A DNA stretch of 64,000 nt from Betaproteobacteria bacterium (GTDB lineage Bacteria > Pseudomonadota > Gammaproteobacteria > Burkholderiales > Usitatibacteraceae): the NCBI GenBank assembly GCA_019449455.1, contig JAGRPO010000121.1, forward strand, positions 1 to 64,000, in the 5' to 3' direction. Each line of letters starts with the position of its first letter. Position 1 is the first letter of the stretch. This document shows positions 1 through 64,000 of the stretch, in pieces. The position numbers and the translations under genes are program-made. Under the pieces are notes generated by a model. The model was not told where the DNA came from, ran no database searches, and worked only from the letters and a program-made list of their open reading frames with translations.

Positions 1-45
1 CGCGTGGCGCGCCTGGTGCGCCGGCGAACCCATTGGAGATCCGAA

Positions 46-2250
46 TTGACCGCTGAACGCGCCGCGGCCGCGCGCCAGTTGCACGGCTCGGGCCGCATCG
101 AGGAGGCGCTCGCCGCCTATTCCGACCTCCTCGCCGAGCGCGGAGACGACGCCGAGCTGTGGCACCTGCGCGCCATCGCCGAGCACCAGCTCGGGCGGGC
201 CGCGCTCGCGCGGCAATCCGCCAAACGCGCGATCGCCCTGGACGCCGCGCCACCGGCCTATCACCTCATCGCCGGCCATGCCGCCACGGACGAAGGCGAC
301 GCGGCCGGCGCCGCCGCGCACTATGCGGCCGCCGTTGCGAGGAAACCGGATTGGGCGGCGGCATGGATTGCGCTCGGCGTGGCCCGCATCGACGAAGGGA
401 ATCCCGCCGCGGCGCGCGAGGCGCTGGAACGCGCCGTCGAGCTCGACCCGAAGGCCGCCCGCGCCTGGAACGGGCTGGGATTCGCACACCTCACCCTCGA
501 TCAGCCCGGGCCGGCCGAGGCGGCGTTCCGCCGTGCGCTCGAGGCGGAGCCGGGCTACGCGCTCGCCCACCTGAACCTCGGCCGGCTTGCGGAGCGGGCG
601 GGCAGGATAGACGAGGCGCTGGAAAGCCTCGAGGCGGCGCTGCGTTCGAATCCCCGCCTCGCGGAAGCGCTGCTGCTGCGGGCGCAGCTCCTGCGGCGCA
701 AGCACGATCCGCGGGCGGGCGGCGCGCACAAGGTCGCGGTGCAGGCGCTGCCCAACGACGCGCGCATCCGCGTCGCCTGGGCCGACTTCCTCTGGGAGAC
801 CGGGCTCACCGACGAATCGATCAAGGAGTTCAAGCGCGCCGAGGCGCTCGATGGGCACAGCCTGCGCGCCGCGCTCGGCGCGCGCCTCGTCCTGCCGGCG
901 GTCTACCGCGACGCGGCGGACCTCGAGGCGCACCGCGCGCGCTTCGCGCAGGGGCTGGAGGAATTGCACGCCGAGGCCCCGCGTTTCACCGGCGCCCGGG
1001 CCAACGCCGCCCTCGTGGGCGCGAGCTGGACCAACTTCTACCTCGCCTACCAGGGCCGCAACGACCGCCAGCTGCAATCGCGCTATGGCGACTTCGTGGC
1101 GAAGGTGCTGCGCCCGGCCGTTCCCGAGTTCTTCGCCGACCGGCCGCCGCCGCGGCGGGAGGGGCGGTTGCGCGTGGGTTTCCTCAGCCACTTCTTCTTC
1201 AACTGCACGGTCGGTCGCTATTTCGCGAGCTGGATCCTCGATCTGGACCGCGCGCGCTTCGAGACGGTGGCCTTCTACACGAACTCCTGGGTCGCGGACG
1301 ACACGCGCACCATCGCCTCCTCCGTGGATCGCTTCCATCACGTCGCGGGGTATCCGCTGCATGCCATCGCGCATCGCATTGCAGCCGAGGAACTCGACGT
1401 CCTCGTGTACCCGGAACTCGGCATGCACGCCGATACCTTCGCGCTCGCGGCCCTGCGGCTGGCGCCCGTGCAGGTTGCGGGGTGGGGGCATCCCACCACG
1501 AGCGGGCTCGACTCGATCGACGCGTACCTGTCGTGCGCGGAGATGGAGCCCGAGGGTGCGCAGGATGCCTATCGCGAGCGCCTCGTCGGCTTGCCCGGCA
1601 TCGGCACGCGCTACCGGCGCCCGCGCGGCGATAGCGCCAGGGGTCGCGAGGAGCTGGGCCTTCCGGCGACGGGAACGCTCTATCTTTGCCCGCAGTCGCT
1701 GTTCAAGATCCACCCGGACAACGACGCGCTCTTCGCGCGCGTGCTGTCCGGCGACCCGCAGGGGCGCCTCGTCTTCTTCGGCTACCGGGACGGCCCGGTC
1801 ACGCAGCTTTTCCGCCAGCGCCTGTTAGACGCGCTCGAACGCGCCGGTATCGACGGCCCCAACCGCACCGTGTTCCTCGGGTTCCTCGCGCACGGCGACT
1901 ACCTGCGCGTGAACGAGCTCTGCGACGTGATGCTGGACACCCTGCACTGGTCCGGCGGCAATACGTCGCTGGATGCCATCGCGGCGGGGCTGCCGCTCGT
2001 GACGTTGCCGGGCGCGCTCATGCGCGGCCGGCAGAGCGCCGCGATGCTGCGGCGGCTCGGGCTGGAGGAGTTGATCGCGAAGGACCTGGAGGATTACGTG
2101 CGCATTGCGCTGCGCCTGGGCGCGGATGCGGACTGGCGGCGCAAGCTGCGTGCCGCGCTCACCGAGCGCGCCGATGCCCTCTTCGACGACGGCGCGCCCA
2201 CTGCGGCATTCGCGCGGACGCTGGAGGAGCTTGCCGGACGCGGAGGCTGA
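46..2250 (+). CDS. TPR-repeat protein with O-GlcNAc-transferase-like (SPINDLY family) C-terminal domain
   Basis: The N-terminal half (to about residue 290) is a run of tetratricopeptide repeats with the usual A-W/Y-G-A spacing. The C-terminal half, from about residue 370, looks like the GT41 family (Glyco_transf_41): a VGFLSHFF-type first strand, a GHPTTSG turn, and a late HWSGGNTSLDA motif, which in OGT lies in the UDP-sugar pocket. It probably glycosylates proteins or a cell-surface acceptor in the cytoplasm; the acceptor cannot be told. I prefer TTG at 46, preceded by GGAG at 35-38, over GTG at 4. The frame is open to the window edge, so a start before base 1 is not excluded. The YqaA gene follows after 5 bases. 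Confidence 0.8.
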   Translation: MTAERAAAARQLHGSGRIEEALAAYSDLLAERGDDAELWHLRAIAEHQLGRAALARQSAKRAIALDAAPPAYHLIAGHAATDEGDAAGAAAHYAAAVARKPDWAAAWIALGVARIDEGNPAAAREALERAVELDPKAARAWNGLGFAHLTLDQPGPAEAAFRRALEAEPGYALAHLNLGRLAERAGRIDEALESLEAALRSNPRLAEALLLRAQLLRRKHDPRAGGAHKVAVQALPNDARIRVAWADFLWETGLTDESIKEFKRAEALDGHSLRAALGARLVLPAVYRDAADLEAHRARFAQGLEELHAEAPRFTGARANAALVGASWTNFYLAYQGRNDRQLQSRYGDFVAKVLRPAVPEFFADRPPPRREGRLRVGFLSHFFFNCTVGRYFASWILDLDRARFETVAFYTNSWVADDTRTIASSVDRFHHVAGYPLHAIAHRIAAEELDVLVYPELGMHADTFALAALRLAPVQVAGWGHPTTSGLDSIDAYLSCAEMEPEGAQDAYRERLVGLPGIGTRYRRPRGDSARGREELGLPATGTLYLCPQSLFKIHPDNDALFARVLSGDPQGRLVFFGYRDGPVTQLFRQRLLDALERAGIDGPNRTVFLGFLAHGDYLRVNELCDVMLDTLHWSGGNTSLDAIAAGLPLVTLPGALMRGRQSAAMLRRLGLEELIAKDLEDYVRIALRLGADADWRRKLRAALTERADALFDDGAPTAAFARTLEELAGRGG

Positions 2251-2255
2251 AAGCG

Positions 2256-2654
2256 GTGGACCCCTCGCTTTGGGCGTTGATCGTCTCCTCTTTTGTCTCT
2301 TCCACCCTCCTGCCCGGCAATTCCGAGATCGTCCTCGTGGCCGTGCTGAAGGCCGGAAGTGCCGCGCCGGCCGCCGCGGTCGCCGTCGCGACGATCGGCA
2401 ACACCCTCGGCGGGCTCACCACCTACGGCATCGGGCGCCTGCTGCCCTCGCGCATCCCTGAAGGAGCCGCGATCGCGCGGGTTCGGCGCTACGGCGTGGC
2501 GGCGCTGCTCTTTTCCTGGTTGCCCATCGTAGGCGACGCCCTGTGCGCCGCCGCGGGATGGCTGCGATTGAACGCGGTCGGATGCACGCTCGCCATGGCC
2601 GCCGGCAAGGCGGCGCGCTACGCGGTGATCGCGCAGGCCGTCGCGCTCTTCTAG
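2256..2654 (+). CDS. yqaA: YqaA-family small membrane protein (DedA/SNARE-associated-like)
   Basis: This 132-residue hydrophobic protein has the family signature near its N-terminus (SSTLLPGNSE), a glycine-rich IGNTLGGLTTYGIGR segment and a later helix ending LFSWLPIVGDALC. These match the YqaA group of inner-membrane proteins related to DedA, whose exact role is unsettled. The GTG start at 2256 has GGAGG at 2242-2246, inside the end of the upstream gene, so the two are probably co-transcribed. It is on the short side for the family (usually about 140 to 200 residues). Confidence 0.75.
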   Translation: MDPSLWALIVSSFVSSTLLPGNSEIVLVAVLKAGSAAPAAAVAVATIGNTLGGLTTYGIGRLLPSRIPEGAAIARVRRYGVAALLFSWLPIVGDALCAAAGWLRLNAVGCTLAMAAGKAARYAVIAQAVALF

Positions 2655-2761
2655 CCCGGCTCGGGGCCGCGTCCGCGGACTCGTCGCCGACACGCACGCC
2701 AAATCCCTGCAACACTTGGGGACTTGCAAGGCCGCAAGCCGGGGTCAATGCTGCATTGCGG

Positions 2762-2767
2762 TAAAAT
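2762..2767 (+). promoter_or_regulatory. Candidate -10 box (TAAAAT) for the FAD/Fe-S oxidoreductase gene
   Basis: GGTAAAATCGC stands out in an otherwise GC-rich 156-base gap and lies 43 bases before the chosen ATG. No good -35 hexamer sits at 16-18 bases, so this is only a candidate. Confidence 0.35.
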
Positions 2768-2810
2768 CGCTATTCCCCCCGTGGCGTCCACGGACAGCGA
2801 AGCCCCGCCG

Positions 2811-5800
2811 ATGACCGCCCGACTGCGCGAGATTCCGTACAACTACACGTCGTTCTCCGACCGGGAGATCGTCATCCGCCTGCTCGGGCGGGAGGCGTGG
2901 CACGTGCTGGACGAGCTGCGCTCCCAGCGGCGGACGGGGCGCTCGGCGCGCATGCTCTACGAGGTGCTGGGCGACATCTGGGTCGTCAAGAGAAACCCGT
3001 ACCTCCAGGACGACCTGCTCGACAGCCCGAAGCGCCACGACGCCCTCGTCGAGGCGTTGCGGCACCGCCTGCAGGAAGTGGAGAAGCGCCGGCAGGCCGA
3101 TGCCTCGGACCCGGAGCGAAGCCTCCGGGTGGAGAAGCTGCTGAAAGCCGCCCACGGCGCCGTGGACGAGTTCGAGCGCGAGTTCTCCGAGACGAGGAAA
3201 CTGCGGCGCAAGGCGATGCGCAGGCTCTCGGCCATCACCCGCAAGGACAACGTCGCCTTCGATGGCCTTTCGCGCGTCTCCCACGTGACCGACGCGACCG
3301 ACTGGCGCGTGGAGTATCCCTTCGTCGTCGTCTCGCCCGACACGGAAAGCGAGTGCGCCCCGCTCGTGAAGGCGCTGATCGACCTCGGGCTCACCATCAT
3401 CCCGCGCGGCGGCGGCACCGGCTATACGGGCGGCGCGATCCCGCTGGAGCGGCTCTCGGCGGTGATGAACACGGAGAAGCTCGACTGGCTGGGCGCGGTG
3501 GAAGAGCGGGCGCTGCCGGGCGTGGCCGAACCCGTCCCGGTGATCCAGGTCGGCGCCGGCGCGGTCACGCGTCGCGTCATGGAAGCCGCCGAGCGAGCCG
3601 GCCTCGCCTTCGCGGTGGATCCGACGTCGGCCGACGCTTCGTGCATCGGCGGGAACATCGCGATGAACGCGGGCGGCAAGAAGGCGGTGCTCTGGGGCAC
3701 GGCGGTGGACAACCTCGCCTCGTGGCGCATGGTCACGCCGGACGCGGAATGGATCGAGGTCGAGCGCCTCGACCACAACCTCGGGAAGATCCACGACGCC
3801 GCGACCGCGCGATTCCGCATCCGCCGCTTCGAGGCCGACGGCCGGACCCCGAAGGCGGAGGAAATCCTCGAGATGGAAGGCCGGCGCTTCCGCAAGCCCG
3901 GCCTGGGCAAGGACGTCACGGACAAGGTGCTGGGAGGCCTGCCCGGCGTGCAGAAGGAAGGATGCGACGGGATCATCACGTCGGCCACCTTCATCCTGCA
4001 CCGCATGCCCGCGCACACCCGCACGGTGTGCCTGGAATTCTTCGGCGACGTGACGGTCGCGGTTCCCGCCATCGTCGAAATCACCCGGCGCGTGGACGGC
4101 CGCGACGGCGTGTTCCTGGCCGGGCTCGAGCACCTCGACGAGCGCTACGTGAAGGCGGTGGGCTACGCGACCAAGGCCAAGGCCCACGGGCGGCCGCGCA
4201 TGGTGCTCATCGGCGACCTCGTGGGCGACGACGAAAGCGCTGTGGCGCAGGCGGCCTCCGAGGTGGTGCGCATCGCCAACGGGCGGGGAGGAGAGGGGTT
4301 CATCGCCGCGAGCCCCGAGGCGCGCAAGCGCTTCTGGCTGGAGCGCGCGCGCACCGCCGCCATCGCCAAGCACACCAACGCGTTCAAGGTGAACGAGGAC
4401 GTGGTGATCCCGCTGGAGCGCCTCGGCGACTACACCGACGGCGTGGAGCGGCTGAACGTCGAGTACTCGATCGGCAACAAGCTGAAGCTCGTCGCGGCGC
4501 TCGAGGAGTTCCTCGCCGGCGACCTGCCGGTGGAGACCGACGGCGAGGCCATCGCGCGCGAGGACGTCCTGGGCGACCGCCCGGCGCAGGCCCTCGAGAT
4601 CGTGCGCTTCGTGAAAGGCCGCTGGGCCTACCTGCTGCGCAACCTCGACCGCCGCCTGGGCGAGGTGCGCTCCGACCTGGCTCCGCTGGGGCTCGCCCAC
4701 CTCGTGGCCGCGCTGCCCGACGACCGCACGGTCTTTTCCCTGCTCCAGCTGCACGACCTGCGGGTGTCGTGGAAGCGGGAACTGCGCGACGCCCTTCGGC
4801 AGGTGTTCGCGGGCCGCGCCTTCGAGCCGGTGATGGCGCAGGTCGAGGCGATCCACGCCGACGTGCTGCGCGGGCGCGTCTTCATCGCCCTGCACATGCA
4901 CGCGGGCGACGGCAACGTCCACACCAACATCCCGGTCAACTCCGACGACTACGAGATGCTGCGCACCGCCAACGAAGCGGTGGCCCACATCATGCGCTTC
5001 GCCAAGGAGCTGGGCGGCGTGGTCTCCGGCGAGCATGGCATCGGCATCACCAAGCTCGAGTTCCTGGAGCGGGGGGAGATCGAGGCCTTCGCCGCGTGGA
5101 AGGCGAAGGTCGATCCCGAGGGGCGCTTCAACCGCGGCAAGCTCCTCGCGGGCGCCGACCTCTCGAACGCCTACACGCCGTCGTTCGCGCTCATCGGGCA
5201 CGAATCGATCATCCTCGAGCAAAGCGACATCGGCTCCATCGCCGATTCCGTGAAGGACTGCCTGCGCTGCGGCAAGTGCAAGCCCGTCTGCTCCACCCAC
5301 GTGCCGCGCGCGAACCTCCTCTACAGCCCGAGGAACAAGATCCTGGCGCTCTCGCTCCTCACCGAGGCCTTCCTCTACGAGGAGCAGACGCGCCGCGGCG
5401 TGAGCCTGAGGCATTTCGACGAGTTCGGCGACGTGGCCGACCACTGCACCGTGTGCCACAAGTGCGAGGCGCCCTGCCCGGTCGACATCGACTTCGGCAA
5501 CGTCTCGATCGCGATGCGGGGCCTGCTCAGGAAGCTCGGCAAGAAGCGCTTCAACCCCGGCTCGGCGCTCACGATGGCGTACCTCAACGCCACCGACCCC
5601 GCCACGATCAAGGTGATGAAGACCCTGATGCTCGACTGGGGCTACAAGGCGCAGCGCCTGGCGCACGCCCTGGCGCGCCGCTTCCTCGTGTCCCGCGGCC
5701 AGACGCGGCATCCGCCGGCCACGGTCGGCCGGCCCCCGCTCAAGGGGCAGGTGATCCACTTCATCAACAAGCCGATGCCGGGCAACCTGCCGAAGAAGAC

Positions 5801-6665
5801 GTCGCGCGCGCTCCTGGACATCGAGGACGCGTCGGTGGTGCCGATCATCCGCGACCCGGCGAAGGTGACCGAGGACTCGGACGCCGTCTTCTATTTCCCC
5901 GGCTGCGGCTCGGAAAGGCTCTTCGGGCAGGTGGGGCTCGCCACCCAGGCGCTCCTCTACCACGTGGGGGCGCAGTGCGTGCTGCCTCCCGGCTACCTGT
6001 GCTGCGGCTACCCGCAGACGGCGAGCGGCGAGGCGGCCAAGGGGGTGGAGATGACGGTCCGCAACCGCATCCTCTTCCACCGCGTGGCCAACACGCTCAA
6101 CTACCTCGACATCAAGACCGTCGTCGTCTCCTGCGGCACGTGCATGGATGCGCTGATGGACTACGAGTTCGACAAGATCTTCCCGGGCTGCCGGCTTCTC
6201 GACATCCACGAGTACCTGATGGAGAAGGGCGTGAAGCTGGAAGGCGTGCGCGGCGTGCGCTACATGTACCACGACCCCTGCCATACGCCGATGAAGACCC
6301 ACAAGCCGATCAAGGTGGTCAATGAGCTGATGGGCGTCCCGGTGGCGCTCAACGACCGCTGTTGCGGGGAGTCGGGTTCGCTCGCCATCGCCCGCCCGGA
6401 CATCGCCACGCAGGTCCGCTTCCGCAAGGAGGAGGAGATGGTGAAGGGCGCGGAGGCGGCGCGCGCCGACGGCTTCGCGGGGGAAGTGAAGATCCTCACC
6501 TCCTGCCCGTCGTGCCTGCAGGGGCTCTCGCGCTATGACGAAGACGCGGGAACGAGCGCGGACTACGTCGTGGTCGAGATGGCGCGCCACCTGCTCGGAG
6601 AGCGCTGGATGCCGGAATTCGTCGAAAAGGCGAACCAGGGCGGGATCGAGCGCGTCCTGCTCTGA
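2811..6665 (+). CDS. Giant FAD-linked oxidase / 4Fe-4S / CCG-domain oxidoreductase (DUF3683 type)
   Basis: This 1284-residue fusion begins with an N-terminal region of DUF3683 type. An FAD_binding_4 (GlcD/D-lactate dehydrogenase) domain follows, with [11 protein letters not shown] near residue 197, then an FAD-oxidase C-terminal domain containing [10 protein letters not shown] and GEHGIG. Two 4Fe-4S clusters follow, CxxCxxCxxxC near residues 816 and 878, then two CCG (heterodisulfide reductase/GlpC-like) domains with CCG near 1063 and 1183. It combines what E. coli-type glycolate or lactate oxidases split into GlcD, GlcF or LldE-like subunits. It likely oxidises a 2-hydroxyacid and passes electrons through Fe-S to the quinone pool; the substrate is unknown. 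The ATG at 2811 is chosen because the conserved region ([15 protein letters not shown]) begins there. Upstream in-frame codons look non-coding. Confidence 0.85.
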
Positions 6666-6744
6666 GGGGCGAGGGCCGTGGCCGGGTTGCGCGGCGGGCC
6701 GGGCTGCGCCCACAATTCCCATCCCCCAATCGCCCGCGACCGCC

Positions 6745-7188
6745 ATGCGCCCCCGGACCCCGCCCGTGGATTGTGAACTGTGCCATGGCGCGGGCGGCAG
6801 GCTCCTCTGGCAGAATGACCTTTGCCGGGTGGTGGCCGTGGACGAACCCGGGATCCCGGGATTCCTGCGGGTGATAGTGAAGCGCCACGTGCGCGAAATG
6901 ACCGACCTCGCCGAGACCGACCGGAACCGCCTGATGGCGGTCGTTTTCGCGGTGGAGGCCCATGTGAGGCAGTCGCTGGAGCCCGACAAGATGAATCTCG
7001 CGAGCCTTGGAAACCTGACGCCGCACCTGCACTGGCACGTGATCCCGAGGTGGGGCGACGACCGCCACTTCCCGGGCCCGGTCTGGGCGCCCGCGAGGCA
7101 CGATGCCCCGGTTCCGGCCACCCGTGCCGCTGCCGCCGCGCGCATGGCCGCCGGACTGCCCGCCGCCCTCGCGGCCCTGGGCGCGTGA
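6745..7188 (+). CDS. HIT-family nucleotide hydrolase/transferase
   Basis: This 147-residue protein carries the histidine triad as HLHWHVIP near residues 94-101 (H-phi-H-phi-H-phi-phi), preceded by the usual NLASLGNLTPH stretch. An N-terminal CELC pair (near residues 10-13) may bind zinc, as in some HIT proteins. Family members hydrolyse nucleoside phosphoramidates, AMP-lysine or dinucleoside polyphosphates; the exact substrate cannot be read. The next gene starts 7 bases after the stop, so the two are likely co-transcribed. Confidence 0.85.
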   Translation: MRPRTPPVDCELCHGAGGRLLWQNDLCRVVAVDEPGIPGFLRVIVKRHVREMTDLAETDRNRLMAVVFAVEAHVRQSLEPDKMNLASLGNLTPHLHWHVIPRWGDDRHFPGPVWAPARHDAPVPATRAAAAARMAAGLPAALAALGA

Positions 7189-7195
7189 GGCGCTG

Positions 7196-8809
7196 ATGGC
7201 GGCCAACCCCCCATCGCGCCCCGGAGCCGGTGTCGCATTCAACGACGCCAAGAGCTGCAAGGAATGGCTGAACGGGCTGCCGCTCACCAACATCCCGCAG
7301 GCGCAGCAGTTCGTCCTGGACGCGCTTCGCGCCGTCAATCGCGAGGAACCCGTGGGGCTCGAGCGCCTGAAGTGCCTGGAGCTCACGCGCGACAAGATCG
7401 CTTTCCTCCAGGGCGAGCAGCGCGCGCGCTACTTCGGCAAGTCGCTTCCGCTCTCGAACAACGACCATGCGGCCTGGTCCATAGGCCGCTCGCTGCTCGA
7501 GGAAATGGAAACGGGTTACCGCGCATGCCTTGCGGCGGCCACGGCCGCGAAGGGGGAACTCGCGCCCCACGCGCCGCTCATGATGCAGCGGATTGTCCGC
7601 TATCTCGGCGCGCAGATGCTCTTTCACGCCATGATCTACCGCCGCTTCGACCCGGCGCTGTGGCTGCGCCTGCACGGCCAGTTCGCCGATGCCGAGCGCG
7701 AGGGGATCGCCGATGAGCGCGTGAAGGACAGCCTCGAAAGCGAGGACGGCGCCTCCACTGTTCACGAAGCCTACGTGCACGTCGTGCTTACGCAGGCCGC
7801 CTACCTCTCCGAGATGACCGCGCCGCAGATCGACCTCCTCGAGGCGCTGCTGCGCATGTGGGCGCGCAAGGTGCGCGTCCTCGTCGAACCGCCGGCCGAA
7901 GGCGAGTCGGGCACGACGTTTCCGCTGGCCGTCGACCTCGCCAAGTCGATCGGTGCGCGCCCGCTGCACGCCGACGACCGCCGGCCCACGCATCGGGTGC
8001 TGGACGTCGAGGGGCTTTCGAAGAGCATCCGGCGCCGGCTGAAGGGCCTGCAGGCGGGGGAGGAACCCGCCAGCCTCGGGCTACCCGCGGAGGCCGGCGC
8101 CATCGATGCCCTGGCGCAGCTCGGCCGCCTGCACAAGCTGTGGTGCGAGGGGGCGCCGCCGCGTCCTCCCGCGAAGATCCCGGAGGAGAAGTCGGCGATG
8201 CTCGCCTTCGGGATTCCGGAGATCCACTTCTTCGTGACGGGCGGTGCCGCCTTCGAGCAGCCCGACAAGGAGCGCGTGCTCACGCGCCAGGAGCAGGACG
8301 ATCTCGCGGTATTCGGCAAGGTCACCGAGCGCACGCAGCAGCTGCGGGTCGCCGATTACAACTTCGAGCTCGAGAACTGGGGCGTCGTGGACGAAATGCT
8401 GGGCGCCTGGCGGTTGCTGCGGCCCCCGACGGCCTCGAAGGGGGTGGCCATCGGGCGCGCCCTCGCCTTGCGGGTCGGGGAGGCGGCGCCGTTCTTCCTC
8501 GGCATGGTGGAAGCGCTCGTCCAGGAGACCGACGGGCGCATCGTGATCACGGTGGCGCTATTTCCCGGAAAGCCCGAGCCCATCGCCGTGCGCGCCGCCG
8601 ACTCGCGCAATCGCCAGAACACGCAATGGGTGCAGGCCTTCCGCCTGCCGGCCCTGGAGCGGCTGGGCATCCCCCAGTCGCTGGTCGTGCCCTCGGGAAT
8701 CGCCTCGCGCGGGCGCGGAATCGAAGTGTGGGCGGGGGCCGCGAAGGAATCGACGGTCTACGAAGTCCTCGCGCACGGCACCGACTTCGACCGCGTGACC
8801 GTCTTCTAG
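7196..8809 (+). CDS. Uncharacterised 537-residue cytoplasmic protein, possible PilZ-like C-terminal barrel
   Basis: I do not recognise a named family. The protein is soluble and mostly helical in the first 320 residues, with no signal peptide or membrane span. The last 120 residues look beta-rich (VGEAAPFFLGMVEAL, GRIVITVALFPG, EPIAVR). That layout resembles the degenerate PilZ-like barrels at the end of several betaproteobacterial proteins, but the canonical RxxxR and [DN]xSxxG motifs are absent, so c-di-GMP binding is not supported. It starts 7 bases after the HIT gene. Its stop TAG (8807-8809) overlaps the stop of the convergent gshB in the tetramer CTAG. Confidence 0.65.
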   Translation: MAANPPSRPGAGVAFNDAKSCKEWLNGLPLTNIPQAQQFVLDALRAVNREEPVGLERLKCLELTRDKIAFLQGEQRARYFGKSLPLSNNDHAAWSIGRSLLEEMETGYRACLAAATAAKGELAPHAPLMMQRIVRYLGAQMLFHAMIYRRFDPALWLRLHGQFADAEREGIADERVKDSLESEDGASTVHEAYVHVVLTQAAYLSEMTAPQIDLLEALLRMWARKVRVLVEPPAEGESGTTFPLAVDLAKSIGARPLHADDRRPTHRVLDVEGLSKSIRRRLKGLQAGEEPASLGLPAEAGAIDALAQLGRLHKLWCEGAPPRPPAKIPEEKSAMLAFGIPEIHFFVTGGAAFEQPDKERVLTRQEQDDLAVFGKVTERTQQLRVADYNFELENWGVVDEMLGAWRLLRPPTASKGVAIGRALALRVGEAAPFFLGMVEALVQETDGRIVITVALFPGKPEPIAVRAADSRNRQNTQWVQAFRLPALERLGIPQSLVVPSGIASRGRGIEVWAGAAKESTVYEVLAHGTDFDRVTVF

Positions 8810-9756
8810 GCGCGCGGTCGCGCCCGGCGCTCGAACGCCTCCAGCAGCGGCCTGGCCGCGTTCTCGCCCGTCTGCTGGGCGATCTCGACGATGCAGGTCG
8901 GGCTGGTGACGTTCACTTCCGTCAGGTAGTCGCCGATCACGTCGAGGCCGGCGAGCACGATGCCCGCCTTGACGAGCTCCGCCCCCACCGTTTCCCCGAT
9001 CTCGCGGTCGCGCGCGGAGAGCGGCTGGGCCACGCCCGTCCCGCCGGCCGCGAGATTGCCGCGCGTCTCGCCCGCCCGCGGGATGCGCGCGAGGCAGAAC
9101 GGAAAGGGCTTTCCGTCGATCACGAGCACCCGCTTGTCGCCCTTGGCGATTTCCGGCACGTACTTCTGCGCCATGATCGTGCGCTCGGCGTCCCCGACCA
9201 TCGTCTCGACGATGACGTTGCGGTTGGGATCGTCGCCGCGCACGCGGAAGATCATCGTGCCGCCCATGCCGTCGAGCTTCTTCAGGATCACGTCGCCGTG
9301 CCGGTCCACGAACGCGTGGATGCGCGAGGGATCGCGCGACACGGTCGTGGCGGGCGTGAACTGCGGAAAGCGCAGGATCGAGAGCTTCTCGTTCCAGTCG
9401 CGAAGCGCCCGCGGCGAATTCACCACGCGCGCGCCTTCGGCCTCGGCGCGCTCGAGCAGCAGCGTCGCGTAGTAGTACTCCAGGTCGAATGGCGGGTCCT
9501 TGCGCATCACGACGAGGTCGAAGAGCGCGAGCGGGACTTCCTCCGCCGCGCCCTCGCCATACCAGGCCGCATCGTCGTCGTCGACGGCGAGCGGCACTGC
9601 GCGGGCAGCGACCGTCCCGTCCTGCACGAAGAGATCGGGCATTCCCAGCGCGTAGACCTCGTGGCCGCGCCGCGAGGCCTCCCGCATCATGGCGATGGAG
9701 GAATCCTTCTTCGGCTTGAGGGCCTCGATCGGGTCGAGGATGAAGGCGAGCTTCAT
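8806..9756 (-). CDS. gshB: Glutathione synthetase
   Basis: This 316-residue ATP-grasp enzyme ligates gamma-glutamylcysteine to glycine using ATP. The N-terminus (KLAFILDPIEALKPKKDSS) and the ATP-grasp segments VILKKLDGMGGTMIFR, GETRGNLAAGG and the metal-ligand strand LTEVNVTSPT are those of bacterial GshB, and the length is standard. Its ATG overlaps the stop of gshA by four bases (ATGA), so translation is coupled and both glutathione steps are made together. Confidence 0.97.
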   Translation of the reverse strand: MKLAFILDPIEALKPKKDSSIAMMREASRRGHEVYALGMPDLFVQDGTVAARAVPLAVDDDDAAWYGEGAAEEVPLALFDLVVMRKDPPFDLEYYYATLLLERAEAEGARVVNSPRALRDWNEKLSILRFPQFTPATTVSRDPSRIHAFVDRHGDVILKKLDGMGGTMIFRVRGDDPNRNVIVETMVGDAERTIMAQKYVPEIAKGDKRVLVIDGKPFPFCLARIPRAGETRGNLAAGGTGVAQPLSARDREIGETVGAELVKAGIVLAGLDVIGDYLTEVNVTSPTCIVEIAQQTGENAARPLLEAFERRARPRA

Positions 9757-11054
9757 GCGCTTGCCGCCGCCGGCGCCTCGGCGCGCATGGCCATCTCCTC
9801 GATCTCGAGGGCGGCGGCGAGGTTGGCGAGCCGCGCCACGACGCCGTAGGTGTAGAACCGGTTGGGCGGGTCTCCCGGGGCGCCGGAGCAGTCGGGGCTG
9901 TGGCAGTCGGTCTCGAAGGCGAGGGGGCGGAACTCCATGCCGGGGGCATTGAGGTTCTCGTCCTTGCCGCGCGCGTTGTGCACGCGGTAGAAGCCGCCCA
10001 CGACGAACTGGTCGATCATGTAGACCACCGGCTCGGCCACGGCGCCGTCGACGTCCTCGAAGGTGTAGACGCCCTCCTGGATGATCACCTCGCTGACGGG
10101 CCGGCCTTCCTTGATGACCGACATCTTGTTGCGGGCCTTGCGGTTCAGGTTCCTCACCTCGTCGGCGCTCTTCACCGTCATGATGCCCATGCCGTAGGTG
10201 CCCGCGTCGGCCTTCACGATGGCGAAGGGCGTCTCGGTGATGCCGTACCGGGCATACTTCTCGCGCACCTCGGAGAGCACGTGCTCGACGTTGGAAGCGA
10301 GGCAATCCTCGCCCGCCTTCTCGGCGAAGTTCACCTGGCCGCACTGGCTGAAGACGGGATTGACGAACCAGGGGTCGATCCCGAGGAGCTCGGCGAAATC
10401 CTCCGCGACGCCCTCGTAGGCGTGGAAATGCTGCGACTTGCGGCGCGTGGACCAGCCGGCGATGAGCGGCGGCACGACCGTCTGCTCTAGGCCTTCGAGG
10501 ATCGCCGGCACGCCGCCGGACAGGTCGTTGTTCACGATGACCGCGCAGGGATCGAATCCGTCGAGCATGACCCGGTTGCCCTTTCGCTGCAGCGGTTCGA
10601 GCAACAACCGGTCGCCGCCCGCGGTCTCGACTTGCGTCGGGCCCGCGAGGTCCGGGAGGAGGCTGCCTATGCGCACCGCGAGCCCGGCGCCCTCGAGGAT
10701 GCGCTTGAGCGTGGCGACGTTCTGGAGGTAGAACAGGTTCCGCGTGTGATTCTCGGGCACCAGGACGAACTTCTGCGCATCGGGGCAGAGCTTCTGGATG
10801 GCCGACATCGTCGCGTGCACGCAAAGCGGCAGGAAATCCGGATTCAGGTTGTTGAACCCGCCGGGGAACAGGTTCGTGTCCACCGGCGCCAGCTTGAAGC
10901 CGCTGTTGCGCAGATCGACCGACGAGTAGAACGGGACCTCGAGCTCGGCGAAGCGGGAGCGGAACCAGCGCTCGATTTCCGGGCGGCGGTCGAGGACGAG
11001 CCGCTCCAGGTCGTGCAGGGGGCCGGTGAGGGAGGTGGTGAGGTGAGGGACCAT
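9753..11054 (-). CDS. gshA: Glutamate-cysteine ligase, short betaproteobacterial/Acidithiobacillus type
   Basis: This 433-residue protein catalyses the first step of glutathione synthesis. It belongs to the gshA_ferroox type (TIGR02049) rather than the E. coli GshA fold, as shown by FYSSVDLRNSGFKLAPVDTN, the NLFPGGFNNLNPDF motif and GTYGMGIMTVKS. It is first in the gshA-gshB pair. The adjacent upstream gap (11055-11173) holds the divergent promoter candidates shared with the DUF486 gene. Confidence 0.93.
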   Translation of the reverse strand: MVPHLTTSLTGPLHDLERLVLDRRPEIERWFRSRFAELEVPFYSSVDLRNSGFKLAPVDTNLFPGGFNNLNPDFLPLCVHATMSAIQKLCPDAQKFVLVPENHTRNLFYLQNVATLKRILEGAGLAVRIGSLLPDLAGPTQVETAGGDRLLLEPLQRKGNRVMLDGFDPCAVIVNNDLSGGVPAILEGLEQTVVPPLIAGWSTRRKSQHFHAYEGVAEDFAELLGIDPWFVNPVFSQCGQVNFAEKAGEDCLASNVEHVLSEVREKYARYGITETPFAIVKADAGTYGMGIMTVKSADEVRNLNRKARNKMSVIKEGRPVSEVIIQEGVYTFEDVDGAVAEPVVYMIDQFVVGGFYRVHNARGKDENLNAPGMEFRPLAFETDCHSPDCSGAPGDPPNRFYTYGVVARLANLAAALEIEEMAMRAEAPAAASA

Positions 11055-11117
11055 CGGCGGGGGGTGGGGGCGTTCGCCCCTCGACGGGAGTGCGGAGAGC
11101 TAGTTTAACCCGGCCGG

Positions 11118-11127
11118 ATGATAAAAT
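11118..11127. promoter_or_regulatory. Overlapping -10-like elements between gshA (minus) and DUF486 gene (plus)
   Basis: ATGATAAAAT reads TAAAAT on the plus strand (11122-11127) and TATCAT on the minus strand (reverse complement of 11118-11123). It is the only AT-rich patch in the gap. The -35 boxes are weak on both strands. Confidence 0.4.
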
Positions 11128-11173
11128 TCGCGCCGTCCCCTCCTCGCGGGCCCGGCCGCGGGCCGCCCGTCCC

Positions 11174-11527
11174 ATGACTCCCCTGCAGACGCTCGCCCTT
11201 GTCGCCACGATGCTCGCGGCGTCGAACCTTTTCATGACGTTCGCCTGGTACGGCCACCTGAAGCACCTCCAGGCGAGCCCGTGGTGGACGGCCGCCCTGG
11301 TGAGCTGGGGCATCGCCCTCTTCGAGTACCTCCTGCAGGTGCCGGCCAACCGCATCGGCTTCCTGGGCGGCCTCACGCTCGCGCAGCTGAAGATCCTGCA
11401 GGAGGTGATCACGCTCGCGGTCTTCGTGCCCTTCGCCATGCTCTACATGGGCGAGGCGTTCAAGTGGAACTACCTGTGGGCGGCGCTCTGCCTCGTGGGC
11501 GCGGTCTACTTCATCTTCCGGGGCTGA
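11174..11527 (+). CDS. DUF486 family small multidrug-transporter-like membrane protein
   Basis: This 117-residue protein has four predicted membrane helices (about residues 5-20, 37-54, 72-88 and 97-115). Its DUF486 motifs are AWYGHLK, WGIALFEYLLQVPANRIG and the closing segment LYMGEAFKWNYLWAALCLV. The family is distantly related to the drug/metabolite transporter superfamily; no substrate is established. The ATG at 11174 follows the AT-rich promoter patch by about 45 bases. Confidence 0.85.
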   Translation: MTPLQTLALVATMLAASNLFMTFAWYGHLKHLQASPWWTAALVSWGIALFEYLLQVPANRIGFLGGLTLAQLKILQEVITLAVFVPFAMLYMGEAFKWNYLWAALCLVGAVYFIFRG

Positions 11528-11543
11528 CGCTCCCTCGACCGCC

Positions 11544-12887
11544 ATGCGATCCCTGATCATCCGCCGCGCCGTCGTCGTCTTCCTCGTGGTCCTGGTCGCG
11601 AGCCTCGCGCTCACGGCGTTTTCCAGCGGCTTCGGGTCGATCACGCAACTGGGCTGGCCCGTCGCGCTCTCCGCCGGCATCGCGGCGCTCTCGGGCTGGC
11701 AGGCCGCGTCGGGCATCCGCAAGAGCCTCGTCGACGGGGTGCTCGCCGACTTCCGCCTCGTCCCCGTGATCGCCGCCGAGTGGCCGCAGGCCGACTGGCA
11801 GGCCATCGACGACTACGCGATCCAGCTCGAGTCGAAAGGCTACGTGCGCCTGGGGGACTTCACCTCGAACGCCCCGCAGAAGGCCACGCGGGGGTTCGCG
11901 CGCTTCCTCGCCGATCCGCAGGGCACGCGCATCGTCGAGATCCAGCACTTCGAGCGCGTCGCCATGCCGGCGGGGCTCATGGACGACGACCAGTTCACGA
12001 TCCACTTCACCCTCACCTCGATCCTGGGCGGGCGCATCCGCGTGCAGGCCTCCGATCGCCCCGCGCTGCCCGTGTTCTACGTGCTGCGCGGAGACACGGT
12101 CGCCGCCGCGACCTTTCCCGGCCGGTCGCTGCTCGAACTCCTCGAGAAGCACGCGCAGCTCGCGCGCTACGTCGCCGAGCGCTCCGGCAAGCGCATCGAC
12201 TCCGGGTTCACCCTCGAGCGCTACGTGGGGCTCGAGCGCGAGAAGTTCGCGTCGGTGCGCCGGCGCCTCCAGGCGGCAGGCGGCTGGGCCATCGCCGGGC
12301 AGTGGGACGCCTTCGTCGCCGCGCCGCGCACCCACTGGTCGCCCTCGGAGAAGACGCTTCGCGCCCTTCCCGCGCGCGGCTGGGACGAGGTCGACGCCCT
12401 CGCGGCCGGCGCGGTCTCGGGCGGCCCGGAAGCGCCGGTCGAACGCGCCGATCCGGCGCTGCGCGAGCGCATGCTGAACGGCGCCCACTGGTTCTACTGG
12501 ATCGCCGGCCTGTCGCTCGTGAACGCGATCGCCTCGGCGTTCGGCAGCAGCTGGGGCTTCGTCATCGGGCTGGGATTCACGCAGGTCCTGGACGCGATCG
12601 CGCAGGCCGCGGCGCAGGAAGGCGGCATCGACGCCGGGGTCGGCATGGGGGCGCTCGTCGTCAACGCCCTCGTCATCGCCGGGTTCGCGCTGATCGGGTG
12701 GCTCGCGACACGGCCGTCGGTCGCCGCGTTCGCGGTCGGCATCGCGCTCTTCGCCTTCGACACGCTCATCTTCCTCGTGGCCGGCGACTGGATCGGCATC
12801 GCCTTCCACGGCCTCGCCCTCTACTTCCTCTGGACGGGCCTCGCGGCCGCGCGCGCGATGAAGCGCGCCGCCGCGCGGTCCGCCTGA
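11544..12887 (+). CDS. Uncharacterised membrane protein with large soluble middle domain
   Basis: I do not recognise this 447-residue protein. Two hydrophobic segments (about residues 8-26 and 32-50) precede a soluble mixed region of some 260 residues with no catalytic motif I can name. Four further hydrophobic segments lie near 317-340, 368-388, 395-413 and 418-438. It starts 16 bases after the DUF486 stop and ends 22 bases before mpl, so it sits in the same plus-strand run. Codon use matches its neighbours. Confidence 0.7.
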   Translation: MRSLIIRRAVVVFLVVLVASLALTAFSSGFGSITQLGWPVALSAGIAALSGWQAASGIRKSLVDGVLADFRLVPVIAAEWPQADWQAIDDYAIQLESKGYVRLGDFTSNAPQKATRGFARFLADPQGTRIVEIQHFERVAMPAGLMDDDQFTIHFTLTSILGGRIRVQASDRPALPVFYVLRGDTVAAATFPGRSLLELLEKHAQLARYVAERSGKRIDSGFTLERYVGLEREKFASVRRRLQAAGGWAIAGQWDAFVAAPRTHWSPSEKTLRALPARGWDEVDALAAGAVSGGPEAPVERADPALRERMLNGAHWFYWIAGLSLVNAIASAFGSSWGFVIGLGFTQVLDAIAQAAAQEGGIDAGVGMGALVVNALVIAGFALIGWLATRPSVAAFAVGIALFAFDTLIFLVAGDWIGIAFHGLALYFLWTGLAAARAMKRAAARSA

Positions 12888-12909
12888 AGCCGCCGCCCCG
12901 CGAGTCGCC

Positions 12910-14259
12910 ATGCGCCTTCACATCCTCGGCATCTGCGGCACCTTCATGGGCGGGCTCGCGAAGATCGCCCGCGAAGCCGGCCACGAGGTCACGGGCTGCG
13001 ACGCGCAGGTCTACCCGCCCATGAGCGAGCAGCTGCGCGACCTCGGCATCGCCCTGCACGAGGGCTACGATGCCGGCCAGCTCGACAAGTACGCGGCCGA
13101 CCTGTACGTCGTGGGCAACGCCATGACGCGCGGCAAGCCCGTGGTCGAGGAGATCCTCAACCGGGGGCTGCCCTACGTCTCGGGGCCCCAGTGGCTGGCC
13201 GAGCACGTCCTGCCGGGCAAGTGGGTGCTCGCGGTGGCGGGCACGCACGGCAAGACCACCACGTCCGCGATGCTCGCCTGGATCCTCGCGGACGCGGGAC
13301 TCGACCCCGGATTCCTCGTCGGCGGCGTGCCGAGGAACTTCCACGTTTCGGCGCGCCTCACCGATTCTCCGTTCTTCGTGATCGAGGCCGACGAGTACGA
13401 CACAGCCTTCTTCGACAAGCGCTCGAAGTTCGTGTGGTACCGTCCGCGCACGGCGGTCCTGAACAACCTCGAATTCGACCACGCCGACATCTTCCCGGAC
13501 CTCGCCGCCATCGAGACGCAGTTCCACCACCTCGTGCGCATCGTCCCGGCCAACGGCCTCGTGGTGGCCAACGGCGCCGAAGCTTCGATCGGCCGCGTGC
13601 TCGAGCGCGGATGCTGGACGAGCGTGGAACGCTTCGGGCCCGGGCACATGTGGAGCATCGGGGCCGTGAGCCCCGACGACTCGTTCGAGGTCCGGCTCCA
13701 CGGCGCCCCGCAGGGCGTCGTGATGTGGGACGCCACCGGCGAGCACAGCCGCATGAACGCGCTCGCGGCCCTTGCCGCCGCGCGCCACGCCGGCGTGCCG
13801 CTCGCCCGGGGCATCGAGGCGCTCTCGCGCTTTCTCGGCGTGAAGCGGCGCATGGAGGTGCGCGGCATGGTGAACGGCATCACCGTCTACGACGACTTCG
13901 CGCACCACCCGACCGCGTTCGAGACCACCATTGCCGGCCTGAGGAAGCGCGTCGGGCGCGCCCGGATCGTGGCCGTCTTCGAGCCGCGCTCCAACACCAT
14001 GAAGCTGGGCACGATGCAGTCGCGGCTCGCGCGAAGCCTCGAGGGCGCCGACCTCGTGTACTGCTACGCGAGCCACCTGGGCTGGGACCCGGAAGGGGCG
14101 CTCTCTCCCCTTTCCTCGCGCGCGGCCGTCTACTCCGAGCTCGACCCGATGGTGGAAGCCCTGGGCCAGGTGCTGCGGCCCGGCGACCACGTCCTCGTGA
14201 TGTCCAATGGCGGCTTCGGCGGCATCCACGCGAAGCTGCTGGGAAGGCTCTCGCGATGA
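12910..14259 (+). CDS. mpl: UDP-N-acetylmuramate:L-alanyl-gamma-D-glutamyl-meso-diaminopimelate ligase
   Basis: This 449-residue Mur-ligase paralogue is used in murein recycling: it attaches the recovered tripeptide to UDP-MurNAc in the cytoplasm. The N-terminus HILGICGTFMGGLA and the ATP loop AVAGTHGKTTTS are diagnostic of Mpl as against MurC, and EADEYDTAFFDKRSKF is the typical Mpl middle motif. It implies a meso-DAP wall. Its TGA overlaps the ATG of the next gene (ATGA). Confidence 0.96.
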   Translation: MRLHILGICGTFMGGLAKIAREAGHEVTGCDAQVYPPMSEQLRDLGIALHEGYDAGQLDKYAADLYVVGNAMTRGKPVVEEILNRGLPYVSGPQWLAEHVLPGKWVLAVAGTHGKTTTSAMLAWILADAGLDPGFLVGGVPRNFHVSARLTDSPFFVIEADEYDTAFFDKRSKFVWYRPRTAVLNNLEFDHADIFPDLAAIETQFHHLVRIVPANGLVVANGAEASIGRVLERGCWTSVERFGPGHMWSIGAVSPDDSFEVRLHGAPQGVVMWDATGEHSRMNALAALAAARHAGVPLARGIEALSRFLGVKRRMEVRGMVNGITVYDDFAHHPTAFETTIAGLRKRVGRARIVAVFEPRSNTMKLGTMQSRLARSLEGADLVYCYASHLGWDPEGALSPLSSRAAVYSELDPMVEALGQVLRPGDHVLVMSNGGFGGIHAKLLGRLSR

Positions 14260-15740
14260 TGGATGCCGACGAGCTCGCCCTTTCCGCCCTGCTCGGCTCG
14301 CGTTTTCCGGTGATCGTGCTGGAGACCCCGGAGGAGGCGCGGGCGCTCGACCTCCTCGAGCGGGTGGCCAATCTCGGGGACGCGGCGCTCTATTCGTGGA
14401 GTGCCACCTCGGGGGTCCGCCGCATCAACGGGCGCGACGCGACGGCCGGGACCTCGCCCCTCGGGGAAGCGCTCCGCCACATCCTCACCACGCCGGCCGC
14501 GGGCCTCTACGCGCTCCTCGATCCCTACCCGCTCCTCGAGGATCCCGTCTGCCAGCGTTTCGTGCGCGAGATCGCCATGGGCCACGCGCGTTGCGCCCGG
14601 ACGCTGGTGCTCGTGGGCGCGCGCATCGGCCTGCCCCCCGAGATCCTGCGCATGAGCGCCTCGTTTTCTCTGGCGCTTCCCACCGCCGCCGACATCCGGC
14701 GCATCTTCAAGGAGGAGATCGAGCTCTGGATCGCGCAGCACGACGGCAGGAAGCCGGGCGGCGACCCCGAGGCCGCGGAGACGCTGGTGCAGCACCTCGT
14801 GGGCATGTACCAGGACGACGCGCGCCGCCTCCTCCGGCAGGCGCTGCGCACGGACGGCCGCGTGACCTGGGACGACGTGGCGGCAGCGCTCAAGCAGAAG
14901 CACCACGCGCTGGAGAGCGGTGGCGCGCTTCAGCTGCAGACGGACATCGAGAAATTCTCTTCCGTCGGCGGGCAGGCGCGTCTCAAGCATTGGCTCGACC
15001 GGCGGCGCGAGGCCTTCGTGGGCGACGCGGCGTCCCTTGGGCTCGACGTGCCGCGCGGCATCCTGCTGCTGGGCGTGCAGGGCGGGGGCAAGAGCCTCGC
15101 GGCCAAGGCCATCGCCGGAAGCTGGGGCCTGCCGCTGCTGCGCCTGGATTTCGGCGCGCTCTACGACAAGTTCCACGGCGAGACGGAAAGGAACCTGCGC
15201 ACGGCGCTCGAGACGGCCGGGGCCATGGCGCCGTGCGTGCTGTGGATGGACGAGATCGAGAAGGGCCTCGCCTCGGGGGGCGACGGGGACGGGGGCGTGT
15301 CGAAGCGCGTGCTCGCCACGCTGCTCACCTGGATGAGCGAGCGGCGCGGCCGCGTCTTCATGGTGGCCACCGCCAACGACATCTCCGCGCTGCCTCCCGA
15401 GCTCCTGAGGAAGGGCCGCTTCGACGAGATCTTCTTCGTGGACCTGCCGGGCGAGGACGTGCGGCGCCAGATCTTCTCCATCCACCTGGCCAAGCGCAAG
15501 CGCGATCCGGCGCGCTTCGACCTCGCCGCGCTCGCGGCCGCCGCGCAGGGCTTCTCCGGCGCCGAGGTCGAGCAGGCGATCGTCGCCTCCCTCTACGAGG
15601 CGCACGCGCTGAAGCAGGAACTCTCGACGGAGCTCGTGCTGGCCGAGATCGGCGGCACGAAGCCGCTGTCCGTGGTGCGCGCCGAGGAAGTCGAGGCGTT
15701 GCGCGATTGGGCCTCCGAACGAACCGTTTTCGCGGACTGA
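14256..15740 (+). CDS. AAA-family ATPase of the Ycf46 type
   Basis: This 494-residue protein has an N-terminal domain of about 240 residues followed by one AAA module: Walker A GVQGGGKS near residue 272, Walker B VLWMDEIEK near 329, sensor-1 VATAND and an arginine-finger segment RKGRFDE near 387. This layout matches the cyanobacterial/plastid Ycf46 group, whose function is not well defined. The start overlaps the mpl stop (ATGA at 14256-14259). A second ATG follows directly at 14259, so the true start may be one codon later. Translational coupling to mpl suggests co-production, not necessarily shared function. Confidence 0.85.
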   Translation: MMDADELALSALLGSRFPVIVLETPEEARALDLLERVANLGDAALYSWSATSGVRRINGRDATAGTSPLGEALRHILTTPAAGLYALLDPYPLLEDPVCQRFVREIAMGHARCARTLVLVGARIGLPPEILRMSASFSLALPTAADIRRIFKEEIELWIAQHDGRKPGGDPEAAETLVQHLVGMYQDDARRLLRQALRTDGRVTWDDVAAALKQKHHALESGGALQLQTDIEKFSSVGGQARLKHWLDRRREAFVGDAASLGLDVPRGILLLGVQGGGKSLAAKAIAGSWGLPLLRLDFGALYDKFHGETERNLRTALETAGAMAPCVLWMDEIEKGLASGGDGDGGVSKRVLATLLTWMSERRGRVFMVATANDISALPPELLRKGRFDEIFFVDLPGEDVRRQIFSIHLAKRKRDPARFDLAALAAAAQGFSGAEVEQAIVASLYEAHALKQELSTELVLAEIGGTKPLSVVRAEEVEALRDWASERTVFAD

Positions 15741-15746
15741 GAAGCC

Positions 15747-16592
15747 ATGACCACCCACAGCTTTCGCATCGTCAACGTGTTCGCGCGCGCGGGCGCGCTC
15801 ACCGGCAACCCGCTGTGCGTCTTCGAGAATGGCGGCGCCCTGGACGACGTCACGATGCAGGCGCTTGCGCGCCAGTTCAATCTCTCGGAAACCACGTTCA
15901 TCCTGCCGTCGGACCGGGCCACGGCACGGGTGCGCATCTTCACGCCATCCTACGAGATGCCCTTCGCGGGGCACCCGACCCTCGGCACGGCGCACGTGGT
16001 GCGTTCGCTGCGGGGTTCGGGCGACTCGCTCACGCTCGAGATGAAGGCAGGGATCATCCCGGTGAGCGCGGCGGGAGACCGCTGGACCCTTTCCGCCAAC
16101 GCGCCGCGCTGGCGCGAGGTGTCCGAGTCGCGCGCGGAGCTCGCCGGCATCCTCGGGCTCGCGGCGGGCGACATCGCCGACCGGCCGCTCTGGGTGAACG
16201 CGGGCAAGGAGCAGCTCGTCGTCCCCGTGGTTTCCGCCGACGCGGTCCGGCGCGCGCGCCCGCGAGCCGATGCGTTCTCGCGCCTGAAGAGCGAAGACGG
16301 CCACAGCATGGCCTACGTCTTCGCCGACGGGGGCGATGCCCGGGCCACCGTCGTTTCGCGTTTCTTTTTCCCCAGCGGCCCCGCGATCCTGGAAGATCCG
16401 GCCACCGGGTCGGCGTGCGCCAACCTCGGCGGATGGTTCGTCGCCACGCGTCCCGGGGGCGACGTGTCGCGCACGGTCTCCCAGGGCGACGAGGTGCATC
16501 GTCCCTCGCTGCTCTTCCTCACGGTGAAGTCGGGCGCCGTGCACGTCGGCGGCGACGTGATCGAGCTCGCCCGCGGAACGCTCAACCTCTAG
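15747..16592 (+). CDS. PhzF-family isomerase/epimerase
   Basis: This 281-residue protein has the two-domain PhzF fold signatures: catalytic glutamate in NLSETTFIL near residue 50, GHPTLGTAHV near 73, and the second-domain DPATGSACANLGGW near 220. PhzF relatives isomerise or epimerise small acids; the substrate is unknown, and nothing here suggests phenazine synthesis. It starts 6 bases after the AAA ATPase gene. Confidence 0.9.
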   Translation: MTTHSFRIVNVFARAGALTGNPLCVFENGGALDDVTMQALARQFNLSETTFILPSDRATARVRIFTPSYEMPFAGHPTLGTAHVVRSLRGSGDSLTLEMKAGIIPVSAAGDRWTLSANAPRWREVSESRAELAGILGLAAGDIADRPLWVNAGKEQLVVPVVSADAVRRARPRADAFSRLKSEDGHSMAYVFADGGDARATVVSRFFFPSGPAILEDPATGSACANLGGWFVATRPGGDVSRTVSQGDEVHRPSLLFLTVKSGAVHVGGDVIELARGTLNL

Positions 16593-16599
16593 GAATGAC

Positions 16600-17205
16600 T
16601 TGAAGACCATCGTCTACCTGCACGGCTTCATCAGCTCGCCAGCCTCGAAGAAGGCGGTGATGCTGGGCGACTACCTCCGCGGCCAGGCGCCCGACATCGA
16701 GTACGTCGTGCCGATCCTGCACCACCGTCCGGCGCGCGCCTTCGCGCAGGTGCAAGGTCATGTCGCCGGGAAGAACCCGGCTGACGTGCTGGTCGTGGGC
16801 AGCTCCCTGGGCGGCTTCTACGCCACGGCCGCCGCGGAGGCGACCGGATGCCGCGCCGTGGTGATCAACCCCGCCGTGCATCCCCAGGCTCACTTCGGGC
16901 GTTATCTCGGGCCGCAGGAGAATCTCCACACCGGCGAGCGCTTCGATCTCACGCGGGAGCACGTGGCCGAGCTGGCGGCTCTCGACCCGCCCGCCATCAC
17001 GCGCCCGGAGCGCTACTGGCTCCTGGTGGAAACGGCGGACGAGGTGCTCGACTACCGGGAGGCTGTCGCCTATTACGCGGGCGCCTTCCAGACCGTCGTG
17101 CAGGGTGGCGACCATTCGCTCGCGAGCTTCCCGGAGTTCGTGCCCGACATCGTGGCCTGGGCCCGCGAGGACGGCCTGCCCGCGTCCGCCAGGGCGGCGC
17201 CATGA
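16600..17205 (+). CDS. yqiA: YqiA-like alpha/beta hydrolase (UPF0227 esterase)
   Basis: This 201-residue protein begins TIVYLHGFISSPASKKA, has the nucleophile elbow GSSLGGFYA near residue 68 and the histidine in GGDHSLASF near 170, giving a plausible Ser-Asp-His triad. YqiA of E. coli is an esterase of unknown natural substrate. The start is TTG at 16600 with AGGAA just upstream. The only nearby ATG (16595) is out of frame. The stop overlaps the ATG of the RNase II-like gene (ATGA). Confidence 0.85.
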   Translation: MKTIVYLHGFISSPASKKAVMLGDYLRGQAPDIEYVVPILHHRPARAFAQVQGHVAGKNPADVLVVGSSLGGFYATAAAEATGCRAVVINPAVHPQAHFGRYLGPQENLHTGERFDLTREHVAELAALDPPAITRPERYWLLVETADEVLDYREAVAYYAGAFQTVVQGGDHSLASFPEFVPDIVAWAREDGLPASARAAP

Positions 17206-19046
17206 AGCAGGTTCTCTTCGAGGAGGACGGCGCGTTTCGCGTCGGCACGATCCTTTCGGAAGTCGGGGCCGCGTTCCAGGTCGAAGCCGCCCACGGCAAG
17301 CGATCGAAGGTGAAGGCGAGCGCGGTCCTCCTGCGCTTCGACGGGCAGGCACTCTCGGCGTTCATGCCCGAAGCCCAGTCGCGAGCCGACGCGCTCGACC
17401 CGCAGTTCCTGTGGGAGGTGTGCGGCAAGGACGAGTTCGGCTTCGCCGAGCTCGCGCAGGACTACTTCGGTCACGCGCCCGCGCCGCTGGAGGCCGCCGC
17501 CGTGGCGCTCGCCCTGCACGCGAGCCCGATGTATTTCTATCGACGGGGGAAGGGCCGCTACCAGGCCGCGCCCGAGGAGAACCTCAAGGCGGCGCTCGCG
17601 GGCCTGGAGAGGAAGCGCCGCCAGCAGGAACAGGTGGATGCCTGGGCCGCATCGCTCGACGCGGGGAAGGTGCCGCCGGAACTCTCCGCCAGGCTCGATC
17701 TGCTCCTCTTCAAGCCGGACAAGATGTCGCTCGAATGGCGGGCGCTGGACCAGGCGGCCACGCATGCCGGCCTCGCGCCGCAGAAGCTGCTCGCGAAGAT
17801 CGGCGCGCTCGCCGGCCCCGAGGATTTCTTCCTGCGCCGCTTCGCCTTCGAGCTGTTTCCGGCCGGCCTCGGGTTCCCCGAGGTGCAGCCCGTCTGCGCG
17901 CCGCAGGGGCTCCCCCGCGCCACGGCGGCGGCCTTCTCGATCGACGACCACGAGACCACCGAGATCGACGATGCCTTCACGGTCGAGCGGCTTGCCTCCG
18001 GGAGGCTGCGCGTGGGAGTGCACATCGCCGCGCCAGCCCTCTTCTTCGGGCGCGACCACGCGCTCGAGGCGATCGCGCGGGAGCGCCTGTCGACCGTCTA
18101 TTTCCCGGGCGGCAAGATCACGATGCTGCCCGAGGCCGCCATTGCCGAAGCCACGCTCGGCGAGGGGCGCGAAGTGGCGGCCGCCTCCCTCTACCTCGAG
18201 GTGGACCCGGACACGCTCGACGTCACGGCGGTCGAGTCGAGGCTGGAGCGCGTGGCCATCGCCACGAACCTGCGCATCGCCGAGCTCGAGACGCGGCTGC
18301 ACGAGGAGTCGCTGGCCGCCGGCAGGGTCGAGGGGGCGCACGGCGAGGACCTCCTCCTGCTCTGGCGGCTCGCGAGGAAGCTGCGCGCGGCGCGCGGCGC
18401 GGGCGAGGAGAAGAGCGAGAAGCTCGACTACACGTTCCGCGTGGAGGGCGGGCGCGTGGCCATCGAGCCGCGCCGGCGCGGCACGCCCATCGACGTCCTC
18501 GTCTCCGAGCTCATGATCCACGTGAACGCCACGTGGGGCCGCATGCTCGCCGAAGCCGGCTTCCCCGCGATCTACCGCAACCAGCGGGGCATCAAGACCC
18601 GCATGGAGGTGGAGCCGGGCGCGCACGAGTGGCTGGGCGTCACCCACTACGCATGGTCCAGCTCGCCCCTGCGGCGCTTCTCCGACCTCGCCAACCAGCG
18701 CCAGCTCGCGGCCCTGCTGCGCGGGGAGCCGGCCGCGTACTCCCGCGAGGAGCTCGCCGCCGCCGCGCGCGACTTCGAGACGGCCTACGAAGCCTACGCC
18801 GAGCACCAGCGCCACCTCGAGCGCTACTGGTGCCTGCGCTGGATCTCCCAGGAGGGCCTCGAGGGGGCGGACGCGACGGTCGTGCGCGACGAGCTGGTGC
18901 GCCTGGAGGGGATCCCGCTCGTGTGCCGCACGATCGGCTTGCCGCCGTCGTCCCCGGGGGAGCGGGTCCGCGTGGCCTTCGGCGAGCCGGACCCGTGGGA
19001 GGTGAACCTCCCCTGCCGCTACGCGGGCAAGCCCGGCGCGCAGTAG
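17202..19046 (+). CDS. RNase II/VacB-family 3'-5' exoribonuclease (RNB domain)
   Basis: In this 614-residue protein the RNB domain starts near residue 245 with the metal-binding SIDDHETTEIDDAF. It continues through a PAPALFF-type strand and ends with SSSPLRRFSDLANQRQL near 488-504, as in RNase II. The N-terminal 230 residues do not show clear cold-shock domains. The last 50 residues could form only a short S1-like barrel. It is probably a hydrolytic 3'-5' exonuclease acting on RNA. It is translationally coupled to yqiA. Confidence 0.88.
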   Translation: MKQVLFEEDGAFRVGTILSEVGAAFQVEAAHGKRSKVKASAVLLRFDGQALSAFMPEAQSRADALDPQFLWEVCGKDEFGFAELAQDYFGHAPAPLEAAAVALALHASPMYFYRRGKGRYQAAPEENLKAALAGLERKRRQQEQVDAWAASLDAGKVPPELSARLDLLLFKPDKMSLEWRALDQAATHAGLAPQKLLAKIGALAGPEDFFLRRFAFELFPAGLGFPEVQPVCAPQGLPRATAAAFSIDDHETTEIDDAFTVERLASGRLRVGVHIAAPALFFGRDHALEAIARERLSTVYFPGGKITMLPEAAIAEATLGEGREVAAASLYLEVDPDTLDVTAVESRLERVAIATNLRIAELETRLHEESLAAGRVEGAHGEDLLLLWRLARKLRAARGAGEEKSEKLDYTFRVEGGRVAIEPRRRGTPIDVLVSELMIHVNATWGRMLAEAGFPAIYRNQRGIKTRMEVEPGAHEWLGVTHYAWSSSPLRRFSDLANQRQLAALLRGEPAAYSREELAAAARDFETAYEAYAEHQRHLERYWCLRWISQEGLEGADATVVRDELVRLEGIPLVCRTIGLPPSSPGERVRVAFGEPDPWEVNLPCRYAGKPGAQ

Positions 19047-19102
19047 GCGCTGCTATCATTCGGGCTCATGTTCCGCACGATCGAGCGACCCCGCGCCTGC
19101 CG

Positions 19103-20017
19103 ATGCAACTGAGGCAGACCCCCCCGGACGCGCTGGTCCACTTTTCCGACTACCTGCTGGAGAGGTTCGGGCTCGTCGCCACGATGCAGGTGGCGCTCGT
19201 CGCCTCGATCGCCTTCCATGCCATGGCCATCGTGGGGCTCGGCTTCCGGGTCCCCGACCCGCGGGGATTCGACGCCCCGCACAACGTGCTGGATGTGGTG
19301 CTGGTGAACGCGAAGTCCGCCTCGAAGCCCGAGAAGGCCGACGCACTGGCCCAGGCGAACCTCGACGGCGGAGGCAACACCGACCAGAAGCGCCGGGCGT
19401 CCAGCCCTTTCCCGGTCATGGAGAGCCGCGAGAGCGCCCCCGAGCTCAAGCAGGCCCAGAGCCGCGTCCAGCAGCTCGAGCGCGAGGCCACCGAGCTCAT
19501 GACGCGCCTGAAGTCGCAGGCGGCCGTCGCCCTGCCCGACCCGGCCGCCGACCGCAACGAGAAGTCCGACAAGACGGCCCAGGACCTGATCGAGAAGAGC
19601 CTGGAGATCCAGCGCCTGGAGGCGCAGATCCGGCGCGACTACCAGGCCTACCAGGAGCGCCCGCGCAAGAAGTTCGTGGGCGCCCGGGCCTCGGAGTACC
19701 GCTTCGCCATGTACGTGGACAACTGGCGGCTCAAGGTCGAGCGCGTGGGCAACCTCAACTACCCGGAGGAGGCCCGGCGCAGGAAGCTCTACGGCGCGCT
19801 CCAGCTCACCGTGGGATTGAAGCCCGACGGCGAGGTGGAATCGGTCGAGATCAACCGCTCCTCGGGCCAGAAGGTGCTCGACCAGGCCGCGATCCGGATC
19901 GTGCGGCTCGCCTCCCCGTTCGACCGCTTTCCCGACGCCATCCGGGCCGACACGGACATCCTGTACATCACCCGGACCTGGACCTTCACCCGGTCCGACC
20001 AGCTCTCCGCCGAGTAG
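19103..20017 (+). CDS. TonB-family energy transducer-like protein
   Basis: This 304-residue protein has one N-terminal membrane anchor (about residues 27-46). A long charged, coiled-coil-like middle (about 100-195) replaces the usual proline-rich spacer. The C-terminal TonB domain contains NLNYPEEARRRKLYGALQL and a DxxxIRxxRxxSPF-like helix. It should span the periplasm and contact outer-membrane receptors, but no exbB, exbD or receptor is nearby. It starts 56 bases after the RNB gene. Confidence 0.85.
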   Translation: MQLRQTPPDALVHFSDYLLERFGLVATMQVALVASIAFHAMAIVGLGFRVPDPRGFDAPHNVLDVVLVNAKSASKPEKADALAQANLDGGGNTDQKRRASSPFPVMESRESAPELKQAQSRVQQLEREATELMTRLKSQAAVALPDPAADRNEKSDKTAQDLIEKSLEIQRLEAQIRRDYQAYQERPRKKFVGARASEYRFAMYVDNWRLKVERVGNLNYPEEARRRKLYGALQLTVGLKPDGEVESVEINRSSGQKVLDQAAIRIVRLASPFDRFPDAIRADTDILYITRTWTFTRSDQLSAE

Positions 20018-20157
20018 TCCCGCGCCGCGCATCCGGCCGGCGCTCGGGCGCGTATGCGCGTTTCGGGACGCGAAATCCGCGAGTCGTCGCCTGGGCATGG
20101 GCGCGGCGGGCGCGGATGGCTATCCTGCACGGCCCGACATCCAGGAGACCCGCGGAA

Positions 20158-20964
20158 ATGACTTCGATTCGACGCGCGATCGCGGCGGCGCTGGTGGCCG
20201 CCGCCGCGGCGGCCACCACCGCCCCGGCCGCGACCGTGCCCGTGACCATCGGAAGGCAGTACTCGGACCTGTGGTGGGATCCGCAGGAAAGCGGCTGGGG
20301 CATGAACATCGTCCATCAGGGCGAGACGGCCTTCGTCACGCTGTTCGTGTACGGGCCCGACGGCAAGCCCACGTGGTACGTCGCTTCGGACGCGCGCGTC
20401 TTCGCGACCGACGGCTCGGGCAACCCGGCCTTCCGCGGCACGCTCTACAAGACGACGGGCCCGTGGCTCGGAGGGCCCTTCGACCCGGCGATGGTCGGCG
20501 TCGCGGCCGTCGGCGCCCTCGTCATCGAGCCTCGCCCGGGCGGGCAGCTCGCCCTCGACTACACCGCCGAAGGCGTCTCGGTGTCGAAGGTCGTGGTCCG
20601 GCAGACGTTCGCATTGCCGGACATCGGCGGCCCCTACCACGGTACTTTCAACCTGCTCCGGACCGTGCCGGGTGGCGCGGGCCACGTCCTGCGGCAGTTC
20701 AGCGCCTACGTCCTGGTGAACCTCGACGGCAACGCGGCCTTCCTCCGGATCGAGGAACCCGGCGGCCGCTGCGAATACGCCGGCACGCGGACGGTCTCGG
20801 GCCGCTACACGCGGATCGACGGGGAATTCACCTGCGGCTCGGGCGAGACGGGCACCTTCGCGATCACGGAGCTCGTGGCGGGCGAGCACGGCATCACGGG
20901 GTACCTGCGCACGTTCTCGCCGTCGAGCCACCAGTCCGGCCGCTTCGCCGCCGCGCGCTTCTAG
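20158..20964 (+). CDS. Exported protein of unknown function with WDP-x-ESGWG motif
   Basis: This 268-residue protein starts with an alanine-rich signal peptide (cleavage probably after APAA, about residue 25), then QYSDLWWDPQESGWGMNI and GKPTWYVASDAR. This motif family recurs in exported proteins of betaproteobacteria and xanthomonads; its role is unknown to me. The remainder is beta-rich with two cysteines near the C-terminus (about residues 204 and 226) that could pair in the periplasm. ATG at 20158 is preferred over 20116 because AGGAG lies at 20142-20146 and the signal peptide then begins MTSIRRAI. Its TAG overlaps the photolyase stop. Confidence 0.75.
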   Translation: MTSIRRAIAAALVAAAAAATTAPAATVPVTIGRQYSDLWWDPQESGWGMNIVHQGETAFVTLFVYGPDGKPTWYVASDARVFATDGSGNPAFRGTLYKTTGPWLGGPFDPAMVGVAAVGALVIEPRPGGQLALDYTAEGVSVSKVVVRQTFALPDIGGPYHGTFNLLRTVPGGAGHVLRQFSAYVLVNLDGNAAFLRIEEPGGRCEYAGTRTVSGRYTRIDGEFTCGSGETGTFAITELVAGEHGITGYLRTFSPSSHQSGRFAAARF

Positions 20965-22388
20965 GCGCGGATCGCCTCGAAGAGCGCGAGCGCCCGCTCG
21001 CGCTGGGCGGCGTGGTTGACGATGGGCGCGGGATAGTCGCGCCCGATCACGCAGCCCGCCGCCCGCTGCTCGAGCGGCGTCATCGTCCAGGGGGCGTGCA
21101 CGAACCGGTCGGGCACCTTCGCGAGCTCCGGCAGGTAGCGGCGGATGAAGCGTCCCTGCGGATCGAAGCGCTCCGACTGGGTGACCGGATTGAAGATGCG
21201 GAACCAGGGCTGGGCGTCGCAGCCCGTGGAGGCGGCCCATTGCCAGCCGCCGTTGTTGGCGGCGAGGTCGAAGTCGATCAGGTGGTCGGCGAAGTACTTC
21301 TCGCCCCGCCGCCAGTCGACGAGCAGGTCCTTCACGAGGAACGACGCCACGATCATTCGCAGCCGGTTGTGCATCCATCCGGTGTCGTTGATCTGGCGCA
21401 TCGCGGCATCGACGATCGGAAACCCGGTTCGGGCCTCGCGCCAGGCGGCGAAGTGCCCCTCACTGCCCGGCCAGGCGATGGCGTCGAATTCGCGGCGGAA
21501 GGCGCCCGTGGCCGCGTGCGGGTGGTGCCACAGGACCTGGAAGTAGAAATCGCGCCAGACGAGCTCGGAGAGCCACGTGGAGGGCCCCTCGCCCTTCGCT
21601 TTCCAGGCGGCGCGTGCGAGTTCGCGGATGGAAATGGTGCCGAAGCGGTTGTGCACCGAGAGGCAGGACACCCCGTTCACGGCCGGCAGGTCCCGCGACG
21701 AGGCATACCCTGCCATGCGCGCCTGGAAGTCGGTGAAAAGGCGCCGGGCGCCGGACGTTCCCGCCGGCACGCGCAGCCCGGCGAGGTTGGTCGGCTCGAA
21801 TCCGAGGTCGGCGAGAGCCGGAACCGCGGTGGCGAACGGCGGCCTCGCAAGGCGCTCGGCGTACTTCGCCACCGGATAGGGCTTCAGGTAGAAATCGTCG
21901 ACCCTGGCGAGCCAGGCGCGTTTGTAGGGCGTGAAGACCACGAATGGCCGGCCCGCCTGCGTGAGGATCTCGTCCCTGGCGAAGACCGCCTGGTCCTTGG
22001 CCAGGTGCAGGCGGCGACCCTCGGCCGCGAGCGCTCCTTCGACGGCCGCGTCCCTTGCGATGGCCGCCGGCTCGTAGTCCTCGTTGGCGAAGACGGCCGC
22101 CACGGCGAGTCGCGAGGCGAGCGCAGGAATCTCCTCGCGCGCCCGGCCGTGCAGCACGATGAGCTCGCCGCCCCGGGCCCGCAGGGCGCCGCGCAGCTCG
22201 GCGAGGCACTCCCGGACGAACTCGACGCGCCGGTCGTGCCGGGCCGGCAACGCGTCCAGGATTTCGCGGTCGAACACGAACGCGCAGTGGACCCGCCGGG
22301 ACGACGCGAGAGCGTAATGCAGGCCGGCGTTGTCCTCGTCGCGCAGGTCGCGGCGGAACCAGAAGAGGCTGCGATCGTAGGCGGTCAG
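20961..22388 (-). CDS. phrB: Deoxyribodipyrimidine photolyase, apparent CTG start
   Basis: Reading the minus-strand frame upstream of the first conventional start (GTG at 22277) gives the conserved photolyase N-terminus [21 protein letters not shown], so the gene must begin before it. The only plausible initiator between that motif and the in-frame stop is CTG at 22386-22388, giving 475 residues (E. coli PhrB has 472). FAD-binding and C-terminal motifs include [29 protein letters not shown] and [12 protein letters not shown]. The enzyme repairs cyclobutane pyrimidine dimers with blue light. A GTG start would delete 37 conserved residues. Confidence 0.9.
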
Positions 22389-22446
22389 GGGCGGCTCGCG
22401 TGGGGCATTCGCCCGGTGTCCGATGGCGGTCCGGGAGCGTTCGAAT

Positions 22447-22453
22447 TAGAATA
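22447..22453. promoter_or_regulatory. Overlapping -10-like elements between phrB (minus) and yqgE (plus)
   Basis: TAGAATA reads TAGAAT on the plus strand 16 bases before the yqgE ATG and TATTCT on the minus strand toward phrB. No strong -35 is visible on either side. Confidence 0.4.
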
Positions 22454-22468
22454 TGGGGTCGGTGGCAA

Positions 22469-23026
22469 ATGCAAACGATCAACCTCACCAGCCACTTCCT
22501 GATCGCCATGCCCGGCATGGCGGACCCGAACTTTTCCAAGAGCCTCACCTTCATCTGCGAGCACAACGATCGCGGCGCGCTGGGGCTCGTGGTCAACCGC
22601 CCGACCGACGTGACGCTGGGAACCCTTTTCAGGCAGGTGGAGATCGAGCTTGAGGACGAGCCCCTGGCTGCGCAGCCCGTCTTCTTCGGGGGCCCGGTGC
22701 AGCTGGAGCACGGCTTCGTCCTGCACCGGCCGCTGGGCGAGTGGCGCTCGACGCTGCCGGTGGGCGAGGTCGGGCTCACCACCTCGCGCGACATCCTCGA
22801 GGCCATGGCGCGCGGCGACGGCCCGAGCGACCGGCTGGTGGCCCTGGGCTACGCCGGCTGGGCGCCGGGGCAGCTCGAGGACGAGATCAAGAGGAACGGC
22901 TGGCTCACCGTGAACGCGGACCTGGACGTGATCTTCCGCGTGTCGCCGGAGGGCCGCTACGACGCGGCGCTGGGAGCGCTGGGCGTGTCCACCATGAATC
23001 TCTCGGAAGAGGCGGGTCACGCGTGA
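22469..23026 (+). CDS. yqgE: YqgE/AlgH family protein
   Basis: This 185-residue protein has the whole family signature: [16 protein letters not shown] at the N-terminus, [36 protein letters not shown], and a [14 protein letters not shown] motif. AlgH was linked genetically to alginate regulation in Pseudomonas, but the biochemical role is not settled. As in many proteobacteria it precedes ruvX, and the two overlap by four bases (GTGA). Confidence 0.93.
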
Positions 23027-23505
23027 CGCCGGCCCCCGCGGAGACCCCGCCGCTTTCCGGAACGCTCATCGGCTTCGATTTCGGGGAAAAGCGGATCGGC
23101 GTGGCCGTGGGCGAGACCGAGACGCGGCTCGCGCATCCCGTCGCCGCGATCGCGGAGGAGGCCACCGAGGCCCGGCTCACCGCCATCGGCCGGTTGGTGG
23201 CCGAATGGCGTCCCGCCGGCTTCGTCGTCGGGCTGCCGCGCCATGCGGACGGCGGCGAGCACGAGGTGGCGAGGCTCGCGGGCAAGTTCGCCAGGCGCCT
23301 GAATGCGCGCTTCGGCCTGCCCGTGGCGTTCGTGGACGAAACCCTCACCTCGGCAGAGGCCGGGGCGCGCCTTCGCGAGGCGGGCGGCCGGGCGAAGGGC
23401 AAGGGCGACCTCGATGCCCATGCCGCCACGGTGATCCTGCAGAGCTATCTCGACCAGATGAACCGACCGATTGCGAAAGGGGCCCATGGCCGCACCTCTG
23501 CCTGA
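23023..23505 (+). CDS. ruvX: Putative Holliday junction resolvase / pre-16S rRNA nuclease
   Basis: This 160-residue RNase H-like protein has [15 protein letters not shown] near residue 16, a VGLP strand, [10 protein letters not shown], and the closing [16 protein letters not shown], which supply the acidic catalytic residues. YqgF homologues process the 5' end of 16S rRNA in E. coli. The GTG start at 23023 overlaps the yqgE stop. The 3' end overlaps pyrR by 20 bases. Confidence 0.93.
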
Positions 23506-23986
23506 CCCGGAGCGCCTGCTCGAGGCGCTCGCGAACCAGATGAAGCCCGCGATGGGCCCGGAGACGGGCATCGTCGGCATCTACACCGGCGGCGCATGGG
23601 TGGCGGAGCGCCTGCACCGCGCCCTCGGCGCGCGGATGCCGCTCGGGGTCCTCGCCGTGACGCTGCACCGCGACGATTTCGGCCGCATCGGCCTGCATCG
23701 CGAGGCGCGTCGCAGCCACCTGCCCTTCGAGGTCGAGGGACGCGACATCGTCCTGGTCGACGACGTTCTGCACACCGGCCGCACCATCCGCGCGGCGTTG
23801 AACGAGCTGTGGGACTTCGGCAGGCCGAAGAGCGTTCGCCTGGCGGTCCTCGCCGATCGCGGCGGGCGCGAACTGCCCATCGCGCCGGACTATGCGGGCG
23901 CCTTCGTCGAGATCGAGGCCGGCGAGGAGCTCGTGCTCACGAACGAGGGCGGCAAGCTCCGGCTCGCCGCCGTGAGGAGGCCGTGA
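23486..23986 (+). CDS. pyrR: PyrR uracil phosphoribosyltransferase / pyr regulator
   Basis: This 166-residue protein has the PRPP-binding loop [13 protein letters not shown] near residues 89-101 and an N-terminal [13 protein letters not shown] loop typical of PyrR. In Gram-positives PyrR binds pyr mRNA. In proteobacteria with a pyrR-pyrB-pyrC' order its regulatory role is less clear, and no attenuator is visible here since the gene starts inside ruvX. It ends one base into pyrB (TGATG). Confidence 0.9.
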
Positions 23987-24939
23987 TGGGCCGCAGCCTC
24001 CAGATCGACTCCCAGGGACGCCTCGTCCACCTCCTCACGACCGAGGGGCTGCCGGCGGAGATGATCCGGCACATCCTCGACACCGCCTCGCAGTTCGTGA
24101 GCGTGAACGAGCGCGAGGTGAAGAAGGTCCCCCTGCTTCGCGGCAAGTCGATCTTCAACGTCTTCTTCGAGAATTCCACGCGCACGCGCACGACCTTCGA
24201 GATCGCCGCGAAGCGCCTGTCGGCCGACGTGATCAACCTGAACATCGGCGCCTCGTCGACGGCCAAGGGCGAGACGCTGCTCGACACGGTGTGGAACCTG
24301 CAGGCGATGGACGCCGACATGTTCGTGGTCCGCCACGCGGAGGCCGGAGCGCCGCACCTCATCGCGCGCCACGTGAAGCCCGGCGTGCACGTGGTGAACG
24401 CGGGCGACGGGCGCCACGCGCACCCCACGCAGGGCCTGCTCGACATGTACACGATCCGCCACTACAAGCAGGACTTCACGCGCCTCGTCGTGGCGATCGT
24501 GGGCGACGTCCTGCACTCGCGCGTGGCGCGATCCGAGATCCACGCGCTCAAGGCCCTCGGCGTTCCGGAGCTGCGCGTGATCGGCCCCAAGACGCTGCTG
24601 CCGACGGACATCGAGCGCCTCGGGGTGCGCGTGTTCCACGACCTGGCCGAGGGGCTTCGCGACTGCGACGTGGTCATCACGCTGCGGCTGCAGAACGAGC
24701 GCATGAGCGGCCCGCTGCTGCCCTCCGCCGGCGAATTCCACAAGGCATACGGGCTCACTCCGGAGAGGCTCGCGCGCGCGAAGCCAGACGCGATCGTGAT
24801 GCACCCGGGCCCGCTCAATCGCGGCGTGGAGATCGATTCGGGGGTGGCCGACGGCAGCCACTCCGTGATCATGCCGCAGGTCACCTTCGGCATCGCCGTG
24901 CGCATGGCGGTGATGGCCATCCTCGCCGGGAACGCCTAG
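23986..24939 (+). CDS. pyrB: Aspartate carbamoyltransferase catalytic subunit
   Basis: This 317-residue enzyme makes carbamoyl-aspartate in pyrimidine synthesis. It has the carbamoyl-phosphate loop [11 protein letters not shown] near residues 58-68, [11 protein letters not shown] near 146, and [12 protein letters not shown] near 269. It lies in the unit pyrR-pyrB-pyrX with no intergenic space. No pyrI follows, so it should form the dodecameric class with the dihydroorotase-like partner rather than the E. coli type. Confidence 0.97.
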
Positions 24940-26214
24940 ATGAGAATCGACATCCGCAACGCCCGCGTCATCGACCCGGTCTCCGGCCACGACGCGACGA
25001 CGCCTCTCTTCATCGCCGACGGGCGCATCGTCGCGCTCGGAAGCGCGCCGGACGGATTCCGCCCCGACCGCAGCATCGACGCCAAGGGGCTCGTCGCCTG
25101 TCCCGGCCTCGTGGACCTGTCCGCGCGCCTGCGCGAGCCGGGCAACGAGTACCGCGCGACGCTGGAATCGGAGATGCAGGCGGCGGTCGCGGGCGGCGTG
25201 ACGTCGCTTGCCTGCCCGCCGGACACCGACCCGCCGCTCGACGAGCCGGGGCTGGTCGAGATGCTCAAGCGCCGCGCCGAGAGCCTGCGGCAGGCCCGTG
25301 TCTACCCGCTGGGCGCGCTCACGCTGGGCCTCGCAGGCCAGAAGATCGCCGAGATGGGCGAGCTCGCCGAGGCGGGGTGCGTCGCGTTCTTCCAGGCCGA
25401 CGCGCCGCTCACCGACCTGAACGTGCTCCTTCAGGCGATGCGCTATGCCGCCACTTTCGGGTACGCCGTGTGGCTGCGGCCGCAGGATTCGCACCTCGCG
25501 CACGGCGGCGTGGCGCACGAAGGCGAGGTCTCGACGCGCCTGGGCCTGCCGCCCATCCCGGTCGTGGCCGAGACCGTCGCGCTGCACGCCATCCTCGAAC
25601 TCGCCGAAGCCACCGGCGCGCGGGTGCACCTCGCGAGGCTCTCCACGGCGCGCGGCGTGGCCCTGGTGGCCGCAGCCAAGGCGCGGGGCCTCGCCGTCAC
25701 GTGCGACGTCGGCGTGCACCACCTGCACCTCTGCGACCGCGACGCGGGCGATTTCAACGCCAACATGAACCTGGTGCCGCCGCTTCGGGACCCGCGCGAC
25801 CGCGACGCACTGCGCCGCGGGCTCGCCGACGGGACCATAGACGCGGTGTGCTCCGACCACACCCCGGTCGACGACGACGCGAAGCAGGTTCCATTCGGGG
25901 AGGCCGAGCCCGGCGCCACCGGGCTCGAGCTCTTCCTGCCGCTGGTGCTCAAGTGGGGCGGGGAAATGACGCTGCCGCTTGCCGCCACGCTCGCCGCGGC
26001 GTCGTCGCGCCCGGCCGCGATCCTCGGGGTCGAGGGTGGCACGCTGGCCGGAGGGCGTGCCGCCGACCTTTGCCTCTTCGACCCCGAGCGCCACTGGATC
26101 GTCTCGCCCTCGGCGCTCGCGAGCCAGGGCCGCAACTCGCCCTTCCTCGGCCTGGAAGTCGCGGGGCGCGTCGTCACGACGATCATCGACGGCCGGGTCG
26201 TCTACACCGGCTGA
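24940..26214 (+). CDS. pyrX: Catalytically dead dihydroorotase-like subunit of aspartate transcarbamoylase
   Basis: This 424-residue protein has the amidohydrolase/dihydroorotase fold (N-terminal IDIRNARVIDP, CSDHTPVDDDAKQVPFGEAEPGATGLE, C-terminal GRVVYTG). The metal-binding HxH that follows PGLVDL in active enzymes is replaced by SAR (PGLVDLSARLREPG). That is the hallmark of PyrC'/PyrX of pseudomonads, which does not catalyse but holds PyrB in an active dodecamer. It starts directly after the pyrB stop. The working dihydroorotase must lie elsewhere. Annotation as active pyrC would be wrong. Confidence 0.92.
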   Translation: MRIDIRNARVIDPVSGHDATTPLFIADGRIVALGSAPDGFRPDRSIDAKGLVACPGLVDLSARLREPGNEYRATLESEMQAAVAGGVTSLACPPDTDPPLDEPGLVEMLKRRAESLRQARVYPLGALTLGLAGQKIAEMGELAEAGCVAFFQADAPLTDLNVLLQAMRYAATFGYAVWLRPQDSHLAHGGVAHEGEVSTRLGLPPIPVVAETVALHAILELAEATGARVHLARLSTARGVALVAAAKARGLAVTCDVGVHHLHLCDRDAGDFNANMNLVPPLRDPRDRDALRRGLADGTIDAVCSDHTPVDDDAKQVPFGEAEPGATGLELFLPLVLKWGGEMTLPLAATLAAASSRPAAILGVEGGTLAGGRAADLCLFDPERHWIVSPSALASQGRNSPFLGLEVAGRVVTTIIDGRVVYTG

Positions 26215-26244
26215 TTCCTTCTTCGCCCCCAGCCACGGATTCCC

Positions 26245-28278
26245 ATGGAGAACCCGCTCACAGATTTTTGCTCGCTTCCCCGCTTCGCCGCGATCCGGCC
26301 GGAGCACGTGGTGCCCGCCATCGAGGCGCTCGTGGACGAAGGCCGCGCCGCCATCGAGCGGCTCGCCACGCAAGGCGGCGATCCGACCTGGGACGGGTTC
26401 GTCGATCCCCTGGAGAGCGCCAACGAGCGCCTGGCGCGGGCGTGGGCCCAGGTCTCGCACCTCAACGCCGTCGTCAACTCGCCGGCGCTGCGCGAGGCCT
26501 ACAACGCGGCGCAGCCGTTGGTGACGCAGTTCTCCGCCGACCAGGACCAGGACCTGCGCCTCTTCGGCCGTTTCAAGGCGCTGGCCGCCTCCCCGGGCTT
26601 CGCGAGGTTCCCGCCGGCGAGGCGCCGGCTCGTGGAGAACAGGCTGCGCGACTTCCGCCTGGGAGGCGCGGAGCTCTCCGAGGCCGGCAAGGCGCGCTTC
26701 AAGCAGCTGCAGCAGGAACTCGCCGCGCATGCGTCGCGCTTCCAGGACAACGTGCTCGACGCGACCAACGACTTCGGCTACTTCGTCACCGACCCCGCGC
26801 ACCTCGCCGGCATTCCCGCCGACGTCCTCGAGGCTGCGAAGGCGGCGGCCTCGAAGGACGGCCGCGAGGGGTGGAAGCTCACGCTGCACATGCCCTGCTA
26901 CCTGCCCGTCATGCAGTACGCGGACTGCCACCCGCTACGCGAGGGCATGTACCGCGCGTTCGCGACGCGCGCCGCGGAGTTCGGCAAGCCGGAGTGGGAC
27001 AACACCCCACTCATCGCGAAGATCCTCGACAAGCGCGCGGAAGTGGCCGGTCTCCTGGGCTACGGCAGCTTCGCCGGCGTGTCGCTCGCCACCAAGATGG
27101 CGGCCTCGCCGTCGGAGGTGATCGCCTTCCTCGAGGACCTCGCCGCGCGCGCCAGGCCCTTCGCGGAACGCGACATGGCCGAGCTGGCGGCATTCGCCCG
27201 GTCGGAGCTCGACCTCGCCGAGATCCGCGCCTGGGACGTCGCGTGGGTGAGCGAGAAGCTGCGCCAGAAGCGCTACGCCTTCTCCGAGACCGAGGTAAAG
27301 CGCTACTTCCCGGAAGACGCGGTGCTCGCGGGGCTCTTCCGCGTGATCGAGACGCTCTACGGCGTGCGCCTGAAGCCCGGGCGCGCGCAGACCTGGCACC
27401 CGGACGTGAAGTTCTTCGCGATCGAGGATGCGGGCGGCGCCCTGGTGGGCCAGTTCTACCTCGATCTGTACGCCCGCGAGGCCAAGCGCGGCGGCGCCTG
27501 GATGGACGACGCGAGGAACCGGCGGCGCCTCCCCGAGGGCGTGCAGACGCCGGTGACCTTCCTCACCTGCAACTTCTCGGCGCCCGTGGGCGATCGGCCC
27601 GCGTTCTTCACGCACGACGAGGTGATCACGCTCTTCCACGAGTTCGGCCACGGGCTGCACCAGCTCCTCACGCGCGTGGACGAGCTCGGGGTCTCGGGGC
27701 TCGCGGGCGTCGAATGGGACGCCGTCGAGCTTCCCTCGCAATTCATGGAAAACTTCTGCTGGGAATGGGACGTCGTCTCGCACATGACGCGGCACGGCGA
27801 CACCGGGGAACCGCTTCCGCGCGCCCTCTTCGACAAGATGGTCGCGGCCAAGAACTTCCAGAGCGGCATGCAGTTCGTGCGCCAGCTCGAGTTCGCGCTC
27901 TTCGACATTCACCTGCACCACGACTTCGACCGCGCGCAGGACTCCGTCCTCGCCATGCTCGACCGCGTGCGGCGCCAGGTGGCCGTGGTCCATCCGCCGG
28001 CGTGGAACCGCTTTCCCAACCAGTTCTCGCACATATTCGGGGGCGGCTACGCGGCGGGCTACTACAGCTACAAGTGGGCGGAGGTCCTCTCGGCGGACGC
28101 ATTCGACGCCTTCGAGGAGGAGGGCGTCCTCAATCCCGCGACCGGCGCGCGGTTCCGCGACGAGGTGCTCGGCGTGGGGGGCAGCCGGCCCGCCATCGAC
28201 TCCTTCGTCGCCTTCCGCGGCCGCAAGCCCCGGATCGACGCCCTCCTGCGGCATAATGGGATGACCGCCACCGCCTGA
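26245..28278 (+). CDS. prlC: Oligopeptidase A (M3 metallopeptidase)
   Basis: This 677-residue cytoplasmic zinc peptidase has FHEFGHGLHQ at residues 464-473 (zinc ligands His465 and His469), followed by GVEWDAVELPSQFMENFCWE, as in PrlC. The length matches E. coli OpdA (680). It degrades oligopeptides, including cleaved signal peptides. It follows pyrX by 30 bases, with no terminator visible between them. Confidence 0.96.
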   Translation: MENPLTDFCSLPRFAAIRPEHVVPAIEALVDEGRAAIERLATQGGDPTWDGFVDPLESANERLARAWAQVSHLNAVVNSPALREAYNAAQPLVTQFSADQDQDLRLFGRFKALAASPGFARFPPARRRLVENRLRDFRLGGAELSEAGKARFKQLQQELAAHASRFQDNVLDATNDFGYFVTDPAHLAGIPADVLEAAKAAASKDGREGWKLTLHMPCYLPVMQYADCHPLREGMYRAFATRAAEFGKPEWDNTPLIAKILDKRAEVAGLLGYGSFAGVSLATKMAASPSEVIAFLEDLAARARPFAERDMAELAAFARSELDLAEIRAWDVAWVSEKLRQKRYAFSETEVKRYFPEDAVLAGLFRVIETLYGVRLKPGRAQTWHPDVKFFAIEDAGGALVGQFYLDLYAREAKRGGAWMDDARNRRRLPEGVQTPVTFLTCNFSAPVGDRPAFFTHDEVITLFHEFGHGLHQLLTRVDELGVSGLAGVEWDAVELPSQFMENFCWEWDVVSHMTRHGDTGEPLPRALFDKMVAAKNFQSGMQFVRQLEFALFDIHLHHDFDRAQDSVLAMLDRVRRQVAVVHPPAWNRFPNQFSHIFGGGYAAGYYSYKWAEVLSADAFDAFEEEGVLNPATGARFRDEVLGVGGSRPAIDSFVAFRGRKPRIDALLRHNGMTATA

Positions 28279-28290
28279 CGGAGGATCCGC

Positions 28291-28860
28291 ATGCCCGCCT
28301 GCCACCGACTTTCCGCGCTTCTCGCCGCGGCCCTCCTGCTGCCCGCGCTGGCCGCCGCGCAGGCCAACGTCTACCGCTGGGTCGACAAGAGCGGCAAGGT
28401 CCACTACTCCGACACGCCGCCCGCCGAGCCCGCGAAGAGCCTCACGCAGAAGCGCGTCGGCGGCGGTTATGCGGAATCCACCCAGCTTCCCTACGCCACG
28501 CAGATGGCGATGCAGAAATCGCCCGTCACGCTCTTCACGGGCGCCGATTGCGGAGACCCCTGCAAGCAGGGCCGCGACCTGTTGGCCAAGCGAGGAATCC
28601 CGTTCAACGAGCGCGACGCGCAGGGCAGCCCGGAGGCCGCGGAGGAGCTCAAGAAACTCGTGGGCGCGATGGAGGTGCCCGTGCTCACCGTGGGAGAGTC
28701 CAAGGTGAAGGGATTCGAGGAGGGCGCGTGGCACTCCGCGCTCGACGGGGCCGGCTACCCGCGCACGGCGCTGCCGGGGCAGGTGCCTCCCCGCCCGCCG
28801 GCTCCCCCGAAGAAGGCGGAAACGCCACCCGAGCCGAACGCGGCCGCCGCGCCCAAGTAG
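28291..28860 (+). CDS. Exported DUF4124 protein fused to a glutaredoxin-like domain
   Basis: This 189-residue protein has a signal peptide (cleavage after LAAAQA, about residue 25), a DUF4124 domain (VYRWVDKSGKVHYSDTPP), then a thioredoxin-fold segment. The fold segment starts VTLFTGADCGDPC with cysteines 87 and 91 and has the cis-proline motif EVPVLTV at 129-135. The cysteine spacing is CxxxC rather than the glutaredoxin CxxC. A proline-rich tail ends it. It may be a periplasmic redox or metal-handling protein. It starts 12 bases after prlC. Confidence 0.8.
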   Translation: MPACHRLSALLAAALLLPALAAAQANVYRWVDKSGKVHYSDTPPAEPAKSLTQKRVGGGYAESTQLPYATQMAMQKSPVTLFTGADCGDPCKQGRDLLAKRGIPFNERDAQGSPEAAEELKKLVGAMEVPVLTVGESKVKGFEEGAWHSALDGAGYPRTALPGQVPPRPPAPPKKAETPPEPNAAAAPK

Positions 28861-28904
28861 CGCCCGCGCCGCCCGACGCCGGCCATCGGAAGGGACGACC
28901 GGCC

Positions 28905-29672
28905 GTGAAGCTCGCGACCTGGAACGTGAATTCCCTCAAGGTGCGCCTGCCGCACCTGCTCGCCTTCCTCGAGCGGCATTCGCCGGACGCGGTGTGCCTG
29001 CAGGAAACCAAGTGCGAGGACGCGGCGTTTCCCGCCGACGCCATCGAGGCGGCCGGATACCGGTGGGTTCACGACGGGCAGAAGACCTACAACGGCGTGG
29101 CGATCCTGTCGAGGCAGGAGCCGGCCGGCGTTTCGCGCGGCATACCCGGTTTCGGCGACCTGCAGAAGCGCGTCATCGCCGCCGACGTGGGTGGCATTCG
29201 CGTGGTGAGCGTCTACTGTCCCAACGGGCAGAGCGTCGGATCCGAGAAGTACGAATACAAGCTGCGCTGGTTCGCGGCGCTGGCAGGCTGGCTCGAGGGC
29301 GAGCTGGCGGCGGGACGGCAGGTGGCGGTGCTCGGCGACTACAACGTCGCTCCCGAGGATCGCGACGTGCACGATCCCGAAGCGTGGCGCGGGCAGGTGC
29401 TGGTGAGCGAAGCGGAACGCGAGGCGCTTCGTGCCCTCAACGCCCTGGGTCTCGCCGACGCCTTCCGCCTTTTCGAGCAACCCGACAAGTCGTTCAGCTG
29501 GTGGGATTACCGCATGGCGGCCTTCCGGCGCAACATGGGGCTGCGGATCGACCACATCCTGCTCTCCCCCGCGCTCGCGTCGCGATGCCTGTCGTGCACG
29601 ATCGACGTGGAGCCCCGGAAACTCGAGCGCCCGTCGGACCACGCGCCGGTCGTCTGCGAAATCGGCGCGTGA
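28905..29672 (+). CDS. xthA: Exodeoxyribonuclease III
   Basis: This 255-residue AP endonuclease/3'-5' exonuclease repairs abasic sites. It has LATWNVNSLKVRLPHL at the N-terminus, catalytic glutamate in LQETK near residue 34, GDYNVAPEDRD near 145-155, and SDHAPVV at the C-terminus. GTG at 28905 is preceded by AAGGGA at a good distance. Its TGA overlaps the GTG of the next gene (GTGA). Confidence 0.95.
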   Translation: MKLATWNVNSLKVRLPHLLAFLERHSPDAVCLQETKCEDAAFPADAIEAAGYRWVHDGQKTYNGVAILSRQEPAGVSRGIPGFGDLQKRVIAADVGGIRVVSVYCPNGQSVGSEKYEYKLRWFAALAGWLEGELAAGRQVAVLGDYNVAPEDRDVHDPEAWRGQVLVSEAEREALRALNALGLADAFRLFEQPDKSFSWWDYRMAAFRRNMGLRIDHILLSPALASRCLSCTIDVEPRKLERPSDHAPVVCEIGA

Positions 29673-32287
29673 GGCGGGCATTGGCGACGCGAGTCTCGGC
29701 CCGGGAAGAGGAGCGCGTGGCGCGGCTCGCGGGGTTCCGTATCCTCGGAACGCCACCCGAGCCCGCCTTCGACGATCTCGCCCGCCGTGCCCAGGAGGCG
29801 GCGCATGCGCCCATGGCCTGGCTCGCGTTCCACGACGGGCCGCGCGAATGGGTGAAGGCGGGCGTCGGCATCGCCTTCGCCGAGCTCGCGGGCGCGCGCC
29901 GGATCTCCTCCCGGGGCGACGCGCCCGCCGTCGGCCTCGAGGTCGAGGATGCGATGACCACCGAGCTGCGCTCGCACCCGCTCGTCGCGGGCGAGCCGCG
30001 CCTTCGCTTCCTGTGCGTGGTGCCGCTGGTGACCGAGGACGGTCATACCGTGGGCGCGCTCGTCGTCGCCGACCGCATCGCGCGCCGCCTCGAGCCCGCG
30101 CAACGCACCGCGCTCGGCAATCTCGCCATGCTCGCGATGGCGCGGCTGGAAGCCAGGCGCGCGTCCGAGCCGGGCGACGACGCGCAGGAGGCCCGGGACC
30201 GCGCCGAGGAGGCGCAGGAGCAGCTCGCCCGCGAGCGGCAGTTCGCGGACGCCGTGATCCAGAGCCTGCCCGGCGCCTTCTTCCTCTTTTCGGGCGAGGG
30301 CGAAATGCTGCGCTGGAACGCGCGCCTGCAGGCCGTCACGGGGTACACCGGCCTCGAGATCGCGGGGATGCGCCCGCTCGACCTGATCATGCCCGCCGAC
30401 AGGGCGGCGGTCGAGGTGGCCATCCGCGAGGTGCTCGAACGCGGGCGCGAAGTCTCGATCGAGGCCCAGATGCGGGACAAGGCGGGCGCGGGCAGGCCGT
30501 ACGCGTTCACCGGCAGGCCGCTGCGCGTGGCGGGTGAGACGTACGTGATGGGGTTCGGGCGCGACCTCTCCGAGAGGAAGCGCGCGGAGGAGCAGACGAT
30601 TCGCGCCAAGGAGCGCCTCGACCTGGCGCTCACGGGCTCGAGCCTCGCCCTGTGGGACTGGGACCTGCGGTCGGACCGCGTGTACTTCAACGAGGGATGG
30701 GCGGCGCTGGTGGGTGAGCGCCCGCGCGAGTCCACGGTGCCCCGGGACGAGGTGCGCGCCTGGAACCATCCGGAGGACGCGGGCCTCTACGAGGCCGCGG
30801 TGGCCAACGCGGTCCGGGGCGTGAGCGAGGAGTTCGAGTGCGAGTACCGGGTCCGTCACGCCTCGGGCGACTGGATCTGGATCTACTCGCGCGGCAAGGT
30901 CACGCAGCGCGACGGCGCGGGCCGCGCGCTGCGCATGACCGGCACCGCGACCAACGTCACGAAGCGCAAGGAGGCCGAGGAGCGGGCCGAATTCCTCGCC
31001 ACCCGCGACCCGCTCACGGGGCTGCCCAACCGCGTCCTGCTGCACGACCGCCTCGAGCAGGGGATCGTGAACGCGGCACGGCACCGGTCGGGCTTCGCGT
31101 TCATGTTCATCGACCTCGACCGCTTCAAGACGATCAACGACTCCCTCGGCCACGACGTGGGCGACGAGCTCCTGAAGCGCGTGGCCGCGAGGCTCGCCGC
31201 GTGCGTGCGCGCCTCCGACACGGTGGCTCGGCTCGGGGGCGACGAGTTCGCGGTCATCCTCGAGAATCTGCGCGACACCGACGACGAAGGGGCCCAGCAG
31301 GTCGCCGACAAGATGATCGCCGCGATGGGCGCGCCGATGCTCATCGGCAGCCAGCACCTCAACACCTCGTGCTCGATCGGGATCAGCCTCTATCCCGCCG
31401 ATGGCAAGGACAGCGCCACGCTCATGAAGCACGCGGACGTGGCCATGTACTACGCCAAGGAGAAGGGCCGCAACAACTACCAGTTCTTCTCTCCGGAGAT
31501 GAACCTGCGCGCCCAGGAGCGGCTTTCGATCGAGAACTACCTCCGGCTCGCCCTGCGCAGGAACGAGCTGGTCCTGCATTACCAGCCGCGCATCCGCATG
31601 TCCGACGGCGCGCTCACCGGCATGGAGGCCCTCGTGCGCTGGCTGCATCCGCGCCGCGGCCTTCTCGCGCCGGAGAAGTTCATCGACGTTGCCGAGGACT
31701 CGGGGCTCATCGTCCCGATCGGCGAGTGGGTGCTGGAGCGGGCGTGCCGGCAGGCGCGCGACTGGCAGCGCGCGTTCGGGAGGAACCTGAAGCTCTCCGT
31801 GAACCTCTCCGTCGGCCAGGTGAACGACGGCGAGCGCCTCTACCGCGCGATCGACGCCGCGATACGGGGAGCGGGAATCGACCCGTCGACGCTGGAGCTC
31901 GAGCTCACCGAGAGCATGCTCATGCAGAACCTCGGCGAGAAGGCCGCCCTCCTCAACCGCCTCGGCGGGCTGGGCGTCGGGATCTCGATCGACGATTTCG
32001 GCACCGGCTATTCGTCGCTCTCCTACCTGAAGACGCTGCCGGTGGACGCGATCAAGATCGACAGCTCCTTCGTGCGCGACATCGGGCTCGACGCGAACGA
32101 CGAGGCGATCGTGCGCGCCATCATCGCGATGGCGCACTCGCTCAAGCTTTCGGTGATCGCCGAGGGCGTGGAGACCGAGGCCCAGTTCGCGAGCCTCAAG
32201 ACCCTCGGCTGCGACGAGTTCCAGGGCTACTTCGCAAGCCCGGCGCTGCCGCCCGCGGAATTCGAGCTGCGGCTCGCCCGGGGCTGA
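29669..32287 (+). CDS. GAF-PAS-PAS-GGDEF-EAL cyclic-di-GMP protein
   Basis: This 872-residue protein has no membrane span. Domains in order: GAF (about 15-165), a coiled linker, PAS (about 190-310), PAS with PAC (about 320-440), GGDEF (about 445-605) and EAL (about 620-870). The GGDEF motif is intact (ARLGGDEFAV), with an inhibitory I-site RASD five residues upstream. The EAL domain keeps MEALVRW, ELTESMLM and the IDDFGTGYSSL loop. It may therefore make or degrade c-di-GMP, or switch between the two, in response to a ligand or redox signal. The GTG start overlaps the xthA stop; a TTG at 29681 is an alternative. It ends directly against the ntrC stop. Confidence 0.92.
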   Translation: MRRALATRVSAREEERVARLAGFRILGTPPEPAFDDLARRAQEAAHAPMAWLAFHDGPREWVKAGVGIAFAELAGARRISSRGDAPAVGLEVEDAMTTELRSHPLVAGEPRLRFLCVVPLVTEDGHTVGALVVADRIARRLEPAQRTALGNLAMLAMARLEARRASEPGDDAQEARDRAEEAQEQLARERQFADAVIQSLPGAFFLFSGEGEMLRWNARLQAVTGYTGLEIAGMRPLDLIMPADRAAVEVAIREVLERGREVSIEAQMRDKAGAGRPYAFTGRPLRVAGETYVMGFGRDLSERKRAEEQTIRAKERLDLALTGSSLALWDWDLRSDRVYFNEGWAALVGERPRESTVPRDEVRAWNHPEDAGLYEAAVANAVRGVSEEFECEYRVRHASGDWIWIYSRGKVTQRDGAGRALRMTGTATNVTKRKEAEERAEFLATRDPLTGLPNRVLLHDRLEQGIVNAARHRSGFAFMFIDLDRFKTINDSLGHDVGDELLKRVAARLAACVRASDTVARLGGDEFAVILENLRDTDDEGAQQVADKMIAAMGAPMLIGSQHLNTSCSIGISLYPADGKDSATLMKHADVAMYYAKEKGRNNYQFFSPEMNLRAQERLSIENYLRLALRRNELVLHYQPRIRMSDGALTGMEALVRWLHPRRGLLAPEKFIDVAEDSGLIVPIGEWVLERACRQARDWQRAFGRNLKLSVNLSVGQVNDGERLYRAIDAAIRGAGIDPSTLELELTESMLMQNLGEKAALLNRLGGLGVGISIDDFGTGYSSLSYLKTLPVDAIKIDSSFVRDIGLDANDEAIVRAIIAMAHSLKLSVIAEGVETEAQFASLKTLGCDEFQGYFASPALPPAEFELRLARG

Positions 32288-33691
32288 TCAGTCCTTCGCG
32301 TCTATCCGCAGCTCCTGGACCTTGCGCGTGAGCGTGTTGCGGCCGATGCCCAGCAGGCCCGCGGCCTCGATGCGCCGCCCTCCCGTATGGGCGAGGGCGC
32401 GCGTGATGAGGGCGGTCTCGAAGTCGCGCGTCAGGGCATCGGCGATCCCGCTTTCCCCGCGGGCCAGGCGATCGGCGACCTCGCGCTCGAGGGCGCGGCG
32501 CCAGTCGCCGCCGTCGCCCGCGAGGGACGCCGCCGGCACCTCGCCCCGGATCTCGGCCGGAAGGTCCGCGACGTCGACCACCTGGCCGGGCGCCATGACG
32601 GTGACCCAGTGGCACAGGTTCTCGAGCTGGCGCACGTTTCCCGGGAATTCCCGGGTCGACAGGAACTGGACCGCCGCGTCGGTGAGGCGCTTGCCTTCCA
32701 CGCCCAGCTCGCGCGCGCTCTTGGCGAGGAAATGCCGCGCGAGCACCGGGATGTCGTCCCTGCGCTCGCGAAGGCTGGGAAGCCGCAGGCGGATCACGTT
32801 CAGGCGGTGGAAGAGGTCCTCGCGGAAGAGTCCCTGCCGCACGCGGGCCTCGAGCTCCTGGTGGGTGGCCGCGATCACGCGCACGTTGGCGGTGATCGGC
32901 GTGTGGCCGCCCACGCGGTAGAACTGCCCGTCGGAGAGCACGCGCAGGAGCCTCGTCTGCAGGTCCGACGGCATGTCGCCTATCTCGTCGAGGAACAGCG
33001 TGCCGCCCTCGGCCTGCTCGAAGCGGCCGCGGCGCATCGCCTGGGCCCCGGTGAATGCCCCGCGCTCGTGGCCGAAAAGCTCGCTCTCCAGGAGATCCTT
33101 CGGGATCGCCGCCGTGTTGATGGCGATGAAGGCCTTGCCCGATCGCGGGCTGTGGCGGTGAAGGGCTCGCGCGACGAGCTCCTTGCCCGTGCCGGACTCT
33201 CCGGTGATCAGCACCGTCGCGTGGGACTGCGACAGCCGCCCGATCGCGCGGAAGACCTCCTGCATCGCGGCCGCCTGCCCGAGGATCTCGGGGGTTTCGC
33301 CGTCGGCCGGCGGCGCCTCGACACGCCGCCGGCTCTCCTCGAGCGCGCGGCGCACCAGCTCGACGGCGTGGTCGACGTCGAACGGCTTGGGCAGGTACTC
33401 GAACGCGCCGCCCTGGAAGGCCGCCACGGCGCTCTCGAGGTCCGAATAGGCCGTCATGACGATCACCGGCGTCGACGGCAGGTGCTCCTTGAGGGTCTGC
33501 ATGAACTCGAGCCCGGAGAGGCCCGGCATGCGGATGTCGCTCACGACGACCTGCGGGGGCTCCTCGGCGAGGTGGTCCAGCGCTTCCTGCGCGGTGGCGA
33601 ACGTCCGGTGCCCGATGCCTTCGCGCGTGAGCGCCTTCTCGAAGACCCAGCGGATCGAGCGGTCGTCGTCGATTATCCAGACGGGGTTCAT
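32288..33691 (-). CDS. ntrC: Nitrogen regulation response regulator NtrC (sigma-54 activator)
   Basis: This 467-residue protein has a receiver domain with acidic pocket D8-D9, phospho-acceptor D52, T80 and K102. Its AAA+ domain has GESGTGKE and the sigma-54 contact loop GAFTGA. The C-terminal Fis-type helix-turn-helix ends GLLGIGRNTLTRKVQEL. It is phosphorylated by NtrB when nitrogen is scarce and activates sigma-54 promoters such as the one in front of glnA at 37.15 kb. It lies 15 bases downstream of ntrB. Confidence 0.97.
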   Translation of the reverse strand: MNPVWIIDDDRSIRWVFEKALTREGIGHRTFATAQEALDHLAEEPPQVVVSDIRMPGLSGLEFMQTLKEHLPSTPVIVMTAYSDLESAVAAFQGGAFEYLPKPFDVDHAVELVRRALEESRRRVEAPPADGETPEILGQAAAMQEVFRAIGRLSQSHATVLITGESGTGKELVARALHRHSPRSGKAFIAINTAAIPKDLLESELFGHERGAFTGAQAMRRGRFEQAEGGTLFLDEIGDMPSDLQTRLLRVLSDGQFYRVGGHTPITANVRVIAATHQELEARVRQGLFREDLFHRLNVIRLRLPSLRERRDDIPVLARHFLAKSARELGVEGKRLTDAAVQFLSTREFPGNVRQLENLCHWVTVMAPGQVVDVADLPAEIRGEVPAASLAGDGGDWRRALEREVADRLARGESGIADALTRDFETALITRALAHTGGRRIEAAGLLGIGRNTLTRKVQELRIDAKD

Positions 33692-33706
33692 GGCTTCGCC
33701 TTCATG

Positions 33707-34771
33707 TCAGTGCCGCGCGAGCCCGGCCTGCTGGGGGCTGCGCACGGGCAGGAGGATCGTGAAGCGCGTGCGCCCCGGCGCGCTTTCGAATTCGATGAGT
33801 CCGTGGTGCTGGTGCACGTAGTTCTGCGCGAGCGACAGGCCCAGGCCCGTGCCGCCGTCGCGCCCGCTCACCAGCGGGAAGAAGATCTTTCCGGCGAGAT
33901 CCTCGGGGACGCCGGGCCCGTTGTCCTCGATCTCCACGGACACGGCGTGGCGGTACCGGGTCTTGGCGATCGTCACCTGGCGCGCGATCCGCGTCCGGAA
34001 CGCGATCTCGCCGCGGCCCTCCATCGCCTGCGCGGCGTTGCGCGCGACGTTGAGGATGGCCTGGATGAGACTCTCCTTGTCGCCCGGCAGGTCCGGCAGG
34101 CTCACGTCGTAGTCGCGGCGCACCGACAGCCCCTCGGGGTATTCCGCGAGCAGCAGCGTCCTCACGCGCTCCATCACCTCGTGCACGTTGAGCATCTCGA
34201 TCTGCGGTAGGCGGTGCGGCGTGAGCATCCGGTTCATGAGCGACTGCAGGCGGTCGGTTTCCTTCACGATCACCTGCGTGAACTCCTTCAGGTCGGGATC
34301 GGGAAGCTCCCGCTCGAGAAGCTGCGCCGCGCCGCGGATGCCACCCAGGGGGTTCTTGATCTCGTGCGCGAGGTTTCGGATCAGTTCCCGGTTGGCCTGC
34401 TGCTGCTCCAGGAGCTTCGCCTCCTTCGCGATGCGGATCTGCTGGTCGAGCTCGCGCAGCTCGATGAGCAGTCGCCCGCCGTCCTCGGTGACCGGGACGG
34501 CCACGCAATGCACGATCGCGGGCTGCCCGCCCAGCTCGAGGGCGAGCTCGTTCTCGTTGAACCCCGCGTCGTCCGCGACGGCCTGCTCGAGCCGCGCGAC
34601 GAAGCGGTCGTTGCCGGGAAGCACCTTCGCGAGCGCCGTGCCGAGCAGGTGCTTGCGCCCGTGGGCCAGGAGCGTCTCGGCGGCGGGATTGGCGTAGGTC
34701 ACGCGCAGGTGCTCGTCGAGCACCAGCACGGCGGTCGCGAGCAGCTCGAGGCCCGGATAGGGCGTTGTCAC
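33707..34771 (-). CDS. ntrB: Nitrogen regulation sensor kinase NtrB
   Basis: This 354-residue soluble kinase has an N-terminal PAS domain (about residues 5-110), HisKA with NLAHEIKNPLGG (phospho-acceptor His136), and HATPase_c with NVARNAAQAM, DNGPGVP and GTGLGLSLAQ. It phosphorylates NtrC and in the known pathway is switched to a phosphatase by PII, which is not in this window. The GTG at 34769-34771 gives the standard N-terminus TTPYPGLELL. Confidence 0.96.
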   Translation of the reverse strand: MTTPYPGLELLATAVLVLDEHLRVTYANPAAETLLAHGRKHLLGTALAKVLPGNDRFVARLEQAVADDAGFNENELALELGGQPAIVHCVAVPVTEDGGRLLIELRELDQQIRIAKEAKLLEQQQANRELIRNLAHEIKNPLGGIRGAAQLLERELPDPDLKEFTQVIVKETDRLQSLMNRMLTPHRLPQIEMLNVHEVMERVRTLLLAEYPEGLSVRRDYDVSLPDLPGDKESLIQAILNVARNAAQAMEGRGEIAFRTRIARQVTIAKTRYRHAVSVEIEDNGPGVPEDLAGKIFFPLVSGRDGGTGLGLSLAQNYVHQHHGLIEFESAPGRTRFTILLPVRSPQQAGLARH

Positions 34772-34868
34772 GCCTGCGTGCCCCGGGAGCGAGCAGCAGG
34801 GACCGCGCCAGCGAAACGCGCTGGCGCGTCGGCAGAAGGGGATTGCCGGAAGAGGGGACTGCGCGAGG

Positions 34869-35465
34869 CTAGGGCTTTTGCCCGCCGAGCTCTTTCTTGA
34901 GCGCCTCGACGTTTTTCTCGTGCTCGGCGACGGTGGCCTGCAACCCCCGGATGCGCCCGGAGGCCTTGTCGATCGCCGCGCGCATTTCCGCCTGCTGCGC
35001 GGGCGTGGGGTCGGTGGCTTGCTGCGCGACGCGCACCGCCGCGATGAGCGTCGGATTCTGCCGTTCCTCCAGGAGCGCCTTGCGCGCCTGGACAAGGGAC
35101 TGCTCCTCCTGCGCGAGCTCGTCCTCCAGGATCTTGCGCCGCACCTCGTCGCGCCCCTTCTGCGTGTCGCGGTCGATCGAGGCGACGGTGGTCGGCAGGG
35201 CCCTCGGCGTCACCACGGCAACCGCGGGCTTCACGGAAAGCTTCTCCAGCGCCCTTGCCGCCGTCTTGTCCGCCGGGCTTGCCGGCGGCGTGAAGCCCGG
35301 CATCGTTACCAAGGGCTCGAGGTCCAGCACGGTCGCGCCCTTCATGGGCCGGTTGGTGTAAGTGACGTGGCCGTTTGCGTCGACGTGCTTGTAGATCGTC
35401 GCCTGGGCGAGGGCCAAGGGCGAAGCGAGGCTTACCGCGACACCGATCCAGAGCGTCTTCATCAC
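34869..35465 (-). CDS. Exported DUF4124 protein in the glnA-ntrBC cluster
   Basis: This 198-residue protein has a signal peptide (ends near LALAQA, residue 22), a DUF4124 domain (IYKHVDANGHVTYTNRPM) and a long charged helical C-terminal half predicted to form a coiled coil. Its function is unknown. A DUF4124 gene between glnA and ntrB is, to my knowledge, a common arrangement in betaproteobacteria. It lies 97 bases before ntrB. Confidence 0.85.
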   Translation of the reverse strand: MMKTLWIGVAVSLASPLALAQATIYKHVDANGHVTYTNRPMKGATVLDLEPLVTMPGFTPPASPADKTAARALEKLSVKPAVAVVTPRALPTTVASIDRDTQKGRDEVRRKILEDELAQEEQSLVQARKALLEERQNPTLIAAVRVAQQATDPTPAQQAEMRAAIDKASGRIRGLQATVAEHEKNVEALKKELGGQKP

Positions 35466-35493
35466 GCACTCCCGCGCACGACAGGGGATGGTC

Positions 35494-35523
35494 AGGATAG
35501 GGAGTGGTCATTTAAAAAGTCAA
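35494..35523 (-). promoter_or_regulatory. Candidate sigma-70 promoter for DUF4124-ntrB-ntrC
   Basis: On the minus strand TTGACT (reverse complement of 35518-35523) and TATCCT (35494-35499) are 18 bases apart, 29 bases before the DUF4124 ATG. This would give ntrBC a basal supply independent of glnA read-through. Confidence 0.5.
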
Positions 35524-35604
35524 CAAGATCAAAGGCCTAGGTAGAAAATGCCCCATACCTTGTGGTTTGGGGCGGTAACGACCACAAGGGCGCCGGCGGA
35601 TCCG

Positions 35605-35638
35605 AAAAATAAAAAGGGGCGGACGGGTCCGCCCCTTT
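35605..35638 (-). terminator. Rho-independent terminator downstream of glnA
   Basis: An 11-base perfect stem (35613-35623 with 35628-35638, AAAGGGGCGGA/TCCGCCCCTTT) has a CGGG loop. On the minus strand it is followed by TTTTTATTTTT, 25 bases beyond the glnA stop. Confidence 0.9.
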
Positions 35639-35662
35639 CGTGCCAACTCGGACCCCGGGGCT

Positions 35663-37072
35663 TCAGGCCGAGTAGTACATGTCGTACTCGACCGGGTGCG
35701 TCGTCATGCGGAAACGCGTGACCTCCTCCTGCTTGAGGGCGATGTACGCGTCGATCAGGTCGTTGGAGAACACGCCGCCGCGGGTGAGGAACTCGCGGTC
35801 CTTGTCGAGGTAATCCAGCGCCTGGTCGAGCGAGGAGCACACCGTCGGGATCTTGCGTTCCTCCTCCGGCGGCAGGTCGTAGAGATTCTTGTCGGCCGGG
35901 TCGCCGGGGTGGATCTTGTTCTGCACGCCGTCGAGCCCCGCCATCATCAGGGCGGCGAACGCAAGGTAGGGGTTGGCCGTCGGGTCCGGGAAGCGCACCT
36001 CGATGCGACGCCCCTTCGGGCTCGACACGAACGGGATGCGGATCGAGGCCGAGCGGTTGCGCGAGGAGTAGGCGAGTTTCACCGGCGCCTCGAAGCCGGG
36101 CACGAGCCGCTTGTAGGAGTTGGTGCCGGGGTTGGTGATGGCGTTGAGCGCACGCGCGTGCTTGATCACGCCGCCGATGTAGTAGAGCGCGAAATCGGAA
36201 AGCCCCGCGTAGCCGTCGCCCGCGAACAGGTTCTGGCCGCCCTTCCAGATGGACATGTGCACGTGCATGCCGGAGCCGTTGTCCCCCACGACCGGCTTGG
36301 GCATGAAGGTCGCGGTCTTGCCATAGCTGCGCGCCACGTTCCACACGGTGTACTTGAGGATCTGCAGCCAGTCGGCGCGCTTCACCAGCGACTCGAACTT
36401 GGTGCCGATCTCGCACTGGCCGGGGCCGGCCACCTCGTGGTGGTGGACTTCGACCTCGACGCCCTGCTCCTCGAGCGCGAGGCACATCGCCGAGCGGATG
36501 TCCTGCAGCGCGTCGACCGGGGGCACCGGAAAGTAGCCGCCTTTCACCGACGGGCGGTGGCCGAGGTTGCCGCCCTCGAACTTCTCGTCGGAAGACCACG
36601 AGGCTTCCTCCGAGAAGACCTTGCAGTACGCGCCCGACATGTCCACTTTCCACTCGACCGCATCGAAGATGAAGAACTCGGGCTCGGGGCCGAAGTACGC
36701 CACGTCGCCGATGCCCGAGGACTTGAGGTAGGCCTCCGCGCGGTGGGCGAGCGAGCGCGGGTCGCGGTCGTATCCCTTGCCCGTGGAAGGCTCGTGCACG
36801 TCGCAGGAGAGGGCGAGCGTGGGCTCGTCCATGAACGGGTCCATGCGGGCGGAACCCGGGTCCGGCATCAGCAGCATGTCCGAGGCCTCGATGCCCTTCC
36901 ACCCGGCGATGGAGGAGCCGTCGAAGGCGTGGCCGTGCGAGAACTTCTCCTCGTCGAACATCTTCACCGGCACGGTGACGTGCTGCTCCTTGCCCTTGGT
37001 GTCGGTGAAACGAAGGTCCACGAACTTGACCTCGTTTTCCTTGATCATCTTGAAGACATCGGCCGCTGCCAT
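35663..37072 (-). CDS. glnA: Glutamine synthetase type I
   Basis: This 469-residue enzyme (same length as E. coli GlnA) makes glutamine from glutamate, ammonia and ATP. It has [17 protein letters not shown], the ATP-binding [14 protein letters not shown] and the adenylylation-site motif NLYDLPPEE with Tyr near residue 398, so activity is probably controlled by GlnE. The ATG at 37072 has AGGAGA upstream; further upstream in-frame codons belong to the promoter region. It is transcribed from a sigma-54 promoter with NtrC sites and ends at a strong terminator. Confidence 0.98.
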
Positions 37073-37151
37073 GACTCTTTCTCCTGATTGAGGGATAACG
37101 CCCCAGATTGGGGAATGGATCGGGTTGATAAACGGTTTGAGACAAGGGAAT

Positions 37152-37167
37152 AGCAGAAAGCGTGCCA
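37152..37167 (-). promoter_or_regulatory. Sigma-54 promoter of glnA
   Basis: The minus strand reads TGGCACG-CTTT-CTGC, one mismatch from the consensus TGGCACG-N4-TTGC, with GG and GC at the required -24/-12 spacing. Transcription should start near 37141, leaving a leader of about 70 bases before the glnA ATG. Confidence 0.88.
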
Positions 37168-37204
37168 CGGCTGCCCGCTTGCAAACCATTGATTCTCAAT
37201 GATC

Positions 37205-37221
37205 TGCACCGAATCAGCGCA
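37205..37221 (-). promoter_or_regulatory. Weak NtrC-like dyad, glnA upstream region
   Basis: TGCAC-N7-GCGCA has one mismatch from the NtrC dyad TGCAC-N7-GTGCA and is centred 23 bases from the first strong site. It may be a low-affinity site. Confidence 0.4.
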
Positions 37222-37227
37222 ACAGGA

Positions 37228-37244
37228 TGCACTTGCATGGTGCA
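37228..37244 (-). promoter_or_regulatory. NtrC binding site 1 (glnA enhancer)
   Basis: TGCAC-N7-GTGCA matches the conserved ends of the NtrC dyad on both arms. The centre lies about 95 bases upstream of the predicted glnA transcription start. Confidence 0.8.
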
Positions 37245-37257
37245 TCAAGTATGCATG

Positions 37258-37274
37258 CGCACCACAAAAGTGCA
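37258..37274 (-). promoter_or_regulatory. NtrC binding site 2 (glnA enhancer)
   Basis: CGCAC-N7-GTGCA keeps the GCAC/GTGC core on both arms. Its centre is 30 bases, about three helical turns, from site 1, the arrangement that supports cooperative NtrC oligomerisation at the E. coli glnA promoter. Confidence 0.75.
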
Positions 37275-37307
37275 ACCTAGGGAAAATACCGCAGTTCCGC
37301 CTCCCAA

Positions 37308-37320
37308 CTATATATAGAAT
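37308..37320. promoter_or_regulatory. Palindromic TATATATA element, likely aroE promoter -10
   Basis: CTATATATAG (37308-37317) is a perfect palindrome and runs into TAGAAT (37315-37320), offering -10 sequences toward aroE (plus) and also toward glnA (minus). The -35 regions are weak. Confidence 0.45.
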
Positions 37321-37406
37321 TCGCGGCCTTCGACCTCCGGCGGCTATCATGGCTGCGGGCGCAACGCCCCCCTTTTTCGCCTGAATCAGGAATCGCTCCC
37401 GCATCG

Positions 37407-38213
37407 ATGGATCGGTACGTCGTCATCGGCAACCCCGTTGCCCACTCGCTCTCGCCCGAGATCCACGCGCGCTTCGCGCTCGCGACCGGCGAGACGCTCG
37501 CCTACGACAGGCTTCTCGTCGAACCGGGCGATTTCGCGCGGGCGGCCCGCGGGTTCTTCGCCGCCGGCGGGCGTGGCGCGAACGTGACGCTCCCCTTCAA
37601 GGTCGATGCGTTCGAGTTCGCGCAGGAACGCACGGCACGCGCCGAGCAGGCGGGCGCAGTGAACACGCTTGCGGCTCGCGCGGGCATCGTGCTCGGCGAC
37701 AACACGGACGGCGCCGGGCTCGTTCGCGATCTCACCGTGAACCTGGGTCTCGGGCTCGGCGGCAAGCGAATTCTCCTCGTGGGCGCGGGGGGCGCCGCGC
37801 GCGGCGTGGTCGCCCCGCTGCTGGACCTTTCGCCCGCGATGCTCGTCGTCGCCAACCGGACGCGGGAGCGTGCGCGCGAGCTGGCGCTGCGCTTTCGGGA
37901 CGCGGGCCCGGTCGAGGGGGTCGGCCTCGATGCGATGGGCGGAGGGTTCGACCTGGTGGTGAACGCCACTTCCACGTCCACACGCGGGGAAGCGCTCGCG
38001 CTTCCCCGCGGGCTCTTCGCGCCGGGCGCGACCGCCTACGACATGGCGTACGGCCCCGCGGCACGGCCGTTCCTCGAGAGGGCGCGCGCGGCCGGGGCAA
38101 ACGCGTGTGACGGCCTGGGCATGCTGGTCGAACAGGCGGCGGAAGCCTTCTTCCTGTGGCGCGAGCGCAGGCCGGACACGGCGGGCGTGATCGCCGCGCT
38201 GCGGGCGGCGTGA
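37407..38213 (+). CDS. aroE: Shikimate dehydrogenase
   Basis: This 268-residue NADP-dependent enzyme of aromatic synthesis has YVVIGNPVAHSLSPEIH at the N-terminus, NVTLPFK carrying the catalytic lysine near residue 65, the dinucleotide loop VGAGGAARGV near 130 and YGPAARPFL near 215. GTG of mtgA overlaps its stop (GTGA), a pairing I know from other betaproteobacteria. Confidence 0.96.
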   Translation: MDRYVVIGNPVAHSLSPEIHARFALATGETLAYDRLLVEPGDFARAARGFFAAGGRGANVTLPFKVDAFEFAQERTARAEQAGAVNTLAARAGIVLGDNTDGAGLVRDLTVNLGLGLGGKRILLVGAGGAARGVVAPLLDLSPAMLVVANRTRERARELALRFRDAGPVEGVGLDAMGGGFDLVVNATSTSTRGEALALPRGLFAPGATAYDMAYGPAARPFLERARAAGANACDGLGMLVEQAAEAFFLWRERRPDTAGVIAALRAA

Positions 38214-38905
38214 GCCGGCTTGCGCGCCTCGCGGGCTGGGCAGCGCTTGCGCTCTGCGCGACGTTCGTCGCCTACGAGCTCTCCATCCTCGCGCGCCTGG
38301 CGTGGTGGCGCGGGCACGATCCTTCAACGACCGCATTCATGGAGGAGCGGCACGACCGGCTTCGAGAGAGGAAGCCGGGCGCCGCGCTGCGCCACGCCTG
38401 GGTCCCCTACGCGCGCATATCGGGCCACCTGAAGCGCGCGATCGTCGCCGCGGAGGACGCCAAGTTCGCCGACCACGAGGGCTTCGACTGGGAGGCGATG
38501 CAGAAGGCCTGGGAGAAGAACCAGAAGCGCGGCAAGGTGGTGGCAGGCGGCTCCACGATCTCGCAGCAACTCGCGAAGAACCTCTTCCTCTCGGGGAGCC
38601 GAACGCCCTGGCGCAAGGCCCAGGAGGCGATGATCACGGTCATGATGGAATCCGTCATGGACAAGCGCCGCATCCTCGAGATCTACCTCAACGTGATCGA
38701 GTGGGGCGACGGCGTGTTCGGGGCCGAGGCCGCGGCGCGCCACTACTACGGGGTGAGCGCCGCCGCCCTCACTCCCGCGCAGGCCGCGCGCCTGGCCGCG
38801 ATGGTCCCCAACCCCCGCTTCTACGACCGCAATCGCGCCACGCCCTGGCTCGAGAGGAAGACCCAGATCATCCTCGCGCGCATGGCTGCCGCCGAAGTTC
38901 CTTGA
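38210..38905 (+). CDS. mtgA: Monofunctional biosynthetic peptidoglycan glycosyltransferase
   Basis: This 231-residue protein has one N-terminal membrane anchor (about residues 8-27) and a GT51 domain: EDAKFADHEGFDW near 80 (catalytic Glu), GGSTISQQLAKNLFL near 110, and KRRILEIYLNVIEWGDGVFG near 150. It polymerises glycan strands from lipid II without transpeptidation. The start is GTG at 38210, coupled to aroE. Confidence 0.95.
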   Translation: MSRLARLAGWAALALCATFVAYELSILARLAWWRGHDPSTTAFMEERHDRLRERKPGAALRHAWVPYARISGHLKRAIVAAEDAKFADHEGFDWEAMQKAWEKNQKRGKVVAGGSTISQQLAKNLFLSGSRTPWRKAQEAMITVMMESVMDKRRILEIYLNVIEWGDGVFGAEAAARHYYGVSAAALTPAQAARLAAMVPNPRFYDRNRATPWLERKTQIILARMAAAEVP

Positions 38906-39002
38906 GGCGTCGCGGGAAAAATATTCCGCGCGCGAGGGGGACGGCGCGCGGGTCCGCGGCCTAGAATACCGGCGACCCGCCCGGGCCCGTAATCGACCTC
39001 CC

Positions 39003-40454
39003 ATGCCCCCGTCCACCGACAATCCGCGCACCGCCACGCAGCAGGAACACCTGGATGCGGTGTCGAAGCTGCTCGCCAAGCAGCGACTCGTGGAGGACCT
39101 CGTTCAGCGGCAGGGCGACCATGATTCCAGGAGGCCGGGAATCGTCGAGTCCATGGTGCACCGGCAGAACCTCGTCGAGCTGCAAAAGCGCCTCGACGGG
39201 CTGCACCCGGCCGACGTCGCCTACATCCTCGAAGGCCTGCCGCTCGAGGATCGCCTCGTCGTGTGGGGGCTCGTGCACAGCGAGCGCGACGGCGAGATCC
39301 TCCTCGAGGTTTCCGACGCCGTACGCGACACGCTCCTCGCGGACATGGATTCGGCGGAGATCGTCGCCGCAGCCCAGAACCTCGACGCCGACGAGATCGC
39401 GGACCTCGCGCCCGACCTCCCCCAGGACGTCGTGCAGGACATCATCGAGGCGCAGGACGTTCACGAGCGCGCCCAGCTGCAGTCGGCCCTGTCCTATCCC
39501 GAGGGCAGCGTCGGGGCCCTCATGGACTTCGACGTGGTGAGCATTCGCGAGGACGTCACCTGCGAGGTGGCGCTGCGCTACCTGCGGCGCTTCGACGAAC
39601 TGCCCGGCCAGACCGACGCCCTCTTCGTCGTCGACCGCGACGACCACCTGCGCGGGATCCTGCCCCTCAAGCGGCTGCTGGTGAGCGATCCGGAGGTCGA
39701 GGTCGCCAGCCTGCTCGACCGCAACGTCGTGTCGTTTTCCCCCGACAGCGACGCCGAGGAGGCCGCGAAGGCGTTCGAACGCTATGACCTGGTGAGCGCC
39801 CCCGTGGTCTCGGCCGACGGCCGCGTGATCGCGAGACTCACGGTCGACGCGGTGCTCGATTTCGTGCGCGAGAGCCAGGAGACGCAGGTGCTCGCGAAGG
39901 CGGGCCTGCGGGAGGAGGAGGACCTCTTCTCGTCCGTGTGGCTGTCGGCCAAGAACCGCGGGCCGTGGCTCGCGCTCAACCTGGGCACTGCGTTCTTTGC
40001 CTCCCGGGTCGTGGGCGCCTTCGAGGGGTCGATCGAGAAGCTCGCGGCGCTGGCCGCCCTCATGCCGATCGTCGCCGGGATCGGCGGCAATTCCGGCAAC
40101 CAGACTTCGGCCCTCATCGTGCGGGCGCTTGCCCTGGACCAGGTGAGCGCGGCCAACGCCCGGCGGCTGCTCGCCAAGGAACTCGGGATCAGCATCCTCA
40201 ACGGCGCGATATGGGGCAGCGTCCTCGGTGTCGTCGCATGGCTCCTCTACGCGAACGTGGCCCTGGGCGGCGTGATGGCGCTCGCGATGATGCTGAACCT
40301 CGTTGTCGCGGCACTCGCCGGGCTCTTCATCCCGCTGGCCATGGAGCGCTTCGGGCGCGACCCCGCCATCGGTTCGAGCGTGTTCCTCACGTTCGTGACC
40401 GACAGCATGGGGTTCTTCATCTTCCTCGGGCTCGCGACGATCTTCCTCCTCTAG
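39003..40454 (+). CDS. mgtE: Magnesium transporter MgtE
   Basis: This 483-residue protein has a cytoplasmic MgtE_N domain (about 40-150, DLPQDVVQDIIEA), a CBS pair (about 155-285) and five membrane helices from about 310. The pore region includes GIGGNSGNQTSALIVRALAL, the family's signature. It imports Mg2+, gated by Mg2+ bound in the cytoplasmic domains. It is likely monocistronic or leads into thpR, which starts 5 bases later. Confidence 0.96.
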   Translation: MPPSTDNPRTATQQEHLDAVSKLLAKQRLVEDLVQRQGDHDSRRPGIVESMVHRQNLVELQKRLDGLHPADVAYILEGLPLEDRLVVWGLVHSERDGEILLEVSDAVRDTLLADMDSAEIVAAAQNLDADEIADLAPDLPQDVVQDIIEAQDVHERAQLQSALSYPEGSVGALMDFDVVSIREDVTCEVALRYLRRFDELPGQTDALFVVDRDDHLRGILPLKRLLVSDPEVEVASLLDRNVVSFSPDSDAEEAAKAFERYDLVSAPVVSADGRVIARLTVDAVLDFVRESQETQVLAKAGLREEEDLFSSVWLSAKNRGPWLALNLGTAFFASRVVGAFEGSIEKLAALAALMPIVAGIGGNSGNQTSALIVRALALDQVSAANARRLLAKELGISILNGAIWGSVLGVVAWLLYANVALGGVMALAMMLNLVVAALAGLFIPLAMERFGRDPAIGSSVFLTFVTDSMGFFIFLGLATIFLL

Positions 40455-40459
40455 CGGCG

Positions 40460-40981
40460 ATGGCGCGGCTCTTCTTCGCCCTCTGGCCCGACGATCGGGC
40501 GCGGGACGCGCTCGGTGCCCGGGCACGGGAAATCGCGGGGCGCTGCGGCGGCCGGCCCGTTCCCGCGCCCAACCTGCACCTCACGCTCGTGTTCCTGGGG
40601 GAAGTCGACCCGGCGCGGATCGGCGCGCTGCGGCGCGCGGCGGACGGGGTAGCCGGCCGGACCTTCGATCTCGGGCTCGATTGCATCGGAGGCTTCCGGC
40701 GAGCCGGCGTGGCGTGGGCGGGATGCCGCCATCCGCCGGCGCAGTTGCTTGCGCTCCAGGCGGAGCTGGACCGGCGCATCAGGGAAGGGGGGTTCTCGCC
40801 GGATGAGCGCGCGTTCGCGCCGCACCTTACCCTCGCCCGCCGCGTGCGCGAGCCGGTGGAACCGGAGGACGTGGAACCGGTGTCGTGGCCGGTGCGCGCG
40901 TTCGCGCTGGTCGAGTCGGCGCGCGATGCGGGCGCCTACCGGAGGCTCGGGGAATGGCTGCTGGGAGGGGGAACGACGTGA
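40460..40981 (+). CDS. thpR: RNA 2',3'-cyclic phosphodiesterase
   Basis: This 173-residue member of the 2H phosphoesterase family has the two HxTL motifs, HLTLVFLG near residue 40 and HLTLARR near 120, and the N-terminus RLFFALWPDD typical of LigT/ThpR. It hydrolyses 2',3'-cyclic phosphates at RNA ends. Confidence 0.93.
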   Translation: MARLFFALWPDDRARDALGARAREIAGRCGGRPVPAPNLHLTLVFLGEVDPARIGALRRAADGVAGRTFDLGLDCIGGFRRAGVAWAGCRHPPAQLLALQAELDRRIREGGFSPDERAFAPHLTLARRVREPVEPEDVEPVSWPVRAFALVESARDAGAYRRLGEWLLGGGTT

Positions 40982-41054
40982 AGGCCGCGCCGGACGGCGC
41001 GAAGCCTTCCTGATTCAGTCGCCCGTTTGCGAGGCGCTCCCCGGACGGTGTCTC

Positions 41055-41072
41055 CGGCCGCTTTCGCGGCCG
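41055..41072. terminator. Hairpin between convergent thpR and histone-like gene
   Basis: A seven-base perfect stem (CGGCCGC/GCGGCCG) with loop TTTC lies in the 154-base gap. There is no T-run on either side. A second short hairpin (GGAAGC/GCTTCC) is at 41118-41133, right after the histone-like stop. Either could limit read-through, but neither is a classical terminator. Confidence 0.3.
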
Positions 41073-41135
41073 TTGCGCCGGGTCGCGCCTCGTATTCGGG
41101 TTCAGGCCTCAGGGCCCGGAAGCCGGGGCTTCCGT

Positions 41136-41498
41136 TCAGCTCATCGGCTTGATAAGCGGCGTGATGACCGGGGTGACCGCCGGAGCCATGGGCTTCGCGG
41201 GGGCCGCCTTCTTCATCGCGGGTTTCCTTGCCGCCTTCTTTTTCGCTGGCTTCTTCTTGGCTTTCTTGGCCGGCTTCTTCGCAGCCTTCTTCTTCTTGGC
41301 CGCGGGCTTCTTCTTGGCTACCTTCTTCTTGGCGACCTTCTTCTTCGCCGTCTTTTTCGCCGCTTTCTTCTTCGCGGCGGGCTTCTTCTTCGCGGCGGGC
41401 TTCTTCTTCGCCGCAGGCTTCTTGGTGACCTTCTTCTTCGCGGCCGGTTTCTTGGCGGCCTTCTTCTTCGCAGCAGGTTTCTTCTTCGCGGTTGCCAT
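41136..41498 (-). CDS. Lysine/alanine-rich histone H1-like DNA-binding protein
   Basis: This 120-residue protein is mostly tandem KKKPAA, KKKVAKK and KKAAKK units from residue 5 to about 95, followed by a hydrophobic Pro/Val-rich tail ending TPLIKPMS. It is very basic. Such proteins resemble eukaryotic H1 tails and bacterial HctB/AlgP-type proteins, and probably bind and compact DNA. The ATG at 41498 has AGGAG upstream. The repeats make this gene prone to length variation. The reverse strand shows a long leucine/phenylalanine-rich open frame that is only its shadow. Confidence 0.85.
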   Translation of the reverse strand: MATAKKKPAAKKKAAKKPAAKKKVTKKPAAKKKPAAKKKPAAKKKAAKKTAKKKVAKKKVAKKKPAAKKKKAAKKPAKKAKKKPAKKKAARKPAMKKAAPAKPMAPAVTPVITPLIKPMS

Positions 41499-41682
41499 CG
41501 TGTTGCTCCTTTCGATTGTTGGACCGAATTGTCTTTCCGTGCCGGGCGGCAGTTTCGCCGTGGGTCCCGCCACTACCAAGCGCTCGGGTTTCTCGATCGA
41601 ACGGTGAAGCCTGGTGGCTCTTGTCCGGCGCCTCGCGACGCTTTCGCGCCTCGTTGCACCAGCTTGGTGAACGGATCATATG

Positions 41683-41708
41683 CGAAAAAATCCGCGGAAC
41701 CGCGGTTT
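41683..41708 (-). terminator. Possible terminator downstream of lysA
   Basis: On the minus strand CCGCGGTTCCGCGG is followed by ATTTTTTCG, about 100 bases beyond the lysA stop. The stem is short and the loop small. The rest of the 307-base gap (41499-41805) holds the palindrome at 41753 and an AT-rich patch near 41675-41690 (TATGAT on the minus strand) that could be the histone-like gene's -10. I see no gene in it. Confidence 0.4.
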
Positions 41709-41752
41709 CGGGGTGTGTCAAGCGCAACTATTTGATCGAACTCGCAGGCAAG

Positions 41753-41771
41753 TGGTATCGAGTCGATACCA
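41753..41771. promoter_or_regulatory. Perfect 19-base palindrome, same family as the marR operators
   Basis: TGGTATCGA-G-TCGATACCA has nine-base perfect arms. The core GTATCGA-N-TCGATAC matches the dyads at 43543 and 43591 in front of the MarR gene. It lies 35 bases beyond the lysA stop and upstream of the histone-like gene. Confidence 0.6.
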
Positions 41772-41805
41772 TCAAGGGTCCAAGTTCCGCGCTTGCCGGC
41801 GCCGC

Positions 41806-43053
41806 TCAGTCGAGCGTGCTTTCGCCGGCGTAAAGGGAGGCGACCGACTCGCGCGGCCGCACCTCGACCGCCCGCGCGCCGTCCACCATCACCTCGCAGG
41901 GGCGCGGGCGGGAGTTGTAGTTGGAGCTCATCACCATGCCGTATGCGCCCGCCGAGAGGATCGCGACTCCGTCGCCGGGCGCGATGGCGAGGCTGCGGTC
42001 GGTGCCGAGGACGTCGGAGGACTCGCACACGGGCCCCACCACGTCGTAGGTGGCGGCGGCGCGGCCGAGCTCGGCGAGGGGCACGATCTCGTGCCACGCC
42101 TCGTAGAGCGCCGGGCGGATGAGCTCGCTCATCGAGGCGTCCACGATGGCGAAGCGCTTGCCCTTGTCGAGCTTCAGGTACTCGACGCGGGATAGAAGGA
42201 CGCCGGCGTTGCCGACGACGGCGCGGCCGGGCTCGAGCACCAGCGAGAAGCCGCTCCCGGCGAGGCGCCTGGCCACCGTGGCGCACCAGCGCCCGATGTC
42301 GAGGGCGGTTTCCTCCTCGCGGTAGCGGATGCCGAGGCCACCGCCGAGGTCCACGTGGCGGATCGGGATGCCGCGGGCGACGACGGCGGCGGCGAGTTCC
42401 AGCACGCGCTCGAGCGCCTCCTCGAGCGGCGCCATGTCGAGGATCTGCGAGCCGATGTGGCAGTCGATGCCCGTCACCTCGAGATGCGGCAGGCTTGCGG
42501 CGAGGTCGTAGGCGGCGAGCGCCCGGTCGTGGGCGATCCCGAACTTGTTTCCCTTGAGCCCGGTGGAGATATAGGGATGGGTGCGGGCGTCCACGTCCGG
42601 GTTGACGCGAAGCGACACGGGCGCGGCGCGCCCCAGGGAGCCGGCGACGCTGTTCAGGCGCTCGAGCTCCGGCTCGCTTTCCACGTTGAAGCAGCGGATG
42701 CCGGCGGCGAGCGCGGCGCGGATCTCCTCCTCGCTCTTGCCCACGCCCGAGAAGATGACGCGGTCCGCGCGGCCGCCGGCGGCGAGCACCCGGGCGAGCT
42801 CCCCGCCGGAAACGATGTCGAATCCCGACCCCAGCCGGGCGAGGATGCCCAGCACGGCGAGGTTGGAGTTCGCCTTGACGGCATAGCAGACGAGGTGGTC
42901 GGTGCCGGCGAGGGCGCGGTCGAAGGCGTGCCACTCGGTCTCGATCGCCGCGCGCGAGTACACGTAGCAGGGCGTGCCGAAGCGCTTCGCCACCTCGGCC
43001 AGGCGCACGCCTTCCATCCACAGCTCGCCGTCGACGCGCCGGATCGCGCTCAT
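41806..43053 (-). CDS. lysA: Diaminopimelate decarboxylase
   Basis: This 415-residue PLP enzyme converts meso-DAP to lysine. It has the PLP lysine in YAVKANSNLAVL near residue 58, the HIGSQ motif near 195, GGGLGIRY near 238, and PVCESSDVLG near 350. Its start overlaps the stop of lptM by four bases (ATGA), so the two are coupled. Confidence 0.97.
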   Translation of the reverse strand: MSAIRRVDGELWMEGVRLAEVAKRFGTPCYVYSRAAIETEWHAFDRALAGTDHLVCYAVKANSNLAVLGILARLGSGFDIVSGGELARVLAAGGRADRVIFSGVGKSEEEIRAALAAGIRCFNVESEPELERLNSVAGSLGRAAPVSLRVNPDVDARTHPYISTGLKGNKFGIAHDRALAAYDLAASLPHLEVTGIDCHIGSQILDMAPLEEALERVLELAAAVVARGIPIRHVDLGGGLGIRYREEETALDIGRWCATVARRLAGSGFSLVLEPGRAVVGNAGVLLSRVEYLKLDKGKRFAIVDASMSELIRPALYEAWHEIVPLAELGRAAATYDVVGPVCESSDVLGTDRSLAIAPGDGVAILSAGAYGMVMSSNYNSRPRPCEVMVDGARAVEVRPRESVASLYAGESTLD

Positions 43054-43163
43054 CGGGACGACGGGACGGCCGCCTTTGGCGGCTCGGGAAGCTTGAGAGG
43101 GCCCTTCTGGCCGCAGGCGCCGAGGGCCGCCGCGAGCGCGATCCAGGCGAGTGCGCGTATCAT
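43050..43163 (-). CDS. lptM: LPS translocon maturation lipoprotein LptM (YifL type)
   Basis: This 37-residue lipoprotein begins MIRALAWIALAAA with a lipobox LGAC (Cys17) followed by the family tail GQKGPLKLPEPP. LptM helps LptD disulfide maturation in E. coli. The small gene sits immediately before lysA, the usual arrangement, and 33 bases from the divergent cyaY. Confidence 0.9.
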   Translation of the reverse strand: MIRALAWIALAAALGACGQKGPLKLPEPPKAAVPSSR

Positions 43164-43196
43164 GCGCAAGAGCGTAGCACAGCCCTCCACGGCCCC

Positions 43197-43508
43197 ATGA
43201 ACGAGAGCGAATTCCACCGTGCCGTCGACGAGGTCCTCGCCCGCGTCGAGCGTGCCTCCGAGGCGACCGAAGGCATCGACGCCGATCTCGAGGCCGGCAT
43301 CCTCACCCTCGAGTGCTCCGACGGCAGCCGCATCATCGTGAACCGCCAGACGCCCAATCGCGAGATCTGGGTGGCGGCGCGCTCGGGGGGCTTCCATTTC
43401 GCCTGGAAGGACGGCGCCTGGCGCGATACGCGCTCGGGCACGGAACTCTTCGCCCGCCTCGGGGAAATCGCGCGCTCGCAGGCCGGCGAGGACCTCCCGT
43501 TCGACTGA
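43197..43508 (+). CDS. cyaY: Iron-sulfur assembly protein CyaY (frataxin)
   Basis: This 103-residue protein has an acidic first helix (ESEFHRAVDEVLARVERA), then the beta-sheet core with IVNRQTPNREIWVAARSGGFHF, matching bacterial frataxin in length and motif. It binds iron and modulates cysteine desulfurase during Fe-S cluster assembly. Confidence 0.95.
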   Translation: MNESEFHRAVDEVLARVERASEATEGIDADLEAGILTLECSDGSRIIVNRQTPNREIWVAARSGGFHFAWKDGAWRDTRSGTELFARLGEIARSQAGEDLPFD

Positions 43509-43542
43509 AATCGCCGCGCCGCGCGGCCCGGTTTCCGGGAAG

Positions 43543-43557
43543 GTATCGATTCGACAC
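43543..43557 (+). promoter_or_regulatory. MarR operator candidate 1
   Basis: GTATCGA-T-TCGACAC is a near-perfect dyad upstream of the -35 box of the marR gene, centred 48 bases from the second copy. Confidence 0.65.
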
Positions 43558-43579
43558 GAAATGGCGGCCACGCAAATCC

Positions 43580-43608
43580 TTGACTTTGTCGTGTCGACCC
43601 GATACTAA
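43580..43608 (+). promoter_or_regulatory. marR promoter
   Basis: TTGACT (43580-43585) and TACTAA (43603-43608) are separated by 17 bases, 36 bases before the TTG start. The second operator copy lies between and overlaps the -10. Confidence 0.65.
43591..43605 (+). promoter_or_regulatory. MarR operator candidate 2, overlapping the -10
   Basis: GTGTCGA-C-CCGATAC is the same dyad in opposite polarity. It covers the spacer and -10 of the marR promoter, the expected position for autorepression. Confidence 0.65.
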
Positions 43609-43643
43609 TTGGGGGCCCGCGACGGGCGCGAGGAGGGGCGGAA

Positions 43644-44225
43644 TTGGACAAGAACCCGCTGGTCTTGCTCGAACTGGTCGAGCGGCTGGCAAACCTGATG
43701 CGGGCGGAACTGCGCAAGGCGGGCGCCGACGAGAGCCTCCAGCCGGTTCACCTGCATTCGCTCGTCTATCTTAGCAAGTCGAACCGCTATTCCAACACCC
43801 CGCAGGCGCTCGCCGCCTACCTCGGCCTCACGAAGGGCACGGTCTCGCAGACGCTGCTCATCCTGGACCGGCGGGGCCTGATCGAGCGCTACCAGGACGA
43901 CGTCGACCGGCGCGTCGTGCGGCTGCGGCTGTCCACCGCCGGCGAGCAGCTGCTCTACGAGGCCCAGCCGGCGCTCGCCTGGCAGAACGCGACGCGCAAC
44001 ATCAGCCCCAACCGCATCCGCAACGCCACCTCGGCGCTTCGCGAGACGCTCGCCACCTTCCAGGAGGACAACGAGGGGGCGATGTTCGGCGAATGCACCG
44101 ACTGCACCCACTGCCAGAAGCTCTCGCAGCGCATCTTCCGGTGCGGACTGATGGGCGACCGGCTCTCCGGGCCGGAGACGCGGCGGCTGTGCTGGCTCTT
44201 CGAGGCGAAGCGCGAGGGCGAGTAG
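43644..44225 (+). CDS. MarR-family regulator with C-terminal cysteine cluster
   Basis: This 193-residue protein has a winged helix (about residues 35-105): TPQALAAYLGLTKGTVSQTLLILDRRGLIER is the recognition region, with the DDVDRR wing. Unusually, the C-terminal part holds C151-x2-C154-x2-C157, then C167 and C183, a pattern that could ligate a metal or Fe-S cluster or form disulfides. The start is TTG at 43644 with GAGGAGGGG upstream. Two dyads at its promoter suggest autorepression. It is convergent with argH, 13 bases apart. Confidence 0.88.
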   Translation: MDKNPLVLLELVERLANLMRAELRKAGADESLQPVHLHSLVYLSKSNRYSNTPQALAAYLGLTKGTVSQTLLILDRRGLIERYQDDVDRRVVRLRLSTAGEQLLYEAQPALAWQNATRNISPNRIRNATSALRETLATFQEDNEGAMFGECTDCTHCQKLSQRIFRCGLMGDRLSGPETRRLCWLFEAKREGE

Positions 44226-44238
44226 CGGGGCGCCCGGA

Positions 44239-45645
44239 CTAGAGCCGGGCACGGGCCCGGTTGATGGCCGAGCGCACGGTCTCCGGGGCGGTCGCGCCGA
44301 TGTGGCGGCGCGACGCGACCGAGCCTTCCGGGGTCAGCACCGCGAATACGTCCGCCTCGATGAGCGGCGAAAAGGCCTGCAGTTGCGCGAGCGCCAGCTC
44401 CGCGAGGTCGCGCCCGGCGGTCTCGGCCTCGCGCACCGCGCGGGCCACGATCTCGTGGGCGTCGCGGAACGGCACCCCCTTCCTGACGAGGTAGTCGGCA
44501 AGGTCGGTTGCCGTGGCGAAGCCCTCGGCGAGCGCCGCGCGCATCCGATCCGGCCGCGCCGTCACTCCGCCCAGCAGCTCGGCGAGGAGGGTGAAGGTGT
44601 CGGCCAGCGTGTCCGCGGCGTCGAAAAGCGGCTCCTTGTCCTCCTGGTTGTCCTTGTTGTAGGCGAGCGGCTGCGCCTTGACCAGGGTGAGGAGGGCGAC
44701 GAGGGAGCCGTACACGCGCCCCGTCTTGCCCCGCATGAGCTCCGGGACGTCCGGGTTCTTCTTCTGCGGCATGATCGACGAGCCGGTGCAGAAGCGGTCG
44801 GCGATGTCCACGAACCCGAACCGCGGGTTCATCCACAGCACCAGCTCCTCCGACAGGCGGGAGACGTGGGCCATGGCGAGCGCGCCGGCGGCCAGGAATT
44901 CGATGGCGAAATCGCGGTCGGAAACCGCGTCCAGCGAGTTTTCGCACACGCCGTCGAACCCGAGTTCGACGGCCACCGATTCCCGGTCGATCGGGAAACT
45001 GGTGCCGGCGAGCGCCGCCGCGCCAAGCGGCAGGCGGTTGAGGCGCCGGCGGCAGTCGGCGAGGCGCTCGGCGTCGCGCGAGAACATCTCGAAATAGGCC
45101 ATCAGGTGGTGCCCGAAAGTCACCGGCTGCGCCACCTGCAGGTGCGTGAAGCCCGGCATCACCGTCGCGGCGTTCGCCTCGGCGAGGTCGAGAAGCCGCG
45201 TCCGGACCGCCCGGAGCAGGGCCACGAGGGCGTCGATCTCCGCGCGAAGCCACAGCCGGATGTCGGTGGCGACCTGGTCGTTGCGCGACCGCGCGGTGTG
45301 CAGGCGCTTGCCGGCGTCGCCCACGATCTCGGTGAGCCGGTGCTCGATGTTGAGGTGCACGTCCTCCCGGGCCACCGACCAGTCGAAGCGGTCCTCGCGG
45401 ATCTCGGCGGCCACCTGCGTCATGCCGCGCTCGATCGCCTCGAGATCGGCTTTGGGGAGAATGCCGCAGCGTGAGAGCATGCGGGCGTGGGCGAGCGAGC
45501 CCTGGATGTCGAACGGCGCCAGGCGCCGGTCGAACGAGACCGAGGCGGTGTAGCGTTGCGTGAGGCGGTCGACGGGCTCGGCGAACCGGCCGGACCAGGT
45601 CTTGGCGGGCGTTTGCGCGCCGTTCTTGGGGTCTTCGTGTTGCAT
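44239..45645 (-). CDS. argH: Argininosuccinate lyase
   Basis: This 468-residue enzyme cleaves argininosuccinate to arginine and fumarate. It has TWSGRFAEP at the N-terminus, [13 protein letters not shown] near 115, [13 protein letters not shown] near 170, and the signature loop [16 protein letters not shown] near 290. No other arginine genes are adjacent. Its start is only 30 bases from the divergent algZ-like start, so the promoters must overlap coding sequence. Confidence 0.97.
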
Positions 45646-45675
45646 GGAGTCGGCGGCGTTGGGGAGAATGGCTGC

Positions 45676-46692
45676 GTGACGAGTATAAATCAGACGGGTT
45701 CGGGCATCCGGCTGCCCAACTTCTGCAACCTGGGCGTCATGCTCCGCGTGATGGTCATCGCCAACCTCTTCGTGCTGGCTGCGGCGGTCATTCGCTCGCC
45801 GCGGATGGCGGACCTGGGAGGCCAGTTCCTCATCGCCGCGGCGTTCGCGGAGCCGGTGCTCATCGTCTCGCTCACGCTCCTGTGCGCCGGCCGGCGCGTC
45901 CTGCATTCCATGCGCTATCCCGCGGCCGTTGCCGCCGTCGCCTGCGTGGAGCTCGGCCTGGCCTGGGCCTGGGTGGAAGCCTTCGGCGCGATGCTCCCGG
46001 ACCAGGCCGCGAGCTCCCCGGGCCGGGCGGCCTTCCTTGCCCTCTTCGTGACCGGCATCGTCCTCGCCTACTTCGACCTGCGTGCCCGCGCGCTCTCCCC
46101 CGCGGTCGCGCAAGCGCGGATCCAGGCCCTGCAGGCGCGCATCCGGCCGCACTTCCTCTTCAACAGCATCAACGCCGTCCTGTCGCTCATCCGCTCGGAG
46201 CCCAAGCGTGCCGAACGGGCCCTCGAGGACCTGGCCGACCTCTTCCGCGTCCTGATGGCCGACAACCTGGCGCTCAACCCCCTCTCGAAGGAGATCGACA
46301 TCGCCCGGCAGTACCTCGCCATCGAGGAGCTTCGGCTGGGCGAGCGGCTGCGGGTCGCCTGGCGCCTGGAGGGGATGCCCGCCGACGCGCTCGTCCCGGC
46401 GCTGCTCCTGCAGCCGCTGGTCGAGAATGCGGTCTACCACGGCATCGAGCCCATCGCGGCAGGGGGCGAGATCTCGATCGCCGTGCAGGCCAAGGGCGGC
46501 GAGCTCGTGATCCGGCTCACGAACCCGATCCGCTCGTCCGGCGACCACCACGCGGGCAACAGGATGGCGCTCGCCAACATCCGCGAGCGCCTTCAGCTGC
46601 ATTTCGACGCCGAGGCGAGCATGCAGTCGCGCATCGACGGCCACGCCTACGAAGTGACCATCCGGCTGCCCTACATCACCGCTCCCCGATGA
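45676..46692 (+). CDS. algZ: LytS/AlgZ-type sensor histidine kinase
   Basis: This 338-residue protein has four membrane helices (about residues 22-40, 52-71, 80-100, 117-135). A His_kinase domain follows, with [16 protein letters not shown] (His159), and an ATPase with [13 protein letters not shown] and a later [11 protein letters not shown]. It is paired with the LytTR regulator downstream (ATGA overlap), as in AlgZ/AlgR. GTG at 45676 is chosen because [11 protein letters not shown] resembles the start of AlgZ homologues; ATG at 45739 is the alternative. Confidence 0.88.
45682..45690. promoter_or_regulatory. Overlapping -10-like elements between argH (minus) and algZ (plus)
   Basis: AGTATAAAT reads TATAAA on plus and TATACT on minus. 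It lies within the first codons of the chosen algZ start, so either the promoter serves only argH or algZ starts later. Confidence 0.35.
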
Positions 46693-47447
46693 CGCTCGCC
46701 GACGCCAGGATCCCCCGCGTGCTCATCGCCGACGACGAGGCCCCGGCCCGCTCCCGGCTTCGCGACCTGCTCGACGACTGCCGCCCCGAATTCCCGCTCA
46801 CCCTCGTCGACGAGGCGAAGAACGGGCGCGAGGTGCTGGATATCGTGAGCCGCGAGAAGGTCGACATCGTGCTGCTCGACATCCGCATGCCCGAGATGGA
46901 CGGCATGGAGTCGGCGCGCCATCTCGCGGGCATGGCGCACCCGCCGGCGATCATCTTCACCACCGCCTTCGACGCGTATGCGATCAAGGCGTTCGAGGTG
47001 AACGCGATCGACTACCTGCTCAAGCCCATCCGGGCGGAGCGACTCCTCGCGGCGTTGCGCAAGGCCGTCGCGGCGGCGCCGAGCCGGGAGGCGCTCGCGG
47101 CCGCGGCGAGCCAGCCGCGCAGGCACCTGAGCGTCCACGAGCGCGGCAAGATCCGCCTCGTGCCCGTGGCGGAGATCCTCTACCTGCGCGCGGAGCTCAA
47201 GTACGTCACGGTGCGCACCGCGGCCCGGGAGTACCTCGTGGAGGAATCCCTCACGCGGATGGAGGAGGAATTCGCGGGGGTGTTCGTGCGGGTGCACCGC
47301 AACTGCCTCGTGGCGAGGGCGGCGGTCGAGGGCTTCGAGAAGCAGGCGCAGGAAAGCGAGTCCGGCTGGGCCGTCGTCATCCGCGGCACCGGCGAGCGCC
47401 TGCCCGTGAGCCGCCGCCAGCAGCACGTGGTCAAGGAGTTCCGGTAG
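46689..47447 (+). CDS. algR: AlgR-like LytTR response regulator
   Basis: This 252-residue protein has a receiver domain with D15/D16, phospho-acceptor D64 and K112, then a LytTR DNA-binding domain from about residue 145 ([34 protein letters not shown]). AlgR homologues control pili, exopolysaccharide and virulence genes; targets here are unknown. ATGA overlap with algZ shows co-translation. Confidence 0.9.
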
Positions 47448-47504
47448 GAGGGAACAGGGCCGGAAAACGGGGACATTCCCGGAACCCGTCCCCCGTTGCC
47501 GCGC

Positions 47505-48407
47505 CTACTCCCAGTAGGGCGGGTCTCCGAACACCTTCTTGAGGTGGTCGATGAAGAAGCGCACTTTCGCGGGCAGCAGCCGCCGCTCGGGAAAGACGGC
47601 GTAGATGTTGTTGCCCGGCACGGCGAACTCCTCGAGCACCGGGACGAGGCGGCCCTTCTTCACCTCCTCGTTCACCTCCCACGCGCTCCTCAGCGCGAGG
47701 CCCTCGCCGGCGATGGCCCAGCGGGTGAGCACCTCGCCGTCGTTGCACTGGAGGTTGCCGTTCACCTTGACCGTGACGGGCTTGCCGGCGTCGCTGAAGG
47801 ACCACGTGTCGGTCACGCCGTCTTCGGTGCTGGTGACGAGGCAGTTGTGGCGGGCGAGGTCGGCCAGGACCTTCGGGCGCCCGGCGCGCTTCAGGTACGA
47901 CGGCGAGGCGCTCACCACGCGGTGGTTGCGGGCGAGCTTGACGGCCACGAGGTCCGCGCTCTTCAGGTCGGCGATGCGGATGGCGAGGTCGAAGCGCTCG
48001 TTCTTGAGGTCCACGACGCGCTCGGACAGGTGCAGCTGCACGGCGAGATTGGGGTGCGCCGCGAGGAAGGCGGGCAGGTGGGGCGCGATGTGCTTGCGGC
48101 CGAAGGCGGTCGGCGCGGTGACGATGAGCCGCCCGGCCGCGCTCTTGGCGCCGGCGGTGAGGGCGTCCTCCGCGGAGCGCAAGTCCTCGAGCACCCGGTG
48201 GCAGTCCTCGTAGAATGTGGAACCCTCCGGCGTGAGGGTCACCTTGCGCGTCGAGCGCTTGAAGAGCTTCACGCCGAGGCGCTCCTCCAGCTGGTCGATG
48301 CGCCGGCCGACCATCGCAGGGGTGATGCCTTCCTCGCGCGCGGCCGCCGAAAGGCTGCCACGCTGGGCGACATCCACGAAAGTGGTCAACTCCTTGAACT
48401 TGTCCAT
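47505..48407 (-). CDS. LysR-family transcriptional regulator
   Basis: This 300-residue protein has an N-terminal helix-turn-helix (GSLSAAAREEGITPAMVGRRIDQLEERLGVKLF) and a LysR substrate domain of the CrgA/AaeR-like group (GRLIVTAPTAFGR). Divergent orientation and the 23-base dyad at 48447 suggest it controls aceB and itself. The co-inducer is unknown. A TATACT lies only 11-16 bases before its ATG and no Shine-Dalgarno is visible. Confidence 0.92.
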   Translation of the reverse strand: MDKFKELTTFVDVAQRGSLSAAAREEGITPAMVGRRIDQLEERLGVKLFKRSTRKVTLTPEGSTFYEDCHRVLEDLRSAEDALTAGAKSAAGRLIVTAPTAFGRKHIAPHLPAFLAAHPNLAVQLHLSERVVDLKNERFDLAIRIADLKSADLVAVKLARNHRVVSASPSYLKRAGRPKVLADLARHNCLVTSTEDGVTDTWSFSDAGKPVTVKVNGNLQCNDGEVLTRWAIAGEGLALRSAWEVNEEVKKGRLVPVLEEFAVPGNNIYAVFPERRLLPAKVRFFIDHLKKVFGDPPYWE

Positions 48408-48417
48408 CGTTGATTTA

Positions 48418-48425
48418 AGTATAAA
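48418..48425. promoter_or_regulatory. Overlapping -10-like elements between the LysR gene and aceB
   Basis: AGTATAAA reads TATACT on the minus strand toward the LysR gene and TATAAA on the plus strand toward aceB, the same arrangement as at 45682. Confidence 0.4.
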
Positions 48426-48446
48426 ACCTTTTCCCGAAGTTGGCGA

Positions 48447-48469
48447 TTATGTCAGCCTTTGTGACGTAA
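48447..48469. promoter_or_regulatory. LysR-type operator candidate
   Basis: TTATGTCA-N7-TGACGTAA is an inverted repeat with 7 of 8 arm positions paired. Its inner TCA-N7-TGA gives the classical LysR T-N11-A box. It lies between the divergent starts. Confidence 0.55.
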
Positions 48470-48548
48470 TAAACTGTCCGGCTAACGTTTCCGGCATCGC
48501 GCCGCCCGGGCAGGCCGGCGGCGCGGGGCCGACGCAGAAAGGTGAGTC

Positions 48549-50150
48549 ATGGATACCAAGATCGTTCTTCCCGCCGGCATGGAAATATCCGGTTCGCTCA
48601 AGCCCGAGTACGGACGCGTGCTCACGCCCGCGGCGCTCGAGTTCGCTGCGAAGCTCCTGCGCCAGTTCGGGCCGCGCCGAGCCGAGCTCCTCGCCGCCCG
48701 CGCCGCGCGCCAGAAGGACTTCGACGCCGGCAAGATGCCCGATTTCCTTCCGGCCACCAGGTCGGTGCGCGACTCGGACTGGAAAGTGGCCGACCAGCCG
48801 AAGGACATCCTGGATCGCCGCGTCGAGATCACCGGACCGACCGACCGCAAGATGGTGATCAACGCCCTCAATTCGGGGGCGTCCACCTTCATGGCCGACT
48901 TCGAGGACGCCAACTGCCCCACGTGGGAGAACATGATCGAGGGACAGGCGAACCTGATGGACGCCGTGCGCCGCACGATCACGCTCGAGCAGGGCGGCAA
49001 GCAGTACAGGCTCAACGAGAAGACGGCCGTCCTCTTCCCCCGCCCCCGCGGCTGGCACCTGGACGAGAAGCACGTCACCCTCGACGGCAAGCCCGTGTCG
49101 GGCGGGATCTTCGACTTCGCGCTCTACTTCTTCCACAACGCGGCCGAGCTGCTCGCGCGCGGCTCCGGCCCGTACTTCTACCTGCCGAAGATGGAGTCGC
49201 ACCTCGAGGCGCGCCTCTGGAACGACATCTTCACGGCGGCGCAGAAGGCGCTCGGCGTGCCCCACGGCTCGGTCAAGGCGACGGTGCTCATCGAGACGAT
49301 CGTGGCCGCCTTCGAGATGGACGAGATCCTCTGGGAGCTTCGCGACCACTCGGCGGGCCTCAACATCGGCCGCTGGGACTACATCTTTTCCTGCATCAAG
49401 AAGTTCCGCTCGCACCCGGAGTTCTGCCTCGCCGACCGCGCGCAGGTCACCATGACCTCGCCGTTCATGCGCGCCTACGCGCTGCTCCTGGTGAAGACCT
49501 GCCACCGCCGCAACGCCCCCGCCATGGGCGGCATGGCCGCGCAGATCCCCATCAAGAACGACCCGGCCGCCAACGAGGCCGCGATGGAGAAGGTGCGGGC
49601 CGACAAGCTGCGCGAGGTGACCGACGGCTGCGACGGAACCTGGGTGGCGCACCCGGGCCTGGTGCCGATCGCGAAGGAGATCTTCGACAAGCACATGCCG
49701 CAGCCCAACCAGTACGGCAAGCAGCACCCGGAGGTGAACGTGACGGCGAAGGAACTCCTCGACTTCAAGCCGGAAGCGCCGATCACCGAGGCCGGGCTTC
49801 GCAACAACGTCCAGGTGGGGATCCAGTACATCGGCTCCTGGCTGGGCGGCAACGGCTGCGTGCCCATCTTCAACCTGATGGAGGACGCGGCCACCGCCGA
49901 GATCTCGCGCTCGCAGGTGTGGCAGTGGATGCGCTCGCCCAAGGGCGTGCTGGCCGACGGCCGCAAGGTGACCCGGGAGCTCTTCCACGAGATCCTCGTC
50001 GACGAGCTGAAGAAGACTCCCGCGATCGTGGGCGCCGAGGCGTTCGCCGCCGGCAAGTACGCGGAGGGAGCGAAGCTCTTCGAGGAAATCACCGCCTCCG
50101 ACGACTACGTGGAGTTTCTCACCCTGCCGGCCTATCGCGCGCTCGCCTAG
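48549..50150 (+). CDS. aceB: Malate synthase A
   Basis: This 533-residue glyoxylate-cycle enzyme condenses acetyl-CoA and glyoxylate. It has the conserved [16 protein letters not shown] near residue 115, [12 protein letters not shown] near 164, an [17 protein letters not shown] segment near 215 and the C-terminal [15 protein letters not shown]. Length and motifs fit the A type. Isocitrate lyase is not in the window. A terminator follows. Confidence 0.97.
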
Positions 50151-50196
50151 GCCCTCGCCCCGACCCCTCTTCCCCGGGAGGGGGGATGAGGGAACA

Positions 50197-50225
50197 AGGC
50201 CCGCCGGCGGCGGGCTTCTTCTTTC
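50197..50225 (+). terminator. Rho-independent terminator of aceB
   Basis: GCCCGCC/GGCGGGC (50199-50205 and 50209-50215) with a three-base loop is followed by TTCTTCTTT, about 50 bases past the aceB stop. A second C/G-rich hairpin (CCCCTC/GAGGGG) lies just before it. Confidence 0.75.
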
Positions 50226-50326
50226 CCGGTCCGCGGAATATCCTGCACGTTCAAGGCCGCACGCGCCGTATCGGGCGGGGCGCGCCGCGGGCACGATGGC
50301 GTCATCCCTCTGGGAAGGAGGCGACG

Positions 50327-50539
50327 ATGAAACCGGGCGACGTGACGGAATTCTTTTTCGCGGGTGCGGGCACGATGCCGGGCCTGCTCATCTGGCTGGG
50401 CGATCCCGGTCTCGCGGCGATCGTGCTGGTGGGCCTGCTGCTGGCGGCCTGCCTGGGCGCGATGGCCGATCCGGAGGCGCCGTTCCGGACGATGGCGGCG
50501 CCGGAAAGCGACGAAGAAGGCGGGCGAAGGCGCGACTAG
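50327..50539 (+). CDS. Small single-pass membrane protein, unknown
   Basis: This 70-residue protein has one clear membrane helix (about residues 22-46, LIWLGDPGLAAIVLVGLLLAA) and a short charged tail ending EEGGRRRD. A strong GGAAGGAGG (50313-50321) precedes the ATG, which supports it being real. I know no family. Its TAG overlaps the stop of the convergent gene in CTAG. Confidence 0.6.
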   Translation: MKPGDVTEFFFAGAGTMPGLLIWLGDPGLAAIVLVGLLLAACLGAMADPEAPFRTMAAPESDEEGGRRRD

Positions 50540-50958
50540 TCCGGCATGCGCCACGCGGCGCCGCACTTGCGGCAGCGCACGCGAAGCCACGGGTAGGGCA
50601 GCGAGCCGGCCTTGGGGTCGAGGTAGGGCCCTTCGGCCGCGTGTCCCGAGGCCAGGATCTCGAACCTCGCGTAGGTGTTGCAGGCCGGGCAGGAGGAGTG
50701 GCTGCCGTAGGCCTCTGCGCGCTGGAGCACCGTGATGTAGCGGTGCCACGAGTACCAGCCCAGGCCGATCGCGGCGAAGACCCCCGCCAGCAACGACGCC
50801 GGCTTCCACCCGAATTCCGCGAAGCTCACGGCCTCCAGGCAGGAGGCGACCGTGATCGCGCAGAGGAAGCAGGTCGTGAGCGCGAGGTGGCAGTCGATGA
50901 GCTGCCGCTCGTACCACTTCCGGAAGCCCAGCTGGCGGATTCGCGAGGCGAGGTCCAT
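50536..50958 (-). CDS. Membrane protein with zinc-ribbon-like cysteines, unknown
   Basis: This 140-residue protein has two hydrophobic segments (about residues 28-48 and 53-70), then a soluble tail with CPAC near 90 and CRKCG near 131, which could form a zinc ribbon. Two tryptophan/arginine-rich stretches flank it. ATG at 50958 is chosen over an upstream GTG near 51045 because MDLASRIRQLGFRKWYERQL looks like a natural N-terminus. Confidence 0.65.
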   Translation of the reverse strand: MDLASRIRQLGFRKWYERQLIDCHLALTTCFLCAITVASCLEAVSFAEFGWKPASLLAGVFAAIGLGWYSWHRYITVLQRAEAYGSHSSCPACNTYARFEILASGHAAEGPYLDPKAGSLPYPWLRVRCRKCGAAWRMPD

Positions 50959-51063
50959 GGTCGGACGATACTCGCGATCGGCCTTCCCGGATGCAGCCGC
51001 CGCAGGGCTGCCGTCGCTACCCGGCGGCGCGAGGCATGGGCCCACGAGCCGGGAGCGTATTCC

Positions 51064-51495
51064 TCACTTCCCCGGCCTGGGGGGCGGCTTCGCGAGTCCG
51101 GGTTTCGCCGGGAAGCCCCATGGTGATTCCCAGGGCACGTCCTCGATGGGCCGGTTCTCCTTCTCGCGCTGGCGCCGCAGGCGTTCTTCCCGGGCGATCG
51201 CCTCGCGCTCGCGCTGGCGGGCGAGTTCCCGGTCGCGCGCGTCGTGCGCGAACCGGCCCGCGAGCTCGCTTCCCTGGGCCGCTTCCCGTTCCAGCAGGCG
51301 GCGCGCCACCTCTTCTTCGCGTTCCGCGGGCCTCGGGGCGTCGAGGCGTTTCTGCACGCGGTCCGCCAGGCAGGGCGTTTCCTGGTACGTGACCCGGCCG
51401 CCGGCCTGCGTGCACTTGTAGAGGGACTGGGCGGCGGCGCCCGGCGACACGATCGCGAGGGCGACCGGCACGAGGGCCGCCAGGACGGGCCTCAT
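51064..51495 (-). CDS. Exported DUF4124 protein
   Basis: This 143-residue protein has a signal peptide (cleavage near GAAAQS, about residue 24), then the cysteine-bearing DUF4124 variant [18 protein letters not shown] with two cysteines that could pair. A long charged helical region (about 50-110) and a Pro-rich tail follow. The function is unknown. It is the third DUF4124 protein in the window. Its ATG overlaps the lipA stop (ATGA). Confidence 0.8.
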
Positions 51496-52445
51496 GCGAC
51501 CCCCGACCCCCGCGCCTGAAGATCGGCGTGGTAGCTGGAACGCACCATGGGCCCGCAGGCGGCGTTGGCGAAGCCCATCTTCGCGGCCTCCTCCCCGAAC
51601 ATGCGGAATTCGTCGGGGTGCACGTAACGCGAGACGGGAAGGTGGCTCCTGGAGGGTTGCAGGTACTGCCCGATGGTGAGCATGTCCACGTCGTGGGCGC
51701 GCAGGTCGCGCATCACGTCGAGGATCTCCTCGTTCGTCTCGCCGAGCCCCACCATGAGGCCCGACTTGGTGGGCGTTGCGGCGTGCGCGGCCTTGAAGTC
51801 CTTGAGCAGCCTGAGCGAATGCGCGTAGTCCGAACCCGGCCGGGCCTGTGCGTAGAGGCGCGGCACGGTCTCCAGGTTGTGGTTCATGACGTCGGGCGGA
51901 GCCGCGGCGAGGATCGCCAGCGCGCGGTCGAGGCGCCCGCGGAAATCGGGCGTGAGGATCTCGATCCTCGTGCCGGGGGAGAGGTCGCGCACGGCGCGGA
52001 TGCAGTCGACGAAGTGCTGCGCGCCGCCGTCCCTCAGGTCGTCGCGGTCGACGCTGGTGATCACGACGTAACGCAGGCCCATCGTGGCGATCGTCTCGCC
52101 CAGGTGGCGGGGCTCGTCGGCGTCCAGTGGCTGCGGGCGCCCGTGGGCCACGTCGCAGAACGGGCAGCGCCGCGTGCACAGGTCGCCCATGATCATGAAC
52201 GTGGCGGTGCCATGCCCGAAGCACTCGCCGATGTTGGGGCAGGAGGCCTCCTCGCACACGGTGTTGAGCTTCGCCTCGCGCAGGATCTTCTTGATCTCGA
52301 GGAAGCGCTCCCCGCCGCCGGCGCGCGCGCGGATCCACTCGGGCTTGCGCAGGGGTTCGGCGGAAACCACCTTGATGGGGATGCGGGCGGTCTTCCCGGC
52401 GCGCTTCGCGTCGAGCTTGCCTTCGGGCGTGCGGGTGTCTGCCAT
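51492..52445 (-). CDS. lipA: Lipoyl synthase
   Basis: This 317-residue radical-SAM enzyme inserts sulfur into octanoyl groups. The auxiliary cluster ligands are C64, C69 and C75 ([12 protein letters not shown]); the radical-SAM cluster is C90, C94 and C97 (CTRRCPFC). It follows lipB by 8 bases, forming the lipoate pathway pair. Confidence 0.97.
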
Positions 52446-52453
52446 GTCGGGGT

Positions 52454-53065
52454 TCAGTCGGCGAAAAGCGCGGCGGCGAGGTGTGCCTGCCAGCGCTGCT
52501 GCACCGCGGCAATCGTATCACGCACGCCCAGGTCGGCCAGGCGCGTGGCCGCGAGTCCCGGATACCCGCAGGGATTGATGCGCGAGAACGCGGCGAGGTC
52601 CGCGTCCACGTTGAGCGAGATGCCGTGGTACGTGCACCCGCGCGAGACGCGAAGCCCCACGGCCGCGATCTTGGCCCCGGCAACGTACACCCCGGGCATC
52701 CCCGAGCGCCGTGCACCCTCGAGGCGATAGCCGGCGAGGAGGTCGATCACGGATTGCTCGAGGCGCCGGACCAGTTCCTTCACCCCGTATCCGGCGCGCT
52801 TGAGGTCGACGAGTACGTAGGCGACCAGCTGCCCGGGCCCGTGGTAGGTCACCTGCCCGCCGCGGTCGATGCGCAAGACCGGGATGGCGCCCGCGTCCAG
52901 CACGTGCTCCGGCTTCGCGGCGAGTCCGAGGGTGAACACGGCGGGATGCTCGACGAACCACAGCTCGTCGGGCGTGGCGTCGCCGCGGGCCTTCGTGAAT
53001 GCCTGCATCGCCCGCCACACGGGCTCGTACTCGGCGCGCCCCAGGGCGCGCGTCACGGGTTCCAC
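52454..53065 (-). CDS. lipB: Octanoyltransferase
   Basis: This 203-residue enzyme transfers octanoate from acyl carrier protein to lipoyl domains. It has the family motifs [16 protein letters not shown] near residue 70, [19 protein letters not shown] near 130 (catalytic Lys) and RINPCGYPG near 170 (catalytic Cys). It sits between the DUF493 gene and lipA, the common proteobacterial order. Confidence 0.96.
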
Positions 53066-53073
53066 GGCGGGCC

Positions 53074-53352
53074 TCAGAGCACCATCATCACCATCGGGTG
53101 GCCGGAGAGGTCCCGGTACAGGGCGTCCAGCTGCTCGCGCGAGCGCGCGTTGATGGTGACGGTGACGGAGAGATAGGTTCCCGCCTTCGAGGGGCGCATC
53201 TCCATCGTGGCGGGATCGAAGTCGGGCGCGTGGCGCATCACCACCTCGAGCACGGCCTGCGCGTAGCCCTCCTCGCGCCGGCCCATCACCTTGATGGGAA
53301 ACGGCGTCGGGAAGACGAGGAGCGGCTTCGACTCGGGGCCGTCGGGCTGCAT
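53074..53352 (-). CDS. ybeD: DUF493 (YbeD) family protein
   Basis: This 92-residue protein has a core [11 protein letters not shown] and [13 protein letters not shown] matching YbeD. The fold resembles ACT-like regulatory domains, and it is conserved beside lipB. The role is unknown, perhaps regulatory for lipoate or amino acid metabolism. Confidence 0.9.
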
Positions 53353-53368
53353 CTTCGCGGCCGCCTCG

Positions 53369-54241
53369 TCAGTCGGCGACCGCCGAGGCGGCCGCGAGCT
53401 TCGACTTGTATTCCTGGAAGAGGGAGTGCATGCGGCGGAAGACCGGCCCCGGCACGCCCGCGCCCACGGGCTTGCCGTCGAGGGTGGTGACGGCGAGCAC
53501 CTCCTTGGTGGAGGAACTGAGCCAGATCTCGTCGGCGGCGCGCACCTCCGCCTCGGCGACGGGGCGGATGTCGAAACGGACCTTGCCCTCGCGCGCGAGG
53601 TCCGTGAGCAGCTCGTAGGTGATGCCGAGGAGGATGTGGTTGTCCTGGGGCGCGGCGGCGACGGCGCCGCCCTTGACGACGAAGACGTTCGAGGCCGCCG
53701 CCTCCGTGAGGAATCCGTCGCGGAAGAGGATCGTCTCGGCCGCGCCCGCGTCGGCCGAGATCTGCCGCGCGAGCACGTTGCCGAGGAGCGAGGTGGACTT
53801 GATGTGGCATTTCTCCCAGCGGAAGTCCCTCGCGGTGACGCAGGCCACCCCTTTTTCCACCAGCTCGGGCGAGGGCGTCGAAAGCGGGCTCGCCATCATG
53901 AAGACGGTGGGCACGAGCCCGGACGGGATCACGTGGTCGCGCTTCGGCGGCACGCCGCGCGTGACCTGGATGTAGACGGACTGGTTGCCGGGATGGTGGG
54001 CGAGGAGCTTCTCCACCTCCGCGATCCATTCGTCGGCCGTGTGCGGGTTGGCGAGCCTGATCTCGTCCATCGAGCGCTGCAGCCGGCGGAAGTGCTCGCG
54101 GGCGCGCAGGAGCCGGCCGCCGTAGGCGGGGATCACCTCGTAGACCCCGTCGCCGAAGATGAAGCCGCGGTCGAGCGGCGAGATCCTGATCTGGTCGAGG
54201 GGCAGCAGCTCGCCGTTGTAGTGCGCGATGGGGGCGGTCAT
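53369..54241 (-). CDS. dat: D-amino-acid transaminase / class IV aminotransferase
   Basis: This 290-residue fold-type IV PLP enzyme has DRGFIFGDGVYEVIPAYGG near residue 25, the PLP lysine in EKCHIKSTSLLGNVLA near 150 and TEAAASNVFVV near 180. Its place between a D,D-carboxypeptidase and lipB matches the dat genes of betaproteobacteria, suggesting D-alanine/D-glutamate supply. A branched-chain aminotransferase function is the alternative. Confidence 0.88.
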   Translation of the reverse strand: MTAPIAHYNGELLPLDQIRISPLDRGFIFGDGVYEVIPAYGGRLLRAREHFRRLQRSMDEIRLANPHTADEWIAEVEKLLAHHPGNQSVYIQVTRGVPPKRDHVIPSGLVPTVFMMASPLSTPSPELVEKGVACVTARDFRWEKCHIKSTSLLGNVLARQISADAGAAETILFRDGFLTEAAASNVFVVKGGAVAAAPQDNHILLGITYELLTDLAREGKVRFDIRPVAEAEVRAADEIWLSSSTKEVLAVTTLDGKPVGAGVPGPVFRRMHSLFQEYKSKLAAASAVAD

Positions 54242-54246
54242 GGCGG

Positions 54247-55368
54247 TCACCGGAAGAGGAGGCGGATCGTGTCCCATCCGCGCGAGAGGAACCCGGCCAC
54301 CGGCACGTCCTCGAGGGCCACGACGGCCACCTCGGCGACGGCGGCGTTGTCGCGGGCGAGCTTCATTATCCCCGCTTTCTGGCCCTGCGAGTAGGGCGCC
54401 ACGAAGGGCTGGACCGTCTGCAGCTGCGCCTTGATGCCCTGGAAGCGCTCGCGCGGCATCGTGAGCCAGACGTCGCGATCGAACCCCACCTTGAGCGTGG
54501 CGCTCGTGCCCTTGAAGATCTCGGGGCTCGCGACGACCTCGCCCTTGCGGTACAGGCGCTGGGTATCGTAGGCGAGGAATCCGAAATTGAGCAGCTTCTG
54601 GTTTTCCGACATGCGAAGGGCGTCCGACTGCGCGCCCATGACGACGGACACGAGTCGGCGCTCGCCGCGCTTGGCGGAGGCCACGAGGCAGTAGCCGGCG
54701 GCCTCGGTGAAGCCGGTCTTCACGCCGTCGACGGTGGGATCGAGCCACAGCAGGCGGTTGCGGTTGGCCTGGGTGATGCCGTTCCAGGTGAACTCCTTCT
54801 GCGAGTACAGGGCGTACTGCTCGGGGAAGTCGCGGATCAGGGCCGCGGCGAGCACCGCCATGTCGCGCGCCGTGGCGTAGTGGTTGGCCGCCGGCAGCCC
54901 GGTGGAGTTCACGAAGCTGGAGTTGCGAAGCCCCAGCCGCTTCGCCTCGCGGTTCATGAGCTGCGCGAAGGCCTCCTCGGTGCCGGCCACCGCCTCGGCG
55001 AGCGCGATGGTGGCGTCGTTGCCCGACTGCACGATCATGCCGCGCAGGAGCTCGGCGACGGTGACGGGCTTGCGGGGCTCGATGAACATGCGCGATCCGC
55101 CGGCTCTCCACGCCTTCTCGGAGACCGTGGCCGTCTTCGACGGGTCGAGCTTCCTGTCGCGGATCGCCGAGAACACGATGTAGGCGCTCATGAGCTTGGT
55201 GAGGGAGGCGGGCTCGAAGCGGTCCTCCTCCGATTGCGCCGCCATGGCCTGGCCCGAGAGCGTGTCGAGGAGGTAGTAGGCGCGTGCCGCGACGGGGGGC
55301 GGCGTGACGGGCTGGGCGGCGGCGAGCGGGAGCAAGAAGGCGAGGAGGAGGGCGGCGAGGCGTTTCAT
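54247..55368 (-). CDS. dacC: D-alanyl-D-alanine carboxypeptidase (PBP5/6 type)
   Basis: This 373-residue periplasmic S11 peptidase has a signal peptide (about 18 residues), then catalytic S55-x-x-K58, S115-G-N117 and K217-T-G. A PBP5 C-terminal domain (about 270-350) and a terminal amphipathic stretch for membrane attachment follow. It trims pentapeptides of new murein. It lies 10 bases after rlpA in the elongasome block. Confidence 0.95.
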   Translation of the reverse strand: MKRLAALLLAFLLPLAAAQPVTPPPVAARAYYLLDTLSGQAMAAQSEEDRFEPASLTKLMSAYIVFSAIRDRKLDPSKTATVSEKAWRAGGSRMFIEPRKPVTVAELLRGMIVQSGNDATIALAEAVAGTEEAFAQLMNREAKRLGLRNSSFVNSTGLPAANHYATARDMAVLAAALIRDFPEQYALYSQKEFTWNGITQANRNRLLWLDPTVDGVKTGFTEAAGYCLVASAKRGERRLVSVVMGAQSDALRMSENQKLLNFGFLAYDTQRLYRKGEVVASPEIFKGTSATLKVGFDRDVWLTMPRERFQGIKAQLQTVQPFVAPYSQGQKAGIMKLARDNAAVAEVAVVALEDVPVAGFLSRGWDTIRLLFR

Positions 55369-55378
55369 CGAGAGGCGA

Positions 55379-56290
55379 TCAGCGGGTGGCGGGAGTGATG
55401 ACGGGGAAGAGGTCGAGGGAGGAGCGGATCTTGTCGGCGATGGCCTGCGCTTCCTCGCGGGTCTTGTAGGGCCCCAGGCGCACGCGGTGCAGGCTTCCGG
55501 CCGGGGCGACCTGGATCGGCTCGAGCAGCCACGGCAGGTCGCGCGCTACGCGGTCGCGGAAACCCTCTGCGTAGTCGACACTCGAAAACGCGCCGAGTTG
55601 CAGGTAGAGGCCCGCGGGCTCCGACGAGACGAGCGGGGTGGCAACCTCCGCGGGTCGCGGCTGGGGCAGATCCGCCGTCCGCAGCGGAGTCGTCACCGGC
55701 CCGGCCGGGGCCGCGGCGGCGGACGCAGTGGCCGCGGCGAGGAGCCTTCCGGCGTCGCGCGCGAAGACGCGCTCCACCTCCACCGGCCCGCTGCCGGGGC
55801 CGGCGATGCCGAGCTTCGCGGCCGCCGCGTAGGAGAGGTCGATCACGCGCCCGTCGTGGAAGGGCCCGCGGTCGTTCACCCGCACGACCACGGACCGGCC
55901 AGACCTGAGGCTCGTCACGCGCGCGTAGCTGGGGATGGGCAGCGTCTTGTGCGCGGCCGTCATGGCGAACATGTCGTAGATCTCGCCGGAGGAGGTCTTC
56001 TGCCCGTGGAACTTGCGTCCGTACCACGAGGCGAGGCCGCGCTCCTTCATCGGGTCGTCGCTCACCACCGGCGCGTAGGTGCGCCCGAACACCGTGTACG
56101 GGCGGTTGGCATAGCGGTGGTAGGGCTCGTCGCGGGGCACCGCGTCGGCAATGGCGGCGATGTCGTCGGGCACCTTCTCGGGCGGGCCGTCGTCGGCGTA
56201 GTAGGCGGGCTTGCCCGGGGGGGCCTTCGGCGCGGTGCCGCACGCGGCCACGGCCACGGCGACGAGCGCGAGGAGGATCGCTCGCGTCAA
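55379..56290 (-). CDS. rlpA: Septal ring/rare lipoprotein A, lytic transglycosylase
   Basis: This 303-residue lipoprotein has signal and lipobox VAAC (Cys17). A double-psi beta barrel follows (about 90-190): GLASWYGRKFHGQKTSSGE, then RVNDRGPFHDGRVIDLSYAAA. A SPOR domain closes it (about 230-300). Homologues cleave denuded glycan. The only start that keeps the lipoprotein signal intact is TTG at 56288-56290, overlapping the rodA stop as TTGA. Confidence 0.92.
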   Translation of the reverse strand: MTRAILLALVAVAVAACGTAPKAPPGKPAYYADDGPPEKVPDDIAAIADAVPRDEPYHRYANRPYTVFGRTYAPVVSDDPMKERGLASWYGRKFHGQKTSSGEIYDMFAMTAAHKTLPIPSYARVTSLRSGRSVVVRVNDRGPFHDGRVIDLSYAAAAKLGIAGPGSGPVEVERVFARDAGRLLAAATASAAAAPAGPVTTPLRTADLPQPRPAEVATPLVSSEPAGLYLQLGAFSSVDYAEGFRDRVARDLPWLLEPIQVAPAGSLHRVRLGPYKTREEAQAIADKIRSSLDLFPVITPATR

Positions 56291-57384
56291 CTGGACACCA
56301 GCTGCTTGTGCGTGGAGATCGACATGAGGATGCCGAATCCGGTGAGGATCGACAGCAGCGCCGTGCCGCCGTAGCTCACCATCGGCAGCGGCACGCCCAC
56401 CACGGGCAGGATGCCGCTCACCATGCCCATGTTCACGAAGGCGTAGGTGAAGAACGTCAGCGTCACCGCCCCCGCCGTGAGCCGCGCGAACGTGGTCGAG
56501 GCGTTGGCCGCGATCATGAGCCCGCGCGCGACGATGAGCGCGTAGAGGGCGATCAGCACGAGGTTGCCCGCCAGCCCGAACTCCTCGCCGAACACCGCGA
56601 GGATGAAGTCGGTGGAGCGCTCGGGCACGAAGTCGAGCTGCGCCTGCGTGCCGTTGAGCCATCCCTTGCCGAGCACGCCCCCGGATCCGATGGCGATCGT
56701 CGCCTGGATGATGTGGTAGCCGGCGCCCAGCGGGTCTTCCGTGGGGTCCAGGAGCGTGAGCACGCGCTTTCGCTGGTAGTCGTGCAGCATGCCCCACAGG
56801 AAGGGCAGGCTCACCAGCCCCGTCACGAACAGGCCGGCGAGGAGCTTCCACGACAGTCCCGCGAGGAAGATGACGAAGAACCCCGAGGCGAAGATGAGGA
56901 GTGCCGTGCCCAGGTCCGGCTGGCGGACGACGAGTCCCACGGGGAGCGCGAGAAGGACCGCGGCCACGGCGTAGTCGCGCAGCCCGATCCCCTCCTGGTG
57001 GCGGTGGAAATACCACGCGAGCACGAGCGGCACCGCGATCTTCATGACCTCGGAGGGCTGGATCGTCGTGAAGCCGAGGTTCAGCCAGCGCCGCGCGCCG
57101 TTGCGGACCTCGCCGAAGAGCGCGACGCCGACGAGGAGCACGAGGCCGGCCGAATAGATCGGTACCGCCAGGCGCATCAGCGCCTGCGGCGGGATGTTGG
57201 CCACGATCCAGAGCGCGGCGGCCGCCACCGCGATGTTGCGCCCCTGCCCGGCCACGCGGTCGAAGGAGGCGCCGCCGGAGGCGGAATAGACCACGGTGAG
57301 GCCCAGGGAGAGGGTGAGCACGAGCGCGACCATGAGCGGCCCGTCGATGCGGCGCGAGATGAGGTCGAAGAGCCGGCTAATCAC
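56287..57384 (-). CDS. rodA: Rod-shape SEDS glycosyltransferase RodA
   Basis: This 365-residue polytopic protein (about ten helices) has SEDS motifs including GATRWLNLGF-type RRWLNLGFTTIQPSEVMKI, VRQPDLGTALL and the closing GVPLPMVSYGGTALLS. It polymerises lipid II for the side wall together with PBP2, whose gene overlaps it by 8 bases. Confidence 0.96.
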   Translation of the reverse strand: MISRLFDLISRRIDGPLMVALVLTLSLGLTVVYSASGGASFDRVAGQGRNIAVAAAALWIVANIPPQALMRLAVPIYSAGLVLLVGVALFGEVRNGARRWLNLGFTTIQPSEVMKIAVPLVLAWYFHRHQEGIGLRDYAVAAVLLALPVGLVVRQPDLGTALLIFASGFFVIFLAGLSWKLLAGLFVTGLVSLPFLWGMLHDYQRKRVLTLLDPTEDPLGAGYHIIQATIAIGSGGVLGKGWLNGTQAQLDFVPERSTDFILAVFGEEFGLAGNLVLIALYALIVARGLMIAANASTTFARLTAGAVTLTFFTYAFVNMGMVSGILPVVGVPLPMVSYGGTALLSILTGFGILMSISTHKQLVSS

Positions 57385-59275
57385 CCTCGGCCTCCCCGTC
57401 GCCCAGGGGCTGCTTGCGCTCCGGGCGCTTGCGCAGCAGGTGGTAGTCGAACACCTCGCGCGCGATCGGCCCCGCCGTCGAGCCGCCGTGCCCCCCGTTC
57501 TCGACGAGGATGGCGAGCGCGATCGTCGGGTCGTCCGCGGGCGCGTAGGCGATGAAGAGCGCGTGGTCGCGGTTGCGCTCCTTCACGCGCTTCTCGTCGT
57601 ACTTCTCGCCCGACTTCATGCCCACCACCTGCGCGGTGCCGGTCTTTCCCGCCACCAGGTAAGGCGCGCCCTGGGCGACGCGCACGGCGGTGCCGCCGGG
57701 GCGGGTCACGTCGACCATCGCGGCCCTCACCAGCGCCACGTGCTCGGGCTTGAGGGCGAGCGGCTCGCCGTTCCTCACCGGGATCTCCCGGACCTGCTGC
57801 GTGCGCGCGTCCTGCACCGCGCGAACCATCCGCGGGTGCACCGGCGTGCCGCCGTTGGCGAGCGTGGCCACGGCGGAGGCGAGCTGCATCGGGGTGGCGA
57901 GCCAGTAGCCCTGCCCGATGCCCACGCTGATCGTGTCGCCGGCGTACCACTTCTGCTTGAAGCGCTGCCATTTCCAGTCGGTCGAGGGCTGCAGCCCCGG
58001 CAGCTCTCCCTCGATGTCCACGCCGGTGCGCGAGCCGAAGCCGAACTGCGTCATGAAGCGGTGGATCGCGTCCACGCCCAGGTCGTTGGCGAGCCCGTAG
58101 TAGTACGTGTCGCACGAGACCACGATGGACTTCTGCAGGTTCACGGTGCCGTGGCCGCCCGGCTTCCAGTCGCGGAAGGGGCGCGAGACGCCCGGGAGCA
58201 TCCAGTGGCCCGGGTCGAAGATGGTCTGCTCCGGCGTGCGCTTGCCGTAGGTGAGGGCGGCGAGCGCCATGAAGGGCTTGATGGTGGAGCCCGGCGGGTA
58301 CTGGCCGCGCAGCGCCCGGTTGTTGAGCGGCTTGTCGGGCGAGTTGTTGAGCGCGTCCCAGTTGACCGGGTCGATTCCGTCGACGAAGAGATTGGGGTCG
58401 TAGCCCGGCTTCGAGACGAGCGCCAGCACGTCGCCCGTCCTCGGGTCGAGCGCCACCAGGGCCCCGCGGTAGTCCTGGAAGGCCTCCTCGGCCACGCGCT
58501 GCAGCTTGATGTCCAGGGTGACGACGAGGTTGTTGCCCGACTGCGGCTCGGCGCGCGACAGCGCCCGGATGGCGCGGCCGCCCGCGTCGATCTCGACTCG
58601 TTCGCTGCCGGTGATCCCGTGCAGCTCCTTCTCGTAGGCGCCCTCGATGCCGAGCTTGCCGATGTGGTCGGTGCCCTTGTAGTTGGTCGCCGCGCCCTGC
58701 GCCTCGATGCGGCGCACGTCGGCCTCGTTGATGCGCCCGATGTAGCCCACGGCGTGCGAGGCGATGTCGCCGTGCGGGTAGGAGCGGAAGAGGCGCGCCT
58801 TGATCTCGAAGCCCGGGAAGCGGTAGCGGCTGACGGCGAATCTCGCGACTTCCTCCTCGGTGAGGCGCGTGCGGATGGGCAGGCTCTCGAAGTTCTTGCT
58901 TTCCTCCTGCAGCCGCTTGAAGCGCCGGCGGTCGCGCGGGCTCACCTCGATCACCTGCGAGAGCTCGTCGATCGCGCGCTCGACGTTGCCCACCTTGCTC
59001 GGCGTGATCTCCAGCGTGTAGGCGGAATAGTTTGCGGCGAGCACCTCGCCGTTCCTGTCGAGGATGAGGCCGCGGTTGGGGACCACGGGAACCACCGAGA
59101 TGCGGTTCGCCTCGGCGAGCGTGTGGTAGTGCTCGCGCTGGATCACCTGCAGCCAGACGAAGCGGGCGACGAGCACGCCGAAGGCCGAGAGCGCGATGAG
59201 GCCGGTCACCGTGAGGCGCGCGCGGAAGGTGCTCAGTTCCGCGCGCTGGTCGCGCAGGGCCTGCCCGAGGATCAT
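57377..59275 (-). CDS. mrdA: Penicillin-binding protein 2
   Basis: This 632-residue class B transpeptidase has one N-terminal membrane anchor (about 22-42), a dimerisation domain with NRGLILDRNGEVLA near 60, and the catalytic PPGSTIKPF (Ser near 330). The SxN motif is SCDTYYYGLA and the KTG motif is KTGTAQ (near 543). It cross-links side-wall murein with RodA. Its ATG overlaps the mreD stop. Confidence 0.97.
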   Translation of the reverse strand: MILGQALRDQRAELSTFRARLTVTGLIALSAFGVLVARFVWLQVIQREHYHTLAEANRISVVPVVPNRGLILDRNGEVLAANYSAYTLEITPSKVGNVERAIDELSQVIEVSPRDRRRFKRLQEESKNFESLPIRTRLTEEEVARFAVSRYRFPGFEIKARLFRSYPHGDIASHAVGYIGRINEADVRRIEAQGAATNYKGTDHIGKLGIEGAYEKELHGITGSERVEIDAGGRAIRALSRAEPQSGNNLVVTLDIKLQRVAEEAFQDYRGALVALDPRTGDVLALVSKPGYDPNLFVDGIDPVNWDALNNSPDKPLNNRALRGQYPPGSTIKPFMALAALTYGKRTPEQTIFDPGHWMLPGVSRPFRDWKPGGHGTVNLQKSIVVSCDTYYYGLANDLGVDAIHRFMTQFGFGSRTGVDIEGELPGLQPSTDWKWQRFKQKWYAGDTISVGIGQGYWLATPMQLASAVATLANGGTPVHPRMVRAVQDARTQQVREIPVRNGEPLALKPEHVALVRAAMVDVTRPGGTAVRVAQGAPYLVAGKTGTAQVVGMKSGEKYDEKRVKERNRDHALFIAYAPADDPTIALAILVENGGHGGSTAGPIAREVFDYHLLRKRPERKQPLGDGEAEGD

Positions 59276-59805
59276 GCCGCCGACTCCCGGCGCATGCGGC
59301 GAAGCCCCGGCAGGTAGAGGATCCACGTGAGCGGCCCCCACGCGAGCGCCGCGAGCGCCGGCGAGAGCATCGCGGCGAGCCCCGGGAGGGAGGCGCCCAG
59401 GAGCAGGTTCAGCAGCACGACGACGGCCGACGCGCCGATGAACAGGCCCAGCACGTGAAGCGTCTGCTCCAGGATGGGGAACGCGAGCACGCGCACGCGC
59501 AGGACCTGCGCGCCGTAGGTGGCGATCACGTACGCGAGCGCGTGCTGGCCGAGCAGCATGGAATCGCCCACGTCCATGGCGAGCCCGAGGGCGAAGGCGA
59601 GCCCCTGCCCGACGCTGCCGGGCTGGTGGATGGCCCAGAACACGAGGACGACCAGCACGAGATCGGGCCGCGCGAGCAGCGCCCATCCGGACCAGGGCAG
59701 CGAATTGAAGAGGTAGGCCGCGATGAACGAGGCGAAGACGAGCCCCGGCCCCGCCGGGAGCTTCATCACGTCCCTCGCGACCGGCGTGAGGTCGGCGGGC
59801 CTCAT
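59272..59805 (-). CDS. mreD: Rod-shape protein MreD
   Basis: This 177-residue hydrophobic protein has five to six helices and an ALGLAMDVGDSMLLGQHAL segment typical of MreD. It overlaps mrdA (ATGA) and mreC (ATGA), so four neighbouring genes are translationally linked. Confidence 0.93.
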   Translation of the reverse strand: MRPADLTPVARDVMKLPAGPGLVFASFIAAYLFNSLPWSGWALLARPDLVLVVLVFWAIHQPGSVGQGLAFALGLAMDVGDSMLLGQHALAYVIATYGAQVLRVRVLAFPILEQTLHVLGLFIGASAVVVLLNLLLGASLPGLAAMLSPALAALAWGPLTWILYLPGLRRMRRESAA

Positions 59806-60722
59806 GGCTGTCGCCTTCCCTTGGCGGGGGCGCGCTCCCTTGCGGGACGCTTTTCGTCGGCGCGGGCGTCAGGGGGCGGCGCGGCCGCCGGCCGTGCCGC
59901 GGTAAGGATGCGCACGAAGCGGTGGTTGTCGACGCCGGCCGCCGGCTTTGCGGTGATCTTCGCGAACACGTAGGCCGCGTTCTTCTCGACCGCCGTGACG
60001 CGGGCGACGATGAGCCCCGCGGGGTAGGTGCCGTCGATGCCGGAGGTCACGAAGAGGTCGCCGTTCTGGATGTCCGCCGACACGGGCATGAAGGGCACGT
60101 CGATGGAGCCGTCCTTGCCCGAGCCCACGGCGAGCGCGCGCAGGCCGTTGCGGGTGAGCATCACGGGCACCGACTGGTCCTTCTCGGTGAGGAGCGTCAC
60201 TTCGCTCGTGAAGGTGCCGACCGCCGTCACCTGCCCGACGACGCCCTCGCCGTCGATCACCGGCATGCCCGCCTTGATCGCCTGCGTGAGTCCCTTGTCG
60301 AGGACGAGCTTGCGCACGAAGGGATTGCGCCCGTAGGAAAGCACCTCCGCCAGCACGCCGTCCGTGGCGAAGCGGCTGCGCGCCGGCGTCATGGAGAGGA
60401 AGTGGTCCTGCTCGGCCTGCAGGAGCTTCGCGCGCTGGGCATCGGCGGCGTACTCGAGGAGCTTCGCCTTGAGCTCCTCGTTGTCGCGCAGGAGCCGGTC
60501 CTGCGAGGAGAAGTAGTCCGCGATGCGCCCGAGCGCCGTCGCGGGGGCGGCCGCGAGCTGCTGCAGGGGGGCGACGAGCACGGAGAGCGACAGGCGGACC
60601 GCGTCCAGGGCGCCGAAGCGATGGTCCGCGATCATCGTCGCGATCGCGAGCAGCGCGAAGAACGTCAGGCGCGCAAGCGGGCTGGGCCCGCGATGGAAGA
60701 ACGGAGGCGGCTCGCGGATCAC
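59802..60722 (-). CDS. mreC: Rod-shape protein MreC
   Basis: This 306-residue protein has a membrane anchor (about 18-38), coiled coil (about 75-110) and periplasmic beta-domains with VVGQVTAVGTFTSEVTLLTEKDQSVPV near 165-190. The C-terminal tail is Pro/Arg-rich and less conserved. It links MreB to the murein synthases. Confidence 0.95.
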   Translation of the reverse strand: MIREPPPFFHRGPSPLARLTFFALLAIATMIADHRFGALDAVRLSLSVLVAPLQQLAAAPATALGRIADYFSSQDRLLRDNEELKAKLLEYAADAQRAKLLQAEQDHFLSMTPARSRFATDGVLAEVLSYGRNPFVRKLVLDKGLTQAIKAGMPVIDGEGVVGQVTAVGTFTSEVTLLTEKDQSVPVMLTRNGLRALAVGSGKDGSIDVPFMPVSADIQNGDLFVTSGIDGTYPAGLIVARVTAVEKNAAYVFAKITAKPAAGVDNHRFVRILTAARPAAAPPPDARADEKRPARERAPAKGRRQP

Positions 60723-60737
60723 GCGGGCGGCAAGGCG

Positions 60738-61835
<1,098 letters not shown>

Positions 61836-61836
61836 C

Positions 61837-61843
61837 TATAATA
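61837..61843. promoter_or_regulatory. Shared -10 element between mreB (minus) and gatC (plus)
   Basis: TATAATA gives a perfect TATAAT toward gatC (61837-61842) with TTTCCC 18 bases upstream, and TATTAT toward mreB (61838-61843) with TTAATT at 16 bases. The two promoters therefore occupy the same -10 DNA. Confidence 0.6.
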
Positions 61844-61885
61844 GCCCAAAATCACGATGAATTAAGGCCTTAGAGCGCTTTTCGC

Positions 61886-62170
61886 ATGCTGTCCCTCGAT
61901 GAAGTCCGCCGCATCGCCGACCTGGCCCGGATCGAGATCCCGGAAGCCGGGGTTGCTGCGCTGCAACAACAGCTCAACGGCATCCTCGTCCTGATCGAGC
62001 AGATGTGCGCGGTGGACACCACCGGCGTGGAGCCCATGGCCCACGCGGTCGACGTGACGCAGCGCCTTCGCGCGGACCGCGTGACCGAAGCCGACCAGCA
62101 CGAACTGTTCCAGTCCGCGGCGCCGCAGGTGGAGGATGGCCTCTACCTCGTGCCGAAGGTCATCGAGTAG
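61886..62170 (+). CDS. gatC: Glutamyl/aspartyl-tRNA amidotransferase subunit C
   Basis: This 94-residue subunit has [16 protein letters not shown] at the N-terminus and [17 protein letters not shown] in the middle, as in GatC. It holds GatA and GatB together. Its presence suggests Asn-tRNA or Gln-tRNA is made by transamidation. Confidence 0.95.
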
Positions 62171-62212
62171 GAACCCCTGCGTCGCTTCGCGTCGCCGCTC
62201 CCCGACAACCCC

Positions 62213-63670
<1,458 letters not shown>

Positions 63671-63672
63671 CC

Positions 63673-64000
63673 ATGCAGTGGGAAGTCGTCATCGGCCTCG
63701 AGACCCACGCGCAGCTCTCCACCGCGTCGAAGATCTTTTCCGGCTCCTCGACGGCGTTCGGCGCCGCGCCCAACACGCAGGCCTCGGCCGTCGACATCGC
63801 GCTGCCCGGGGTCCTGCCGGTGCTCAACCGGGGGGCGGTGGAGCGCGCCATCCGCTTCGGCCTCGCGGTCGGGGCGACGATCGCGGCGAGGAGCGTGTTC
63901 GCGCGCAAGAACTACTTCTACCCGGACCTCCCGAAGGGCTACCAGATCAGCCAGTACGAGCTTCCCGTGGTATCGGGCGGGGACGTCCTCATCGTCGTCG
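63673..64000 (+). CDS. gatB: Glutamyl/aspartyl-tRNA amidotransferase subunit B (N-terminal part)
   Basis: Only the first 109 residues lie in the window; the gene runs off the right edge. [13 protein letters not shown] at the start and [18 protein letters not shown] near residue 85 are unmistakable GatB motifs. It activates and amidates the misacylated tRNA. Confidence 0.96.

Follow-up and report, generated by a model that had tools for sequence, protein, structure and literature searches.

The window, which is the whole stretch of 64,000 nucleotides that was analysed, carries on its minus strand the gene glnA for a type I glutamine synthetase of 469 residues (35663–37072; TIGR00653 with 662 bits over a cut-off of 429, Pfam Gln-synt_N and Gln-synt_C). 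It is followed on the same strand by a gene for a DUF4124-domain protein (34869–35465; PF13511, 34.6 bits, cut-off 22), by ntrB (glnL), which encodes the sensor kinase and begins with GTG (33707–34771; NF008293 for NR(II), 375 bits, cut-off 240), and by ntrC (glnG), which encodes the sigma-54 activator (32288–33691; TIGR01818, 692 bits, cut-off 559). Receiver, AAA+ and Fis-type HTH domains were identified in the ntrC product with Pfam, and both NtrB and NtrC exceed the equivalog cut-offs expected of true orthologues. On the plus strand, the divergent neighbour aroE (37407–38213; NF001310 and TIGR00507, both over cut-off) bounds an intergenic region of 334 bp upstream of glnA. The genome, a 3.48 Mb draft in 341 contigs that was examined by pattern searches, also encodes RpoN (PF04552, E 1.5e-65), two PII proteins, GlnD and the two IHF subunits IhfA and IhfB (TIGR00987 and TIGR00988, each over its cut-off once).

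Upstream of glnA, a -24/-12 element, TGGCACGCTTTCTGCT, can be read directly on the minus strand at 37167–37152 as TGGCACG-CTTT-CTGCT. It deviates at one position from TGGCACG-N4-TTGCW and is the sole match in the window with at most one mismatch. The invariant GG and GC are present at the correct spacing, as expected of a sigma-54-dependent promoter, and the deviating base, a C instead of T before TGC in the -12 part, is common among the glnA promoters of the clade. The geometry of sigma-54 promoters places the predicted transcription start at 37141, and together with the ATG at 37072 this would give a leader of 69 nt (37073–37141, minus strand); no known RNA elements were found by Rfam in 32000–38500 at E ≤ 0.1.

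Three dyads of the NtrC type, TGCAC-N7-GTGCA, precede this element on the minus strand. Counted from the predicted start, dyad 1 (TGCACTTTTGTGGTGCG, 37258–37274, one mismatch) is centred at -125 and dyad 2 (TGCACCATGCAAGTGCA, 37228–37244) at -95, so that two dyads lie within the 80 to 160 bp upstream that are characteristic of such enhancers. Dyad 2 is the only perfect copy in the window and one of three in the genome. The third and weaker dyad (TGCGCTGATTCGGTGCA, 37205–37221, one mismatch) is centred at -72. An earlier note on this DNA had described a minus-strand sigma-54 promoter with one mismatch, two dyads 30 bases apart at about 95 and 125 bases upstream and a weaker third one, and all of these are borne out; the 30-bp spacing, given there as about three helical turns, corresponds to 2.9 turns.

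At two mismatches the single patterns, sigma-54 element and dyad alike, occur at background level in the window. The sigma-54 pattern has seven matches there against 7.8 expected, and the element by itself is therefore weak evidence. The combination of sites is informative: a sigma-54 match with at least two dyads at -60 to -220, one mismatch being allowed in each, occurs once in the window and in none of 100 dinucleotide-preserving shuffles of it, while three dyads within the 334-bp intergenic region were seen in none of 5000 shuffles. Among the 22 sigma-54 pattern matches in the genome with at most one mismatch, only that of glnA has more than one upstream dyad with at most one mismatch.

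For comparison, 80 related glnA loci were collected and 28 genomes of the family were searched, 26 of which gave matches; the non-redundant set that was compared comprised 96 betaproteobacterial glnA upstream regions. Five of the metagenome-assembled records (L040, L047, L052, L062 and L089) are titled Lysobacter, Klebsiella pneumoniae or Bordetella parapertussis. Their glnA genes are close to those of uncultured Betaproteobacteria and the titles seem to be in error; L040 is apparently the same as G005, a genome of the same genus.

The sequence TGGYAYR-N5-TGCW is present in 75 of the 96 regions (shuffled mean 0.12). With one mismatch allowed, a sigma-54 site could be placed in 92, and at least one dyad accompanies it in 86 of these (14.0 after shuffling) and at least two in 51 (1.45 after shuffling), although the loci compared are related and the counts are not independent events. 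The spacing between dyads peaks at 30–31 bp (31 pairs), and the dyads cluster at about -125 to -130 and at about -95 to -98. In an ungapped alignment of the genus, the -24/-12 element, the three dyads and an IHF-like element stand out as islands of identity in diverged DNA. Six other members of the genus retain the architecture, with 47–65% upstream identity outside the IHF motif, and keep the dyad positions at -125, -95 and -72, the last with one to two mismatches. One further member (L122/L039, genome G003; 35% identity) retains the sigma-54 element and, of the dyads, only the one at -95; those at -125 and -72 and a clear IHF site are lost, which indicates that the full site set is not essential. 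The proposal of a sigma-54/NtrC control region for glnA is thus supported by comparative genomics, both by the conserved islands and by the recurrence of the architecture across Betaproteobacteria. We consider it very probable, on the strength of these sequence patterns, that glnA is under NtrC/sigma-54 control from a canonical sigma-54 promoter.

The control region had been called complete. This applies to the sigma-54 element and the dyads, but a conserved putative IHF site within 37152–37274 had been overlooked. The IHF consensus, WATCAANNNNTTR, is matched exactly by AATCAATGGTTTG at 37194–37182 on the minus strand, centred at about -47 in the gap between the dyads and the sigma-54 element, where a site for an IHF-assisted enhancer is expected. 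IHF sites usually have an A/T-rich flank, and in the window this flank is weak. Of 24 promoters of the family, 10 contain an exact match that lies -26 to -30 from the TGG (shuffled mean 0.004), and 19 have the core TCAANNNNTTR at that fixed position, as compared with none of 68 other betaproteobacterial promoters; L122 and four other family members are without the core. Within the core, TCAA and TT are invariant, the N4 is variable and the last base is always A or G. Such constant placement in most of the family argues strongly that a sequence of the IHF type is under selection. There is precedent for the arrangement, as RpoN promoters commonly have IHF bound in the stretch that separates them from their enhancers (PMC7962754) and a perfect IHF match accompanies the mapped sigma-54 start of Xylella glnA (PMC3224663). 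We infer binding of IHF at 37182–37194, and participation of IHF in the activation of glnA appears likely.

A different element, TRTGGCANAAT (the N being C, A or G), is present in 32 of 72 glnA promoters of Betaproteobacteria outside the family (for instance L051, L069 and L064, among L041–L112), upstream of the sigma-54 site, the most frequent distance to the TGG being about 30 bp. None of the 24 family members has it. With an R as its second base and the pattern TG-N-CANAAT, the box looks like an extended -10, and no conserved -35 was seen for it; the box probably represents the extended -10 of a second, housekeeping promoter of glnA in these bacteria. Reading the box, TGGCACAAT, as a second sigma-54 promoter was rejected, as the GC of the -12 part is usually missing and the box does not keep a constant distance from the sigma-54 site.

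The presence of this box at roughly the same place as the IHF-like element is one reason to ask whether TCAANNNNTTR might instead belong to a housekeeping promoter or bind some other regulator, in which case the sigma-54/NtrC assignment would be right and the intrinsic flexibility of the DNA would suffice for looping, as it does at E. coli glnAp2. For Herbaspirillum seropedicae, two oppositely regulated promoters have been reported for the glnAntrBC operon (Schwab 2007, as cited in PMC5648810), which would favour such a reading as well as the one discussed next. However, the invariant and variable positions of the core described above fit the IHF consensus, its hexamer would make a poor -10 and both IHF subunits are encoded, so that we regard a role other than IHF binding as unlikely. 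It is somewhat easier to imagine, though still doubtful, that glnA has tandem promoters, the sigma-54 promoter being joined by a sigma-70 promoter that overlaps the distal NtrC site and is repressed by NtrC as is E. coli glnAp1. A weak TTGCAC-N16-CATACT can be read by eye across dyad 1; against this, a sigma-70 scan found nothing within the glnA–aroE intergenic region, and all 24 family members lack the TRTGGCANAAT box.

That the sigma-54 and dyad matches arose by chance and glnA is controlled otherwise would agree with the background frequency of the sigma-54 element taken alone at up to two mismatches. The combination of sites recurs in no shuffle and is conserved across the class far above the shuffled expectation; on these two grounds a chance origin was rejected, and hardly any probability attaches to it. 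The preferred reading is NtrC/sigma-54 control with an IHF site in the loop.

In the earlier note, ntrBC were placed 3 kb away and the regulatory loop was held to be readable almost fully from the sequence. The genes are indeed on the same strand, the distance downstream from the predicted transcription start being about 2.4 kb to the start of ntrB and about 3.4 kb to that of ntrC, but the loop does not hold up as a direct one, as several features part ntrBC from glnA. A strong intrinsic terminator with a 12-bp stem and a T-rich tail follows glnA (35612–35639, minus strand), and an equivalent G+C hairpin with a T-rich tail is visible in relatives of the genera g1, g2 and g4. Downstream of it lies a sigma-70-like promoter, TTGACT-N18-TATCCT (35494–35523, minus strand), which is the only promoter found in a scan of 32000–38500 and would serve DUF4124-ntrB-ntrC. 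It is kept in four relatives from the same genus, g1 (L120, L121, L123 and L124), in the single g2 member (L125) and in one of three g4 loci (L126); the genus member that has lost two dyads, L122/L039 (G003), is also without this box. The locus thus does not fit the picture of a single glnA-ntrB-ntrC operon. Given the terminator, the DUF4124 gene and the separate conserved promoter, activity of the glnA promoter would reach ntrBC via read-through only, if at all, and such read-through is possible.

The DUF4124 gene is apparently part of the ntrBC transcription unit. Upstream of the promoter, an approximate inverted repeat, CTTGTGGT-N14-ACCACAAG, is present at 35585–35540 on the minus strand with GTATGGGG at its end. 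One half, CCACAANNTATGG, is conserved in three of the family's four genera and lies 42–43 bp ahead of the -35 element in the promoter of DUF4124-ntrBC. The repeat is a candidate for a regulator site or a structure.

Elsewhere in the genome, sigma-54 matches with upstream dyads (at most two mismatches) were found before torF-glnK(-amtB), before an NrtA-like gene of the NMT1_2 type and before ybiB, which is consistent with an Ntr regulon. The torF-glnK site (genome G000, contig C213; L013) consists of a sigma-54 promoter, TGGCACGCTCCCTGCT, and NtrC-like dyads at -127 and -107; amtB, identified by eye, begins downstream. The NrtA-like gene (C284, L019) and ybiB (C193, L012), both preceded by sigma-54 and dyad patterns, are likely further targets of NtrC. 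One more sigma-54 match (L021) has a distant dyad. Within 80 bp upstream of the sigma-54 sites of glnK, the nrtA-like gene and ybiB, no IHF site with at most one mismatch was found.

The glnALG operon of E. coli and Salmonella is transcribed from glnAp2, a sigma-54 promoter with a pair of strong NtrC dyads that are separated by about 30 bp and lie some 100–140 bp upstream. Additional weaker NtrC sites lie closer to the promoter, and a terminator and a separate weak promoter precede ntrB. The window resembles this system in its sigma-54 promoter, its dyad pair at about 30 bp, its weaker proximal site and the terminator and separate promoter before ntrB. It differs in the IHF consensus within the loop, in enhancers that are about 15 bp closer, in the DUF4124 gene between glnA and ntrB and in the lack of a recognisable glnAp1. 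The proximal sites of enteric glnAp2 have been treated as governor sites (reference cited in PMC4740811). In Xylella fastidiosa, the sigma-54 start of glnA has been mapped, and upstream there are two putative NtrC sites and a putative IHF site that matches AATCAA-N4-TTG perfectly (PMC3224663), the same three types of site as in the window. Xylella, however, is a Gammaproteobacterium whose glnA is clustered with PII and ammonium transporter genes, and the third dyad and the tight, family-wide fixed position of the IHF site distinguish the window from it. Herbaspirillum seropedicae and Burkholderia cenocepacia belong to the same class as the window and share the gene order glnA-ntrB-ntrC and activation of glnA by NtrC; in B. 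cenocepacia an ntrC mutation lowers glnA about 28-fold (log2 -4.8; PMC5491218). In both, the three genes are described as one operon, with two promoters in H. seropedicae, whereas the window has a strong terminator, DUF4124, a separate promoter and an IHF site.

Taken together, activation of glnA might proceed as follows. Under nitrogen limitation, GlnD would uridylylate PII and NtrB would phosphorylate NtrC, which may then occupy the strong dyads at -125 and -95 by cooperative assembly. Bending of the DNA by IHF at about -47 would bring the NtrC oligomer into contact with sigma-54 RNA polymerase in its closed complex at -24/-12, and this contact would drive ATP-dependent formation of the open complex. 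The -72 dyad probably tunes the output, either by offering NtrC a further place to dock or by acting as a governor that caps activation when NtrC is abundant. Most glnA transcripts would end at the terminator after the gene, and DUF4124-ntrB-ntrC would be transcribed mainly from its own housekeeping promoter, to which read-through from glnA may add. Occupancy of the sites, bending by IHF, the role of the third dyad and read-through are steps that we infer, while the sites, their positions, the genes and the terminator rest on sequence and conservation.

The core mechanism is textbook, and the conserved family-specific IHF site is the exception to this. It is conceivable, though we advance it only tentatively, that the family has exchanged basal glnA transcription for an IHF-gated switch driven purely by NtrC and sigma-54, with ntrBC uncoupled onto their own promoter. 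If this is true, the fixed IHF site of the family would sit where many relatives carry a probable extended -10 promoter. For a betaproteobacterial lineage about which little is known, the analysis annotates the central nitrogen switch with good support. The contrast between a conserved IHF site in one family and a probable housekeeping promoter in many other Betaproteobacteria makes a trade of basal transcription against IHF-assisted looping at glnA enhancers testable with existing reporter systems.
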